Shown here piece after piece: positions 1 through 50,643 of a stretch of 50,643 nucleotides of DNA; position 1 is the first letter of the stretch; the number at the start of each line of letters is the position of its first letter. The notes beneath the pieces were generated by a model that had not been told where the DNA came from, did not search any database, and saw only the letters and a list, made by a program, of their open reading frames with translations. Where the stretch lies: NCBI GenBank assembly GCA_018697675.1, contig JABINC010000008.1, positions 1-50,643 of the forward strand, in the 5' to 3' direction. The translations under genes were made by a program, and so were the position numbers. The stretch is from Candidatus Peregrinibacteria bacterium. Lineage in GTDB: Bacteria; Patescibacteriota; Gracilibacteria; UBA1369; JABINC01.

Positions 1-33
1 CGTATTCTCAAGGCATTCATTGGCTCGCCTCAG
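1..33 (-). repeat. Truncated hairpin-family element after tRNA-Leu
   Basis: On the minus strand the bases directly after the tRNA-Leu CCA end resemble those directly after tRNA-fMet (47586-47606): both share TGAGG, then GA, then AATGA, then CCTTG at the same spacing, with about 20 of 33 positions identical. In the tRNA-fMet copy this leads into a hairpin with a conserved 16-nt loop. Here the window edge cuts the element before the loop, so membership of the family is inference. Confidence 0.4.
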
Positions 34-118
34 TGGTGCCGTTGATGGGAATCGAACCCATATTCCCGAGGGAACACGATTTTGAGTCGTGCGCGTATAC
101 CAGTTCCGCCACAACGGC
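34..118 (-). tRNA. tRNA-Leu (CAA)
   Basis: This is a class II tRNA read on the minus strand. The acceptor arms GCCGTTG and CAACGGC pair perfectly, the CCA end is encoded (plus-strand TGG at 34-36), and the T arm carries GGTTCGATTCC. The anticodon stem CACGA/TCGTG encloses loop CTCAAAA, so the anticodon is CAA, which decodes UUG. A long variable arm (TTCCCTCGGGAA) is typical of tRNA-Leu. The length is 85 nt including CCA. Confidence 0.95.
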
Positions 119-207
119 AATTTAAGAGCACAGGAATCTTAACTCAAAGGATACCTACCCTACAAGATATAATTTAATAAAAATGTAGCCTCAGAAACTC
201 TAGGAAA

Positions 208-984
208 CTATTTCTTCGCTAAATTCGCAATCCCCTTCAGGGCCTCAAGTCCTTCTACCGGAACCATCCAAATTGTAGTATTTGATTGGTCCGAAGAAAG
301 ATCATTGATCGATTGCAAAGTTCGAAGATGGAGGGCTCCAGGAGCTGAGGCAAGCATCTTTGCTGCCTTAGTCAAATTCACAGATGCATCAACTTCACCT
401 TGAGCATTAATGATAACCGCCCTCTTTTCTCTCTCAGCTTCAGCTTCTTTCGCCATTGTTCGCTTCATATTCTCAGGAAGAACAACATCTTTCAACTCAA
501 CTGCTTCAACCAAAATCCCCCATGGGTCAGTTGCTTTATCAACAATAATTTGTATTTTATCAGCAATTTCATCACGGTTTTTAAGAAGATCATCAAGGGT
601 CACTTCACCAACCATATTACGCATAGTGGTCTGCGCAAGCTGACTAACCGCCCATTTATAATTCTGAACTTCAAGAAATGACTTCGCCGCATCAGAAACT
701 TTATAATAAATAACAGCATTTATACGAACAGAAACATTATCTTTTGTAATCGCCTCTTGATCTGGGACATCCACAACTTGCACACGCATATCAACTTTGA
801 TAATACGCTGAAACACAGGAATAACGATCCGCCAACCCGGCTGCTTCATACCGGTATATTTACCCATCGTAAGCATAACTCCACGCTCATACGCATTAAC
901 CTGCTTGATCATAACTACAATCAAAATAATCAGAAACGGAGCAAAAGACAAAAGCGATAGGAAAAGTGCAACAATTACTTCCAT
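208..984 (-). CDS. SPFH/Band 7 (stomatin-like) membrane protein
   Basis: The 258-residue protein starts with one hydrophobic segment (about residues 4-26) followed by a Band 7 domain. Recognisable features are AYERGVMLTMGKY just after the membrane anchor, PDQEAITKDNVSVRINAVIYY, and a helical region rich in Ala and Glu (AKEAEAEREKRAVIINAQGE). This matches prokaryotic stomatins (slipins), which oligomerise on the membrane and often act with NfeD-type proteases or as scaffolds. No NfeD partner is next to it here. The gene follows yqeY on the same strand after about 54 nt and may be cotranscribed with it. Family assignment is firm; the cellular role is not known. Confidence 0.9.
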   Translation of the reverse strand: MEVIVALFLSLLSFAPFLIILIVVMIKQVNAYERGVMLTMGKYTGMKQPGWRIVIPVFQRIIKVDMRVQVVDVPDQEAITKDNVSVRINAVIYYKVSDAAKSFLEVQNYKWAVSQLAQTTMRNMVGEVTLDDLLKNRDEIADKIQIIVDKATDPWGILVEAVELKDVVLPENMKRTMAKEAEAEREKRAVIINAQGEVDASVNLTKAAKMLASAPGALHLRTLQSINDLSSDQSNTTIWMVPVEGLEALKGIANLAKK

Positions 985-1038
985 AACAATTTAATTAAAA
1001 ATTAATTTTTATAAGAGCTTTAAAACACCCAGACTATA

Positions 1039-1482
1039 CTACCCGAGAAGTTCTTCCACAACTTCTTTCACGAGGGCTCCATCAGCTTGACCTTTTAGCT
1101 TGCCCATCGCAGGCCCCATAACTTTTCCGAAGTCAGCTTTCGACGTCGCTCCAACCTGTTCAATAACCTCTTTTATAGCTACAACTACCTGCTCTCGCGG
1201 CATTTCCTCTGGAAGATATTTTTCAAGAACTGGCACCTCTTCTTTCTCACTCGCAGCAAGATCCTCCCTACCCCCAGCTTCAAACTGAGTAATCGAATCT
1301 TTCCTTTGTTTTAATTCTTTTTTTAGAATCGAAATAATCTTCGCATCATCAGCTTCTAACCCCTCCCCAGAGGTTTCATATTTCATAATCGCAGTCTTCA
1401 CCATACGAAGAGTCCGCATAGTCACCTCGTCCTTAGCTCTCATAGCATCTGTCAGATCCGCTTGAATTTGTTCTTTTAGCAT
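1039..1482 (-). CDS. yqeY: GatB/YqeY domain protein
   Basis: This 147-residue protein fits the YqeY family over its full length. Visible family features are the N-terminal segment with AMRAKDEVTMRTLRMVKTAI, a central ELKQRKDSITQFEAGGREDLA, EKYLPEEMPREQV, and the C-terminal GKVMGPAMGKLKGQADGALV. The fold is that of the C-terminal tRNA-binding region of GatB, the amidotransferase subunit, but free-standing YqeY proteins have no settled biochemical role. The length is normal for the family. The ATG at 1482 has no clear Shine-Dalgarno sequence. Confidence 0.93.
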   Translation of the reverse strand: MLKEQIQADLTDAMRAKDEVTMRTLRMVKTAIMKYETSGEGLEADDAKIISILKKELKQRKDSITQFEAGGREDLAASEKEEVPVLEKYLPEEMPREQVVVAIKEVIEQVGATSKADFGKVMGPAMGKLKGQADGALVKEVVEELLG

Positions 1483-1551
1483 TTTTATTTTTTAGAAAAT
1501 AATCTATCACAAAAGAGAGTAGCTAACAGTCAGGTAAAAATCAATTAGACA

Positions 1552-1875
1552 CTATCCTCCTAAGGCCCAAAGAATAGCAATACGCTTATCTTCAATCTCC
1601 GGAAACAAATTATTTTGATCTCCAAGGACAGACTGAACCAAATCATCAGGCAGCAATTCTCCAAGCGCGTCCACCCCCTCCTCTCCAGTCTCTTTATCAA
1701 TACAAACTTTCCACGGCTTCTCACTAGGATAACGGTAATCAATACGGAATCGTTCACTCAAACGCTTACCCAGTTCACGATGAGATCCTCCCTTCCCCAA
1801 ATGCCCATCCACCCTATTTTTTATTCCCTCCCTATATACAGCCTCTAAACAACCCATAAAACAATGGTTAGACAA
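1552..1875 (-). CDS. Hypothetical protein, 107 aa
   Basis: I do not recognise this protein. It is predicted to be soluble and charged, with three Cys residues, two of them near the N-terminus (CFMGC), and a C-terminal acidic/hydrophobic stretch (LLPDDLVQSVLGDQ). It sits between yqeY and uvrC on the same strand. Residue composition and the long open frame compared with its surroundings favour a real gene over a chance ORF, but no conserved motif supports it. No signal peptide or membrane segment is seen. Confidence 0.5.
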   Translation of the reverse strand: MSNHCFMGCLEAVYREGIKNRVDGHLGKGGSHRELGKRLSERFRIDYRYPSEKPWKVCIDKETGEEGVDALGELLPDDLVQSVLGDQNNLFPEIEDKRIAILWALGG

Positions 1876-1934
1876 TGTATCCGAATCATACGCTTATTAA
1901 GTCCCATGTCAAACAGCGATCCTTAATTTTAAAC

Positions 1935-4043
1935 CTAACTAAACATCCCCTTCTCTCTTCTCTTCCTATTATGAGTGATCGCAAACCTATGGGCCTCATC
2001 ACGAAGTCTTTGAAGTAGGTACTGTGCTTGTGAATCTTTTTCTAAGTGAATTGGAAACGATTTTTCAGGGACATAAACATCTTCTTGTTTCTTCGCGAGA
2101 GAGCATAGATTTAAATCTAGACCTGTTTCTTTGAGAGCTTTGAGAGCACTTGAAAGCTGTCCTTTTCCACCATCGATGACAATCAAATTCGGCGCTGAAG
2201 TGAAAGATTTATCTTTTTTCAGCTGTTTTGAACGATAAAATGCTAGAATTTTCTCTGTTTTTTTAACTTTTATCTCTTTTGGGAAGATTTTTATCTCTTC
2301 AAAACCATATTTTAAGAAAAATTCAGGATTATCAGTAATAAGGTAAAATTTTGGCGCTGGAACTTCTTTTACAAGCTTTTCGAGAAGGTTATCAACAAGA
2401 GCATTTGAGTTGAACTTGAAATTTGAAGCAACATAATGCTTAGCAATTTGAGAGAGTTTCACCTCCCCTATTGTCTCCCGAGTTTTTTCAGGTTTTTTAC
2501 CTTTTCTTTTAATTTCTTTCGGAATAGTGGCTATAAAATCAATTGTCTTTTTCTTTTCATCTTCCTGCCGAAGTATTCTGAGGCGTTCTATTTTCTCTTT
2601 TGGAAGATATTTCAAACGACGAGCCAAAGCCTCTTCCATAGCCTTAAAATCATCAATTTCACCTCCTTCCAGGGTTTTAATTGTGAAATGTCTATAATCA
2701 CTTTTACACGGCTTCCCATTCTCAAAAACGACCATCGAAGCGACTGTTTCATGACCAGAAATATGGGAAATATCGAAGCATTCAATCCTCTTTGGCGGAG
2801 CATCTAATTTCAATGCTTCTGCAAGTTCATTACAAGCCCCCACCGTACGTGCGTCTTCTGTATCCCACTTAACCTGACATTGCTTTGCAAAACTCTCTGC
2901 ATTTTTGAGACTTAGTGCTAGGAGACCTGATTTTTTACCTTTTTTCGGCACATGAATTTTGACTTTCCTTTCAGCTTCAACTGACAGCCAAGTCTCCAGG
3001 AATTCTGTATCGATTTCTTCTTCAGAAACAAGTATTTCAGAAGGGAAATCAGTTGTAGATTCATAATAATTCTTCATAAATCTTTCAAGAATTTCAGATC
3101 GAAGATCTATGTCTTCTGGATCAAAAAGATTTTTTAATTTGGTATCAACTGTGAAATTCTCTTGGTTTATAAGCTTGCCATCCCTCACAACAAAAACATT
3201 GAAAAACGCTTTGTCAGAGCGAAAAACGAAAGAAATCACATCACGATTCTCATGAGTAGCTTCAGAAATCTTTTGACGTTCCTGAACTTTTTCTACGGCA
3301 AGTAATTTGTCCCGCAGCTTGGCTGCAAATTCAAAGTTTTTTGACGCTGCCGCCTCACTCATCCGAACCTTCAATTGTTCAATCACCTTGTCATGCTTCC
3401 CTTGCAAAAAAGCAATAATTTCAGTGATATTTCTCTGATATTCTTCAGGAGTGATTTTCCCCAAGCACGGCGCATCACAACGCTTGATATGATATTCCAA
3501 ACATGGGTAAGAAATTACTTTATTTGTGACTTCAACTTTATTATTTGGAAGAGACTTTATACAAAGCTTACAATTTCTAAACCGAAATAATTTATGTAGC
3601 AAATCAATAGTATCCCGAGCAGCAGTTGCTGAAGTCTTTGGTCCGAAATATCTGGCAGAATCTTTTTCCATCTTACGAACAACGGAAACCCGCGGGAAAT
3701 CTTCATCCTGCGTAATTTTGATATAAGCATAATTCTTATCGTCCTTCATCAGAACATTGTACTTTGGCTTAAGCTCCTTGATTAAGTTGGTTTCAAGAAT
3801 AAAAGCCTCGAGCTCAGAATCTACCTCGATATATTCGAGATCCTCCGCCTTTTCCATCAAAGACTTGATCCGCTGAGACCTCTTATCATCCTTGCGGAAG
3901 TAAGTCTGCAACCTATTCTTCAAATTTTTAGCCTTACCAACATAAAGAACTTTCCCATCCCCCAGGAATTTATAAACCCCAGGAGTACTCGGCAAGGCCT
4001 TTTTCACAGCATCCAACTTTTTCTTTGTCTTTTTGTCTGGCAT
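1935..4043 (-). CDS. uvrC: Excinuclease ABC subunit C, atypical architecture
   Basis: UvrC makes both incisions in nucleotide excision repair. The GIY-YIG nuclease domain is at the N-terminus (GVYKFLGDGKVLYVGKAKNLKNRL split across residues 22-45), followed by Cys motifs (CKLC, CDAPC), a UVR helix pair and the RNase H-like nuclease with its expected acidic residues (FDISH, IVIDGG) and DEAHRFA. Two things are odd. About 130 residues (roughly 484-614, DNA 2200-2590) are inserted between the conserved EALARRL and VIDGGKGQ blocks, and the C-terminal helix-hairpin-helix pair is missing: the protein ends about 15 residues after DEAHRF. I chose the ATG at 4043 because it begins MPDKK, as in relatives; the ATG at 4079 would add 12 residues and abut the divergent start at 4080. 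Confidence 0.95.
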   Translation of the reverse strand: MPDKKTKKKLDAVKKALPSTPGVYKFLGDGKVLYVGKAKNLKNRLQTYFRKDDKRSQRIKSLMEKAEDLEYIEVDSELEAFILETNLIKELKPKYNVLMKDDKNYAYIKITQDEDFPRVSVVRKMEKDSARYFGPKTSATAARDTIDLLHKLFRFRNCKLCIKSLPNNKVEVTNKVISYPCLEYHIKRCDAPCLGKITPEEYQRNITEIIAFLQGKHDKVIEQLKVRMSEAAASKNFEFAAKLRDKLLAVEKVQERQKISEATHENRDVISFVFRSDKAFFNVFVVRDGKLINQENFTVDTKLKNLFDPEDIDLRSEILERFMKNYYESTTDFPSEILVSEEEIDTEFLETWLSVEAERKVKIHVPKKGKKSGLLALSLKNAESFAKQCQVKWDTEDARTVGACNELAEALKLDAPPKRIECFDISHISGHETVASMVVFENGKPCKSDYRHFTIKTLEGGEIDDFKAMEEALARRLKYLPKEKIERLRILRQEDEKKKTIDFIATIPKEIKRKGKKPEKTRETIGEVKLSQIAKHYVASNFKFNSNALVDNLLEKLVKEVPAPKFYLITDNPEFFLKYGFEEIKIFPKEIKVKKTEKILAFYRSKQLKKDKSFTSAPNLIVIDGGKGQLSSALKALKETGLDLNLCSLAKKQEDVYVPEKSFPIHLEKDSQAQYLLQRLRDEAHRFAITHNRKRREKGMFS

Positions 4044-4079
4044 TTTTGTATAGTAGTTTCGACACGTACTATATCGCAT

Positions 4080-4988
4080 ATGAAAACTCTCGAAAAGGAA
4101 ATCATCGCAACCCTTGCATTTTTCAATTCATTTGAGAAAGCCCTAACTGTAGAAGAAGTTTTTGAAAACCTGTACAGACAAGATACACTCAGTGAAAAGC
4201 CAACCATATCTGCAATTCAAAATTCTTTGGAGAGCTTGAAGGAAAAGGGCCAAATAACTTCAAAAGATGCGAAAATTCATCTGAAAGGTGTCGGGACCTT
4301 GGATCGCAGTCAGTACAATCAGAAATTAATCGACAAGACTTTGCGCTGGGCATGGATTTTTAAACTTTGCCCATTCATAGATTTAGTGGCAGTTTGCAAC
4401 ACTCTCGGATTTAACGCGGCAAAAAAAGGTAGCGATATAGATCTATTTATCGTGACAAGCAGCGGAAAACTTTTTACAGGACGAACATTTATCACACTGC
4501 TTACTCAAATATTCGGACTCCGAAGACATGGCAAGAAGATCAAGGAACGATTTTGCTTAAGTTTCTTGGTAGACAAGTCCTCTGAGGATGTATTCAAACT
4601 GGCTAACAAAGAGGATGTTTACTTTACATATTGGTTGAAGAATCTACGCGTCATGTATGCGAGAAATAGCGAAGCTGTAGAAGATCTCGCAGCCAGTAAC
4701 AAATACTGGGTTTCTCAATATTTGCATCATCCAAAATTCAACACGGAAGAAATAAAAGAAGGCAAAAATATTATCGGGAAATTCATAGAGTTTTTACTAA
4801 ACGGAGGAACTGGAGAAATGATCGAAAATCGGCTAAAAACTTGGCAATTAAAGAGAGCTAAGGGCAAAGCCGCAGAGCTCCAGGATTTATCGGGGACCGT
4901 ACTTTCAGAAACAATTTTAAAATTCCACGATATAGATCGCAGGAGAGAGATACACAGAAGGTGGGAGCAAACTATTGGCGATCTCTAA
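4080..4988 (+). CDS. wHTH plus nucleotidyltransferase-like protein
   Basis: This 302-residue protein appears to have an N-terminal winged-helix region (residues 1-75; EEVFENLYRQ, AIQNSLESLKEKGQI) and then a polymerase-beta-type nucleotidyltransferase core with the diagnostic KKGSDIDLFIVTSSGK (about residues 114-129). Known enzymes of this fold transfer a nucleotide to a hydroxyl acceptor or act as MNT-type antitoxins; the substrate here is unknown. The gene diverges from uvrC and ends 17 nt inside the end of the convergent der gene. No HEPN partner is adjacent, which argues against a MNT/HEPN toxin pair. Confidence 0.7.
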   Translation: MKTLEKEIIATLAFFNSFEKALTVEEVFENLYRQDTLSEKPTISAIQNSLESLKEKGQITSKDAKIHLKGVGTLDRSQYNQKLIDKTLRWAWIFKLCPFIDLVAVCNTLGFNAAKKGSDIDLFIVTSSGKLFTGRTFITLLTQIFGLRRHGKKIKERFCLSFLVDKSSEDVFKLANKEDVYFTYWLKNLRVMYARNSEAVEDLAASNKYWVSQYLHHPKFNTEEIKEGKNIIGKFIEFLLNGGTGEMIENRLKTWQLKRAKGKAAELQDLSGTVLSETILKFHDIDRRREIHRRWEQTIGDL

Positions 4989-6411
4989 AGTCCATCTTGA
5001 TAACAGTTCCGACGAAGCCGTATTTCTCACGGAGCTGGTTTTCCATAAAACGCTTGTACGAAAAATGAAAAGCATCTGCCCGATTCACAAAAAGTACAAA
5101 ATGAGGCGGCTCTACATCGACCTGAGTAGCATAGAGCAGCTTTGGCTTAAAACTTTTGGTCCCATGTGGACTCCTTTTGGACATTATACTCCTGAAAAAA
5201 CTATTCAGCTCACCGGTCGGAATCCTCTTGATCCGTTCCGCCGCAATCTGATCTGCAAGTTCAAATATCTTTTCAACATTCTTCCCAGTCAACGCAGAAG
5301 TGAAAATCACCGGCGCAAAACCTAAAAATCCGCACTTATGCTGCAAATAATCCAAAAATGTCTTCCTGGCATCATCTCCTTTTGGCATCAAATCAGACTT
5401 ATTCACAATAATAGTAACCCCTTTCCCCGCATTCAACGCCACCTCCACAACATGCATGTCTTGATTTGTCACACCTTCTTCATAATCAATTAGTAGGAAA
5501 ATCACATCTGCATTCTCGATAGCTCGCAAGCTCCGCATAACAGAGAGACTTTCAATACCTCTTTCAACTTTACCTTTTCGCCGGATCCCAGCGGTATCAA
5601 TTAAAGTATATTTCTTCTCATTACGCTCAATGAGGGTATCTACCTGATCCCGCGTAGTCCCAGGAATCTCTGAAACTATCGACCGCTTCTCTCCAATAAG
5701 TGAATTGAAAAAAGAGGACTTCCCAACATTCGGCCTACCAATCAAACAGAGCCGTAAACTATCATCTTTTTTTTTCCGATTAATTCTATCTTTTGACTTA
5801 AATCCCTCTGCTTTCAAAAATTTACCAACTTTGGCTTTTAGCTCATCAATCCCTTGATTGTGAATTGCCGAAATCGCAACTGCATCGCCAAATCCCAGCT
5901 CGTAAATATTATAAGAATGTCGCATCAAATCAGGATTGTCACACTTGTTCGCAACCAATACAACCGGCTTTTCCGACTCACGAAGGATCTGCGCAATAGT
6001 AAAATCATTCACAGTTAACTCATCAATAGCCGCAATCACAAACACAATTACATCTGCCTCAGCAATCCCCACTTTTGCCTGCATTATCACATCCTCTTCC
6101 AAATCTTCTTCTCCAAAATTAAGCCCACCCGTATCAACAAGCTCAACATGCATATCTCCAATTATCATAAGCTCACTCACACGGTCTCGAGTCGTTCCAG
6201 CCACGTGAGATTCAATAGCTTTTCTACGACGAACAAACCGATTAAATATCGTCGACTTCCCTACATTTGGCCTACCAACAATCGCAACCCGCGGATTCCG
6301 GGACGGAACATCACTGTCAGTGACTAATTGATCTGAAGTCTGAGTTTCCAAAAGAGATAAAATATAGTAAAAATGTGGATGAATTCTAATAAATTCCTCC
6401 TTTAAACACAA
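4972..6411 (-). CDS. der: Ribosome-assembly GTPase Der (EngA)
   Basis: Der has two GTPase domains in tandem and a KH-like C-terminus, and it matures the 50S subunit. Both P-loops are visible (GRPNVGKSTIF and GRPNVGKSSFF), as are both G3 motifs (DTGG, DTAG) and both G4 motifs (NKCD, NKSD). The C-terminal 110 residues fit the KH domain (KLLYATQVDVEPPHFVLFVN). About 40 residues precede the first conserved block (NPRVAIVGRP), more than usual, so the true start may be an internal non-ATG codon; no internal ATG lies upstream of the P-loop. The ATG used is only 3 nt from the divergent yggS start. Confidence 0.96.
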   Translation of the reverse strand: MCLKEEFIRIHPHFYYILSLLETQTSDQLVTDSDVPSRNPRVAIVGRPNVGKSTIFNRFVRRRKAIESHVAGTTRDRVSELMIIGDMHVELVDTGGLNFGEEDLEEDVIMQAKVGIAEADVIVFVIAAIDELTVNDFTIAQILRESEKPVVLVANKCDNPDLMRHSYNIYELGFGDAVAISAIHNQGIDELKAKVGKFLKAEGFKSKDRINRKKKDDSLRLCLIGRPNVGKSSFFNSLIGEKRSIVSEIPGTTRDQVDTLIERNEKKYTLIDTAGIRRKGKVERGIESLSVMRSLRAIENADVIFLLIDYEEGVTNQDMHVVEVALNAGKGVTIIVNKSDLMPKGDDARKTFLDYLQHKCGFLGFAPVIFTSALTGKNVEKIFELADQIAAERIKRIPTGELNSFFRSIMSKRSPHGTKSFKPKLLYATQVDVEPPHFVLFVNRADAFHFSYKRFMENQLREKYGFVGTVIKMDFRDRQ

Positions 6412-6414
6412 TAG

Positions 6415-7068
6415 ATGATGTCAAATTCCGCACAAAAAATAAAAACAATCCTAAAAGACCTTTCAAATGCCACTCTTATTGTCGTTACAAAAAATCAACC
6501 AAAAGACATTCTAGAAGCTCTACTACAAATCCCTGAAACAAAACACATTGGAGAAAACCGCCTACAAGATTTCAAAGAAAGGTTTTGTCCAGACTTATAC
6601 ATTCAATTCAAAAAACAAAATATCTCCTTCCACTTCATCGGCCACCTCCAGACAAACAAAGTTAAAGAGGTTATAAAGTATTTTGACCTGATTCAAAGCG
6701 TAGACTCTATAAAATTACTCGAAAAAATCAATGAAGAAGCCCGAAAAACAAACAAGATACAGCGCATTCTCCTAGAGGTTAATATCTCCGAAGATCCTGC
6801 GAAACATGGGTTCACCACGACTTCACATTCTCTAGAAGAAGCCATCCAAAAAGCCCAATCACTTCCAAACATCCAATTAGAGGGCCTCATGACAATTCTC
6901 GCCATAAATCTCACAGAAGAAGAACAATCTGAAAACTTCTCAAAACTAAAAACCCTCTCAAACAAATTCAACCTCCCCATCACATCCATGGGAATGTCAC
7001 AAGATTACCGCATAGCTATAAAAGCCGGCTCCAATATGGTTAGAATAGGTAGTAAGGTGTTCAACTAA
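6415..7068 (+). CDS. yggS: PLP homeostasis protein (YggS/PROSC family)
   Basis: YggS proteins bind pyridoxal 5'-phosphate on a TIM-barrel-like alanine-racemase fold and buffer PLP levels, with no proven catalytic role. The 217 residues show the family order: TLIVVTKNQP with the PLP-binding lysine, HIGENRLQDF, HFIGHLQTNKV, IQSVDS, LLEVNISEDPAKHGF, LEGLMTI and the phosphate-binding SMGMSQDYRIAIKAGSNMVRIG region near the C-terminus. The length is normal. ATG at 6418 is an equally possible start. The gene's last 4 nt overlap the end of the convergent sigma-like gene. Confidence 0.95.
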   Translation: MMSNSAQKIKTILKDLSNATLIVVTKNQPKDILEALLQIPETKHIGENRLQDFKERFCPDLYIQFKKQNISFHFIGHLQTNKVKEVIKYFDLIQSVDSIKLLEKINEEARKTNKIQRILLEVNISEDPAKHGFTTTSHSLEEAIQKAQSLPNIQLEGLMTILAINLTEEEQSENFSKLKTLSNKFNLPITSMGMSQDYRIAIKAGSNMVRIGSKVFN

Positions 7069-8237
7069 AACCTTATCACTCCAAACCTTCTTTTCCTTGT
7101 AACAACTTCATCAACCTTCCTACGATCATAAAGTGACACTAACCCACCCCATTGCCCATTTTTTTTTACGGTCCTCCCTTGCAAACCCAATTGGGGGAAA
7201 TTAACCCACCTCTTCAAAGTAGTAGCAGATAAACCCAAATATTTCCCATACACAGAGAGACAAACCCCCTCTATACCAGAAGGTAAAATCGCCACTCCAT
7301 TATTCCCAACTTCAGGAAAAGAAAAATACCGGTCAACTTTCTCCCTCGGATAAAAAAATGCCATAGGTATACCCTTAACTCTAACATTGACAGGAGAAAT
7401 ATTATTGTCATCTATGAAGGTTTTCAAAGCCTCTGGATAAACTACCTTATACGGATTATTAGAACGATATATACCGATACAAATTGCCTCCTTACCATCT
7501 GGCAAAGTAAGAACACCTTCCTCAGAAAGAGCGGACCTAGGAAGACAAACAGGAGCTTCAGCAGATTTAGGGACATAAACAGGGGCCTGCTCCCTAAAAA
7601 ACTTCAGCAAAAATCTTAAAGCCTTTTTCCGTAACCTAGTTGCGCTCGATGCCGCAATCTTATACTCCTCGCCAATCTGCGCCGGAGAAAACCCCTCAAA
7701 ATAATATAACCTAACAATCCTTGCCCAACGTTCATTTTTTTCAACAAGAGCATCAAGCCCTCTTTGCAAAACCTCAAAACACCCCATGCCAATCAAGGAT
7801 TCTTCAGCCGTATCTTGAATAGAAGCCACTATCTCTTCCCATGTCAAATCATCTTCATCTTTTGAGAATTTCTGACCTAAAGACACTTGGCTTTTTTGAA
7901 ACCCTGGCCCTTTGATAAAAAACCTCCTAATATAACCACGTAAACGTAAGATGGTCGTCGTTAAAACAAAAGCTTCTCTACCCCCGGGGCTGATTTTTCT
8001 TTTGTCTGCATAACACAACACATCAAGAAACACATCAAAAGCAGCATCCTGAAGCTCATGCCAAGACATAGAGACTTGTGGAGCAAATTGACGCGACACA
8101 ATTTTTCTTATCCTAGGAAGCAAACTTTCCATTAAGGCATTGCGTTCAGATACAGTGAATGGAATCTTTGTTGAATCTTCCAATGTATCAACAACTTCAT
8201 CTTCTGTGCCACCCATATCAGACAAATCCAATGCCAT
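7065..8237 (-). CDS. Sigma-70-like regulator with two C-terminal repeats
   Basis: The N-terminal 210 residues look like a sigma-70 family protein. A region-2-like helical block (MESLLPRIRKIVSRQ ... HELQDAAFDVFLDVL) is followed by a region-4-like helix-turn-helix (IVRLYYFEGFSPAQIGEEYKI, then SSATRLRKKALRFL). The C-terminal 150 residues hold two tandem copies of a motif of about 65 residues (about 243-306 and 313-378), each starting LP(D/S)G, then (I/V)C(I/L), and ending YxR(R/E)KVD; the second contains GLSATTLKRWV, which reads like a recognition helix. I do not recognise the repeat. The start at 8237 (MALDLSD) is preferred; 8261 would add 8 hydrophobic residues. The promoter specificity is unknown. 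Confidence 0.75.
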   Translation of the reverse strand: MALDLSDMGGTEDEVVDTLEDSTKIPFTVSERNALMESLLPRIRKIVSRQFAPQVSMSWHELQDAAFDVFLDVLCYADKRKISPGGREAFVLTTTILRLRGYIRRFFIKGPGFQKSQVSLGQKFSKDEDDLTWEEIVASIQDTAEESLIGMGCFEVLQRGLDALVEKNERWARIVRLYYFEGFSPAQIGEEYKIAASSATRLRKKALRFLLKFFREQAPVYVPKSAEAPVCLPRSALSEEGVLTLPDGKEAICIGIYRSNNPYKVVYPEALKTFIDDNNISPVNVRVKGIPMAFFYPREKVDRYFSFPEVGNNGVAILPSGIEGVCLSVYGKYLGLSATTLKRWVNFPQLGLQGRTVKKNGQWGGLVSLYDRRKVDEVVTRKRRFGVIRF

Positions 8238-8309
8238 GATAAAAAAATTAAACTCAGGCAAGACTTATACCACGTTACTTGAACAAGGCAAACTTTAAAT
8301 ACTTCCCCT

Positions 8310-8338
8310 TTGACTTTAACACCGTTTTTTTGTTAAAT
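8310..8338 (+). promoter_or_regulatory. Promoter of pilin-like gene
   Basis: TTGACT (8310-8315) and TTAAAT (8333-8338) are separated by 17 nt and lie 30 nt before the ATG at 8368. The -35 is one base from consensus; the -10 is weaker. Confidence 0.5.
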
Positions 8339-8367
8339 TTAGGCGGTACAAAAACAAAAAATTAAAA

Positions 8368-8913
8368 ATGAATCGTTTCCGCAAAAAATTTGTAAGATTT
8401 ATAGCCACACTTACGCTAAGTGTGCTCCTTAGCTTGCAAATTGCAGCGGCTGTATATGCAGACACCCCGAGAACTGTACTCCCCGAAGCAACTGTAAAAT
8501 GCAAAGAATACACCCAATACACAAACATTATAGCTGCTTACAAAAGAGCGGACAAAACTTCAGTAGAACTAGCAAATACCAAAAGAGCAGCTAAAAATGC
8601 ATTTGAAAATGACTATACTCGAGAACAACAATATCAAGTCATAGCTTGTACAATTAAATCAGGTCGATTCCATTTATTTATGGCACCATACATGATTCGC
8701 TATGTGCTAGAACTCATAATTGGGCTTGCCGGCCTTATTTGTACAATCTTTGTAATAGTTGGAGCGTATCAATATATGATTGGCTCAGTGGCAGACAATA
8801 AGCAAAAAGGGAAAGAAACGATCCGAAACGCGTTGATAGGACTTACTATAACCCTACTCTCTTGGCTTATAGTAAATATAGTCCAAGTAGCGGTTACTGG
8901 TGGTGGCGGTTGA
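8368..8913 (+). CDS. T4SS_pilin-like membrane protein
   Basis: The 181-residue protein has a basic N-terminus and a signal peptide (residues 1-31, ending AAAVYA), an extracytoplasmic segment with two Cys residues (VKCKEY, IACTIK), and two hydrophobic helices joined by a short charged loop (AGLICTIFVIVGAYQYMIGS, then KGKETIRNALIGLTITLLSW). The paired helices with the KGKETIRNALIGL loop match the small TrbC/VirB2-like pilin family (T4SS_pilin) that is common in CPR genomes. No other type IV secretion gene is nearby, so assembly partners are unknown. The gene ends in TGA, which supports UGA as a stop in this organism. Confidence 0.7.
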   Translation: MNRFRKKFVRFIATLTLSVLLSLQIAAAVYADTPRTVLPEATVKCKEYTQYTNIIAAYKRADKTSVELANTKRAAKNAFENDYTREQQYQVIACTIKSGRFHLFMAPYMIRYVLELIIGLAGLICTIFVIVGAYQYMIGSVADNKQKGKETIRNALIGLTITLLSWLIVNIVQVAVTGGGG

Positions 8914-8917
8914 TGAA

Positions 8918-8980
8918 GTTCGAGCCTTGATTTCTTGGCGACCGATAGACGAGAAGCCAGTAAAAATCAAAGGCGAGAAC
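8918..8980 (+). repeat. Hairpin element with conserved loop, copy A
   Basis: Nested complementary arms are visible: GTTC (8918-8921) with GAAC (8977-8980); GCCTTGATTT (8924-8933) with AAATCA-A-AGGC (8964-8974, one bulged A); and TGGC (8936-8939) with GCCA (8956-8959). The enclosed sequence GCGACCGATAGACGAG (8938-8953) occurs exactly at 47558-47573 on the other strand, inside another hairpin with different stem sequences. The element lies between the pilin-like gene and the AI-2E permease gene. It could be a 3'-UTR structure, a small RNA or a REP-like dispersed element. Confidence 0.65.
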
Positions 8981-9042
8981 GAATCAACGGAAAAATAAGA
9001 CAGGAATAATAATCAAATAAATTACAAATAATTAACATTCAC

Positions 9043-10239
9043 ATGAAGCATCACATCAAAAATTTTCTGCATCAAACAAAGAAGCTTAAGAAAAAAGTAA
9101 AGAATCTCGCTAAAGCAGAGCAAAAAAAGCGTCGCGAAAAAATAGAGCCACCAAAAGTAGAAAAAACTGAGCGAGTAATTATAGAACTTTCAATGGCTAG
9201 CGTCGCCAAGGCGACGCTCCTCATAATCCTACTTTATGTAATGGCCACATTCCTATCTTCTATCAAAGAAATCCTCATCCTGTTCTTCGTAGCAGTATTT
9301 CTATCTGCAGCACTCGATCCGGCGGTCGATAAATTACAAGAGAAAAAAATCCCACGTGCACTCGGAGTACTCATAATCTATTTTGCTGTATTTATCTTCC
9401 TATTTATATTTATCTCACAATTAATCCCGCTGATCGGAACGCAAGTCGCAGATTTAGCGGACAAAATTACAGACTTCGTCGCAAACTTAACTTCAAATGG
9501 GAAGTCAGACCTACCTTTCGCTAAACATTGGAAACCATTCCTAGACGACTTCCTGGTGACCATAGATCAAGATACACTCGTCGCAAACTTACAAGCAGGA
9601 TTAGAATACACAGCAAGCCAACTAAAGAATGTAGCAGGTAACACTTGGGCGGCCTTAACAGTCCTATTTAACGGTATTGTGAATGTAATAATAGTACTCG
9701 TTCTTACATTTTTCATGGTCATAGAAGAAGAGAATATCGAAGAATTCATACGCTCGCTTTTCCCATCACGATACAGCCAATACATAGTTACCAAAACCAC
9801 AAAAGTAAAAAACAAAGTTGGTGACTGGTTACGAGGCCAACTAACTCTAGCACTAACAATGGGTCTTATAACAGGAATCGGGTTCTTCATAATGGGAGTT
9901 GATTATGCGGCAACGCTCGGTATGATCGCCGCTATCGCAGAATTCTTACCAATGATCGGGCCAACAATTACATTCTTAGCAGCGGCCCTAATCGCCCTAA
10001 ACCAATCGGTTTGGCTGGTTATTGCAGTAGCAATTTGGTGTATTATCATGCAAATTCTCGAAGGTAATGTCTTGATCCCACTCATCATGAGAAGAGCGGT
10101 CGGATTAAACCCAGTAATTATCATTCTCGCAATGTTAATCGGATTCCAATTTCTTGGAATACTCGGAATTATCGTCGCACTTCCTACTGCAACCGTGATC
10201 AGTATCTTCTTGGAAGATTACACAAAAAAGAACAAATAA
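9043..10239 (+). CDS. AI-2E family transporter (permease)
   Basis: This 398-residue membrane protein belongs to the AI-2E/PerM/YhhT family. A basic cytoplasmic N-terminal extension of about 45 residues (KKLKKKVKNLAKAEQKKRREK) precedes a hydrophobic core of seven to eight helices. Family features include FFVAVFLSAALDPAVDKL, the central VLVLTFFMVIEEENIEEF, GQLTLALTMGLITGIGFFIMG, AAIAEFLPMIGPTITF and the C-terminal ILEGNVLIPLIMRRAVGLNP. Members export or exchange varied small solutes or ions, so the substrate cannot be read from sequence. The gene ends 24 nt before the convergent glycosyltransferase gene. Confidence 0.92.
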   Translation: MKHHIKNFLHQTKKLKKKVKNLAKAEQKKRREKIEPPKVEKTERVIIELSMASVAKATLLIILLYVMATFLSSIKEILILFFVAVFLSAALDPAVDKLQEKKIPRALGVLIIYFAVFIFLFIFISQLIPLIGTQVADLADKITDFVANLTSNGKSDLPFAKHWKPFLDDFLVTIDQDTLVANLQAGLEYTASQLKNVAGNTWAALTVLFNGIVNVIIVLVLTFFMVIEEENIEEFIRSLFPSRYSQYIVTKTTKVKNKVGDWLRGQLTLALTMGLITGIGFFIMGVDYAATLGMIAAIAEFLPMIGPTITFLAAALIALNQSVWLVIAVAIWCIIMQILEGNVLIPLIMRRAVGLNPVIIILAMLIGFQFLGILGIIVALPTATVISIFLEDYTKKNK

Positions 10240-10263
10240 GGGCCTCGCTTAAAGCCTTTGATT

Positions 10264-11325
10264 TTAAACCTCAATCCAAGTTACATCTTGGTAATCTTTC
10301 ACGATCTCACGAAATGATGGGATATCGCTCAGAATAAGTGGCAAACCACTGATCAGCGCTTCTTTCACAGGGATCCCATATCCTTCGTATTTCGACAAGC
10401 AAACAAAAGAAAAAGCCATCTTATATAAAACCCATTTATCCTGCTCATCTATAAATCCAGTAAAAATCACCTTTGATCCAACATCCTTAAGATCCAATTT
10501 TTTAAATATTTTTGAATTTTCTTTCCCAGCAATAATCAAATAATCAGAATCCAGAAACTCACCCTCAGAAAACCTTCTAATCACCTCTGGAATATTTTTC
10601 CTAGGCTCCAGAGTTGAAAGAGACAACCAAAGCCGCGAATCTCCAAGCGGAATACCATATTTTCTCTTCATCTCTTTGATCTGATCAGTCGTAACAGCTG
10701 CCAACTTTCGCTTGATTTCATTTTCATCTACCACTGGATACTTAACCTCTGTCTTTTCTCTACAAAAAGGAAAACTCTTCCCAATTTCAGAAGCGGTAAA
10801 TTCAGAAACAGCAAAAACTCGCCGAGCTTCCAAGAGTTCACGTTTCAATCGAACAACTCGAAACCACAACCTCGCTCGGAGCGAGAAAAACTGCGGAAAT
10901 TTAAGCGAGCTCAAATCATGAACAATAAGATTTTTTTCAAAACTAGATGACACAGGAGCCGGCCTAGGATCCATAACCCAGATTTGCCCCTTTTCACCAG
11001 AAACAGCCTTCTTGAGGGCCCCTAGCCTATCAATTTTCGGCCACCGGAGCACACTACAGCATAGATTCAGAATCTTGTTTGGTATTCGCGTTTTCACCAA
11101 GACTACATTTGGAAGAGAAACATATTTTTTCAAAAATCCAGGCAATTTAGTATCTCCAAAAGAGTTACCCCAGAAAATAATTCTCTCCGAAGAGGAACTC
11201 CCCTTTTCCTCACTCTCCCTCCGCTCGAATGTGTCAAAAAACTCCTTCAAAAAACCTTCAATATAAACTTCAACACCAGATCTGCCAGCTCCCTGAAGAG
11301 CACGAATATCAATAATTTGAACCAT
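10264..11325 (-). CDS. Glycosyltransferase family 4 protein
   Basis: The 353-residue protein has the two-Rossmann layout of GT-B enzymes. The N-terminus begins IIDIRALQGAGRSGVEVYIEGFL, the acceptor-side pattern of GT4 enzymes. The donor side shows LSTLEPRKNIPEVIRRF, YLIIAGKE, VIFTGFIDEQD, and KYEGYGIPVKEALISGLPLILSD, in which the E-x7-E sugar-nucleotide motif is EGYGIPVKE. A role in cell-surface polysaccharide synthesis is inferred. It starts 3 nt after the stop of the next GT4 gene, so the two are almost certainly cotranscribed. Sugar specificity is not readable. Confidence 0.9.
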   Translation of the reverse strand: MVQIIDIRALQGAGRSGVEVYIEGFLKEFFDTFERRESEEKGSSSSERIIFWGNSFGDTKLPGFLKKYVSLPNVVLVKTRIPNKILNLCCSVLRWPKIDRLGALKKAVSGEKGQIWVMDPRPAPVSSSFEKNLIVHDLSSLKFPQFFSLRARLWFRVVRLKRELLEARRVFAVSEFTASEIGKSFPFCREKTEVKYPVVDENEIKRKLAAVTTDQIKEMKRKYGIPLGDSRLWLSLSTLEPRKNIPEVIRRFSEGEFLDSDYLIIAGKENSKIFKKLDLKDVGSKVIFTGFIDEQDKWVLYKMAFSFVCLSKYEGYGIPVKEALISGLPLILSDIPSFREIVKDYQDVTWIEV

Positions 11326-11328
11326 AAT

Positions 11329-12456
11329 CTAAGAAATTAATTCCTCTAAATACTTTTTTAACTCATCTTGAAATCTTTCTTTTGAAAAAGTTTCAGCATG
11401 GGCCCTTATAACCTTCGGATCAAATTTTTCATCATCGTGCATCTTTTCAAACTTTCTTACCGCTTTACTTAAGCTCTCCACAGTTTGCTCTTCAAACAAA
11501 ACCCCTGTCTTACCATCTACAATGGTCTCCAGAGCTCCACCTTCTCCATAAGCGATAACTGGCTTACCACAAGCCATAGCTTCCACTGGGACAATTCCAA
11601 AATCTTCTTTTTGAGGAAATAAAAATGCCTTTGCTCCCACATAATAATTCTTAAGCTCACCTTCTGACACAAATCCCATCAACTTCACATTATCAGCCGC
11701 CCGCTCTTTCAAGGTCGCAAATTCCTTGCCATCTCCAACTATATAAAGTGGCAATCCCAGACTATTAAAAGTATCCACAAGTAGATCAAACCGCTTATAA
11801 GGGATAAGCCGCCCAACTGCCAAATAATAGTCCCCAGACCTCTCAGACAATTCAAACTCATCCGTATCCACAGAAGGATAAATAACATCCGCCTCTCGAC
11901 CATAATATTTCTTAATACGCTCAGCGACATATTTAGAATTCCCAATGAAATGATCCGCGCGCTCTGCAGCAAGTCTATCCCATTTTCGAAGCCCAAAAAG
12001 CTGCCTATCGATCAAAAATTTAAAAGGCCAACGATACCATCCATAATTCTTCACATATTCATGGCAGCCATCCCAAACATACCGCATCGGCGAATGACAG
12101 TAGCACACATGAATAGTTGACGGCGAAGTAATAATTCCCTTGGCACAGGCATGGCTTGAAGAAATTACAATATCATATTCATCCAAATTCATCCCTTCAA
12201 ACGCATATGGCATCAAACTTATATAAAGTTGATGTTTCTTTTTCGCAAAAGGCAATTTACCAATAAAAGACTGTCTAACCTCCCTATCTTTAAACTCTCG
12301 CATTTTCTCTTCATTATAAACACTTGTATATATCGGGGCTTCAGGGAAAATCTCACTTATTGCAGAAATAACCCGCTCCGCTCCCGCGTAGTTCGTAAGC
12401 CAATCACAAACAATAGCCACTTTTTTGCCACGTAATTTTTCACTCTGCTTAGACAT
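11329..12456 (-). CDS. Glycosyltransferase family 4 protein
   Basis: This 375-residue GT-B enzyme starts KKVAIVCDWLTNYAGAERVI, typical of the GT4 group near mannosyl- or WbaZ-like transferases. The middle has CYCHSPMRYVWDGCHEY, which recurs in that group, and the donor half shows YLAVGRLIPYKRFDLLVD, LMGFVSEGELKNYY and the E-x7-E motif in EDFGIVPVEAMACGKPVIAYG. It forms a two-gene unit with the GT4 gene downstream and probably follows the 75-aa, STAS and kinase genes on the same strand. The likely role is adding sugars to a lipid-linked surface glycan; the exact sugar is unknown. Confidence 0.92.
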   Translation of the reverse strand: MSKQSEKLRGKKVAIVCDWLTNYAGAERVISAISEIFPEAPIYTSVYNEEKMREFKDREVRQSFIGKLPFAKKKHQLYISLMPYAFEGMNLDEYDIVISSSHACAKGIITSPSTIHVCYCHSPMRYVWDGCHEYVKNYGWYRWPFKFLIDRQLFGLRKWDRLAAERADHFIGNSKYVAERIKKYYGREADVIYPSVDTDEFELSERSGDYYLAVGRLIPYKRFDLLVDTFNSLGLPLYIVGDGKEFATLKERAADNVKLMGFVSEGELKNYYVGAKAFLFPQKEDFGIVPVEAMACGKPVIAYGEGGALETIVDGKTGVLFEEQTVESLSKAVRKFEKMHDDEKFDPKVIRAHAETFSKERFQDELKKYLEELIS

Positions 12457-12527
12457 AGAATTTCACAAAAATCTACACCCGCAAAATGTACCAAACGTTT
12501 CAAGTTTCTACAAATGAAACTAAAAAA

Positions 12528-12755
12528 CTAATATCCAATCCCTCTTCTGGTCAATTCTTCCGTCCCATGAATTCTATCTCGTACAGCAAAAGCAACATCT
12601 GTATAAAGCCCATCAAAAACCTGTGGATCCAAAGCCCTAACAGTAAACAAACAATTGTACAAATCATCCGATTGCTCCCGCCCTGGCACTGTCGGCCCCT
12701 GATCTAAGTCAGGAAATACAAATCCAATTTCTCTATCTCTCGTAACTGCATTCAT
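12528..12755 (-). CDS. Hypothetical protein, 75 aa
   Basis: I do not recognise this small soluble protein. It begins MNAVTRDREIGFVFPDLDQG and ends ELTRRGIGY, with an even mix of charged and hydrophobic residues and a single Cys. It lies between the STAS gene and the glycosyltransferase pair on the same strand, with gaps of 83 and 71 nt. Its composition looks protein-like, but no homology or ribosome-binding site supports it. It may be a small regulator cotranscribed with the partner-switch genes. Confidence 0.45.
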   Translation of the reverse strand: MNAVTRDREIGFVFPDLDQGPTVPGREQSDDLYNCLFTVRALDPQVFDGLYTDVAFAVRDRIHGTEELTRRGIGY

Positions 12756-12838
12756 GATTTTTGAAGTTAATTCTAATTACAAGATTAGAACCTTACAATA
12801 AACAGGCCCCGATGTCAATACTGCGTTTTACAAATTCT

Positions 12839-13201
12839 TTAAACCTGCAACTTCGCCTCATCTACGCTCCCAACGCATGGGATTAGTTGAGTAAGCCCTA
12901 CAACTTGAAGAATATCCACGATGTTATCACGAGCGGCAGCAATAAGTATTTTCCCACCTACAGCATTCAACTTCCCATACCAATCGGTCAAATATCCGAT
13001 TGATTTAGAATTCATGTATTCAAGACCACTAAAATCAAATACCAAATTCAAACCATTTGGAGCCGCCTCCACAACTTCATAAATTTTCTTTGCATTCTCG
13101 TCTACATTAGACTCATCCAACTGACCTTTAATTTTCACAAGCTTTGCTGGCATCTCGGTCTGTGAGACCAAATCACTGATTTTTATATCTACAAATGTCA
13201 T
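12839..13201 (-). CDS. STAS-domain anti-sigma factor antagonist (RsbV-like)
   Basis: STAS proteins of this kind are phosphorylated by an RsbW/SpoIIAB-type kinase; the unphosphorylated form frees the kinase's target, usually a sigma factor. The 120 residues cover one STAS domain: VKIKGQLDESNV, LNLVFDFSGLEYMNSKSIGYL, and a C-terminal GGKILIAAARDNIVDILQVVGL. The phosphorylation loop, normally DSSG or DSTG, reads N64-S65-K66-S67, so an acceptor serine remains but the preceding Asp is Asn and the next residue is Lys. The partner kinase is 11 nt upstream. A PP2C phosphatase that could act on it lies at 23.9 kb. Confidence 0.85.
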   Translation of the reverse strand: MTFVDIKISDLVSQTEMPAKLVKIKGQLDESNVDENAKKIYEVVEAAPNGLNLVFDFSGLEYMNSKSIGYLTDWYGKLNAVGGKILIAAARDNIVDILQVVGLTQLIPCVGSVDEAKLQV

Positions 13202-13212
13202 TTCTAAGGGAA

Positions 13213-13830
13213 TTAATTAATTTTTAAAGTATTTGAATCGGTCAGTCCTTCGAGCTCAGATGGATCCAGTCTCTTCAATACAGAAACTTTCAACCCACCT
13301 CCATCAACATTATCAAATTTCAACTCATCCGTCCATTGTGAAACAATTTGAGCAAGCCCACGACCACGAATACCAGTGTAACTGTTAGCGGCAAAGGCGG
13401 CCTGCCGTTCCCTAACAATTGCATTCATATCATCGGTTGTAACTTGAGTCGGCCCAGTCCCACTATCTTCTACTGAAACAAAAATACTCTCTCCGGCACG
13501 ACTGATAAAAGTAACTTTCACTTCCTGCCCAGGCTGAGAACCATGCTCAATAGCATTATTACAAAGCTCGTCCACAATCGATTGGAAACGATATGCCCAT
13601 TTTTCAGGGAAACCGGTCATATTTTTCACAATACTCATTGTGAAATCTCTCACTCCAGACATAAAATATGCCGTTGTAGGAAGAATAATCGTAATCCGTG
13701 TTTCATTTGAATTAGCAGCAACTTCTGCCTGAGATACTGGCTGCACCGCAGCCCCCACTGGCATATCAACTGCAAGCGTACCATCCATAGCACGCGCAGC
13801 ATCTTCGTAAATGTTAGCACTTGGCTCCAT
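13213..13830 (-). CDS. RsbW/SpoIIAB-like serine kinase (HATPase_c)
   Basis: This 205-residue protein is an anti-sigma-type kinase of the GHKL fold. After an N-terminal extension of about 45 residues come the N box (QSIVDELCNNAIEHGS, residues 83-98), the G1 box (VEDSGTG, 120-126) and the G2 box (GIRGRGLAQI, 153-162). GHKL kinases of this class bind a sigma factor or another target in one state and phosphorylate their STAS antagonist in the other. The STAS gene follows 11 nt downstream, the normal partner-switch arrangement. No sigma gene is in the same operon, so the target is unknown; the three sigma-like proteins of this window are candidates. Confidence 0.87.
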   Translation of the reverse strand: MEPSANIYEDAARAMDGTLAVDMPVGAAVQPVSQAEVAANSNETRITIILPTTAYFMSGVRDFTMSIVKNMTGFPEKWAYRFQSIVDELCNNAIEHGSQPGQEVKVTFISRAGESIFVSVEDSGTGPTQVTTDDMNAIVRERQAAFAANSYTGIRGRGLAQIVSQWTDELKFDNVDGGGLKVSVLKRLDPSELEGLTDSNTLKIN

Positions 13831-13853
13831 ATAAACTATTTATATTTCTTAAG

Positions 13854-13859
13854 ATTATA
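13854..13859 (-). promoter_or_regulatory. -10 element upstream of partner-switch operon
   Basis: A perfect TATAAT on the minus strand lies 24 nt before the kinase ATG at 13830. No good -35 hexamer is visible at 16-18 nt. It would drive the kinase, the STAS gene and perhaps the genes beyond. Confidence 0.4.
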
Positions 13860-13912
13860 CCAAAAAAAGGCGAAGATTAGAAGAGTAAATCTACTGAAAA
13901 CAAAGACTCTCC

Positions 13913-14194
13913 CTATCCCTCCTTGGTCATCTCTTCCTGAACTCTTCGAGCTTCCCAGAAAACTTCTTCAAAAATATTTTGAATAAAGTCAGCGCTCAAG
14001 CCTCTTGCGGCCGCAACTTGAGTGTAATTTTCCAACTTCTGATTCTCAAATTCTTGGTTACCAACAGGTAAATCCATGCCCTGTTTCACCTCTCCAATTT
14101 TTCTCACAAACTCATGTCTTTTCGAAAAAAGTTTGATGATACCTTTATCAATTTCTTCAATCTGCGCACGCAGATCTTGCAACGATCCTGCCAT
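13913..14194 (-). CDS. Chorismate mutase, AroQ class
   Basis: The 94-residue protein from the ATG at 14194 (MAGSLQDL) matches the all-helical AroQ chorismate mutase, which converts chorismate to prephenate for Phe and Tyr synthesis. Helix 1 carries LRAQIEEIDKGIIKLFSKRH with the first active-site Arg and a later Arg, followed by IGEVKQGMDLPV with the conserved Lys. The C-terminal half has AAARGLSADFIQNIFEEVF, as expected. An ATG at 14245 would add 17 residues unlike the family. No other shikimate-pathway gene is in the window. The gene diverges from rpsB. Confidence 0.88.
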   Translation of the reverse strand: MAGSLQDLRAQIEEIDKGIIKLFSKRHEFVRKIGEVKQGMDLPVGNQEFENQKLENYTQVAAARGLSADFIQNIFEEVFWEARRVQEEMTKEG

Positions 14195-14253
14195 AAAATT
14201 AAAATTAATGATTTCAAGAGGAAGAGTAACGCATTCAAAAGCCATAATTCAAC

Positions 14254-14281
14254 TTGATATCCTACGAAAAAATGTTAAAAT
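14254..14281 (+). promoter_or_regulatory. rpsB promoter
   Basis: TTGATA (14254-14259) and TAAAAT (14276-14281) are separated by 16 nt. A start site about 7 nt after the -10 would fall at 14288, exactly where the first leader hairpin begins, leaving a leader of about 117 nt. Confidence 0.6.
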
Positions 14282-14288
14282 GCCGAGC

Positions 14289-14385
14289 GCTGTCCAAGTG
14301 TGACAGCATCATTAATTCAGTCTTGGTTTGGATCCTGCATTCCTCCTCGCTACGGCGTGGCCTAAACAGGAGTTGAGAAACTAAG
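14289..14385 (+). promoter_or_regulatory. Structured rpsB leader
   Basis: Two structures fill the space between the promoter and the rpsB ATG. The first is a perfect 6-bp hairpin, GCTGTC (14289-14294) with GACAGC (14302-14307), at the predicted 5' end. The second is a three-tiered stem: CTTGGTTT (14322-14329) with AAACTAAG (14378-14385), TCCTG (14333-14337) with CAGGA (14367-14371), and an inner CCTCGCTACGGCGTGG hairpin (14345-14360). It ends 19 nt before the start codon. Ribosomal protein leaders are often autoregulatory, so binding by S2 is a reasonable hypothesis but not shown. Confidence 0.55.
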
Positions 14386-14404
14386 ATTTTAACCCCAAGG
14401 GATT

Positions 14405-15172
14405 ATGGCAACAACTGAAAAAACTCTTAAGGAAATGCTCGACAATGCGGTTCATTTTGGACACAAAAGCTCAAAATGGAATCCTCGCATGAAACCATTT
14501 ATATACGCTAACAGAGGTGGCGTACATATTATTGATCTAAGCAGCACCGCAGAAAAACTCGAGGAAGCAATGAAGTTTCTAACTACTATGGCTTCGGAAG
14601 GAGCAACTATGCTTTTTGTAGGAACAAAACCGCAGAGCTTTGAAATAATCAAAAAAGCTGCAAAAGAATGCGGAGCCTTCTATATCATCAAGAAATGGGT
14701 GCCTGGATGTTTAACTAATTTCTCAACTATCAAGCTACGAATCAAACGTCTAAAAGACCTCAAGAAAGAACGAGAAGAAACTGATTTCGAAAAATACACA
14801 AAAAAAGAGAAGGGACAGATGATAAAAGAGATTAACACACTTGAAGATGCATTTGGAGGTGTAGAGGAACTGAAAGGCAAGCCAAAAGTGGTCATTGTCG
14901 CAGATGCAAGACGTGATGTAATTGCACTGACAGAGGCAAAAAAACTTGGTATTCCAAGCGTTGCAATCGTTGATACAAATGCAGATCCTGGGCTTGTTAC
15001 ATATCCAGTCCCAGGAAATGACGATGCTATCAAATCACTACAATATTTAATTGGGAAATTCGAAGAAGCTGTTGTGAAAGGTCGTAAAGGAGGTAAAGCA
15101 AAAGCCGAAAAAGAAGAAAAAGAAAAAGCTGAAATGGCTGAAAAGGCTGAAAAAGCCGAAAAAGCGGAGTAA
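14405..15172 (+). CDS. rpsB: 30S ribosomal protein S2
   Basis: S2 is a late-assembling protein of the 30S head-body junction. The 255 residues show LLDNAVHFGHKSSKWNPRMK in near-canonical form (beginning LKEMLDNAVHFGH), FIYANRGGVHIIDL, MLFVGTKPQS, KWVPGCLTNFSTI, and VVIVADARRDVIALTEAKKLGIPSVAIVDTNADP split over the C-terminal domain. The last 30 residues form a Lys/Glu/Ala-rich tail (EKAEMAEKAEKAEKAE) that is low-complexity and probably disordered. tsf follows two genes on, the usual rpsB-tsf pairing interrupted by one membrane-protein gene. Confidence 0.98.
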   Translation: MATTEKTLKEMLDNAVHFGHKSSKWNPRMKPFIYANRGGVHIIDLSSTAEKLEEAMKFLTTMASEGATMLFVGTKPQSFEIIKKAAKECGAFYIIKKWVPGCLTNFSTIKLRIKRLKDLKKEREETDFEKYTKKEKGQMIKEINTLEDAFGGVEELKGKPKVVIVADARRDVIALTEAKKLGIPSVAIVDTNADPGLVTYPVPGNDDAIKSLQYLIGKFEEAVVKGRKGGKAKAEKEEKEKAEMAEKAEKAEKAE

Positions 15173-15195
15173 TTACTTTCTAAACCAAAAAAACT

Positions 15196-15933
15196 ATGGA
15201 AGAAGGAATCCCTACAGAAGCTCAAAATGAGCAACAAGTTTCGCAAAATCCAGAAACTACTACTCCAGAGCCTACCCAAACAACAATCGCAGATGGACAA
15301 GCGGCGGCAACGACAGCAGCTCAAAAAGCGAAGCTCCCAACTGACGAGCTTATATTTGGAGCTCTGAGCTATTTCACAATCGCTGTACTTGCAACTATCG
15401 TCAGCAAAGGAAAAAGCGAATTTTGCCAATTCCACGCAAAGCAAGGTGTTATCTTGGTCGCTCTAGACATACTATTCTTGGTATTCACAACCGTTGCCTT
15501 GGCCATAGTTCCAATGCTTTCATATCTGATTTTCTTTGTTGGAATGATTGCATTATTTGTTCTTCATACACTCGGAATTGTAAATGCTATTCAAGGTAAG
15601 AAATTTAAACTTCCAGTTGTATATGCACTTTCAAAAAAAGTTGATCTAAATAAATTCCTAGCGAATACACCAAAAGCTCCAGGGCCAACACAACCTACTA
15701 CTCCTCCAGGAACTCCAGTAGCTGCTACAGAACCTCCAACTCAACCAATCAACCCCACTCCAACGCCTGCTCCAACTCAACCAATCAACCCCACTCCAAC
15801 GCCTGCTCCAACTCAACCAACTCCTCAGCCAACTACTCCTGCAGCAACAAGTCCATTTCAAAACGCTGGACAAGACATGGTTGATAGAGCCGTTGAAAAT
15901 CTAAAAGATGACCAACCAAACCAAAACATATAA
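15196..15933 (+). CDS. DUF4870/Tic20-like membrane protein, Pro-rich tail
   Basis: The 245-residue protein has an acidic/Gln/Thr-rich N-terminus (residues 1-45), a membrane core of three to four helices, and a C-terminal Pro/Thr-rich tail from about residue 155. The core has ELIFGALSYFTIAVLATIV, the typical FCQFHAKQGVILVALDIL, and LGIVNAIQGKKFKLPVVYAL, which fit the DUF4870-type small membrane proteins of unknown function. The tail contains a 12-residue unit repeated twice. The gene sits between rpsB and tsf with short gaps (23 and 21 nt), so it is probably part of the translation operon, which is unusual for a membrane protein. Confidence 0.75.
   Translation: MEEGIPTEAQNEQQVSQNPETTTPEPTQTTIADGQAAATTAAQKAKLPTDELIFGALSYFTIAVLATIVSKGKSEFCQFHAKQGVILVALDILFLVFTTVALAIVPMLSYLIFFVGMIALFVLHTLGIVNAIQGKKFKLPVVYALSKKVDLNKFLANTPKAPGPTQPTTPPGTPVAATEPPTQPINPTPTPAPTQPINPTPTPAPTQPTPQPTTPAATSPFQNAGQDMVDRAVENLKDDQPNQNI
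15735..15819 (+). repeat. 36-nt tandem repeat in Pro-rich tail
   Basis: Two exact 36-nt copies (15735-15770 and 15771-15806) and a partial third encode a 12-residue period containing QPINPTPTPAPT. The identical DNA copies suggest recent slippage. Confidence 0.9.
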
Positions 15934-15954
15934 TTTTTAACTTAAAAATTCAAA

Positions 15955-16719
15955 ATGACTGTAACACTAGACCAAATCAAAGAACTCAGAGAAGCAACAG
16001 GCATCTCTACAATGGCATGTAAAAAAGCTCTCGAAGCTTCAAACGGAGACGTCGATGCAGCTATTGAAGCCCTTCGTAAAAAGGGAGAGATAAAAAGTGC
16101 AGAAAGAGCTGACAGAAACGCAACCCAAGGAGTAATCGCAATCGCACAGGAGGGAAACAAAGCCGCAATGGTAAAACTAGCATGTGAAACTGACTTCGTA
16201 GCACGAAATGACGACTTTATAGCGAAAGGAGATGAATTTGCTGCAAAAGTTCTTGCAGAAGGGGCTGACCTAGATCTTTCAGATGAAATCAGCGAATTAA
16301 ATATCAAAATGGGAGAAAAAGTTGAACTTCCAAATCAAACTGTGCAGGAAGCTCCAGTTCTTGGAACATACATCCATTCAAATAAGAAAATCGGTGTAAT
16401 TATCGGACTTTCTGGGGGAACTGAGGAACAAGCAAAATCAGTTGCTATGCAAGTTGCTGCAAACAATCCAAAAGTGATTTCTCCAGATGAAGTTTCTGAT
16501 GAACTGATCGCAAAAGAACGTGAGATCTGGACAGAACAACTCAAAAACGAAGGCAAACCAGAAAACATCATCGGAAATATTTTGGTTGGAAAAGAGAAGA
16601 AATTCCGCGAAGAAGGAGCTCTCCTCACTCAATCATTTGTGATGAACCCAGATGAAACCGTCGCACAGTACCTAAGAGAAGCTAAAGTTGAAGTAATGGT
16701 TCGCTACGCACTAGGCTAA
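15955..16719 (+). CDS. tsf: Elongation factor Ts
   Basis: EF-Ts exchanges GDP for GTP on EF-Tu. The 254 residues begin with the UBA-like N-terminal domain (IKELREATGISTMACKKALE), followed by the signature CETDFVARNDDF that contacts EF-Tu, two core subdomains (YIHSNKKIGVIIGL, MQVAANNPKVIS) and the C-terminal block ALLTQSFVMNPDETVAQYL. The length is near the shorter end of bacterial EF-Ts proteins, and it lacks the coiled-coil extension seen in E. coli. The gene ends the rpsB operon and is followed by a clear terminator. Confidence 0.98.
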   Translation: MTVTLDQIKELREATGISTMACKKALEASNGDVDAAIEALRKKGEIKSAERADRNATQGVIAIAQEGNKAAMVKLACETDFVARNDDFIAKGDEFAAKVLAEGADLDLSDEISELNIKMGEKVELPNQTVQEAPVLGTYIHSNKKIGVIIGLSGGTEEQAKSVAMQVAANNPKVISPDEVSDELIAKEREIWTEQLKNEGKPENIIGNILVGKEKKFREEGALLTQSFVMNPDETVAQYLREAKVEVMVRYALG

Positions 16720-16741
16720 ACTTCCAAAAAAAGAATAAATA

Positions 16742-16772
16742 AAAAGACCCTCTAAGCAAATGAGGGTCTTTT
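16742..16772. terminator. Bidirectional Rho-independent terminator
   Basis: AAAAGACCCTC (16742-16752) and GAGGGTCTTTT (16762-16772) form a perfect 11-bp stem with a 9-nt loop. The T run on one side and A run on the other allow it to end both tsf and the convergent gene at 16786. Confidence 0.92.
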
Positions 16773-16785
16773 AGATATTTTTGTA

Positions 16786-17052
16786 TTATTTATCAAGACC
16801 ATCAAGCTTCTTTCGAACATCCTTCTTATCCTTATCAACAGGATGATCTGAACCACTAGAGTCGGTAGAATCACAATTATTATCTATACCGTCACAAATC
16901 TCAGGATAGTTCGGGAACAAATCTATATCATCATTGGGCTCATCAATACCATCACAAGTCTCAGTACCTTCTTCCTCATCGATAGGATAAACTTGTTCTG
17001 TATCAACTTCAGGACAATCATCTAGTCCTTCGCAAATCTCTGGTGCTCCCAT
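16786..17052 (-). CDS. Small acidic protein with MopE-type Cys/Asp motifs
   Basis: The 88-residue protein from the ATG at 17052 (MGAPEIC) is strongly acidic. It contains three spaced copies of a motif, EICEGLDDC, ETCDGIDEP and EICDGIDNNCD, of the type (E/D)xC(D/E)G(I/L)D found in the MopE-like putative metal-binding family (typically CDGIDNNCDG). Known members are mostly secreted calcium- or copper-binding proteins; this one has no signal peptide, so it would be cytosolic if the start is right. The ATG at 17136 would add 28 residues that look like a chance extension. The last 15 residues are Lys/Asp-rich. Confidence 0.65.
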   Translation of the reverse strand: MGAPEICEGLDDCPEVDTEQVYPIDEEEGTETCDGIDEPNDDIDLFPNYPEICDGIDNNCDSTDSSGSDHPVDKDKKDVRKKLDGLDK

Positions 17053-17201
17053 AATTTTTTGGGTTAAAAAATGAAATTCAACTATTTTATACCACTTCGA
17101 CAGGAATCTGTCAACTTTTGTTTTGAAAAAATCCACAATCCCTTGAAAAAAATACAGAAAAGAGTACTTTCTCCACGCAAGAAAACGATAAAAAATTCCA
17201 A

Positions 17202-18401
17202 ATGCACACTATTGAAGAGGCTTTGAAAGATCTGAAAAACGGCAAAATGATAATTGTCGTGGATGATGAAGATCGCGAAAATGAAGGGGATCTTGTAATG
17301 CCTGCCGAAAGTATCACGGCAGAAGCAGTGAATTTTATGTCTACCTATGGGAAAGGGCTTATTTGTGCACCGCTTAGCCAAGAGATGGCAGATAGATTGG
17401 CACTTCACCCGATGGTAAGTGAAAATACCGACAAAAAACATACAAATTTCACAGTTTCAATTGATTTAAAAAAAGGAACCACCACTGGGATTTCTGCTAA
17501 AGATAGGGCAAAAACCATACTCGCCTTAACCTCAGAAGCCACCCTACCCTCTGACTTTGGACGCCCAGGACATGTCTTCCCTATAGTGGCCAAATCTGGA
17601 GGAGTTTTGGTACGCGCAGGACACACAGAAGCTGCAACTGATCTATCCAGATTGACAGGATTCCAAGAGGCTGGAGTTCTCTGCGAAATTATAAAAGAAG
17701 ATGGCGAGATGGCTCGATTGCCAGATTTAGAAGAATTTGCCCTAGAACATACTCTTAAAATCATTAGCATCAAGGATTTAATTGAGTACCGCCATCACAA
17801 AGAGAAACTCGTAAAACGTGAAGTAGAAGTGCCATTCCCTACTCACACTTATGGAGAATTTACATTGATTGGATATTCTAATTTGATAAATAACAGGGAG
17901 CATCTCGCACTCATAAAAGGAAATGTTGAGAATGCCAAAGATGTGCTCGTAAGGGTACATTCTGAATGCCTCACCGGAGACGTTTTTCACTCGATGAGAT
18001 GTGATTGTAACGCACAACTAAACGCAGCTCTAAAAATGATAAACGAAAAAGGCCAAGGAGTACTTCTATATATGCGCCAAGAGGGCCGCGGGATCGGACT
18101 TTTAAACAAATTAAAAGCATACAAATTACAAGACGAAGGATACGACACAGTCGAAGCAAATCAGATACTTGGATTCAAAGATGACCTCCGAGAATATGGT
18201 ATTGGAGCACAGATTTTGAATGATTTAGGACTCACTACTATCCACTTGATGACAAACAATCCAAAGAAAATTGTAGGGCTCGAAGGATACAATCTAGAGG
18301 TTACAAAAAGAGTACAGATCGAAAGTGCACCAAACGAAAAAAACAAAGATTATCTCAAAGGTAAAAAGGATAAATTAGGACATTTATTAGACATGGTATG
18401 A
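17202..18401 (+). CDS. ribBA: DHBP synthase / GTP cyclohydrolase II
   Basis: This bifunctional enzyme supplies both riboflavin precursors. The N-terminal RibB domain (residues 1-205) has [25 protein letters not shown], and [20 protein letters not shown] with the acid and His residues needed to convert ribulose 5-phosphate. The C-terminal RibA domain has the Zn-binding [17 protein letters not shown] region and [19 protein letters not shown]. Length (399 aa) is normal. Its stop codon TGA overlaps the ribD start by 4 nt (ATGA), so the two are translationally coupled. The 65 nt upstream hold no FMN riboswitch. Confidence 0.97.
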
Positions 18402-19393
18402 TCAATTTTTTAGAAAAATGCCTCATTTTAGCTAAAAAAGGCCAAGGAAACGTTGCTCCAAATCCGATGGTAGGAGCTATTTTGATGCACGATGGGAAAA
18501 TAATTGGAGAAGGCTATCACGCCGCTTTTAGAAAGCCTCATGCAGAAGTTGGAGCCATAAATGACGCTATTGAAAATGGCCATTCAGACTTAATTTCAAA
18601 ATCAACTTTATACATAAATTTAGAACCTTGTTGCCACCATGGAAAAACCCCTCCATGCACTGATTTGATAATAAAACATGGCATAAAAAAAGTGGTAATA
18701 GCCATGAAAGATCCCAATCCAAAAGTGTCAGGAAGTGGGATAAGAAAGCTAAAAGAAGCTAATATAGAAGTTGAATTAATCGACCTACTTGAAGCTGAAG
18801 AATTGAACAAAATTTTCATAAAAAACATCACAACCGCCCTCCCCTACGTCCATCTAAAAGTCGCCCTAACTACCGACAATAAATTAACAGTCCAAAAAGG
18901 CACTCGCACCAAACTCACAACCGAAGAAGAAGACAAGCAAGTACACGAACTCAGAAATCAATACGATGGGATTTTGGTTGGCAGAAATACAATACAAATA
19001 GACAACCCCAAACTGACTTGCAGGCTTCCTGAAGGCAAAAATCCAATCCGAATAATACTTGATTCCAAAGCTTCACTCCTCACAGAAGAAAATTTCAAAC
19101 ACCTAAATATTTTTCTTGAAAAAGGCGAGAATTTGATAGCTATAACAAAAGAATCCTCAATTCAATTACCAAAAAACACAAGAATTCTACTTTGCAAAGA
19201 AAATAAAAACGGACAGATAGACCTGAAATCCCTACTTCACTTACTCTTTCAAGAAGGCATATTTTCAATATTAGTAGAAGGAGGATACGAAGTAATTCAA
19301 AGTTTTTTTAAAGAAAATCTAATCGACGAAAAGACCTTATTTAAGTCGGAAATCGCCAGTTTAGACACGGATTTACCAACGATTTCGCTGTAA
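18398..19393 (+). CDS. ribD: Riboflavin deaminase/reductase
   Basis: RibD carries out the deaminase and reductase steps after GTP cyclohydrolase II. The N-terminal deaminase has the zinc site HAEVGAI with [16 protein letters not shown], and [17 protein letters not shown]. The C-terminal reductase (from about residue 150) begins [15 protein letters not shown] and includes [19 protein letters not shown] and a late [13 protein letters not shown]. The length (331 aa) is slightly below the usual 360. No ribE or ribH follows, so riboflavin synthase and lumazine synthase must be encoded elsewhere or be absent. Confidence 0.95.
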
Positions 19394-19397
19394 TAAT

Positions 19398-19425
19398 TTG
19401 ACATTTCTCGCCCAAATGCTATAAT
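19398..19425 (+). promoter_or_regulatory. Consensus promoter of 87-aa gene
   Basis: A perfect TTGACA (19398-19403) and a perfect TATAAT (19420-19425) are separated by 16 nt. This is the best sigma-70-type promoter in the window. The predicted start site is near 19432. Confidence 0.8.
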
Positions 19426-19431
19426 AGCACC

Positions 19432-19462
19432 TCTTCCTGCTACCCATTTTTCTAGAGGAAGA
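19432..19462 (+). promoter_or_regulatory. 5'-terminal mRNA hairpin
   Basis: TCTTCCT (19432-19438) pairs perfectly with AGGAAGA (19456-19462) around a 17-nt loop. It begins at the predicted transcription start and ends 21 nt before the ATG. A 5'-end stem of this type could stabilise the mRNA. Confidence 0.45.
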
Positions 19463-19483
19463 TTTAAAAGCTAATAAAATCCA

Positions 19484-19747
19484 ATGGCAAAAAGCGTAAT
19501 CGGCTCAGAAATAAGAAGAGAAGGAACCCCAAGGCCAGACCTATCCCCATGTTTACCAGGCATTGGGTTAATAAAAACCAGTGTTTTTGCAGCATTTCTA
19601 CTCCTTGTATATACAGGGGTTAGAAATGGGTCAATCCCTATACTAAAAGATGAGCCTGCTGAAATAACAGCAACTGAAGAGCCCACGGATCAAAGTGAGG
19701 ACACTACTTCTCCCATTAACGACGACGCCGCGCAAGCCGCACGATAG
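19484..19747 (+). CDS. Small single-pass membrane protein, 87 aa
   Basis: I do not recognise a family. A polar N-terminus (residues 1-28, with several Pro and a single Cys) leads into one hydrophobic helix (about residues 29-44, LIKTSVFAAFLLLVYTG) and an acidic Thr/Glu/Asp-rich tail likely outside the membrane. The gene has the strongest promoter in the window and a 5' hairpin, which suggests high expression. Its last 32 nt overlap the 3' end of the convergent murJ gene, so the two transcripts are complementary there. Confidence 0.65.
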   Translation: MAKSVIGSEIRREGTPRPDLSPCLPGIGLIKTSVFAAFLLLVYTGVRNGSIPILKDEPAEITATEEPTDQSEDTTSPINDDAAQAAR

Positions 19748-21287
19748 ACTTAATCTCGGACATTCGGAAGGTCCAAGTGAGCATAAAATACAAAGAAGCA
19801 CCTATAAGAATACTCGTACTCAAAGCGAGTATTTGATTAAATGTCGAACTTTGCCCAAAAGAAGATAAGGAGCTATCTACAAAACAAACTCCAACCCCCA
19901 TCACAACACTAGAGAAAACAATCAAAATCATTTTTTTCAAAGGCAAAAACCTCATTCCTTTCAAAAACTTAACATGCAAAAAAATGCAGAGCAAAGTAAC
20001 ATTGAGAAGTGCTGCAATACTCGTCGCAAGCGCAATACCATACACCCCCATGCCAACTACAAGAGCCAAATAAAAATTCAAACCAATATTTAGTGTCACA
20101 GAAACAATACTAACCCCTACGGGTATTATAGTGTTTTTGAATGCATAAAAAGACTTAGCAAGAGCAGGAATCAAACTTTGACCAACAAGCCCAATTAGGA
20201 AAAATGCCAAAGTGTTTCCAGTAATTAGAATATCTGACTCCGTAAAAGCTCCATTCCCAAGAACCAAATCCACGACAGAAAAACGCAAAACAAAAAGCCC
20301 CACAATAGATGGAATAACGAAAAATAAAATCCCTGAAACAGTATGCCGCAATTGATCCGCAAAATCGCTAAGATTCCCCTTAACGGCTAAATTAGACAGA
20401 GTTGCAAAAGACGCTATTGCAAAAGAAACTCCAACCATACCCATCGGCAAGCTATTCAAATTCACAGCATAATTAAGAACTGTAATACTACCAACCGCAA
20501 GAAGAGATCCAACCAAAGTATCAAAAATTAAATTCACTTGCATCACAGACATTCCAACAATTCGCGGAATTACAAGACGGATCATCTCGACCAAATGCTT
20601 ATCTCTGAGTGAAATTTTTAATCGATAACGAAACCCAAGTCCCCTAACTCCAGGAATTTGGATCAAAAAGTGCAAAGCGGCCCCGAGAATCACACCAAAA
20701 GCAACTCCATAAACTCCATATTCTTGCGCAAAAAACACAATCCCAAGAATGATTCCCAAATTATAAAGTACAGGGGCAAGCGCATAATATTTAAATTTAT
20801 CAAAAGCATTTTGGGTAGATTGAAGCACGGCGCTCAAACTAAAAAACAATGGGGAAATCAACATCAAGCGAGTGACTTGCACCGTTAATTCAAAATCCAT
20901 TTCAGAAAATCCTGGAACAAAAAGCCGAAGTAACGCAGGAGCAAAAATAAAGACAACCCCAGCAGCTACAGAAGTAGCGACAAAAACAACATTCAGCACA
21001 TTACAAACAAACAGGTTTGCCTTTTCATCCAACTGTGTAGCGGTACCTGACTTTAATCCAGCTAAAACCGGCACAAAAGCGGCTGAAACAGTACCCATTA
21101 TGAGAAGTGCGAAAATGAAATCTGGTAACCGAAAAGCAGCAAAATAAACGTCTAAATTAAAAAAACCTTCGCCCCCTACTCCAAACATCCGAGCAAGTAA
21201 ATGATCACGGGTCAAACCAAGAAGTCGGCTCACGAGAAACGATAACCCGAGAATAAATGTACTTTTATATAAGAGTCCTTTTGTCAA
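19716..21287 (-). CDS. murJ: Lipid II flippase MurJ
   Basis: MurJ moves lipid II across the membrane for peptidoglycan synthesis. The 523 residues form about 14 hydrophobic helices, with family features: SRLLGLTRDHLLARMFGVGG near the N-terminus, YFAAFRLPDFIFALLIMGTVSAAFVPVL (within TM2), the central LPMGMVGVSFAIASFATLS, and SLIPALAKSFYAFKNTIIPV. Basic residues that matter for lipid II binding in this family occur in helix 1-2 regions. The length is normal. With murC at 38 kb it indicates a peptidoglycan-building cell. Confidence 0.96.
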   Translation of the reverse strand: MTKGLLYKSTFILGLSFLVSRLLGLTRDHLLARMFGVGGEGFFNLDVYFAAFRLPDFIFALLIMGTVSAAFVPVLAGLKSGTATQLDEKANLFVCNVLNVVFVATSVAAGVVFIFAPALLRLFVPGFSEMDFELTVQVTRLMLISPLFFSLSAVLQSTQNAFDKFKYYALAPVLYNLGIILGIVFFAQEYGVYGVAFGVILGAALHFLIQIPGVRGLGFRYRLKISLRDKHLVEMIRLVIPRIVGMSVMQVNLIFDTLVGSLLAVGSITVLNYAVNLNSLPMGMVGVSFAIASFATLSNLAVKGNLSDFADQLRHTVSGILFFVIPSIVGLFVLRFSVVDLVLGNGAFTESDILITGNTLAFFLIGLVGQSLIPALAKSFYAFKNTIIPVGVSIVSVTLNIGLNFYLALVVGMGVYGIALATSIAALLNVTLLCIFLHVKFLKGMRFLPLKKMILIVFSSVVMGVGVCFVDSSLSSFGQSSTFNQILALSTSILIGASLYFMLTWTFRMSEIKSIVRLARRRR

Positions 21288-21329
21288 TTTAAATTCTATT
21301 TAATGCTTTTAGTGAAGCCATTTTTCTGG

Positions 21330-21335
21330 TACAAT
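21330..21335 (+). promoter_or_regulatory. -10 element of transporter-like gene
   Basis: TACAAT, preceded by GG, lies 32 nt before the ATG at 21368. The -35 region (around 21307-21312) is poor. Confidence 0.35.
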
Positions 21336-21367
21336 ATATAGATAATTGCATACAAAGAAAACACCAA

Positions 21368-23923
21368 ATGTTAAGACGCCTCTGCCCACTAAATTGGTTT
21401 CAAATAGATGACGGTCAATGGTCAAGAATTTCAGTGTCATGGCTGGTAAGTTTCTTTTGTAGATTTAGTTTTATGCTCGGATGGACGGTAATCGTAGCGA
21501 TTTTCGTACACAGAATCGGCATCGAATCACTACCATTTCTATTTGTAGGAAACGCTATTTTGATGATGTGCGGAACGATGATTTTCTCAGAATTAATAAG
21601 ATTTATACGAAAGGAAATACTCATAATAACTACCTTAGTTCTAGCCGCCGTACTGATATTTGCAGCCACAACTTTCATATTACCCATAAGTGAAATAGGA
21701 TTTCTAATAACAAGTGTAATCGGGATTAGCTTATTCCTCGGTCAAGTAAATATATTGATTCAACTATTTGTAGAGGATATGTTCACTCCAATTGAAAGTG
21801 AAAGCGCATTCCCATTGATTGAAACAGCCGAAACGATCGGTGGTATATTTGCAGGGCTACTCCTAGCAACCGCCGGAAGCTTTATAGCCCCATATAAATT
21901 TCTATACATCTTGATAATCATATCACTCGCCATTATCCCAACCCTCAGCGCATTCAGCAAAACTGCACATAACGATCTCCCAAATCTAAATTTAAAAAAA
22001 CAAGGAAGACTCCGAGATATCAGTAAACTCCAACGTATAGAAGAAGGATGGGCAGAGATTAAAAAGACAAGCTTCCTACAAGCAATAGTCGTAGTAATAC
22101 TATGTCAATTTGTAATATTTAACTTAGTAGAATTTCAATACACAAAAGCCGTTCAACAAAAAGTATACAATGCACACGAATCAACCATAGTACAAGAAAC
22201 TCGAGCTCCAGAAATAATCCGCCTCGGAGATCATTCTATTGAATTAGCATCACTTGGACTACAGCCAGATACATATACCGTACGCACCCTCACAACTAAC
22301 AAACCCTCAGAGGCAACTTTAGAAAAACAGTTAGCTCACACTCTTGGACTATTCCAAATGATAATTAGTCTTTTCGCCTTAGCAACACAGTTATTCGTAG
22401 CGAGTAAAGTAGTAAAAAGCCTAGGAGTAGTGCAAAGTTTACTTGTACACCCGATTTTGATGTTAGCTAATTTCACACTAATGACACTGAAATTTAACAT
22501 CTCAACTGCAATGGTCGCAAAAACTGGATTTGAAATGACACGCTCAATATTTCAAACGTCATACCTCTCAAGTTACTATTCACTAAAAGAGGAAGTTCGA
22601 GAAGAAATCAAAGAATTCATGGAGGGGATCATCACTCCTATAGGAGCTGTAATTGGAACAATTCTAATATTTCTATTTCAATATCTACTTAGCGAAGCGA
22701 ATATCACACTCGGAATTAACATTGCAATGATATCAATGGCGGTCGTTATGGCATACGTCATTTACAACCTTCAAAAAGAATATACTGCAGTAAGCAGCGA
22801 AGCTCTTCATTTAGTAGATAATACAGCTGATAAACTCAATTCGATCGAGATCCTAAGCCAAAACGGACATACGGGAAATATACACATACTCATAAAAGCC
22901 CTAGATAGCCCGCTAGAAAAAAACATCGTGAAAATCAAAATACTGGAGGCATTGGGTAGACTCAAAAAGAAACGAGCAATCCCAACTATCATCAAATACT
23001 TAGAAAACCCCAGTAAAGACGTACAATTAGCAGCAGTAAACGCATTACTCCAATATGACAATATCGATAAACATTTTTTCCGAAATGCATTTGCAAGGTT
23101 TAGTATGGCGAAATCACTCAAAAGATTATTCGAAAAATCCTCTCCTATTGAAACCAAAGAAGCAATAATAAAAATTATGGCACGAATAAACAGACACGAT
23201 GTAGTCGAATATTTAGTAGAATTACTTGAGACAGCTCCAACTGAATTAAAAAGAGATTGTATCGGAGTGATCGGGCATTTCCATGACTTGAGCTCAATTA
23301 AATTCATAGAACCATTCCTCGATTCCAAGAACGTGGGACTTCAATGCGCAGCTATGGAATCACTATGGCAGTACGGAAAATACCGGGAGGAGTACAGAAA
23401 CAGAATTATAGAAGACTTGAAAACATTACTCCGTTCAAAAAAACAAGGAGAAAATATATATGCGCTAAAAACAATAGGAACGATAGGGCTACACCAATTC
23501 GAAGAATATGTGAAAAAATTAAGCTCTTCAAAAAAAATAGCTGTAAAAGAAGCCGCTCTAAAAACTCTCATACAACTACAAGATCATAATGCCATTAAGC
23601 CATTCGTCGAACTACTACTATCAAGTAAGCACAGTTACAAACGTATCAAGAAATATATGCATGGAGATAACGTTTCAGCAAAATTCAAGAAAGCAGTAGA
23701 ATTTGAAATTAACAAACAAGTAAGCAGAGAGATCCATGAAATATTCTTAAAAAACAATGAAAAAGTATTAGAGGAATTCACTGTAGAAGCCTTGAAAACG
23801 TTAAAGCATCTATACTCACTTATAGAAAAAGACCGCGAAGTTTTGAAAGTATCAGAAATAATTGAAGCCTCGGTTCGAAAACATGTCTACCGTTACGAAA
23901 ACCAAGCTTCAGCAACTACGTAA
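21368..23923 (+). CDS. Nucleotide-transporter-like membrane protein with HEAT repeats
   Basis: The first ~480 of 851 residues form a polytopic membrane domain of about 11-12 helices whose layout resembles Npt/NTT (ADP/ATP carrier-like) or MFS proteins. Suggestive segments include FVEDMFTPIESESAFPLIETAETIGGIFAG (early), and FEMTRSIFQTSYLSSYYSL with EVREEIKEFMEGIITPIGAVIG late in the domain, where NTT proteins have their signature. An extramembrane insert lies at about 250-330. From about residue 499 to 790 there are HEAT-type helical repeats (KIKILEALGRLKKKRAIPTI, AAVNALLQYDN, AAMESLWQYGKY). The SpoIIE-type phosphatase starts 2 nt after the stop. Transport substrate, or whether it transports at all, is unknown. 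Confidence 0.75.
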   Translation: MLRRLCPLNWFQIDDGQWSRISVSWLVSFFCRFSFMLGWTVIVAIFVHRIGIESLPFLFVGNAILMMCGTMIFSELIRFIRKEILIITTLVLAAVLIFAATTFILPISEIGFLITSVIGISLFLGQVNILIQLFVEDMFTPIESESAFPLIETAETIGGIFAGLLLATAGSFIAPYKFLYILIIISLAIIPTLSAFSKTAHNDLPNLNLKKQGRLRDISKLQRIEEGWAEIKKTSFLQAIVVVILCQFVIFNLVEFQYTKAVQQKVYNAHESTIVQETRAPEIIRLGDHSIELASLGLQPDTYTVRTLTTNKPSEATLEKQLAHTLGLFQMIISLFALATQLFVASKVVKSLGVVQSLLVHPILMLANFTLMTLKFNISTAMVAKTGFEMTRSIFQTSYLSSYYSLKEEVREEIKEFMEGIITPIGAVIGTILIFLFQYLLSEANITLGINIAMISMAVVMAYVIYNLQKEYTAVSSEALHLVDNTADKLNSIEILSQNGHTGNIHILIKALDSPLEKNIVKIKILEALGRLKKKRAIPTIIKYLENPSKDVQLAAVNALLQYDNIDKHFFRNAFARFSMAKSLKRLFEKSSPIETKEAIIKIMARINRHDVVEYLVELLETAPTELKRDCIGVIGHFHDLSSIKFIEPFLDSKNVGLQCAAMESLWQYGKYREEYRNRIIEDLKTLLRSKKQGENIYALKTIGTIGLHQFEEYVKKLSSSKKIAVKEAALKTLIQLQDHNAIKPFVELLLSSKHSYKRIKKYMHGDNVSAKFKKAVEFEINKQVSREIHEIFLKNNEKVLEEFTVEALKTLKHLYSLIEKDREVLKVSEIIEASVRKHVYRYENQASATT

Positions 23924-23925
23924 AA

Positions 23926-25008
23926 ATGAAACTATACAAAATAAAAAATAGCCTCAGCATAAAAGCACTACTCCACGTAGCGGTAATAACCGGTATAGGA
24001 GTCCCTTTACTCACATCAACAGGACAAGAATTATGGCTATCATTGACGCTCGTTGGGAGTATTTCAATTCTGTATTTACTCTTCATGTACTTTCACTTTA
24101 TAGCACCTCTAAAAAAGACCCTGCATGAAATGAAAGCCCTTTTAACAGGTAAAAGGTATCGGAGAATACTCACTCATCGAGTAGATGAGATTGGAGTAAT
24201 CGGGCACTTCTTCAATGAAATAACCCAAAATTTAGAAAGAATTTCTACAGACTTAAACGAACACAAGAGAATATCCAAAGAACTCAATGTAGCTCGCCAA
24301 ATTCAACAAAATCTAATCCCGCAAACCGCTCCAAGCAGCAAGGAATTAGATGTAGTCGCAAAAACAAAACCTGCAGAGGAAATCGGTGGTGACTGTTTTG
24401 ATTTTATGGAAACAGAAGATAATCTTTTCTTCTATCTTGGAGATGTGACCGGACACGGAGTTCCAGCGGGACTCGTAATGATCATGGTCGACACCCTACT
24501 CGATACATTCATAGACAAAAACATGAATACAAAAGACGTACTCATAAATACAAACAAATACCTGAAACCAAAGTTAAATACTGCTATGTTTATGACAATG
24601 GTTATGTTCAGATGGAACAAAAAAACAAAGACATTGTATTACACCGGAGCCGGACATGAGCATATCCTGATCTATCGCCAAAGTACTCATAAATGCGAAT
24701 CATTTCCAGCAGGAGGAATTGCCCTAGGAATGGTCCCCGACAACTCTGCAATGCTCGAAGAAAAAGAGCTCCCTTTTGAACCAGGAGATGTGCTTATAGT
24801 TTATTCGGATGGAATAACAGAAGGAGAGAACGCTGCAGGAGAACTATATGGCCTCAAAGGACTCAGCCTCGCAGCAGAAAAGTTTGGAAACCTTCCAGAA
24901 AGTTCAATGATATTCGATCAAATTTCCACACACTTTAGCGGCTTCCTTGAAGGGCATATACAAGACGATGATATGAGTATGATGGTCGTAAAACGAAGAC
25001 TGTCTTAA
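23926..25008 (+). CDS. Membrane-anchored SpoIIE-type PP2C phosphatase
   Basis: The 360-residue protein has two N-terminal hydrophobic helices (about residues 12-60), a HAMP-like linker (LHEMKALLTGKRYRRILTHR, DEIGVIGHFFNEI) and a PP2C/SpoIIE domain from about residue 125. Metal-binding Asp residues are seen in EIGGDCFDF, LGDVTGHGVPAGLVM and YSDGITEGEN, with DDDMSMMVVKR at the end. These enzymes dephosphorylate STAS antagonists such as the one at 12.8 kb. It is coupled to the transporter-like/HEAT gene, which may control it. The last 4 nt overlap the convergent ATP-grasp gene. Confidence 0.9.
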   Translation: MKLYKIKNSLSIKALLHVAVITGIGVPLLTSTGQELWLSLTLVGSISILYLLFMYFHFIAPLKKTLHEMKALLTGKRYRRILTHRVDEIGVIGHFFNEITQNLERISTDLNEHKRISKELNVARQIQQNLIPQTAPSSKELDVVAKTKPAEEIGGDCFDFMETEDNLFFYLGDVTGHGVPAGLVMIMVDTLLDTFIDKNMNTKDVLINTNKYLKPKLNTAMFMTMVMFRWNKKTKTLYYTGAGHEHILIYRQSTHKCESFPAGGIALGMVPDNSAMLEEKELPFEPGDVLIVYSDGITEGENAAGELYGLKGLSLAAEKFGNLPESSMIFDQISTHFSGFLEGHIQDDDMSMMVVKRRLS

Positions 25009-27458
25009 GCCTTTATAAACTTAGGCAAATACTTTGGCTTTTTCAATCCTGGGAGTTTTTTGATCCAATCAACATCATGCACACTGATCTTCCCCATATA
25101 AAGATCTTTTAGGTCTCCACCATCACCAACGAATTTTTGAATATCTTTGTATCCTTTGTAGTAGATATAATCTTTCGTAAACACCCCCGGCTGACTGGTA
25201 TCTTCAAGTCCTCTTTTAAGCTTGAGAGCAATTCTAAACGACTTTTCCTCAGAGAAGCCGAGATCTTTAACAAAATCATAGATATCTCGAAAACTGCCCT
25301 TTGCCCCAACTTCCGTCGCAAGAACAATTGCATGAGGCACAACATTAAAGAATTCTGGATCATCCTCAAGTGCAGTATTTGTATTATAGATTGCAAGCCC
25401 CTCCTGAGTTTCAAGATAATTAGCGGCCCCTCTGTTAAAAACCCCATAAGGCTGCCTTTTACCATTTTCCGCAGATAAAATATGAGTCTCAATTTCATGA
25501 GCAATAAGCGCTTTAATTCGCACTTCATCAAACAACGCGTCTTTGCGGACAAAAAGAGCATTTTTCTTACCAGCAACACATCTAGAAACAAGATCTTCTT
25601 TTATCTTAGCTTTCCATGCAATATGATAGCGTTTAAAAACTTTATCAAAAGCCTTAACTGCCATCTCTGAAGTTAGATTCCCACTACTCTCATCATCCAG
25701 ACACGCGTCAGCGTGTCCCTTTTCTTTCTGATCTTTAATAAGATCTTCAAACTCCTCCTTTGCACCCGCTTGGATCCCTTCATCTGGATAACCATAAAGC
25801 TCCTTAGAACACTGCATGAAATCAGATGTCCCACGCTTTTCAAGCAAATTTACTTTTTTCAAAATTTCTTCTTTTTTCTCCCTAAAAAGTCTCCCATAAG
25901 GTGAGTCATCTACTATAATCTCCTTCAAATCCTTCTTCATTTCATGAATATCAAATTTTAAATCTGGATAAACAAATTGAGGATTGTATTTACTGTCTTC
26001 AAAGAATTTATCGCGCTCTTCATTAAGGTTCAAAGGCTTCAGGTGATAAAGTAACTTGATCTTACTATCAAGCGCATTCACAGCTTTATCTATTTCTGCA
26101 AAATTCACCTTCGATTTCCCTTCTCCTATTACGTTGATCTTTTTTTTCTTAGAACCCCCTCCCTCTGTATCAGGAAGCTTAACAACCCCCTTCTTAGAAG
26201 GGTCAACCAAGAAATGATTTGCAACATCCTTCCTACCAACAATCATTTTATGCTCTTTGTCTGAAAGGTCTTCCACAACAGCCAAGGTTTGAATTCGTTT
26301 CTCAGAAAGCGAAAATTTTATACGAACTTTTTCAACATCTCCAGAAACCCCCTCTTCTACTTTGAAAAAGTCTGCATAAGATTTATCAATAATCGTGGAA
26401 TCAAGTGCCGTATTTATACGAGCTTTTAACTTCGAAGAACCTCCATCTGGCAAAAACAACGCCACCTCTTCTTCCACACCAATCACCTCTTTCCCAGAAA
26501 TACTCTTTATCTCCTTATCAAGCTTATTACCAAACATATCCTGAGCAACGCGAACTCCCTTTCCAGGGTTTAACACTTTGATACCTTTGATACGCTCAAG
26601 CCTACGTTTTAGAGGCGCAAGATTGGCAATCTGCACAGCAAGCCCAGCTCTAGCATTCATCTCGAGCAGTACGGGCCCAGTATTTTTATCTACAACCAGA
26701 TCCACGGCAAGATAACCAATATTTGTAATCAATTGAATTCTAGAAGCAATAAGCAGCATTTCATCCCAATATGGGATTTTCAAATTTCGGATATCTCCCC
26801 TACCCGGCACCTCATCAATAATCCTATTATGATGCATGATATGAGTGGCATACCCCGTGGCAATATCAATTCCCACTCCAATCGCACCAAGGTGCAGATT
26901 CGCCTTTCCATCGGACGCTTTGGTCGGAAGGCGTAGCATAGCCATGACAGGAATCAGATTATGCACAACTATACGGATATCCGGCAACCCCTTATAAGCA
27001 AATTCCGCTATAGATTCCTCACATTCAATCAACTGCTCAAAAAAGGCTGTATCTCTCTGATTCGAAAGGGAAAATCGCCCATCTATAATATCTTCAATAT
27101 GTGATCGAAGTGTATCAATTCTTATTGTTTTCCCAGAAGCTGTTTTGAAACCTTTATCATTTTTTCCTTTAATTACGATAATTCCTTCGCCCCCATACCC
27201 ATAGTTTGGCTTAAGCACAAATTTATCTGGCAATACATTAAAATCAAATTTCTCTAATCCCTGACGATCTTTTATCACATGATAAAGCCTCGGCACCGGG
27301 ATATCTCGAGCGGATAGAAACTGCTTTGTCCTAGTCTTATTATCTGCAAGTTTCACAGCTTTTCTAGAATTATAAGCCTTAATATACGATAGATTTCTCG
27401 CATTGATCCCAAGCACCCCTATTTTGTTCAAACGAGCAAAGCTCTTAAAAAGATTCAT
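25005..27458 (-). CDS. ATP-grasp ligase / retropepsin-like / MATCAP-type peptidase fusion
   Basis: Three domains are visible in 817 residues. Residues 1-315 match the RimK-related ATP-grasp family (TIGR02291/ATPgrasp_ST): NKTRTKQFLSARDIPVP, FVLKPNYGYGGEGI, MAMLRLPTKASDGKANLH, and LLEMNARAGLAVQIAN with the metal-binding Glu/Asn. Residues about 330-440 resemble the RimB-type aspartic peptidase family (PF05618): VIGVEEEVAL, LKARINTALD where active members have DTGA, MIVGRKDV, FLVDPSKKG. Residues about 455-800 match DUF1704/MATCAP: HEIETH (654-659, the HExxxH zinc motif) and TQEGLAIYN (QEGLA signature, 685-689). It could attach and trim an amino-acid or peptide tag; the target is unknown. It is the last gene of a three-gene operon. 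Confidence 0.85.
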   Translation of the reverse strand: MNLFKSFARLNKIGVLGINARNLSYIKAYNSRKAVKLADNKTRTKQFLSARDIPVPRLYHVIKDRQGLEKFDFNVLPDKFVLKPNYGYGGEGIIVIKGKNDKGFKTASGKTIRIDTLRSHIEDIIDGRFSLSNQRDTAFFEQLIECEESIAEFAYKGLPDIRIVVHNLIPVMAMLRLPTKASDGKANLHLGAIGVGIDIATGYATHIMHHNRIIDEVPGRGDIRNLKIPYWDEMLLIASRIQLITNIGYLAVDLVVDKNTGPVLLEMNARAGLAVQIANLAPLKRRLERIKGIKVLNPGKGVRVAQDMFGNKLDKEIKSISGKEVIGVEEEVALFLPDGGSSKLKARINTALDSTIIDKSYADFFKVEEGVSGDVEKVRIKFSLSEKRIQTLAVVEDLSDKEHKMIVGRKDVANHFLVDPSKKGVVKLPDTEGGGSKKKKINVIGEGKSKVNFAEIDKAVNALDSKIKLLYHLKPLNLNEERDKFFEDSKYNPQFVYPDLKFDIHEMKKDLKEIIVDDSPYGRLFREKKEEILKKVNLLEKRGTSDFMQCSKELYGYPDEGIQAGAKEEFEDLIKDQKEKGHADACLDDESSGNLTSEMAVKAFDKVFKRYHIAWKAKIKEDLVSRCVAGKKNALFVRKDALFDEVRIKALIAHEIETHILSAENGKRQPYGVFNRGAANYLETQEGLAIYNTNTALEDDPEFFNVVPHAIVLATEVGAKGSFRDIYDFVKDLGFSEEKSFRIALKLKRGLEDTSQPGVFTKDYIYYKGYKDIQKFVGDGGDLKDLYMGKISVHDVDWIKKLPGLKKPKYLPKFIKA

Positions 27459-27469
27459 TTAAACCAAAG

Positions 27470-29155
27470 TTAATAGACTTCTTCCAGGTAACACTTGTCG
27501 CAGTATACAGCTTCTTCCCTATCAGGACCATAGGTACTATACATACCTTCTCCACATTTCGAACAAGCGGATCGAAAAAGATAAGGCTGATGATTAATTA
27601 ATGAAAAACGCATTTGATGCCGTCTCTCTGGACATTGTCGCGGCAGCGGGATTCCCATTTTTTTATAAAAAGCCAGCTCCTTCTTGATAATTCGATAATT
27701 TTTTCCCGTATCAGAACAAGCTAAAACCTCATTACAGATACTTTCATCAATATCATTCACATTATCCGGAATATTTGTGATAGTAGCAGGCTTGTACTCT
27801 TTCCCATCTCTTGGAAGCCACCTGAGCCCTCTAGAAGTTGCCTCAACCTCAGCTAATGGCAAGAAATCCTGTGCACAAGTCTCATTGTAAGCGAACGGAA
27901 TCGCCTCTGGCGGAAAAAACAAACCATATTCCGGCCCCGCCTTGGAGGGACTTTCCCCCTGTATCGGCTTCTTCATATGTTCTATAATTTTCGGAAGTAT
28001 CTCAAAATACTCCTGTTCGGAGTATTGCTTATTCAAAATACAATATTTCTTCCTGTGCAAACTCACACATCCAAAACAGTGCTCACAATTCACGCATCCA
28101 TCGCAATATCGAATATTATTACAAAACCACACATGCATCGAATAAGCCACATTCGTACAACCACGAACAGTCGAAGAAGTATGAACCACTTCAGCAGCCG
28201 GCCACCCTACAGAGTAACCGCTATAAACATCTTTAGAGTCCCCGAGGGAAACGCAATGCTCACAATCTTCACACCCACCATAGGATTCATAGGAATTAAA
28301 ACAATTCTTACAATCAAATAAATGCTGCCCTACTACATTTTCACTTCTCAAATTCCGAGTTCCACGATGCAAAGCACTTTTTCTCATATCAATATAACGC
28401 TGATAAGCCTCCTGCCACCTCTCATAAGAACCATTTAAATAATAAAATTTCATCTCTTCAAATTCCTTCTCACTGCATGGTTTATTGAAAATATGATATT
28501 CCTTATTAACTAAATTGCTACAGAAAAGACAATTTTTACACCCCCTCAGTTGGAAAGAAAAACAACAATCATGACAATTGCCAGATTCTTCAAGGCATAC
28601 ACAGCCATAACTGTTTTCAACATGAGTGCACCAATAAAAAAGCTCACTATCATGTGAATATGCAGAATCAAAAATATCCTTGCTACCAGGAGTCCAATAC
28701 GAATAATAAACATCTTCTGAATTCACCATCAAGGCACTTAAATAGGAGTTCCGAGAAGTTCTGGCATGGCTATTATAATCACAATTTTCACAATTGAAGA
28801 TAGATGTACCTTCACGTGGTGCGACTTGCTGCAATTCTATAAATTGCTCAAAAAATGGCCTGTCAAAATCAAAATCTCGTCCATAATCAGTCCCTTCCCA
28901 ACTATCCCCCCACCAAATCTCATTTTTATAAACTGTATAAGAACTATCCTCATGATATGCACTCAAAATACGCTCTCCAGTAGCATCACATTTACGATGA
29001 TAAAGTTTCCATTCATTGCGAGCACTCATCGTCTGTCGGATTCTTTCAATCGGACCTATATCAGGCAGCGGAATTCCCAAAACTTCACAGGTTTCAATCT
29101 CTTTGTCAGAAACCGTAAATGAAGCACCAGTAATTTTACACTTTTTTGTAATCAT
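27470..29155 (-). CDS. Cys-rich zinc-ribbon-type protein, unknown function
   Basis: The 561-residue soluble protein has dozens of Cys, mostly as CxxC pairs (CENCDY, CKNCLFC, CKNCFNSY, CEDCEHC, CVNCEHCFGC, CSKCGEG, CDKC), which would bind several zinc ions or clusters. Two related blocks containing LNKxxSExEY/F occur (NKPCSEKEF, LNKQYSEQEY). The N- and C-termini also resemble each other: GIPLPDIGPIERIRQ with SAYHED near residue 60, and GIPLPRQCPERRHQ with STYGPD near the end. I know similar unannotated proteins from CPR genomes but no function. Its start overlaps the 7TM gene by 4 nt, and the ATP-grasp gene starts 11 nt after its stop. Confidence 0.75.
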   Translation of the reverse strand: MITKKCKITGASFTVSDKEIETCEVLGIPLPDIGPIERIRQTMSARNEWKLYHRKCDATGERILSAYHEDSSYTVYKNEIWWGDSWEGTDYGRDFDFDRPFFEQFIELQQVAPREGTSIFNCENCDYNSHARTSRNSYLSALMVNSEDVYYSYWTPGSKDIFDSAYSHDSELFYWCTHVENSYGCVCLEESGNCHDCCFSFQLRGCKNCLFCSNLVNKEYHIFNKPCSEKEFEEMKFYYLNGSYERWQEAYQRYIDMRKSALHRGTRNLRSENVVGQHLFDCKNCFNSYESYGGCEDCEHCVSLGDSKDVYSGYSVGWPAAEVVHTSSTVRGCTNVAYSMHVWFCNNIRYCDGCVNCEHCFGCVSLHRKKYCILNKQYSEQEYFEILPKIIEHMKKPIQGESPSKAGPEYGLFFPPEAIPFAYNETCAQDFLPLAEVEATSRGLRWLPRDGKEYKPATITNIPDNVNDIDESICNEVLACSDTGKNYRIIKKELAFYKKMGIPLPRQCPERRHQMRFSLINHQPYLFRSACSKCGEGMYSTYGPDREEAVYCDKCYLEEVY

Positions 29156-30708
29156 TCTTCTTCCGCATAATGACTAAACACCTCTCTAAATCGCACATAT
29201 TCAACAATTCGAAGACCTTTCCATCTTCCCAGGAATACATTCACCACTAGGAGTGCAAATACAATTTCAGGATAAGCAAGTACCATTGTACGAACATAAG
29301 CGCTATCAGCAACTAAATAAGCAATTAATGACACTATTATAACCTCAACCATAATCCCTGAAGCGGTTTTCAAGCCCTTGTCTCCAACAAGACTAATACA
29401 TCTTTCAACCACACTGATCAAAAGAAACATTGGGAAAATCGAAATCGCAATTATCTGCGTAACATTGAAAAACGTACCAAGCATAAGAAGAACTAAAATC
29501 AGAAGACTTACAACGATCATCACAAAACTCATACGCGGAATATACATCATCCTATAACGCTTAATAAACCGCCTGGTAATCAGAGAAATAAGCAGTATTG
29601 CAAGTAATATAAAAAGCCCAAACCACACATCCAAGGCAATAAAAGAAATTGCAAGCATAGACGGGGTATAAACCCCCAACGTATCAAGTCCAATTACCTG
29701 CTTCATAAACGAAACCACAGTCACAATCACAGAGAGTACAAGTACCAAACGAACCGTATTACTAGGAACTCCATGATTGATCATATAATTGATAAAATAC
29801 GACATGAAACGATGAACCTTAAACTTGGTAGGACTACTTATAATTCCAAATCCAATTCCTCGTGATTTCAATATTTCTATGAACTCCGCTGCATCTTCAG
29901 CATCTACATCTAGAGATTTGAGCAGAGGGAATCGCGCCTCGGAATGAGTAATAATAATTCGATTTGGCTCAACACTATCAAAAGTACCTTGAGCAATATT
30001 TTCAAGACCAGAAAGATTTCCTTCAGTAATAAACATAATATCTTTATTTGAGAAATCAATAAGGTTAGACGGCAAAGCATTGCGGAGCTCAGAAAGCAAT
30101 GTCGCCCCAAGCGATCCTTCAGTCCAAAACATAATAATATCCGCATCCTTTATCTGCCGCTGCCCATCTATCAAATCCTGAAGCAATTCTTCTTCCACAA
30201 GAAACTCGGAAACCCCACCAACAGAATGAAAATTACTCACAACAGTATTTTGCTCCCTGGCTGCATTCATAAATCCTTCAATCATCTCGAAGTCCACACT
30301 CTGATCACTCACAAGCAAGATATTGTTATTATAAACAAAAATATTCTTCTCAATCTCAGCACTCTGCCCTTTGCCATCTATACTCAAACTCACCACATAA
30401 TCTCCAGGTGTAGCATAATTGTGGGCCACCTCAGCCCCAAACTCATGCTTCCCATCCCCAAAATCCCACTCAAATACAAAATTATTCAACTCTGATTGCG
30501 GAACAGAACCCGTTGCATCCAAAATCAGTTTCCTACTAACAGCCACCTCATCAACAGAATCAATCTGGATTTCAATCTGTGGAGCAGGAGTGACCCCCTC
30601 CCCTTCATCAGCAGCAAAAGCGATATTGCAAATTCCCAAGAAAAACACTGCCACCAAAACCCCAACAAACGATTTTTTGAGAACCCTACAAAAAGAATTT
30701 TTAATCAT
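29152..30708 (-). CDS. PKD plus 7TM_transglut-like membrane protein
   Basis: From the ATG at 30708 the 518-residue protein has a signal peptide (about 1-33, ending IAFAA), a PKD-like domain (LDATGSVPQSELNNFVFEWD, FGDGKHEFG, HNYATPGDYVVSLSI), an alpha/beta extracytoplasmic region (about 125-310) and seven C-terminal helices. The helices fit 7TM_transglut (PF14402): MKQVIGLDTLGVYTPSMLAI, RMMYIPRMSFVMI, ISIFPMFLLISVVERCISL, and the closing LGRWKGLRIVEYVRFREVF. Known relatives carry an inactive transglutaminase where this one has PKD. Relatives of this domain are typically encoded beside RimK-related ATP-grasp genes, as here. The upstream ATG at 30747 would extend ahead of the signal peptide. Confidence 0.85.
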   Translation of the reverse strand: MIKNSFCRVLKKSFVGVLVAVFFLGICNIAFAADEGEGVTPAPQIEIQIDSVDEVAVSRKLILDATGSVPQSELNNFVFEWDFGDGKHEFGAEVAHNYATPGDYVVSLSIDGKGQSAEIEKNIFVYNNNILLVSDQSVDFEMIEGFMNAAREQNTVVSNFHSVGGVSEFLVEEELLQDLIDGQRQIKDADIIMFWTEGSLGATLLSELRNALPSNLIDFSNKDIMFITEGNLSGLENIAQGTFDSVEPNRIIITHSEARFPLLKSLDVDAEDAAEFIEILKSRGIGFGIISSPTKFKVHRFMSYFINYMINHGVPSNTVRLVLVLSVIVTVVSFMKQVIGLDTLGVYTPSMLAISFIALDVWFGLFILLAILLISLITRRFIKRYRMMYIPRMSFVMIVVSLLILVLLMLGTFFNVTQIIAISIFPMFLLISVVERCISLVGDKGLKTASGIMVEVIIVSLIAYLVADSAYVRTMVLAYPEIVFALLVVNVFLGRWKGLRIVEYVRFREVFSHYAEEE

Positions 30709-30747
30709 ATTATTCAAAATTAATACTACTTTAAAAACATCATCCAA

Positions 30748-31145
30748 AACACGGGGAGTCTACCAAAATATATAAGGCTCCACAACCTAAGTCACTACCT
30801 AATCTAGGCATCTAAATATTCCCTCTGTATCTCAAAGATCACTTTATACTAGCCGTTTTCCCATCACTCATCAATCAGCACACGCATCTATTACAATGCC
30901 ACTTTCCCACCTGCTCACAACCCCTGTTTTTGGCTTTCACTAGCCGTTAAATCCACGTTTCGCTATACCACAAACCATGCGAAAAACCACTCTTTTTACC
31001 TTGCTCACCATTGGGGTTTCGGCTTACACATGCTAAAATTAGACACTTCTCAAGTTAAACAATCCACCTCTCAATCTCCTCACCCCTGACGTATAAATAT
31101 GAAATTTTAAACTCCAATAACAAATTAATCTTAAACCCCTCTCCT
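30748..31145. other. Intergenic region without recognised gene
   Basis: About 400 nt lie between two divergent genes. No ORF, tRNA or strong hairpin is evident. A 10-mer, ACTAGCCGTT, occurs twice (30848-30857 and 30939-30948). A weak promoter-like pair, TTGCTC and TAAAAT near 31000-31040, faces the HNH gene. The plus strand is pyrimidine-rich in places. Confidence 0.5.
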
Positions 31146-32075
31146 ATGGCTAAAAAAATCCTAAATATCAAACGCCTTTCCGACAAAGAAATCTACGAAC
31201 TATCCAAAAAATACGGCCTACAAGCCAAAGCTTGGCGTAGAAAATTCGTAGGACTTTTACCAGAAATACAAACTCGCGGACTATACGAAAAACATGGCTT
31301 CTTTTCAATATACGAATACGCCGCAAAACTCGGAGGAGTAAGCAAAAAACAAGTTCAACGAGTAATTCAACTTGAGAAAAAATTAGAAGAAAAACCACAA
31401 CTAAAATCGATACTCATAAACGGAGAAACCAGTGTAAACAAGCTGATTAAAATCGCCCCGATTTTGGATTTAGAAAAAGAAAAAGATCTAATAAATAAAG
31501 TGAAGAATCTACCATGCCGAACCCTCGAAACATATGTCCGAGATTTTAAATATGAGAGAAAACTCCAAGATCAGAACGGCTTATTTGAGCCAAAAAAACG
31601 TCCCGAAAGTGCTCACATGAGCACTTTATTCAAAATTAAAGAAGTCCAAAAAATAAATGCCCTAGGATTACAATTAGATGAAAATATTTATCAAAAACTG
31701 CTTGAACTACAAGACAAAGGAATAAATATCAACGAAATCCTAAAAAATGCTTTAGAAAAACGAAAAGAGGAGATTGAAACTGAGAAAGAAGATTTGGCAA
31801 AAGAAATTCTCGAAAAAGAGGAATCTAGAATAAAAGAAGGCAAACTTCCTTCTAAACACGTATCAGTAAAGATAAAAAAACATCTCAAAAAAGAACACGG
31901 GAATAAATGCTCAATCAAACATTGCCACAAAGACGCCACCACAATTCACCACACCGCAAGATTTTCACTAAGCCAAAGCCACAACCCCAAATTCCTAGCC
32001 CCACTCTGTTCCGAACATCATAATTTAGCACATTTGGTTGATGAAAAATATAGACAGCATAAAAACCGAAAATAA
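31146..32075 (+). CDS. HNH endonuclease family protein
   Basis: The 309-residue protein has a basic N-terminal helical part (residues 1-150) that includes a ParB-like stretch (INGETSVNKLIKIAPIL), a long charged coiled-coil (about 190-235) and a C-terminal HNH nuclease motif. The motif shows CSIKHCHKDATTIHHTARFS and APLCSEHHNLAHLVDEKY, giving the zinc-binding Cys and the His-His-Asn residues expected. Proteins of this design are common and repeated in CPR genomes, with unproven roles in DNA processing or defence. It stands alone after a 400-nt intergenic region and is followed by an independent promoter. Confidence 0.75.
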   Translation: MAKKILNIKRLSDKEIYELSKKYGLQAKAWRRKFVGLLPEIQTRGLYEKHGFFSIYEYAAKLGGVSKKQVQRVIQLEKKLEEKPQLKSILINGETSVNKLIKIAPILDLEKEKDLINKVKNLPCRTLETYVRDFKYERKLQDQNGLFEPKKRPESAHMSTLFKIKEVQKINALGLQLDENIYQKLLELQDKGININEILKNALEKRKEEIETEKEDLAKEILEKEESRIKEGKLPSKHVSVKIKKHLKKEHGNKCSIKHCHKDATTIHHTARFSLSQSHNPKFLAPLCSEHHNLAHLVDEKYRQHKNRK

Positions 32076-32165
32076 CAATGAAAAGAAAGCTGGAGGGAAA
32101 CAATATATTAATTCATAATCTCAAAACCCTTCTACTGTCGACTGAATTAAACTTATGGCACCGGC

Positions 32166-32194
32166 TTGACATAACGACTTGACGCATACATAAT
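32166..32194 (+). promoter_or_regulatory. Promoter of 295-aa membrane protein gene
   Basis: TTGACA (32166-32171) and CATAAT (32189-32194) are separated by 17 nt. The predicted start near 32201 makes the ATG at 32203 too close for a leader and favours the ATG at 32230. Confidence 0.65.
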
Positions 32195-32229
32195 TCAACC
32201 TTATGCAAAGGCAGGGCAAAAAAAATCAT

Positions 32230-33117
32230 ATGCAAAGACTAAAACAACCAACACATAAAGCTTCAGAAGTTGAAAGAGATGAGAGTTTAAAAACGGCGGC
32301 ACCAACTTCTCAGGCGACTACTACAGGACAAGAAGCTCAGCAAACAATTGTCCCTGAGGCAGTTCCACAAACAGCTGAAGCCCTTGGGGAAATGATCTCA
32401 ATGCCAATGTCAGAATCAATGCGAGAAATAGTAGCAAAAATGCTTGATGGAGAAGATAAGTTCGATCCAGCCGCATTAAAATTCATGGGGCCTATGCAGC
32501 TGGATAAATTGAAAAGATCAAAACTCACAACACTAGAGCAACTTAAAGGAAAATTAGAAGAATTAGAAACAGAAGAAGGAGAGCTATCAACAATAACAAA
32601 ACGTGTCAGAGCACAGTTCATCGATACTCTCTTGAAAGAACAACCATGGATCATGGCAGTGATAGGCATACCAACAATATTCCTCCTACTAGAGATTTTA
32701 ACCCGAAAATTAAATTTGCTTAAAAACGTTCCAGACGAAATGAAAGGCATATATTATTTAATATTGGGGGCCACCATTGTTTTAACAGCATTCATTGTGC
32801 CCTTCAAAATCAAAGAAAATGACGCAACGGCAAACTTAGAAACATTTCAAACGGCCAGCGCAGAACAAGGAGGCCTAAGAATGGACAGAAAATTATTAAA
32901 ACAAGAAATACAAGAAATTACAGACCAAATAGAATTAATCCAAATTGTAATACAGGGGCAGCTAAGAGCTCTTTTAGGAGATAGAATAGGCGGATTAGAA
33001 TTAACGAACGAACCAAATCCAGCATTAACAGGAGCCCTCACCGACGCCTCCCAAGTTGATCCAAGCGGAGGCCTTGAATTAGCAGATGGAGAAACTGATC
33101 CAGAAGAATCCTCTTAG
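32230..33117 (+). CDS. Two-helix membrane protein with coiled-coil flanks
   Basis: I do not recognise a family. From the ATG at 32230 (MQRLKQPTHK) the 295 residues comprise a polar, Thr/Gln/Ala-rich N-terminus, a helical segment with likely coiled-coil (about 110-135, LTTLEQLKGKLEELETEEGE), two membrane helices (about 150-170, IMAVIGIPTIFLLLEIL; 185-205, IYYLILGATIVLTAFIVPF) and a second coiled-coil (about 225-255). The tail is acidic. The topology puts both ends in the cytoplasm. Its own promoter and neighbours suggest a cell-envelope role, but this is inference. Confidence 0.65.
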   Translation: MQRLKQPTHKASEVERDESLKTAAPTSQATTTGQEAQQTIVPEAVPQTAEALGEMISMPMSESMREIVAKMLDGEDKFDPAALKFMGPMQLDKLKRSKLTTLEQLKGKLEELETEEGELSTITKRVRAQFIDTLLKEQPWIMAVIGIPTIFLLLEILTRKLNLLKNVPDEMKGIYYLILGATIVLTAFIVPFKIKENDATANLETFQTASAEQGGLRMDRKLLKQEIQEITDQIELIQIVIQGQLRALLGDRIGGLELTNEPNPALTGALTDASQVDPSGGLELADGETDPEESS

Positions 33118-33219
33118 TTATCTCAAAAATTCTTTATCGACTCTTTCAACTTGAACTTCTTTCCTCAAACATCCACTTGACCTACCCCCCTTTTTTATAT
33201 TCTCGCATATCCGCTGCTT

Positions 33220-33248
33220 TTGAACAAAAAACGATAAGATGCTATAAT
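33220..33248 (+). promoter_or_regulatory. Promoter of surface-protein gene
   Basis: TTGAAC (33220-33225) and a perfect TATAAT (33243-33248) are separated by 17 nt, 34 nt before the ATG at 33283. Confidence 0.7.
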
Positions 33249-33282
33249 TAGGCGAAAAATAAAAAAGAAACAAAAAATAAAA

Positions 33283-35403
33283 ATGAAAAAACTATTAAAT
33301 AGTTTGGCAATTGCTGCAATTGGACTAGGCCTCCTAACTGGAGTCGCTTTTGCTGCATCTTCAAGCCCAATCGATTTACAATGCGATGATATAATTGCAG
33401 GATATTCTTCAGGAGTAGAACTAAACACCTTAAAGGATACTTCTATAAGTTTCATGTTAGAAACTCCAAATGGCAGAAAGGTATACTTACAAGAAAAAAG
33501 CGACAAGGAAGGTGAATTGGCCTTACAAATAGCCGATTATCACCTGCAGGCAGCAGGGCCTTATGCAGTTTCAGCACGATTTACAGAACAAAATGAGGAT
33601 TTTGGCCAAAGATGCACATTTACAGTTTATCCATCAGACGTTTCTACAACTAAATCCTTATTATCAGTAGATCAAAAAACTGCAGAAGCTGGATTACTCG
33701 AAAACATAGTCGCCGAAGTACACCTTAGAGATGATTTCGGAAATTCTATAAAAGGACATTCCGTTGAATTATTATCTAGCCGAACTGAGGATTCTATACA
33801 ACTTCTATCTCACCTTCCATACACAGATGACAATGGCGCAATATCATTTCTAGTAAACTCAGAAGAACCTGGGATGACTACTTTATCCGCTATAGACCTA
33901 ACGGAAGATATAACTCTTAATGCACGTACAAAGATAGCTTTCCTAGAAGCTAATAGCGAAAACCCAATCGGAGGAAATTCAGAGAATTTCAATTATGGAA
34001 ACTACTTTGATGATGCGAGTATTTTCTTATCAAGCCTCGAAGACACTGGGGAAATATATGAATTCATAATAGAAATTCGAGATGAAGGAAGTGAAGACGT
34101 AGTCACAGAAGTAATGAAAAACTCAGCTCTTTCAACAACAGTTACGGCCCTAGATGAGCTAGGAAACATAGTACCAAACTACACCGGAGAAATACGATTC
34201 TCTTCAACAGATGACAATGCCGCTCTTCCAGAAGATTATAAATTCACAAGTGGGGACCTTGGAACTCATGATTTCGACCTAGGAATTACGTTCAAGACAG
34301 AAGGTCCACACATCTTAAGTATAAATGATACTGAGAATTTTTCACTCAAAGGAGAAGTTGAATTAGAAGTTAAGCCAAAGGAAATTACAGCCACCCCGGA
34401 CCTAAACAGAGAAATTAATCTAATTTCACCAAAAGAAGGAACGTTTAGTAAAAATACAATCGATGTAAGCGGAACCACTGCAGTAAACACAACCGTCCAA
34501 ATCTACGACGAAGAAACCTTAAAAGAAGAAACTATCAGCGACGAGAGCGGGAAATTTGCAACTGCTTTGAAAGACCTAGAAGAAGGTACTCACAAAATAC
34601 AAATTAAATCACTAAATGAAGAAGGGGAAGTTGCAAGTGAATCAGCGGAAATAAGAGTAGATATCGACACGGTTGCCCCAGTTATAGAATTATTCGAAAT
34701 ATCTCCAGAAGGAACGCTAGAAGCTGAATCTGAAGTGACGGTCACCCTCACCTCAGAAATGGGACTTGATAAAGTTTCTCTACTCTTCGAAGAGCGCATA
34801 ATTGAGCTCACAGAGAGCTTAGAAACCCCTGGATCATACGAAACCACTTTCCCAGCTCCAGCAGAGACAGGAGAGTACAAATTAGACGTAGTTTTGAAAG
34901 ACACAGTAGGCAATGAAGGCTCATTCCCTGAGCAAAGTATTTTGAAAGTACAAAAAGACGAAATAATCATCCCAAGCATAGTCACTGAAATTAGTGCAAT
35001 CGAATCAGATTCCAGAATAACCCTAACATGGGCAGCGGCCGAAGATGACACTTACATCACACGTTACAAAATCTCATATGGGTACGCTTCAGATAAATTA
35101 TACTTGAGCGCCCAAACATTTGACTCTAGTACTACTTGGTACATCCCGGAATTGGAAAATGGACAGGAATACTACTTCGGTATCCAAGGAATCGACTCAG
35201 AAGGCAATGAAGGAGAAATGAGCGAACTTATAGCATCTACTCCAATGTCTCCAGAACCAGAGCTCCCAGCTAGCCTAGAAGACCCAATAATTCTCGAAGA
35301 GCTACCTCCAACCAATCCAGAAACCGGCCCAGAACTATGGTTTATGATCATAGCTTCTCTATTAATTGCGGACATCTTCTATAGAAATAGGTCACGCGCA
35401 TAA
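33283..35403 (+). CDS. Secreted multi-Ig/FN3 surface protein with NPETG-type anchor
   Basis: The 706-residue protein has a signal peptide (1-25), several beta-sandwich-like domains, and an FN3-like domain at about 565-655 (ITLTWAAAEDDTYITRYKIS, WYIPELENGQEYYFGIQGID). Mid-protein stretches such as VDVSG-type IDVSGTTAVNTTVQIYD and ADGAPVIELFEIS-like VAPVIELFEISPEG fit bacterial Ig-like repeats. The C-terminus has NPETG (about residue 679), a hydrophobic helix (LWFMIIASLLIADIF) and a basic end (YRNRSRA), the layout of a sortase-type sorting signal. No sortase gene is in the window. A role in adhesion to a host or partner cell is plausible but unproven. Confidence 0.75.
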   Translation: MKKLLNSLAIAAIGLGLLTGVAFAASSSPIDLQCDDIIAGYSSGVELNTLKDTSISFMLETPNGRKVYLQEKSDKEGELALQIADYHLQAAGPYAVSARFTEQNEDFGQRCTFTVYPSDVSTTKSLLSVDQKTAEAGLLENIVAEVHLRDDFGNSIKGHSVELLSSRTEDSIQLLSHLPYTDDNGAISFLVNSEEPGMTTLSAIDLTEDITLNARTKIAFLEANSENPIGGNSENFNYGNYFDDASIFLSSLEDTGEIYEFIIEIRDEGSEDVVTEVMKNSALSTTVTALDELGNIVPNYTGEIRFSSTDDNAALPEDYKFTSGDLGTHDFDLGITFKTEGPHILSINDTENFSLKGEVELEVKPKEITATPDLNREINLISPKEGTFSKNTIDVSGTTAVNTTVQIYDEETLKEETISDESGKFATALKDLEEGTHKIQIKSLNEEGEVASESAEIRVDIDTVAPVIELFEISPEGTLEAESEVTVTLTSEMGLDKVSLLFEERIIELTESLETPGSYETTFPAPAETGEYKLDVVLKDTVGNEGSFPEQSILKVQKDEIIIPSIVTEISAIESDSRITLTWAAAEDDTYITRYKISYGYASDKLYLSAQTFDSSTTWYIPELENGQEYYFGIQGIDSEGNEGEMSELIASTPMSPEPELPASLEDPIILEELPPTNPETGPELWFMIIASLLIADIFYRNRSRA

Positions 35404-35488
35404 AGTGTGCTCAAATAGAAATTCAATCTCGACTTAACATGCAAGTCACGCTAAAATGCGTTAGCAATTTTCAAAAACAAACACACAT

Positions 35489-35749
35489 ATGACTCCCATA
35501 CTCGCATTTATTAATGTGCTGCTAGAACTAATCGTAATTGCAATTGTGATCAGAGTTGTTATGTCATGGGTAAATGTAAACAAAACATCGGGATTCTTCC
35601 TCTTTATCAGAGATGTGACAGAACCCATACTCGCCCCATTCCAAAAATACGTCCCAAGAATAGGGATGATTGATATTTCGCCAATTGTAGCTATATTGGC
35701 GATAGATTTATTGCGCAGTTTGATCGTAAAAATAATGATGGGAATGTAA
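35489..35749 (+). CDS. YggT family membrane protein
   Basis: The 86-residue protein has two hydrophobic helices flanking the family signature: IVIRVVMSWVNVNKTSGFFLF, then RDVTEPILAPFQKYVPRIGMIDISPIVAILAIDLL across the second half, with the conserved EPxLxPxRxxxPxxGxxDxSP pattern adapted as EPILAPFQKYVPRIGMIDISP. YggT proteins are linked to ion homeostasis and cell-division gene clusters (as YlmG); the function is unresolved. cysS begins 11 nt after its stop, so the two are likely cotranscribed. Confidence 0.9.
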   Translation: MTPILAFINVLLELIVIAIVIRVVMSWVNVNKTSGFFLFIRDVTEPILAPFQKYVPRIGMIDISPIVAILAIDLLRSLIVKIMMGM

Positions 35750-35760
35750 AATTGAGAAAC

Positions 35761-37146
35761 ATGCAACTTCACAACACGCTCACCAAGAAGAAAGAAGAAT
35801 TTGTACCTTTGCACGAAGGGGAAGTTAAAATGTATCTCTGCGGACCTACGGTATACGACAGAGCGCACCTCGGCCACGGCCGAAGCGCCGTGGCCTTCGA
35901 CCTCATACGCAGATATTTCATTTACAAGGGATTCAAGGTCACTTTTGTGTCGAATTACACAGATATCGACGATAAAATGATCAACCGCGCAGCCGAGGAA
36001 GGGATCTCGGTCCCAGAACTCACAGAGAAAATAATCCCACACTACGAAGAGGATTACGGAGCACTAAACATCCTACCGTCAGATATATCTCCACGAGCCA
36101 CAGAATACATCGAAGAAATGATCGCATTAGTACAAGACTTGCTCGACAAAGATATTGCATACGCTTTGGAGGATGGAATCTACTTCGATGTCTCTCGCGA
36201 CAAAGATTACGGCAAATTATCGGGACAACGCTTAGAGGATTTGAAGGCCGGAGCCAGAATAACTGAGCGCGAAGACAAGCGAAATCACCAAGATTTTGCA
36301 CTTTGGAAATTCGAAAAGCCAGGTGAACCAAGTTGGAACGCAGAATTTGGAAAAGGCCGCCCAGGATGGCACATAGAATGTAGCGCCATGAGTACAGCAT
36401 TACTCGGCAACACTTTCGACATTCACGCAGGAGGACTCGACCTCATATTTCCACATCATGAATGTGAAATCGCCCAAAGCGAATCTTCAACCGGAGAACA
36501 ATACGTAAAATACTGGCTCCACAACGGATTCGTCCAAATCGACAATGAAAAAATGAGCAAATCCCTCGGCAATTTCTTCACACTACGGGATATTTTCCAA
36601 AAATATCCTGCTTCAACCGTAAGGCTGTTTCTTATTTCAACACATTACAGAAGTCCCATAAATTTCTCCGATGCTCAATTGGAACAGGCAGCAAAAACTT
36701 TACAGCGCCTAAATGATTTCGTTTTCAACCTTAAAACCTACGAAAACCAAACAGAAAACAACCTAGAAATCAAAAAACTACTAGAAAACGCCAAAAACAC
36801 ATTCGAAACCGCAATGGACAATGATTTTGAAGTTCCAGAAGCTCTCGCAGTAATTTTCTCTCTCATAAAAGACATAAATCGCCTAATAGCAGAAAAAGGA
36901 ATGTCCACGCAGGACGCCATGAAAACCCTACATCTGATAAGAGCCTTCAATGAAGTGCTCGGAATTATTCAAGAACCAGAAGCTGAAGAATTAATCAACG
37001 TAGAAATCGAAGAACTAATCCGCAATAGAGAAACTGCCCGCGCAGAAAAAAACTACACCCTCGCCGACTCGCTCCGCGACCAACTCACAGCCAAAGGCAT
37101 CGAACTAATCGACACTCCAGACGGCGTAAAATGGCGAAGAAAATAA
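35761..37146 (+). CDS. cysS: Cysteinyl-tRNA synthetase
   Basis: This class I synthetase charges tRNA-Cys. The 461 residues show the zinc-binding Cys at LCGPTVYD, the HIGH-equivalent HLGHGR, GRPGWHIECSAMS, HHECEIAQSE completing the zinc site, and the KMSKS loop (KMSKSLGNFF). The C-terminal DALR-like domain (about 310-400) and the small anticodon-binding tail (RAEKNYTLADSLRDQL, AKGIELIDTPDGVKWRR) are present. I chose the ATG at 35761 (MQLHNT), which fits the family; a TTG at 35752 would add only three residues. Confidence 0.97.
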   Translation: MQLHNTLTKKKEEFVPLHEGEVKMYLCGPTVYDRAHLGHGRSAVAFDLIRRYFIYKGFKVTFVSNYTDIDDKMINRAAEEGISVPELTEKIIPHYEEDYGALNILPSDISPRATEYIEEMIALVQDLLDKDIAYALEDGIYFDVSRDKDYGKLSGQRLEDLKAGARITEREDKRNHQDFALWKFEKPGEPSWNAEFGKGRPGWHIECSAMSTALLGNTFDIHAGGLDLIFPHHECEIAQSESSTGEQYVKYWLHNGFVQIDNEKMSKSLGNFFTLRDIFQKYPASTVRLFLISTHYRSPINFSDAQLEQAAKTLQRLNDFVFNLKTYENQTENNLEIKKLLENAKNTFETAMDNDFEVPEALAVIFSLIKDINRLIAEKGMSTQDAMKTLHLIRAFNEVLGIIQEPEAEELINVEIEELIRNRETARAEKNYTLADSLRDQLTAKGIELIDTPDGVKWRRK

Positions 37147-37151
37147 AAACT

Positions 37152-38264
37152 CTAAGCGGCCCTCCCCAAAGGATTATGCCTTCTCCAAGGAATAGCCCCT
37201 TCTTCAGCAAGTCTACCTCTCATATACTCTTGAATAACTGTAGCGGGCCGAGTATCAAAGTCCGCTAATTCATGTGGTTTCGAATCAATCTGATCTCCTT
37301 GTTCTCTCGTAACAATAGCCACATTACAAAGGGAAGCAGCTATCCCAGCAGCCTTTGCCCTAGAGAGTATAACCAAAGCCTCCATTTCCATCATTTTGAT
37401 ACCTAATTCATCTCTCAACTTAGCAAGAATCCTCATCTGCTCCTCAGGTACAAGAGGAGAAGCCGTCCCTCCATCTCTCCTAAACTGTGGACCATAGAAA
37501 CCATCCACACTCAATACTGCTCCAGAATGGACAATGAACCCAACTCTACGCGCAGCAGCGATCAAACCTGCAGTAATCTCAGGCGAAGCACTCGCATCAT
37601 ATAAATATACTCCCCCCTCACCTGTATTTACATAATGATAAGGCATTAAATCTTGATTAACAGCTTGCTTAGCAATAAAAATTTCTCCTTTTTTCATATC
37701 AACTCCACCCCCAGTACCAAGTCGAATCAATTCAACTTGATCATGAACCCCAGCGATGTGAAGTAACATTGCCATTTCTTCAATCCAAATTTCGGCACTC
37801 CCAAATCCCATTCCATGAGAAGAAATCAAAATTGGCCCACACTTAATAGTTGTATATCTACCCATATCTCCTATTGGCCTCCAACCTCCAGTTGACACAA
37901 AACCATCAGGCTTAATCATAGGCATTAACCCAAATGCAGTACTCTGCAACATATCCCTAAAAGCCCAACCTGAAGGAGGCTTAGCCCCAATAGCTTCAGC
38001 AACTTGAGGTGCGAATTTTCTAACACGATTTGGCTTCCCACACCCTACAACAAATCTCAAATCGCCAAGCATATCACGTAATTGGCTCGGATCAATAAGG
38101 AAAACCTTCCCAATCATATCTCTTACATCCCTTATAATTGGAGCCCCTATCTTTATACCAATACCAAAATGATACAAAAAATGCTCCTTTCCTGCAGCAA
38201 TTTCATCTAAAACATCTTGATTAACTCCTTTTGGCGTTATATATGACCCTCCATCAAACCTCAT
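37152..38264 (-). CDS. Nucleoside phosphorylase (uridine phosphorylase-like)
   Basis: The 370-residue protein has a PNP_UDP_1-type core from about residue 110: the phosphate-site segments ISSHGMGFGSAEIWIEEM and LIRLGTGGGVD, and the ribose-binding MMEMEALVIL in which Met-Glu contacts the sugar. Such enzymes split nucleosides with phosphate into a base and ribose 1-phosphate. It is longer than usual (about 250 aa) because of a roughly 110-residue N-terminal extension (DEIAAGKEHFLYHFGIGIKIG) that resembles other long uridine-phosphorylase-like proteins. Base specificity is uncertain. A promoter lies just upstream and the gene is not obviously in an operon. Confidence 0.85.
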   Translation of the reverse strand: MRFDGGSYITPKGVNQDVLDEIAAGKEHFLYHFGIGIKIGAPIIRDVRDMIGKVFLIDPSQLRDMLGDLRFVVGCGKPNRVRKFAPQVAEAIGAKPPSGWAFRDMLQSTAFGLMPMIKPDGFVSTGGWRPIGDMGRYTTIKCGPILISSHGMGFGSAEIWIEEMAMLLHIAGVHDQVELIRLGTGGGVDMKKGEIFIAKQAVNQDLMPYHYVNTGEGGVYLYDASASPEITAGLIAAARRVGFIVHSGAVLSVDGFYGPQFRRDGGTASPLVPEEQMRILAKLRDELGIKMMEMEALVILSRAKAAGIAASLCNVAIVTREQGDQIDSKPHELADFDTRPATVIQEYMRGRLAEEGAIPWRRHNPLGRAA

Positions 38265-38296
38265 ATCGAAAACTTAAATCATAAAAACAGGAGTCC

Positions 38297-38326
38297 AATC
38301 TACCCCGCTATACCCAAACCTGTCAA
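38297..38326 (-). promoter_or_regulatory. Promoter of nucleoside phosphorylase gene
   Basis: On the minus strand TTGACA (38321-38326) and TAGATT (38297-38302) are separated by 18 nt, 32 nt before the start codon at 38264. It begins 11 nt beyond the murC stop. Confidence 0.55.
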
Positions 38327-38336
38327 TTCCAAAACA

Positions 38337-39635
38337 CTAAACAATCATTCCGCACAGCTCTGTGATATTTCCTGCACCCATAATCACACAGATGTCGCTC
38401 GCCTCCAGCTCGCGCCGGAGCATTCCTGCGGTATTTTCGAGACCTTCTCCATTCGTGGCACGATTAATTTCTTCATAATCATTGATCGCATCGACAAAAT
38501 CATCAACATCAAATTCAGGCTCTTCTTCACGCCCAGAAACCTCATAAATGTCGGGTATTATCACAACATAAGCTCCCTGAAGCGCCTGTACGAATTCATG
38601 GAAAAAATGCTTGGTTCGAGAATACTGATGAGGCTGAAACACACATACAATATGCTTATGAGGATACGCATGGGTCAAAGCTTTCAGCGTTGCATCCACT
38701 TCCGTTGGATGGTGCCCATAATCATCATAGATTTTCGCTCCATTGCACTCTCCCTTGTATTCAAGTCGCCGCCAAGTTCCTTCAAACTGACAAACGGCAT
38801 TTACCGCATCCTCTTCTGAAACCCCTAATTCAACCGCCGCCTTCACCGCGCCCCACGCATTATATTGATTATAATGTCCAATAACCTTCAGGTCTAAGTG
38901 CTCACTATTTTTCATAGACACAATTTCCGTATTTCCTTTATGACCTTCCACAATATCCAAACTCGCTTTATCATCACCATTAAAAATAACTGTCCCACCC
39001 TTCTTAACCTTCTTCAAAAACTTCTTAAACGCTTTGAAATAATTCTCAGCAGTTTTGTAATAATCCAGATGGTCCGGCTCAATATTGGTAATAACCGCTA
39101 CATCTGGCTCATAGTGAAGCATCGACTCACGATATTCACATGCCTCAATTACAAAAATATCCGATTTACCAATTCGATAATTTTTCCCATCCAAATCAGG
39201 AGAACGAGTTCCAACAATCACATTCGGATCCACCCCACATTCAATCAAAACCTTTGCCAACATAGAAGTAGTCGTGGATTTTCCATGGGATCCAGTCACT
39301 GCCACCAATTTATACCCCTTTGTTAACTCAGCCACCGCCTCTGGATAAGTCAAAATCGGTACCCCCAGCTTCTCCGCTTTATCAACTTCCGGATTATCAA
39401 GAGTTATCGCATGTGACGCAATTACAATATCAATTCCCTTTTTCACATTTTTCGCATCCTGTTCCCCGAGAAATTTCACTTTTTCAGGCACATCCAAGCT
39501 TTGAACCATATCACTTCCCGTTACCTTACACCCCAAATTCACCAAAAAAGCAGCCAGAGCACTCATTCCAATTCCAGAAACTCCGATCATATGTACTTTC
39601 TGCCCTTTTTTGAAGAAATATTTTGTTTTTGTCAT
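38337..39635 (-). CDS. murC: UDP-N-acetylmuramate--L-alanine ligase
   Basis: MurC adds L-Ala to UDP-MurNAc, the first step of the peptidoglycan stem peptide. The 432 residues (start chosen at MTKTKYFF) show the N-terminal VHMIGVSGIGMSALAAFL, the ATP loop AVTGSHGKSTTTSMLAKVL, EACEYRESMLHYEPD, NIEPDHLDYY, and the C-terminal FEGTWRRLEYKG, YDDYGHHPTEV and FQPHQYSRTKHF. These match MurC rather than the other Mur ligases. The ATG at 39659 would add eight residues outside the family alignment. With murJ it supports peptidoglycan synthesis. Confidence 0.97.
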   Translation of the reverse strand: MTKTKYFFKKGQKVHMIGVSGIGMSALAAFLVNLGCKVTGSDMVQSLDVPEKVKFLGEQDAKNVKKGIDIVIASHAITLDNPEVDKAEKLGVPILTYPEAVAELTKGYKLVAVTGSHGKSTTTSMLAKVLIECGVDPNVIVGTRSPDLDGKNYRIGKSDIFVIEACEYRESMLHYEPDVAVITNIEPDHLDYYKTAENYFKAFKKFLKKVKKGGTVIFNGDDKASLDIVEGHKGNTEIVSMKNSEHLDLKVIGHYNQYNAWGAVKAAVELGVSEEDAVNAVCQFEGTWRRLEYKGECNGAKIYDDYGHHPTEVDATLKALTHAYPHKHIVCVFQPHQYSRTKHFFHEFVQALQGAYVVIIPDIYEVSGREEEPEFDVDDFVDAINDYEEINRATNGEGLENTAGMLRRELEASDICVIMGAGNITELCGMIV

Positions 39636-39754
39636 AGAATTTGTTTTTACATACAACACATGAACTTTATCAAAAAAAAAATCATAGGAAAAGAGCTAGA
39701 TAAAGAGAATAAAATATAGTAAATTTCACCCACGAGAAAAATTATAAAAGAGGC

Positions 39755-40171
39755 ATGGCCAAGCATTCTTTTCAACATGAATCAAACGTAATGATGGCAA
39801 TAATAATTGTCGGGTTTTTCATGATCGCATACATGCTTTATGGCTTAACTCTCTCGATTTACAGGAATTACACAATCAACACTCATATTGAGAACTTCAC
39901 CCAAACAAACACACAACTCCAAGCAGAGAATGAAGAAAAATTAAAAAATTACGAATATTACAACTCCGCAGAGTACCAAGACAAAATTGCCAAACAAAAT
40001 CTCGGACTTATAAACCCAGGCGAAGAAGTAATAGTTATTCCACCTTCAGCCCGCATAGAAGTCTTCGAACTCGACGACATAGAAGCCCAAAAAGCCCGCA
40101 AACTAGCCAAAATGCCCAACTTCAAACGCTGGTGGGAATTCTTTTTCGTAAACAATCCTTTTCGGTATTAG
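39755..40171 (+). CDS. FtsB/DivIC-like septum formation initiator
   Basis: The 138-residue protein has a short N-terminus, a single membrane helix (about residues 12-32, VMMAIIIVGFFMIAYMLYG), a heptad-like coiled-coil (about 40-75, NFTQTNTQLQAENEEKLKNY) and a short conserved segment (SAEYQDKIAKQNLGLINPGEEVIVI) that matches FtsB/DivIC proteins, where E(Y/F)IE..AR..LG...PGE is typical. The family joins FtsL and FtsQ/DivIB in the divisome. The protein ends with an aromatic/basic tail. It diverges from murC, a common pairing of wall and division genes. Confidence 0.85.
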   Translation: MAKHSFQHESNVMMAIIIVGFFMIAYMLYGLTLSIYRNYTINTHIENFTQTNTQLQAENEEKLKNYEYYNSAEYQDKIAKQNLGLINPGEEVIVIPPSARIEVFELDDIEAQKARKLAKMPNFKRWWEFFFVNNPFRY

Positions 40172-40185
40172 AACCACACCAAAAA

Positions 40186-40263
40186 TGGTAGCAGGAGTGG
40201 GACTTGAACCCACGACCCCAGGCTTATGAGTCCTGTGCTCTAACCAAGCTGAGCTATCCTGCC
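40186..40263 (-). tRNA. tRNA-Met (CAU), elongator type
   Basis: On the minus strand the acceptor GGCAGGA pairs with TCCTGCT (one G-U at the end), the CCA end is encoded (40186-40188), and the T arm has GGGTTCAAGTCCC. The anticodon loop CTCATAA gives CAU. The initiator-type GGG/CCC anticodon stem is absent. The loop-closing pair 31-39 is an A-G mismatch, which is unusual. tRNA-Ile2, which also has CAU in the gene and is modified to lysidine, cannot be ruled out. Confidence 0.9.
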
Positions 40264-40339
40264 ACATTTTTTAAAAGTACCAGCCTTACTTAAGGCCCGC
40301 CTATTTTATGAATTTAAGACCAGTTTAGCAAGACAAAAT

Positions 40340-41854
40340 CTACTTTTGCGAAGGCAGCAGAAACTCAAATTCATCACATCTATCATCATCTTCAGGAATC
40401 CCTTCAGAATCTGGCCACATTTCATCTCCTTTGTCGGAAATATCCAACATAACAATTTCATAAGTAACCGGATTTGTAATCCTCTTTCTAACAAAGAACC
40501 CCAGCTCTTCTCTGGCTTCATATATTTCTTGAACCATCTTATACAAACGATCTGCAACAGTTTTTGTAGGAAGCTCCTCACCCTCTGCTCGCTTAACTCT
40601 ATCATACGCAAAACACTCAGACATAAACTGATAAATATCAGCAAAAGTCATATAATTCCCTCTATCTCCATCTCCCCTCTTTTGTGCAAGTGCGATGGCA
40701 GACACAAGATCATAATACAATTTTGAGGGAAGCCAAGAAGGCCACCCTTTTTTTCCCTCAGAATTAAGAGGAACCATACGATGCCACTTCATCAATCTGT
40801 ACCGCAACCTATTCTTAAACCGTTTATGTTCAAAGGGAATGACGTCATGATAATAAATATCTTCTTTCCCATCAGAATATTTTCGTTCTAATACAGCATC
40901 TCTCTCACCTTCATCCAAAAAGAAAATACTGTAGTAACCACCGCCGACTCCATAAATTACAAATCCTAATTCAGAAGCGAATTTAATGGTCCATTCCTCT
41001 AATTTTGCTCCCAGAGATTCTTTCCCAAAATCAAATTTTATTTTAAAAGGCCACATCGAACATTTCTCATCCACTCTCAAAGCCTCAAACAAGGCAAATG
41101 CTATATCCATATATCCTCTTTCCTTCCTCAAAATAGATGAAGACCTCAAAATAAGCATTTCTGCATTTTCAGGGATTTCATCCATAACACCAATTCCGGT
41201 ATCACGCGCAGCTTTGGACATAGCTCTCTTTTTATCTCTTTCAGACATATCAGCAGTCAGCTTAAGTCTAGGTCTCTGGCAAAGACGAGCCTTCACCCTA
41301 ACTGGCACATCCCCATCGTTAACCAAACTCAATCCATAAGCTGTAACTTCTCTGTTCTCCCAACGTGTACCCGGAGCCCCTCCCTTCTTACTCCCTTTAA
41401 CGATTTTAAATCCATATGCATCTCTGTATTCTGGTATAGAGGTAAGGGGAATCAAAGAACGATTCAACGCATTGAGAACCATTTTAGCATCAACCCCTCC
41501 TCCAACGGCATCAGCTATCTCCCACAATGCCAATAATTCACCTTCATGATTACCAAGAAAAAACAAAATACAACGCCTCAAAGCATAATATTGATCTTCC
41601 GTCCCCTCTTTATTCCCATAAAAATCATGATTAATAGCCTGAGCAACACACCAAGGAAGTTTCACAGAAGCTTTAACTTCAATACGGGTTTCCTCTATAT
41701 AATCCTCAACTGTAGTTGACTCAGAAACAGCCTCCTGAATCTCAACATCCTCCCATTCAGGCAATTCCTCACAAGAAGCATCCCCAACATCGTCAAAACT
41801 ATCATCAAAGACAGGGCCTATATCAGAATCAAATTGTAAAGACCCTTCATCCAT
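40340..41854 (-). CDS. Paralogue of giant sigma factor N-terminal domain, stand-alone
   Basis: I do not recognise a known family for this 504-residue protein, but residues about 70-473 match residues about 75-450 of the sigma factor encoded from 47814. Matching pairs in order: INHDFYGN and IEHDFGN; LLALWEIADAV and TISILDIAEGL; PLTSIPEYRDAYGFKI and TLTAIPEYRNQYQYEI; ELGFVIYGVGGGYYSIFFLDE and NLGFVVRLIERGYYAVIFFDE (first 20 residues shown in part); DRLYKMV and NRIKKLL; VTYEIVML and ALKIVLL. The N-terminal 60 and C-terminal 30 residues are acidic. It has no sigma regions, so it may compete with, or bind, the sigma factor. The first and last matched blocks look like winged helices. Confidence 0.75.
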   Translation of the reverse strand: MDEGSLQFDSDIGPVFDDSFDDVGDASCEELPEWEDVEIQEAVSESTTVEDYIEETRIEVKASVKLPWCVAQAINHDFYGNKEGTEDQYYALRRCILFFLGNHEGELLALWEIADAVGGGVDAKMVLNALNRSLIPLTSIPEYRDAYGFKIVKGSKKGGAPGTRWENREVTAYGLSLVNDGDVPVRVKARLCQRPRLKLTADMSERDKKRAMSKAARDTGIGVMDEIPENAEMLILRSSSILRKERGYMDIAFALFEALRVDEKCSMWPFKIKFDFGKESLGAKLEEWTIKFASELGFVIYGVGGGYYSIFFLDEGERDAVLERKYSDGKEDIYYHDVIPFEHKRFKNRLRYRLMKWHRMVPLNSEGKKGWPSWLPSKLYYDLVSAIALAQKRGDGDRGNYMTFADIYQFMSECFAYDRVKRAEGEELPTKTVADRLYKMVQEIYEAREELGFFVRKRITNPVTYEIVMLDISDKGDEMWPDSEGIPEDDDRCDEFEFLLPSQK

Positions 41855-41881
41855 TTTTATATCGTTACGGGGAGATACTTT

Positions 41882-41910
41882 ATTATGTCAATAAATGAGC
41901 TATTGTGCAA
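41882..41910 (-). promoter_or_regulatory. Promoter of 504-aa regulator gene
   Basis: On the minus strand TTGCAC (41905-41910) and CATAAT (41882-41887) are separated by 17 nt, 27 nt before the ATG at 41854. Confidence 0.5.
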
Positions 41911-41937
41911 ATTTTCCTAAAAAACTAATATCAGCTT

Positions 41938-42594
41938 ATGAGGGCACGCAGACGGACAAAACAGAGTGCGAAAACAGCGATTTTGGAGTATCCAAAAAGG
42001 ATTTTTGTGGATAATTCAACTTATAAAATGAATTATCGACCAGAATTGAAAACAAATTTAAAACCCATTCTTGAGAAATATGAAAAATTTTATGTGGAAA
42101 TTGGCAGCGGCAACGGCAAATTCCTGAATGAGTTAGCAAAAAGAAACCCAGACACTCTCTGCATAGGAATAGAATTAAAAGAAGAACGAATATTAGAAGC
42201 CATACAAGAAGCAGAGGAGAAAAATATCGAAAACACTCTTTTAATTCGCATATCTGCTATACATTTAGATGAGGTTTTTGATGAACAATTTTTTGATACA
42301 ATATTCATAAACTTCCCCGACCCTTGGCCAAAATCTAAGCATGAAAAACATCGCCTAACAGCGAGTCCTTTCTTGGATACCTATCACAATATTCTGAAAA
42401 AAGATGGCCAAATAATTCTAAAAACAGACAATCCAATAATGTACTCTTACAGCCTAGAAACTCTCCCAGAGAAATTTGAAATAACAGAAACTTCAGAGAA
42501 CTTAAAAGACGATGACGAAAATATAAAAACCAAATATGAGATTCGCTACCGTCATGAAGGCAAACCTATCTTCCAGATCATTGCAAAAAAGTAG
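41938..42594 (+). CDS. trmB: tRNA (guanine-N7-)-methyltransferase
   Basis: TrmB methylates G46 in the variable loop of tRNAs using S-adenosylmethionine. The 218 residues show the SAM-binding VEIGSGNGKFLNELAKRNPD, IGIELKEERI, and the family signature INFPDPWPKSKHEKHRL, followed by FLDTYHNILKKDGQIILKTDN. The end matches typical TrmB (KYEIRYRHEGKPIFQI). The N-terminus begins with a basic stretch (MRARRRTKQSAKT) common in the family. The length is normal. It diverges from the 504-aa regulator gene. Confidence 0.96.
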   Translation: MRARRRTKQSAKTAILEYPKRIFVDNSTYKMNYRPELKTNLKPILEKYEKFYVEIGSGNGKFLNELAKRNPDTLCIGIELKEERILEAIQEAEEKNIENTLLIRISAIHLDEVFDEQFFDTIFINFPDPWPKSKHEKHRLTASPFLDTYHNILKKDGQIILKTDNPIMYSYSLETLPEKFEITETSENLKDDDENIKTKYEIRYRHEGKPIFQIIAKK

Positions 42595-42609
42595 TTTTTT
42601 TGGTAGAAT
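42581..42609 (+). promoter_or_regulatory. Promoter of acidic surface protein gene
   Basis: TTGCAA (42581-42586) and TAGAAT (42604-42609) are separated by 17 nt, 28 nt before the ATG at 42638. The -35 lies in the end of trmB. Confidence 0.6.
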
Positions 42610-42637
42610 ACTGGGATAAACAATAACTATATCCAGT

Positions 42638-44917
42638 ATGAAAACTAATATTTTTAAGAAATTTCTAAGCGCAATTACTTCTTGTGCGCTTTTGACAAGT
42701 TTATTCATCCCCGCTCTAGCTTTTGCTGAAGATGATGTCGAACTTCTATATCTAGATCAATTTGAAGAGTTTGAAATAGACGACTACAGCGGCATGCTCA
42801 CAACCCTAGCAGAAGTCACCTACTCCCTATCTTTTGACGCAGAAGGCAACGCTTGCTCAAACACAACAAAATTCAAAAACAAAGAAATCAACTCAACAGA
42901 AGAATTAGCAAAAGAATTCGAATCAATGCTCGCAGTAGTTAGTGATGATTGCTGGAACAACACAATCGGGGAAAATGCTGCAGAATATGACGCAAATTTC
43001 AAAAATTACGGCTACGGAAGGATTCTTGAATGGTACCGCGACGTAAACTGGGAAATAAATAATTCTCCAAAAGAAGTAGTAGTTGAAAAAGTAGAAGAAA
43101 CGCCTGAACCAGAGAAGATCGAAGAAGTTGAAATAAAAGTACCAACAACTATAATCACAGATAAAGGAACAAAGGTTCTTATCGAAGAAAACAAACCAGT
43201 CATTATTGAGGAACCTGTTAAGGAGGAAGAAATTATCAAAGAAGAGGTTGTCGAAGAAATTTTGGAAGAAGTCAAAGAACCAGAGAAAGTTGAAGAAATT
43301 GTAGAACTTGAACCTGAAAAAGAAATTGTAGAAGTAATCGAAAAAGAAGAATCAGTGGAAGAAGAAGTTATCGAAGAGGAAAAAGAACCTATTGAAGAAG
43401 AAATATTGGAAGAAGAGAAACCTATTGAGGAAGAAATCCAGGAAGATGAAAAACTAGTGGAAGAAGAAATGCTAAAAGAAGAAGCAATTGTTGAAGAAAT
43501 AGAAGAAGAGATAACTAAAGAAGATGACGAACCTACAGAAGAAGTTAAAGAAGTCGAAGAATTCGTACTCGAAGATGAAGAATTAGAAAAAATCGTAGAA
43601 GAACAAGAAAAGGAATTAGAAAAAATTGAAGAAGAACAAGAACTCCCAGAGTTTTGGAAAGAAATGAATAAGCTAACCGAAGAGGAGTCTGCTCCAGAAG
43701 TAGATGCTGATAATGATGGGCTCACAAATGCAGAGGAGCTCGCTGCAGGGACTGACCCAAAAGAAAACGATTCAGATAATGATGGACTAGCCGACGCAGT
43801 TGATCCAGATCCTCTAAATTCAGACAGCGATGGCGACCTAATCCCGGATGGGGAAGACTCTGCTCCAGAAACCGCCGATGCAAATGAAGATGGGATCTCA
43901 GATGCAGCAGAAAAGAATTTTAAATTAGAAGTCGCAATCCCAGGAATATCCAGAGCAGCCGACACAGACAACAATGGAGTAGCTGACATAATCGACAAAA
44001 AAATTGAAGAAAACACAGGTCACAAAATCGAGACTTCATTTGAAGATACCAGTGGGGACGGGGCAAGTGACGCCCTTAAGGCCAAAATGGGGCTAAGTCC
44101 TACCAAGAACAATAATGCCTCAAAAGAATTTACCGATGCGGAAACGATCATTGGATACAAAAACATTTCAAAGAAAACTGCCGCAACCAAAACAATTAAG
44201 ACAAATGTTAAAACACGAGTAATCAACTATAACGCAGGAGACGTCACAACCGATCAAACTCCATTTTTCCAAGGGAATGCGCCAGAAGGATCAACCGTAG
44301 CATTCTTCTACAAAGACTACCGCACAGGAAAGATTAAACTTCTCGGAAAAGTAACTGCTGGAGCAAAAAACAAATTTGTGATGGAAAGTAGAGAGCTCCC
44401 TTATGGTACATATGAAATATTTACCAGAACATTCGATCCCAAAGGTGCAGAGATTGATCTAACCAAGAAAATTCCAATAACAATCGCTGCAGAAATCCCA
44501 GGAATTGATAAGAAAGATTTAGAAAAACCATCAATTATAGCACTAAATGCCCAGCCAGACGAGCCAACTGTTGCAAAGGGATACACGGTGCCAGGAAACA
44601 TAGTGATAGCAGAATGGCAAAGTTTGATTCTCTCATCAGCAGTTATCGCAGACCAAGACGGATACTACGAAATCGCCACTCCAAAAGAAGGACTTGAAGC
44701 TGGAGAAGATCACACGCTTTGGCTGTATTCAATGGATCCAGAAACAAAGATCAAAAGTGAAAATGCAAAAGTAGAATTCAGCGTAGCGGAATCCACAAGT
44801 GTAACGATCCTAAATATCGATAACTCCTTAAGCAAAACCATAATCCTAATACTTTTGGGAATGCTAATAGCAGGTGTAGGAATAATCATCACTGTACGAA
44901 GAAAGAAAAAAGCTTAG
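42638..44917 (+). CDS. Secreted acidic protein with TSP3-like Ca-binding repeats
   Basis: The 759-residue protein has a signal peptide (1-31, ending ALAFA), an N-terminal domain with two Cys (about 35-150), a Glu/Val/Ile-rich low-complexity segment (about 150-350, many EEEI and EEVK units), thrombospondin type 3-like calcium motifs (DADNDGLTNAEE, DSDNDGLADAVDPDP, DSDGDLIPDGED, DANEDGISDAAE; about 354-430), Ig-like domains and a C-terminal membrane helix (about 730-752) with a basic end (RRKKKA). It is likely a cell-surface protein stiffened by calcium. The gene ends 4 nt inside the convergent anti-sigma gene. Confidence 0.75.
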   Translation: MKTNIFKKFLSAITSCALLTSLFIPALAFAEDDVELLYLDQFEEFEIDDYSGMLTTLAEVTYSLSFDAEGNACSNTTKFKNKEINSTEELAKEFESMLAVVSDDCWNNTIGENAAEYDANFKNYGYGRILEWYRDVNWEINNSPKEVVVEKVEETPEPEKIEEVEIKVPTTIITDKGTKVLIEENKPVIIEEPVKEEEIIKEEVVEEILEEVKEPEKVEEIVELEPEKEIVEVIEKEESVEEEVIEEEKEPIEEEILEEEKPIEEEIQEDEKLVEEEMLKEEAIVEEIEEEITKEDDEPTEEVKEVEEFVLEDEELEKIVEEQEKELEKIEEEQELPEFWKEMNKLTEEESAPEVDADNDGLTNAEELAAGTDPKENDSDNDGLADAVDPDPLNSDSDGDLIPDGEDSAPETADANEDGISDAAEKNFKLEVAIPGISRAADTDNNGVADIIDKKIEENTGHKIETSFEDTSGDGASDALKAKMGLSPTKNNNASKEFTDAETIIGYKNISKKTAATKTIKTNVKTRVINYNAGDVTTDQTPFFQGNAPEGSTVAFFYKDYRTGKIKLLGKVTAGAKNKFVMESRELPYGTYEIFTRTFDPKGAEIDLTKKIPITIAAEIPGIDKKDLEKPSIIALNAQPDEPTVAKGYTVPGNIVIAEWQSLILSSAVIADQDGYYEIATPKEGLEAGEDHTLWLYSMDPETKIKSENAKVEFSVAESTSVTILNIDNSLSKTIILILLGMLIAGVGIIITVRRKKKA

Positions 44918-46755
44918 CGCGTAAACTCACTTTTCGGCTCATCATCTACAGTATCAAACTTGATAGGAGTGATTTCACGTTCTTTTAATTCAAGTTCTCT
45001 CGTTTCAGACTCCATTCTAACTCTAAATCGCTCCGTTACAGCCTTTTCTTGGAGCTCCTGACGGTTTTTCAACACTTCATCGAAAGATGTACCACTCTCC
45101 TTGGAATCGTCCTCAGGAGGGCTTGTCTTGACATCATGCTCCGGCAAAAACGGATCAATAGGTTCAGCCATATAAGACTTCCCTGGAAGCGAATTATCTA
45201 TCAGCCTGACATCAATAACTTTTTCTTTGAGAACTGGCAACGTAGTAACTGGCTCAATCACCTTCGGAGCAACGTAAGGACTCTCTTCAGATTTTGGCAG
45301 TTCAACCGTCTTCACCTCACCTTCCATTTCAACTTCTCTCTTTTTAAGGATCTCTTCTTTAGGAAGCTCTGGAACCTCTTTTTCAATTTCTTTCTCATCT
45401 AGCAGATCAAAGAACACCTCCTCTAAATAAACATCACGAAGATTTTTCTCAGGCATGGCTTCAAGAGATTTTTCTGGCAATTTCAAAGGCTCTACCATCT
45501 CCCTTTCTACAGGCAATGGTGACAATTTTAGAGCTTCTTCCTCCAAAAGAAGTTTCGTAACAACCTCCCCTTCCCTTTCTACAAGACCTATTTCAACTGG
45601 TTTATCAGATAAAACTTTCTCTGCCAAAGGAGGTGCAACTAGCAACTCAAGTACAGGGATTTCTTTCGTATCCACAGCCAAAACTGAAGCCTCAATCTCT
45701 CTTTCATTTGGGATATTCACATTTGCAAGTTTTTTGTCCCAAACTTCAAAATATTTATCCTTATCAGGCAACTCCGCATACTCCTCTACAAGTTCATCTA
45801 CTTCATTTTCAATCAACTGCACTACCTTTTCATTAAAACTGTCATTGTCCACGAAAATCTCATATTCATGCGACTCTACCCTCTCTTTAAGTGGTGACAA
45901 TTCCTTATATTCAATAATTTCAACTGCATCTTCAAACTCTTTGGTAGAAATTTTTGCAATTGCCCTAGAATTCATCACTTGTTTAGATTTTTTCAATTTT
46001 CGAATCGGCTCAAAATCTTTAAAATAAAGCTCATTTTCAAATACTTCTCCATCAATCTCCTCTTCAAAAGTAATCATCACAACTCCATCTTCTTTTTCCG
46101 TAAGTTCAACACCTTCTTCTTCCATTAGCTTCGCCCACTCATCCTGAGGATCAGCCATTTCGGCAAGCACAATAGAATTCAGAACAGAAGTAAGTCCTTC
46201 AAGCTTCTCAGTTTTAGAAATTTGTTTTTTCACAAGAGCAGACTCAGCTGCCTCAGGGGCCGCCATTAACATCGCCTCTTCTAGAACCTCTTCCTCAAAC
46301 TCAGACCGAACATAAAGCACTCCATCTTTAACAACAAAATCCTCAACTTCAACACCTCCTGTAGCAACATTCACTTGAATATTCCCTTCTTTATCTTTAC
46401 GAGATTCAATTTCATAAACTGTATTACCTATAGTATGTGTAGTGCGAACCTGAGTCCCACTCTTTTTAAGAACTTTATGATGCTTCTCAACTTTTTTCAG
46501 ATATGCATAAGCAGTCATCGGCTGAGCAAAATATTCATAACCTACAAACGTCATTAAAACTAATACAGCCATAATCGGCGCAAAAGCCAATTTAAACCCA
46601 AAAGGTTTACGCACGGGCTGAACTCCCGCCCATTCTTCAACTCCATATTTCTTACGATATTCTCGCATCAACGATGCTTTTAGTTCTGCTTTGAATTGAG
46701 AACTGTCGTATTCGTACGGGTCTACTTTCCCTAGTTTTGTCTTTGCGTCAGTCAT
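44914..46755 (-). CDS. Membrane anti-sigma factor candidate with large extracytoplasmic region
   Basis: The 613-residue protein has a short cytoplasmic N-terminus of about 50 residues (FKAELKASLMREYRKKYGVEEW), one membrane helix (about 52-74, FKLAFAPIMAVLVLMTFVGY) and a very large Glu/Val/Lys-rich extracytoplasmic region. Position immediately downstream of the ECF sigma gene (40 nt) and the single-pass topology are those of an anti-sigma factor. The cytoplasmic part is too short to show a ZAS zinc motif, and none is seen. The long outer region could sense envelope state. Function is inferred from context. Confidence 0.65.
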   Translation of the reverse strand: MTDAKTKLGKVDPYEYDSSQFKAELKASLMREYRKKYGVEEWAGVQPVRKPFGFKLAFAPIMAVLVLMTFVGYEYFAQPMTAYAYLKKVEKHHKVLKKSGTQVRTTHTIGNTVYEIESRKDKEGNIQVNVATGGVEVEDFVVKDGVLYVRSEFEEEVLEEAMLMAAPEAAESALVKKQISKTEKLEGLTSVLNSIVLAEMADPQDEWAKLMEEEGVELTEKEDGVVMITFEEEIDGEVFENELYFKDFEPIRKLKKSKQVMNSRAIAKISTKEFEDAVEIIEYKELSPLKERVESHEYEIFVDNDSFNEKVVQLIENEVDELVEEYAELPDKDKYFEVWDKKLANVNIPNEREIEASVLAVDTKEIPVLELLVAPPLAEKVLSDKPVEIGLVEREGEVVTKLLLEEEALKLSPLPVEREMVEPLKLPEKSLEAMPEKNLRDVYLEEVFFDLLDEKEIEKEVPELPKEEILKKREVEMEGEVKTVELPKSEESPYVAPKVIEPVTTLPVLKEKVIDVRLIDNSLPGKSYMAEPIDPFLPEHDVKTSPPEDDSKESGTSFDEVLKNRQELQEKAVTERFRVRMESETRELELKEREITPIKFDTVDDEPKSEFTR

Positions 46756-46794
46756 AAATTAGTATTTTTGAACAATTTTTTAGTACAATATGTA

Positions 46795-47361
46795 TTAGCT
46801 TTGCATCCAGCGTTTGACTTTGGCGAGAGCACGATTCATTCGCACTTTCACGGTCCCCTCTCGGACATTCAGGATTTCTCCAATTTCAGAGAATTTCCTG
46901 TCTTCGAAATATCTTAAAGTGATAATAGATTGATCTAGAGGCTTGAGTTTCTTTATATATTCCATCATGAGCCTAAATTCAACTTTTTTTTGCTTTTCTT
47001 CTTCCCATTCCCGAATCTCTTCATCAGGAGTTTCAAACGACACTGGCTCATCCTTGGGAGCGAAAAAGTCAACAGATATAAACCTTTTTTTACGGAAATG
47101 CTGATTTATTTGGTTGGTAGCAATTCTATAAAGCCAAGATGAGAATTTAACTTCAGTCACTCTATATCTAGGCAAATAATGCAATACTTTCATAAAAGTT
47201 TCAGAGGTAAGATCTTTGGTAAGCTCCAAATCCCCTGTACGTTTTAAGATGTAATTAAACATCATATTAAAATACCGCTCATAAAGCTTAGCAAAAGCTT
47301 CTTCTGAAGTTTTCGCAGCCTCAACCAGCTTGCCCTCTTGTTCTTTAGTCAATTCTTCCAT
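46795..47361 (-). CDS. ECF-type sigma-70 factor
   Basis: The 188-residue protein has the two domains of ECF sigma factors. Region 2 (about residues 20-90) shows LYERYFNMMFNYILKRTGD, LTSETFMKVLHYLPRY and FSSWLYRIATNQINQHFRK. Region 4 (about 128-185) shows LKPLDQSIITLRYFEDRKFSEI, GEILNVREGTVKVRMNRALAKVKRW with the helix-turn-helix. Between them is a short acidic linker. The probable anti-sigma gene follows 40 nt downstream. Such pairs usually answer envelope or stress signals; no ECF-specific autoregulatory promoter was identified here. Confidence 0.93.
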   Translation of the reverse strand: MEELTKEQEGKLVEAAKTSEEAFAKLYERYFNMMFNYILKRTGDLELTKDLTSETFMKVLHYLPRYRVTEVKFSSWLYRIATNQINQHFRKKRFISVDFFAPKDEPVSFETPDEEIREWEEEKQKKVEFRLMMEYIKKLKPLDQSIITLRYFEDRKFSEIGEILNVREGTVKVRMNRALAKVKRWMQS

Positions 47362-47541
47362 GCGCGGACGACTATATCATTTTATTTCAAAAAATAAATG
47401 TCAATTAAAGACTTTGAGGGAGTAAATACACATTGTAAAAGAACACTTTCTCCAGCTCTAAAATGCATAAGAGGGAAAAAGGTTACAGTTTTTTAACAGA
47501 GTCTCGTTATTAGAAAAATTACCGAGCCTCCTCTTCACACT

Positions 47542-47585
47542 CTTGTTTGCCCTGCTCCTCGTCTATCGGTCGCAGCACAAACAAG
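47542..47585 (-). repeat. Hairpin element with conserved loop, copy B
   Basis: CTTGTTTG (47542-47549) pairs perfectly with CAAACAAG (47578-47585), and TGCT (47553-47556) with AGCA (47574-47577), with CCC bulged on one side. On the minus strand the loop contains GCGACCGATAGACGAG, identical to copy A at 8938-8953, though the stems differ in sequence. It lies 21 nt after the CCA end of tRNA-fMet. The intervening bases resemble those after tRNA-Leu at the left edge. Confidence 0.65.
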
Positions 47586-47606
47586 GTGCTCATTCGTTCA
47601 CCTCAA

Positions 47607-47681
47607 TGGTTGCGGAGGCCGGATTCGAACCGGCGACCTCCGGGTTATGAGCCCGACGAGCTGCCACTGCTCCACTCCGCG
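47607..47681 (-). tRNA. Initiator tRNA-fMet (CAU)
   Basis: On the minus strand the sequence starts CGCGGAG and the 3' arm is CTCCGCA with an encoded CCA; the 1-72 pair is a C-A mismatch, the initiator hallmark. The anticodon stem has GGG/CCC (CGGG-CTCATAA-CCCG), another initiator feature. The T arm contains GGTTCGAATCC. The length is 75 nt with CCA. Confidence 0.96.
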
Positions 47682-47759
47682 TCAATGATTTCCAAACAAG
47701 CCCCTAACAGGGCGGAGGTACTGTACTGAAGAAAGCCATTGAAGTCAACTGATTTAGAC

Positions 47760-47788
47760 TTGATATCTGTAGTTGACAAAGATAGAAT
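47760..47788 (+). promoter_or_regulatory. Promoter of giant sigma gene
   Basis: TTGATA (47760-47765) and TAGAAT (47783-47788) are separated by 17 nt, 25 nt before the ATG at 47814. It lies between tRNA-fMet and the gene. Confidence 0.55.
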
Positions 47789-47813
47789 ATATCCTCGTGC
47801 GTAAAAATTTATT

Positions 47814-50643
47814 ATGCTCCAAGACAGACAAGGAACACTCGATGATGATCCGCCACCGGCAGACATAAGTCCACGTATCACAAGATACGATGGATCTGCA
47901 GCTTTGGATATATGGGCTGATTCAGATTTAGACGCAACTGAATATCCAGGATGCCTGCATCCGCATTTAGAATTAGTTGAAGATCACGCTGAAGTACGGG
48001 AAGGTATTCGCGAAGCCACAGAAACACATGATTTGAGAGCAGCTGTGGAATTTTCAATAGAACATGATTTTGGGAATCCAAAATTCGAACTGCTACAAAG
48101 AATATTACACTTCTTATTAAAAACCCCTGAAAAAACTATTTCAATATTGGATATTGCAGAAGGCTTAAATGAAAGCCCAAAAGATGAACGCATTCTACAA
48201 CTAATACGAAACGTCCTCCGAAGAATCGTGACATTAACAGCTATACCCGAATACAGAAATCAATATCAATATGAAATAACATGTAAAACGATCCGCACAA
48301 CAGGAACAAGATATCAAGCAAGAAAAAATCTATTTTCAATACATCACCGGCCAAATGGCAAAGATTCAAAACATAGAGAAAGAAAGTTGTGCAATGCCCC
48401 ATCTTACGAAGATATCCCAAAGGTGATCCCAAAAAACATAATAGATAAATTAGAAGAAGAAACAGGTATGAGAGTTGCCGAAGTCTCAGATGAGATAAAA
48501 GGAAAACGATTTGACAATGCCGCCTCAGTACTAAAAGAAGAACTGGGCGAAACACTAGCAGTCAAAATGCTAGAAGCAAAATCAATACCAAGGCACGGTG
48601 CAGCCGTCTGGACAATAGAAGTCGACCTAGATGCCCCAGATTCAAAAAAAGCACTGTTTGTAAAACTACAAAGGAATACAATAGATAGAGCCAATAATCT
48701 AGGATTCGTAGTACGTCTAATAGAAAGAGGATATTATGCTGTAATATTTTTTGATGAAAAAGATTTTAAACAAAAACTGGGACAATCCGACAATACTGGG
48801 GATAATTTGAAAAAATATGAACTAACTAAAATCAGATATTCGAAAAAAGAAGCCCTAAGCAGAAAAAGACAAGCTTTAAACAAATATAAAGACCAAAATT
48901 CGACCGAAGGGCATCCTGAAAGTTTACCACAAGAAATATGTTTATTAATAGATTTTATAGTAGAAGGCCAAGAAAATGGAGTAATCATAAAGCCTGCACA
49001 TGCTGGTAAAAAGTTAGAACAAATATTAGGAGGAAGGTTTACTCAAAACAGAATAAAAAAACTACTATCCCTTTCAGTAAAACATGCTGAAACAAACGGT
49101 TTCTACCTGGAAATGCGAAAAGATAACGCTCTCAAAATAGTGTTACTAAAAAACGAAGACACTGCAAATCTGGAGTCTAAGCCTACTTTACAACTCCAAG
49201 AAGAAACCACAGGTGAGAATTCTCCAACAGAGATACCAGATATAATACCTGTAACAAAACCGCCAACCGAAAAACCAAAAAGGCCAAGGCCTTTATCATC
49301 CCTAAGGGCGACCCCTACAGCATCACCAGATGATCGTGATTCAGCCTACAGAAAATGGATGGAATCTTTTGCAACTTTGACGCCAAGTGAAGAAATAGAG
49401 TGTATTAGAAAATTAAAAGAAGAAGGCGATATAGAAGCTGGAGAAAGATTACGTCTCAATAATCTAAAAACAATTGCCATTATAGCTCTTAAATATAGAG
49501 GAAGAGGGGAAAGAGGAGGCTTGACACTCGAAGACCTAATGCAAGAAGGAACATTCGGTCTAGAAAGAGCTATAGAAAAATTTGACCATAAAAGAGGATA
49601 TCAATTCAACACTTATGCCCCAAACTGGATCGAAAGATATATTTCAAACGCAATAGAAAACCAAGGAAGGACTATACGCCTCCCTAGAGGCACATTCAAA
49701 TTAATGAATGAAATAAAACAGGCAAGAAAAGACCTAACCGAAGAATTAGGAAGATTCCCAAACCTAGAAGAACTTGCGAAGGCCTGCAATATAGGAGTTG
49801 ACCGACTCAAAGCAACTATAGCCCACAGAGAAAACCCTTTATCGATAGATCTTCCTGTCGGAGAGAACAATGATAAAACTATCGGAGACTGTGTCAAAGA
49901 TCAAAATTCAAGTAACCCAGAAGAAGAAACTGCAGAATCTGAAAAAAACGCCACAGTAAGAGATGTAATAGAAAAAGCTCCTCTCAACGAACAAGAGAGA
50001 CGAGTGCTTAATCTGCGTTTTGGATTCGGAAATAACTCTGGAGAAACATTAAGCCTCGCACAAGTCGGTGAAATAATGGGAGTAACAAGAGAGCGAATTA
50101 GACAAATACAAGTTAAAGCACTGGCAAAATTAAAAGCATTCAAAGAAATCCAAATGCTAGATCCAAATCTAAGAGCTGAAGATATAGAAATCCCAAAACG
50201 AAAACCCGAAGCTCCTACACCTTCTCGAAAAGTAAAGGCAAAGGAAAAAACCACAAATACAGAGCAATCAACTACAGAACCTACCAAAGAGATTACAATG
50301 CCAGCTCCAGAGAGCCCGCCCCCAGCTAAAGCTAAAACTTCGAAGAAAAGAAAAAGGCGGCCCGCTAGAAAAGCTCGAAAAAAGAGAGCAATTTTGGTTT
50401 CCCCCACAGCAAAAAGGCCAAAGGCAACTCAAACCCCAAAGCCAGATCCAAAACCAAGGCTGGCATCAATATCAGATATAATGGGAATTCTAAGTTCAAT
50501 TCCAGACGTAGGATTCATGCCAACAACAACTGAAGCCCCAAAAGAAACAGAAGCAACTTCAGAGTCTGATGACAGCACTCCGAAAAAATTCCTAGAAACT
50601 ACTCAAGAACCAATCCCTGCGCGCCCTGTACTTCTGGAAACAA
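47814..50643 (+). CDS. Giant sigma-70 factor with novel N-terminal domain (partial)
   Basis: The frame is open from the ATG at 47814 to the window end: 943 codons and no stop, so the 3' end is missing. Residues about 75-450 form a domain shared with the 504-aa protein at 40340-41854. After a Pro-rich linker, sigma-70 regions follow: region 1.2/2 (about 510-620: LNNLKTIAIIALKYRG, TLEDLMQEGTFGLERAIEKF, GYQFNTYAPNWIERYISNAI, TIRLPRG), region 3 (about 626-690) and region 4 (about 716-775: LNEQERRVLNLRFGFG, VTRERIRQIQVKALAKLK). The rest is a Lys/Pro-rich, probably disordered tail. Region 2.4 differs from RpoD at key positions, so this is probably an alternative sigma factor, not the housekeeping one. 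Confidence 0.85.
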   Translation, partial: MLQDRQGTLDDDPPPADISPRITRYDGSAALDIWADSDLDATEYPGCLHPHLELVEDHAEVREGIREATETHDLRAAVEFSIEHDFGNPKFELLQRILHFLLKTPEKTISILDIAEGLNESPKDERILQLIRNVLRRIVTLTAIPEYRNQYQYEITCKTIRTTGTRYQARKNLFSIHHRPNGKDSKHRERKLCNAPSYEDIPKVIPKNIIDKLEEETGMRVAEVSDEIKGKRFDNAASVLKEELGETLAVKMLEAKSIPRHGAAVWTIEVDLDAPDSKKALFVKLQRNTIDRANNLGFVVRLIERGYYAVIFFDEKDFKQKLGQSDNTGDNLKKYELTKIRYSKKEALSRKRQALNKYKDQNSTEGHPESLPQEICLLIDFIVEGQENGVIIKPAHAGKKLEQILGGRFTQNRIKKLLSLSVKHAETNGFYLEMRKDNALKIVLLKNEDTANLESKPTLQLQEETTGENSPTEIPDIIPVTKPPTEKPKRPRPLSSLRATPTASPDDRDSAYRKWMESFATLTPSEEIECIRKLKEEGDIEAGERLRLNNLKTIAIIALKYRGRGERGGLTLEDLMQEGTFGLERAIEKFDHKRGYQFNTYAPNWIERYISNAIENQGRTIRLPRGTFKLMNEIKQARKDLTEELGRFPNLEELAKACNIGVDRLKATIAHRENPLSIDLPVGENNDKTIGDCVKDQNSSNPEEETAESEKNATVRDVIEKAPLNEQERRVLNLRFGFGNNSGETLSLAQVGEIMGVTRERIRQIQVKALAKLKAFKEIQMLDPNLRAEDIEIPKRKPEAPTPSRKVKAKEKTTNTEQSTTEPTKEITMPAPESPPPAKAKTSKKRKRRPARKARKKRAILVSPTAKRPKATQTPKPDPKPRLASISDIMGILSSIPDVGFMPTTTEAPKETEATSESDDSTPKKFLETTQEPIPARPVLLET

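Follow-up and report, generated by a model that had tools for sequence, protein, structure and literature searches.

A hairpin RNA element with tandem G-A loops in operons, tRNA trailers and a 16S leader of three related uncultured bacteria

Two hairpins in the window and their relatives

The window, a stretch of 50,643 nucleotides that is contig C8 of the 1.46-Mb genome G000, carries two copies of a long imperfect hairpin. The first lies between an ORF for a T4SS pilin and an ORF for an AI-2E family transporter, and the second, on the opposite strand, begins at the base right after the 3' end of a tRNA-Met gene (Table 1); genes at these and the other element sites were named via Pfam or by eye. 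As the original prediction had noticed, both hairpins contain the same 16-mer, GCGACCGATAGACGAG, for which we found no further match in the window even when three mismatches were allowed (0.11 matches expected by chance). The placement of both 16-mers in hairpins was likewise correct. However, the extent first given for the pilin copy, 8918-8980, was too short, and the full element comprises an outer helix (GTTGAT/ATCAAC), a second helix (GTTC/GAAC) and two internal loops of the G-A type. The stem letters first proposed omitted a bulged A before GGC, and the correct stem is GCCTTGATTT / AAATCAAAGGC.

Table 1 Features of the two hairpin loci in the window
Feature	Position	Strand	Details
Upstream ORF, T4SS_pilin (PF18895)	8368..8913	+	stop TGA 8911-8913 inside element
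Type-1 element, full hairpin	8909..8988	+	R1 101.9 bits, R2 41.1 bits; MFE z -5.4
Outer helix, 5' arm GTTGAT	8909..8914	+	3' arm ATCAAC 8983-8988; fold and covariation (C-G/U-A at last pair)
First G-A type internal loop, GAA side	8915..8917	+	GA side 8981-8982; GAA/GA conserved in type-1 copies; fold
4-bp helix GTTC	8918..8921	+	3' arm GAAC 8977-8980; compensatory changes
Second tandem G-A loop, GA side	8922..8923	+	GA side 8975-8976; alignment
16-mer, apical box GC-GA-CCG-AUAGA-CG-A-G	8938..8953	+	exact motif scan
Downstream ORF, AI-2E family transporter (PF01594)	9043..10239	+	Pfam
Type-2 (tRNA-trailer) element	47522..47606	-	R2 95.6 bits, R1 35.5 bits; fold -33.3 kcal/mol, MFE z -4.0; R1 boundary reaches 47520
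16-mer in apical box of second copy	47558..47573	-	exact motif scan
tRNA-Met (CAT)	47607..47681	-	directly upstream of type-2 element; ARAGORN (L002:1550-1624), Rfam tRNA

A third exact copy of GCGACCGATAGACGAG lies on contig C21 of the same genome, and in a sister species of the same genus (G001) the sequence occurs three times, twice exactly and once with a mismatch; every one of these copies is within a long hairpin. Neither a lack of further copies nor unpaired copies, the outcomes named beforehand as speaking against a family, was observed: the covariance-model searches that had been suggested found 13 copies in three incomplete genomes, eight in G000, four in G001 and one in G005, which belongs to another family of the same order, and no element in the remaining 350 genomes of the class. 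The copies are either ~50 or ~80-86 nt long and form two subtypes, each detectable by the other's model. Model R1 added three G000 copies, all in the V-ATPase operon (B/D, A/B and K/E junctions), and its weak matches led to the hairpins behind tRNA-Cys and before tRNA-Leu in G000 and G001, as well as to a copy on contig C12 of G000. Model R2 was built from four type-2 copies. Of the six type-1 copies of full length, it recovered five from whole genomes (E 1e-7 to 5e-10), and the sixth, at ntpB/D, scored 33.7 bits in a search of the fetched loci only; since a type-2 model recovers type-1 copies, the subtypes are homologous. MAFFT aligned the mixed subtypes poorly, and model-based alignments were therefore used instead.

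The combined model R3, run over the 353 genomes of the class, added one convincing locus, the 16S rRNA leader of G005, where the hairpin has a different loop but has kept CCUUG/CAAG-A together with the flanking helix and the G-A steps. An independent degenerate pattern applied to the same genomes returned exactly the three canonical type-2 copies and the G005 copy, with zero control matches, and R3 found only the four known copies on ~1.31 Mb of G001. Weak R1 or R3 matches in G167, G135, G130, G200, G137 and G232 were discarded as AT-rich, coding or mispaired. No Rfam family (release 15) reached its gathering threshold at the element, and within the window only tRNAs matched; a permissive Rfam scan of five element loci gave a single irrelevant sub-threshold match. 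Exact-motif scans returned nothing from viral contigs and one match from GTDB genome contigs, in Sorangium, which we ascribe to chance (20-nt box only, 17.9 bits), and the phage and plasmid collections searched held no relevant match.

Architecture and covariation

From 5' to 3', the 80-nt type-1 element consists of GTTGAY, GAA, a 4-bp helix, GA, and GYC with an AU-rich helix, followed by an apical part of the form GC-GA-CCG-AUAGA-CG-A-G-GA-GC. The descending strand then carries a bulged A before GRC, GA, the 4-bp complement, GA and RTCAAC, and RNAalifold gives the same structure de novo. The 4-bp helix is fully changed between copies yet remains paired (GUAU/AUAC, GUUC/GAAC, UUAC/GUAA and GAUC/GAUC), and the bulged A before GGC recurs in nearly all copies. 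In type 2, single Watson-Crick pairs alternate with successive GAA/GA loops. A kink-turn or box C/D motif, for which the letters UGAUGA...CUGA were considered, was rejected on inspection: the loops are 3x2 or 2x2 and do not have k-turn geometry. The apical box resembles GACCGATAG, which we take to be a 23S rRNA sequence.

The GCGACCGATAGACGAG-bearing hairpins have fold z-scores of -4.0 to -8.5 (-5.4 to -8.5 for five type-1 copies). Double compensatory changes affect 7 of 27 pairs across five type-1 copies and 10 of 26 across four type-2 copies. None of 500 shuffles reached the type-1 covariation score, nor did any slid control; overall, covariation exceeds that of every slide and of all, or almost all, of the shuffles, although such controls are indicative and are not probabilities in alignments of only five and four related sequences.

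The loop had been described as fixed, and while the two window copies do share it, it is not invariant across the family. AUAGA, AUGGA, ACAGA and AAGGA all occur, the V-ATPase B/D copy has a compensatory swap of an apical C-G pair to G-C, and the short V-ATPase A/B and K/E copies (~50 nt, with a top helix of just 7 bp) are the basal module alone. Two of the 13 copies have no apical module, and in one more the loop is a different one. Because the two short copies lack the apical box, what stays constant is the basal helix and its tandem G-A steps. In the aligned helices, G-U wobble cells number 11 compared to four A-C cells, two of which vanish in the RNAalifold bulge register; this G-U excess, together with the sense placement described below, favours action as an RNA of the sense strand.

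Genomic positions, selection and turnover

Type-1 elements are found at T4SS pilin/AI-2E, secY/adk (G000 and G001), S14/S8, ntpA/B, ntpB/D, ntpK/E and ntpE/C, and type-2 elements in the tRNA-Met trailer and at tRNA-Cys/tRNA-Leu (G000 and G001); their homolog in the 16S leader of G005 sits between a promoter-like TTGACA-17-TAAAAT and 16S. The type-1 start lies 2 nt past the stop codon at four sites, 7 nt past it at one, and overlaps or contains the stop at three (span 0-7 nt), and the stop codons at the 3' ends of pilin and ntpB are supplied by the element itself. Rough per-site chances for the first five of these starts, those at 2 and 7 nt, combined by Fisher's method, come to about 0.002, with approximate gap lengths. 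All 12 copies with a clear context are in sense orientation, and a coin toss would place all ten independent assignable sites in sense only once in 1024. The copy on C12 (G000:C12:678-760) points away from the adjacent 16S and methyltransferase-like ORF, and no transcript that would carry it in sense is evident. A-rich sequence follows the type-1 copies, which do not have the U tract directly after the hairpin that marks an intrinsic terminator. Three roles had been offered at the outset. The independent small RNA finds no support, as every copy except one lies, in sense, within a transcribed spacer; a protein-bound mRNA 3' end and a REP-like hairpin agree with the positions and with the site turnover.

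Several shorter sequences were noted close to the elements. At the tRNA-Met copy, and at no other, TAATTTTTC follows a short way 3' of the hairpin. The box GAGACTCTG(GAAATA) repeats once shortly behind type-2 elements (window 47480-47525 (-), L022:1575-1615 and L023:60-100), and in the G005 16S leader the apical box core, ACCGATAGA, stands just outside the hairpin (L036:1587-1597).

The secY/adk junction allows the element to be compared between G000 and G001. There the proteins are 69-76% identical and four-fold sites 38-45%, synonymous sites being saturated, and the spacer around the element cannot be aligned. The elements themselves reach 86% identity, with differences that are partly compensated pairs, and this identity despite saturated neutral sites indicates purifying selection. 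Together with covariation above the controls, it bears out the earlier claim of selection on base-paired structure. We conclude that the hairpin is genuine, an RNA element of three related uncultured bacteria that had not been catalogued before.

Occupancy nevertheless differs between the sisters: two of nine comparable sites are shared, and the other seven hold an element in just one sister, in one case opposite a decayed half-copy. At the tRNA-Met site G001 carries an intrinsic terminator in place of the G000 element, and at pilin/AI-2E a plain 30-nt gap. No element was found at the ntpA/B and ntpB/D junctions of G001 or at the ntpE/C and S14/S8 junctions of G000. Since most sites are not common to both sisters, the element must be dispensable at most places. 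Among themselves, the three type-1 copies in G001 share 90-91% identity, compared to 86% with the secY/adk ortholog; similarly, the tRNA-Met copy of G000 and the tRNA-Cys copy of G001 are 82% alike, compared to 71% for the orthologous tRNA-Cys copies. Within-genome copies are thus as similar as orthologs or more so, which suggests that copies spread, convert or are lost.

Two gaps hold possible traces of elements. In the G001 ntpK/E gap (L021:9849-9888), TTGACAATGATCAAATCCTAACT resembles the 5' half, now decayed, of the short element present at this junction in G000, and in the G000 S14/S8 gap (L019:8324-8392) a hairpin GTCCTGC..GCAGGAC after GCGAACGATAGTGAGCACC, which is like a type-2 5' arm, is possibly a remnant.

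Two further observations concern the ribosomal loci of these genomes. In the ribosomal-protein operons of G000 (L019) and G001 (L020), the ATG of many genes is immediately preceded by CGACTN, and not by a GGAGG Shine-Dalgarno sequence (for example at L020:3425, 6153, 7152, 7507, 7920 and 8870; one form is TTAACAGCACGACTA-ATG); these letters complement AGTCG of the 3' part of 16S rRNA. In G001, ~2.27 kb separate the 16S start from a conserved 3' motif (L102:5920-8192), suggesting a large insertion or intron. Such 16S insertions and introns are common in CPR bacteria.

Possible roles and known systems

The reading we rank first, with somewhat less than even confidence, is intercistronic punctuation: judged from sequence, the hairpins would be a transcribed structured RNA family serving the processing or protection of long transcripts. 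A protein reading the stacked G-A helix would bind the hairpin co-transcriptionally and either cleave it or block 3' exonucleases, so that the flanking RNAs would be separated and their relative stability set, while copies are gained and lost between species in the manner of dispersed hairpins. The plainest candidate for the binder is RNase III, and an RNase III ORF with the signature NERLEFLGD is present in G001. However, a classical RNase III would find the short copies poor substrates if their G-A steps do not stack, and the orientation of the C12 copy, the many sites that the sisters do not share and the low numbers, with most operons managing without the element, count against punctuation.

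Ranked second, and possible at distinctly lower probability, is a mobile hairpin of the REP/BIME kind, a non-autonomous repeat moved by a transposase that lands at gene ends and is mostly neutral, with occasional use by the host, such as a slowing of ribosomes by copies within 15 nt of a stop. Such an origin would account for the turnover, including the decayed ntpK/E half-copy, for the clean empty counterparts at pilin/AI-2E and tRNA-Met, and for within-genome copies that are closer than orthologs, and the stops supplied to pilin and ntpB resemble insertion. It does not sit well with fewer than ten copies per genome, with the lack of a Y1 transposase (PF01797) in G000, which is 94.6% complete (a partial match occurs only in G001), or with the maintenance of the secY/adk copy against saturated neutral divergence, and a full sense bias with a G-U excess is unexpected for a DNA palindrome. 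Punctuation and mobility are compatible, and the element may have spread like REPs and been kept where an RNA function pays.

The remaining roles are unlikely. The range of sites could reflect a lineage-specific post-transcriptional regulon, in which one trans-acting protein would recognise stacked tandem-G-A hairpins across rRNA leader, tRNA, ribosomal-protein, secretion and V-ATPase operons, coupling ribosome, export and energy gene output in an ultra-small uncultured bacterium. Less probable again is a role in antitermination or elongation, in which the hairpin would act in cis, like nut/boxB or put, and modify RNA polymerase in long or untranslated transcripts, those of the rRNA, tRNA, r-protein and V-ATPase operons. 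An rRNA leader, a tRNA operon and long operons where translation ends are fitting sites for it, the 80-nt hairpin, with its pentaloop and its conserved internal loops, is a fitting form, and the G001 tRNA-Met site carries an intrinsic terminator in the element's place; yet most copies lie deep in operons, away from promoters, two have no apical loop, and a regex search of about 93% of G001, a weak test, found no Rho. Lower still we place a regulator of translation termination, whose hairpin would stall terminating ribosomes past the stop. E. coli REPs within 15 nt of the stop reportedly slow translation (work summarised in PMC12306157), and the proximity of type-1 copies to stop codons fits this precedent. 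Slowing of ribosomes could, by this analogy, apply to type 1, but it leaves unexplained the untranslated sites, namely the 16S leader and the tRNA trailers. Finally, a short conserved coding sequence (frame ...RPIDE...) has a negligible chance and was rejected, as the ATG-started 24-codon frame that crosses the box in the 47.5-kb copy is refuted by other copies without a common start or open frame, by non-synonymous box variants (I/M/T/K, P/A, E/D) and by covarying stems.

The element is an uncatalogued structured RNA family of clear architecture whose host group, judged from the small genome and the probable insertion in the G001 16S gene, is apparently the Patescibacteria/CPR, from which, to our knowledge, almost no cis-acting RNA elements have been described. 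It lies in the most conserved operons and occurs across rRNA, tRNA and mRNA. Should it serve as a signal for processing or protection, it would open a way to study how these reduced bacteria divide and balance their polycistronic RNA; a REP-like nature would make it a mobile hairpin acting solely in the RNA-sense orientation.

Among known systems, the put and nut (boxB) antitermination RNAs of HK022 and lambda (PMC9378689) are likewise transcribed hairpins with conserved loops that act in cis, whereas our element, with a putative function and no Rfam match, lies deep inside operons. The REP, BIME and REPIN sequences of Enterobacteria and Pseudomonas resemble it as short extragenic imperfect palindromes within operons, near stops and gene ends, with turnover between relatives. 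REPs are defined by hundreds of copies and a Y1 (RAYT) transposase (PMC3116915), compared to eight and four copies here and a partial PF01797 match in G001 only. Unlike REPs, the element is strictly sense, has a conserved apical box as well as internal loops of tandem G-A steps, and also occurs behind tRNAs and in a 16S leader. NEMIS/Correia and ERIC sequences are also dispersed, transcribed hairpins, NEMIS being cut by RNase III; they differ in their higher copy number, in sequence, and in terminal inverted repeats with TA duplication, a feature not seen in our element. The RNase III processing hairpins of bacterial operons, of the rrn spacer, rpsO-pnp and metY-nusA type, do not form one homologous dispersed sequence family as our element, a putative processing site, does; the two are alike in occupying rRNA leaders, tRNA trailers and intercistronic mRNA, and in their ~20 stacked base-pair layers.

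Follow-up and report, generated by a model that had tools for sequence, protein, structure and literature searches.

The window, the whole stretch of DNA analysed here, comprises 50,643 nucleotides from a Candidatus Peregrinibacteria bacterium (assembly GCA_018697675.1, contig JABINC010000008.1, forward strand, positions 1–50,643). Three open reading frames of its minus strand, at 29152–30708, 27470–29155 and 25005–27458, follow one another with a 4-nt overlap and then an 11-nt gap; an earlier note on this DNA had described this arrangement, and its coordinates are confirmed. That note read the three frames as an operon. However, the conserved unit consists of two genes only: the gene of a membrane protein with PKD, alpha/beta and 7TM parts, followed by the gene of an ATP-grasp–retropepsin–MATCAP protein. 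In the congeneric genome G001 this pair stands without the third gene, the 7TM gene directly preceding the ligase gene with a gap of 9 nt. The two genes are neighbours in almost every locus, and the pair recurs throughout the order and the CPR phylum. In 20 of 20 checked genomes of the class that have no ligase, the 7TM domain is also absent (PKD-type matches only), which indicates that the two genes were lost as a pair.

The gene inserted between them (27470–29155, minus strand) encodes a Cys-rich product of 561 amino acids with 36 cysteines and 13 CxxC motifs, for which a Pfam search gave no family above cut-off. It belongs to a multicopy family whose members are often clustered (G000:C38); the expansion of this family is large and unexplained. 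We consider it very improbable that all three genes form one functional operon, with the Cys-rich protein as a working partner and with three catalytically active domains in a single chain. The overlapping and abutting frames of the window speak for such an operon, but the gene is found at this position in none of the other loci examined, so that the three-gene order, which the earlier note proposed to survey in CPR genomes, is seen in the window alone. The family furthermore numbers 22 copies in the 1.46 Mb of this genome and 0–26 in relatives, including genomes without the ligase, and one of the three supposed catalytic domains, the retropepsin, has lost its active site. The Cys-rich gene is an interloper in the unit, and its role as a conserved partner is refuted.

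The flanking genes (SpoIIE phosphatase, MFS-HEAT protein, QueA, CysS, RibAB/RibD, EF-Ts and MurJ) were rejected as partners because they reflect synteny at the level of the order and do not stand beside the pair where other lineages have retained it. Downstream of the pair, a convergent block at 21368–25008 is conserved in much of the order. It encodes the MFS-HEAT protein and the SpoIIE-type PP2C phosphatase, with a STAS protein in relatives, and looks like a partner-switching signalling module. At 33283–35403, a 706-residue protein with bacterial Ig-like and fn3 domains is syntenic beside CysS across the order.

Domains of the fusion protein and its membrane partner

The second gene of the unit (25005–27458, minus strand) encodes an 817-residue fusion of an ATP-grasp ligase, a degenerate retropepsin and a MATCAP metallocarboxypeptidase. 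The ligase domain (residues 21–291; 26586–27398, minus strand) matches PF14397 (ATPgrasp_ST) above cut-off with an E-value of 2e-66. Its metal-site motif LLEMNARAG is intact, E266 and N268 being invariant. The match to TIGR02291 (E 6e-86, 288.4 bits) lies under the equivalog cut-off of 314.2, and TIGR02421 also matches the protein, likewise under its own equivalog cut-off. The MATCAP domain (residues 486–816; 25011–26003, minus strand) matches PF08014 (DUF1704) with an E-value of 5e-57. Both motifs that the earlier note had called intact are indeed so: the metal-binding and catalytic HEIETH (residues 654–659; 25482–25499, minus strand), which aligns with HEIGTH of human MATCAP, and QEGLA (residues 685–689; 25392–25406, minus strand), which aligns with its EEGLA and provides the glutamate as third metal ligand. 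HE[IV]ETH is present in 31 of 31 fused proteins, and QEGLA is also conserved in the fused relatives.

An AlphaFold2 model of the 817-residue protein (mean pLDDT 84) agrees with this assignment. Its top structural match is human MATCAP (7z5g; Z 25.6, with an rmsd of 2.7 over 286 residues). The ligase domain finds RimK (Z 16.3) and the complex of ArgX with LysW (Z 17.1) among its best matches; MATCAP and RimK are the two proteins on which the earlier note proposed to superpose a model. The ATP-grasp domain may be a glutamate ligase acting on a protein C-terminus, and the MATCAP domain a carboxypeptidase acting on acidic C-terminal tails. The earlier note took the full fusion together with the Cys-rich partner to be undescribed. 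The fusion is not unique to this genome, its full-length form occurring in 38 of the 59 genomes of the order and also in other CPR lineages; we found no report of a MATCAP fusion or of an -EE partner tail in the literature searched, the 2009 amidoligase survey excluded.

Between ligase and MATCAP lies the degenerate retropepsin domain (residues 323–420; 26199–26492, minus strand), in which the flap is deleted and N349-T350-A351 (26406–26414, minus strand) replaces the catalytic Asp-Thr-Gly. The domain has no PF05618 match of its own in the Pfam search. Its alignable relative L124 does match this family (32.1 bits against a cut-off of 27), and a profile of intact relatives finds PDB chains 9g59/9g58 at E 6e-9 and, weakly, the ApRick and DDI1 retropepsins. 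The retropepsin-like character that the earlier note saw is upheld through the relatives. Since NTA stands for DTG and the flap is missing, the window's retropepsin is almost certainly inactive as a protease, and on this ground we reject two active peptidases in one chain.

The first gene (29152–30708, minus strand) encodes a membrane protein of 518 residues. It begins with a hydrophobic helix or probable signal peptide (residues 1–34; 30607–30708, minus strand), as judged from hydropathy and from a helix at residues 3–24 in the model. A PKD domain follows (residues 42–117; 30358–30585, minus strand; PF18911, E 2e-11; Foldseek match to the PKD domain of ColG), then an extracytoplasmic alpha/beta domain delimited by the secondary structure of the AlphaFold2 model (29839–30327, minus strand), which has no transglutaminase match in Pfam. 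The 7TM_transglut-like domain noted earlier is borne out (residues 316–494; 29227–29763, minus strand; PF14402, E 2e-29). With Foldseek, the 7TM part has no known fold, matches being to PKD domains and weakly to alpha/beta ones. The charge distribution (positive-inside rule) puts the C-terminus on the cytosolic side, with the ligase. The protein terminates in EVFSHYAEEE, and RFREVFSHYAEEE is the peptide end that stands for this tail. Its last three glutamates (GAA GAA GAA; 29155–29163, minus strand) form the proposed acceptor.

Covariation of MATCAP coupling, retropepsin motif and 7TM tail

For the survey of loci within CPR genomes, we call a locus coupled when MATCAP is either fused to the ligase or operon-adjacent. 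Among 142 distinct relatives, the D[TS]G motif is intact in 73 of 73 loci that are not coupled in this sense, against 10 of 69 coupled ones (7/61 fused, 3/8 adjacent); these counts, like those of the tails below, are of genomes and not of evolutionary events, the traits clustering by lineage with few independent events. A flap-like motif is found in 1 of 61 fused proteins and in 35 of 55 without MATCAP. MATCAP seems to have replaced the aspartic peptidase.

The tail of the 7TM partner follows the same division. It ends in -Glu-Glu in 57 of 65 coupled loci and in 1 of 69 others; by class, the ending is present in 52/57 with fusion, 5/8 with adjacency, 1/17 with MATCAP only nearby and 0/52 with none. 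Only 4 of 656 other proteins at these loci end in this way. Of the first eight operon-adjacent cases, five have lost the catalytic aspartate, and -EE is present in exactly these; the remaining three keep DTG and lack the ending. The segment that follows the conserved GLRxxExxRF motif is of variable length, 8 to 26 residues, and the -EE end is constant.

Exceptions occur in each direction. Six coupled loci have lost the motif and have no -EE (L076, L078, L187, L188, L191, L265), and eight loci of the first set together with L228 have -EE despite an intact motif. Adjacency of MATCAP alone is insufficient because L081, L082, L090 and, among the further genomes fetched for the prediction described below, L254 (with an intact DTGA) keep DTG and have no -EE. 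Two other arrangements may be mentioned. In family f38 (L095 2983–9285 and similar loci), the ATP-grasp–retropepsin protein has DTG without the following Ala, the MATCAP gene lies about 3.6–7.4 kb away on the opposite strand, and the 7TM tails are without -EE. At L092 (G138), the 7TM partner ends in EEEEEEEREEE, DTG is intact and MATCAP is 1.9 kb away on the other strand; this may be an intermediate state.

Could the glutamate codons be no more than an in-frame reading of the ligase gene's Shine-Dalgarno sequence? The 7TM stop does lie near the ligase start in most loci. However, the codons are GAA in 90 cases and GAG in 26, -EE persists in 10 loci where the gap between the two genes is 57–1693 nt, and the loci without MATCAP have equally short gaps and no such ending (0/52). 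Codon use and gap lengths lead us to reject this explanation, whose probability is close to nil.

A prediction was set down before further genomes were fetched: the six new coupled loci would have -EE and a lost D[TS]G, the others neither. As it turned out, -EE is present in 5 of the 6 and D[TS]G is lost in 6 of 6, while the uncoupled new loci keep the motif in 61 of 61 cases and are without -EE in 60 of 61. The single uncoupled exception is L228, whose contig spans about 440 nt downstream of the ligase, too short to show the MATCAP state. Since the new positives belong to clades that had been sampled before, this result speaks for consistency within clades and not for added origins.

Independence was examined on a tree of the ligase domain. 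Fusion labels change at least twice on well-supported branches, one change concerning the window's class together with its close relatives and another G277/G329, which belong to another order. In the separate family f58 (with f147), MATCAP is the next gene and Asn takes the place of Asp; this family and the window's class lie far apart on the tree. Coupling as such requires only 5 changes on the tree, and tests on independent pairs give about 2 supporting pairs and 0 against (p 0.5), falling short of significance because only 4–7 pairs are informative.

This small number of events bears on a further alternative, which we regard as distinctly unlikely, namely that the substrate is another protein, a lipid or a cell-wall peptide and that the tail covaries with MATCAP for unrelated reasons or by shared ancestry. 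The loci come mostly from a few clades, and the tree permits few independent events; moreover, rlo mutants of Pseudomonas show cell-wall-like phenotypes (PMC12239564). On the other side, -EE and the loss of Asp are combined both in the window's class and in the distant f58/f147, and in part in the order of G277/G329/G630, and the association among the first eight operon-adjacent cases is exact.

The proposed tail cycle and known systems

As a variant, the unit belongs to the known kind represented by RloB/RloC and RimB/RimK. We favour, at a probability of roughly 0.55, a two-gene writer/eraser in which the -Glu-Glu tail of the 7TM protein is lengthened by the ligase and shortened again by MATCAP. 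The RimK/ArgX-like ATP-grasp domain would ligate amino acids, most likely glutamate, onto the encoded cytosolic -Glu-Glu of the co-encoded 7TM protein, and MATCAP on the same chain would trim the added residues back as a metallocarboxypeptidase. The length or charge of the tail may thereby tune what the 7TM protein does in the envelope. In the ancestral form of the unit in CPR, the eraser was probably an active retropepsin of the RimB/RloA type. MATCAP would have joined the operon in some lineages and been fused more than once, and in these the catalytic motif and the flap of the retropepsin are mostly gone. The degenerate domain may plausibly have been kept for a role without proteolysis, in stimulating the ligase or in docking. 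Beside the observed architecture, motif status, operon pairing, co-loss and covariation of three traits, we infer catalysis, the identity of the substrate, its covalent modification, the residue added and a physiological role. The earlier idea of a membrane tag added and removed by ligase and peptidase is supported and made specific by the 7TM tail that tracks both MATCAP coupling and the loss of the retropepsin active site; the retropepsin, being degenerate, is no second active peptidase.

A competing explanation leaves the 7TM tail itself unmodified. The -EE end would be a docking, priming or product-mimic peptide which recruits the enzyme to the membrane. What the enzyme makes and trims would be free poly-alpha-glutamate or some other peptide, to be moved or sensed by the 7TM protein. 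Under stimulation by RimB, RimK does produce free poly-alpha-glutamate, and RpsF was not glutamylated by RimBK (PMC11957791). RloB and RloC share a pathway with an envelope peptidase that cleaves polyglutamate (PMC12239564), and the covariation of -EE with MATCAP is equally compatible with docking. Yet there is no need for a docking motif to lie at the very C-terminal end after a linker of variable length, whereas carboxypeptidases and C-terminal ligases require a free terminus. We judge this explanation unlikely, though to be taken seriously.

The association of ATP-grasp, 7TM and retropepsin proteins is already known from rloABC of Pseudomonas aeruginosa, where RloA is a secreted retropepsin, RloB a 7TM protein with an inactive transglutaminase domain and RloC an ATP-grasp protein (PMC12239564). 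Loss of rloB or rloC suppresses the loss of RloA peptidases in this organism, which places the RloC ligase and the RloB 7TM protein in one pathway (PMC12239564). The unit described here shares with rloABC the adjoining ATP-grasp and 7TM_transglut genes and a retropepsin of the RimB/RloA type. It differs in that the retropepsin is internal to the cytosolic ligase chain and degenerate instead of a secreted, active RloA, in the added MATCAP carboxypeptidase, in the -EE end of the 7TM protein, and in the PKD and alpha/beta ectodomain where RloB carries its inactive transglutaminase domain.

In the Rim system, RpsF, whose encoded end in E. coli is ...GDSEE, receives Glu at its C-terminus from RimK, while RimB both removes polyglutamate and stimulates RimK; a RimB–RimK fusion has been published (PMC11957791). 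RimK/RimB and the RimBK hybrid (PMC11957791, PMC7343187) share with the present unit an ATP-grasp of the glutamate-ligase kind, a retropepsin of the polyglutamate-removing family and an acceptor, here a proposed one, that ends in Glu. In the hybrid, however, the order is RimB and then RimK, the acceptor is RpsF, and there is neither a MATCAP nor a 7TM partner.

The suggested eukaryotic counterpart is the tubulin tail, with TTL/TTLL enzymes as ATP-grasp writers and MATCAP/TMCP enzymes as erasers. TTL attaches Tyr to alpha-tubulin at its -EE end. The MATCAP fold and the HExxxH and EEG motifs are common to both, as would be the pairing of an ATP-grasp writer with a MATCAP eraser at an acidic tail, whereas the present system is bacterial, joins both predicted activities in one chain and, in tubulin's absence, would act on the tail of a membrane protein. 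From tubulin, MATCAP/TMCP enzymes cleave off C-terminal Tyr, Glu and polyglutamate (PMC10499314, PMC13269789). For their bacterial relatives, the QEGLA/DUF1704 proteins, we found no established role in the literature searched.

A carrier-protein system offers one more comparison. LysX and ArgX act on the C-terminal Glu of LysW, a small carrier protein, and the linkage they form is through the side chain (gamma-carboxyl). ArgX/LysX with LysW (PDB 3vpb) is the best ATP-grasp structural match of the window's ligase; LysW differs in being a carrier of amino-acid biosynthesis, with no MATCAP.

What looks new here is the loss of the retropepsin motif with MATCAP coupling and the -EE tail of the 7TM partner as coupled traits. 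Whether CPR bacteria, which are tiny and uncultivated, possess a full parallel to the tubulin cycle, with a one-chain writer/eraser acting on a 7TM -Glu-Glu tail, an aspartic eraser replaced more than once and -EE coevolving, is a tentative proposal to which we give slightly less than even odds. If the 7TM -EE tail is the substrate, a MATCAP peptidase would be tied to an amidoligase in bacteria without tubulin, and the joint travel of 7TM and ATP-grasp genes would be explained. It would also provide a candidate target class for rloBC, which in Pseudomonas influences osmotic tolerance and the sensitivity to antibiotics. The -EE end of the 7TM partner is a concrete and directly testable substrate candidate.
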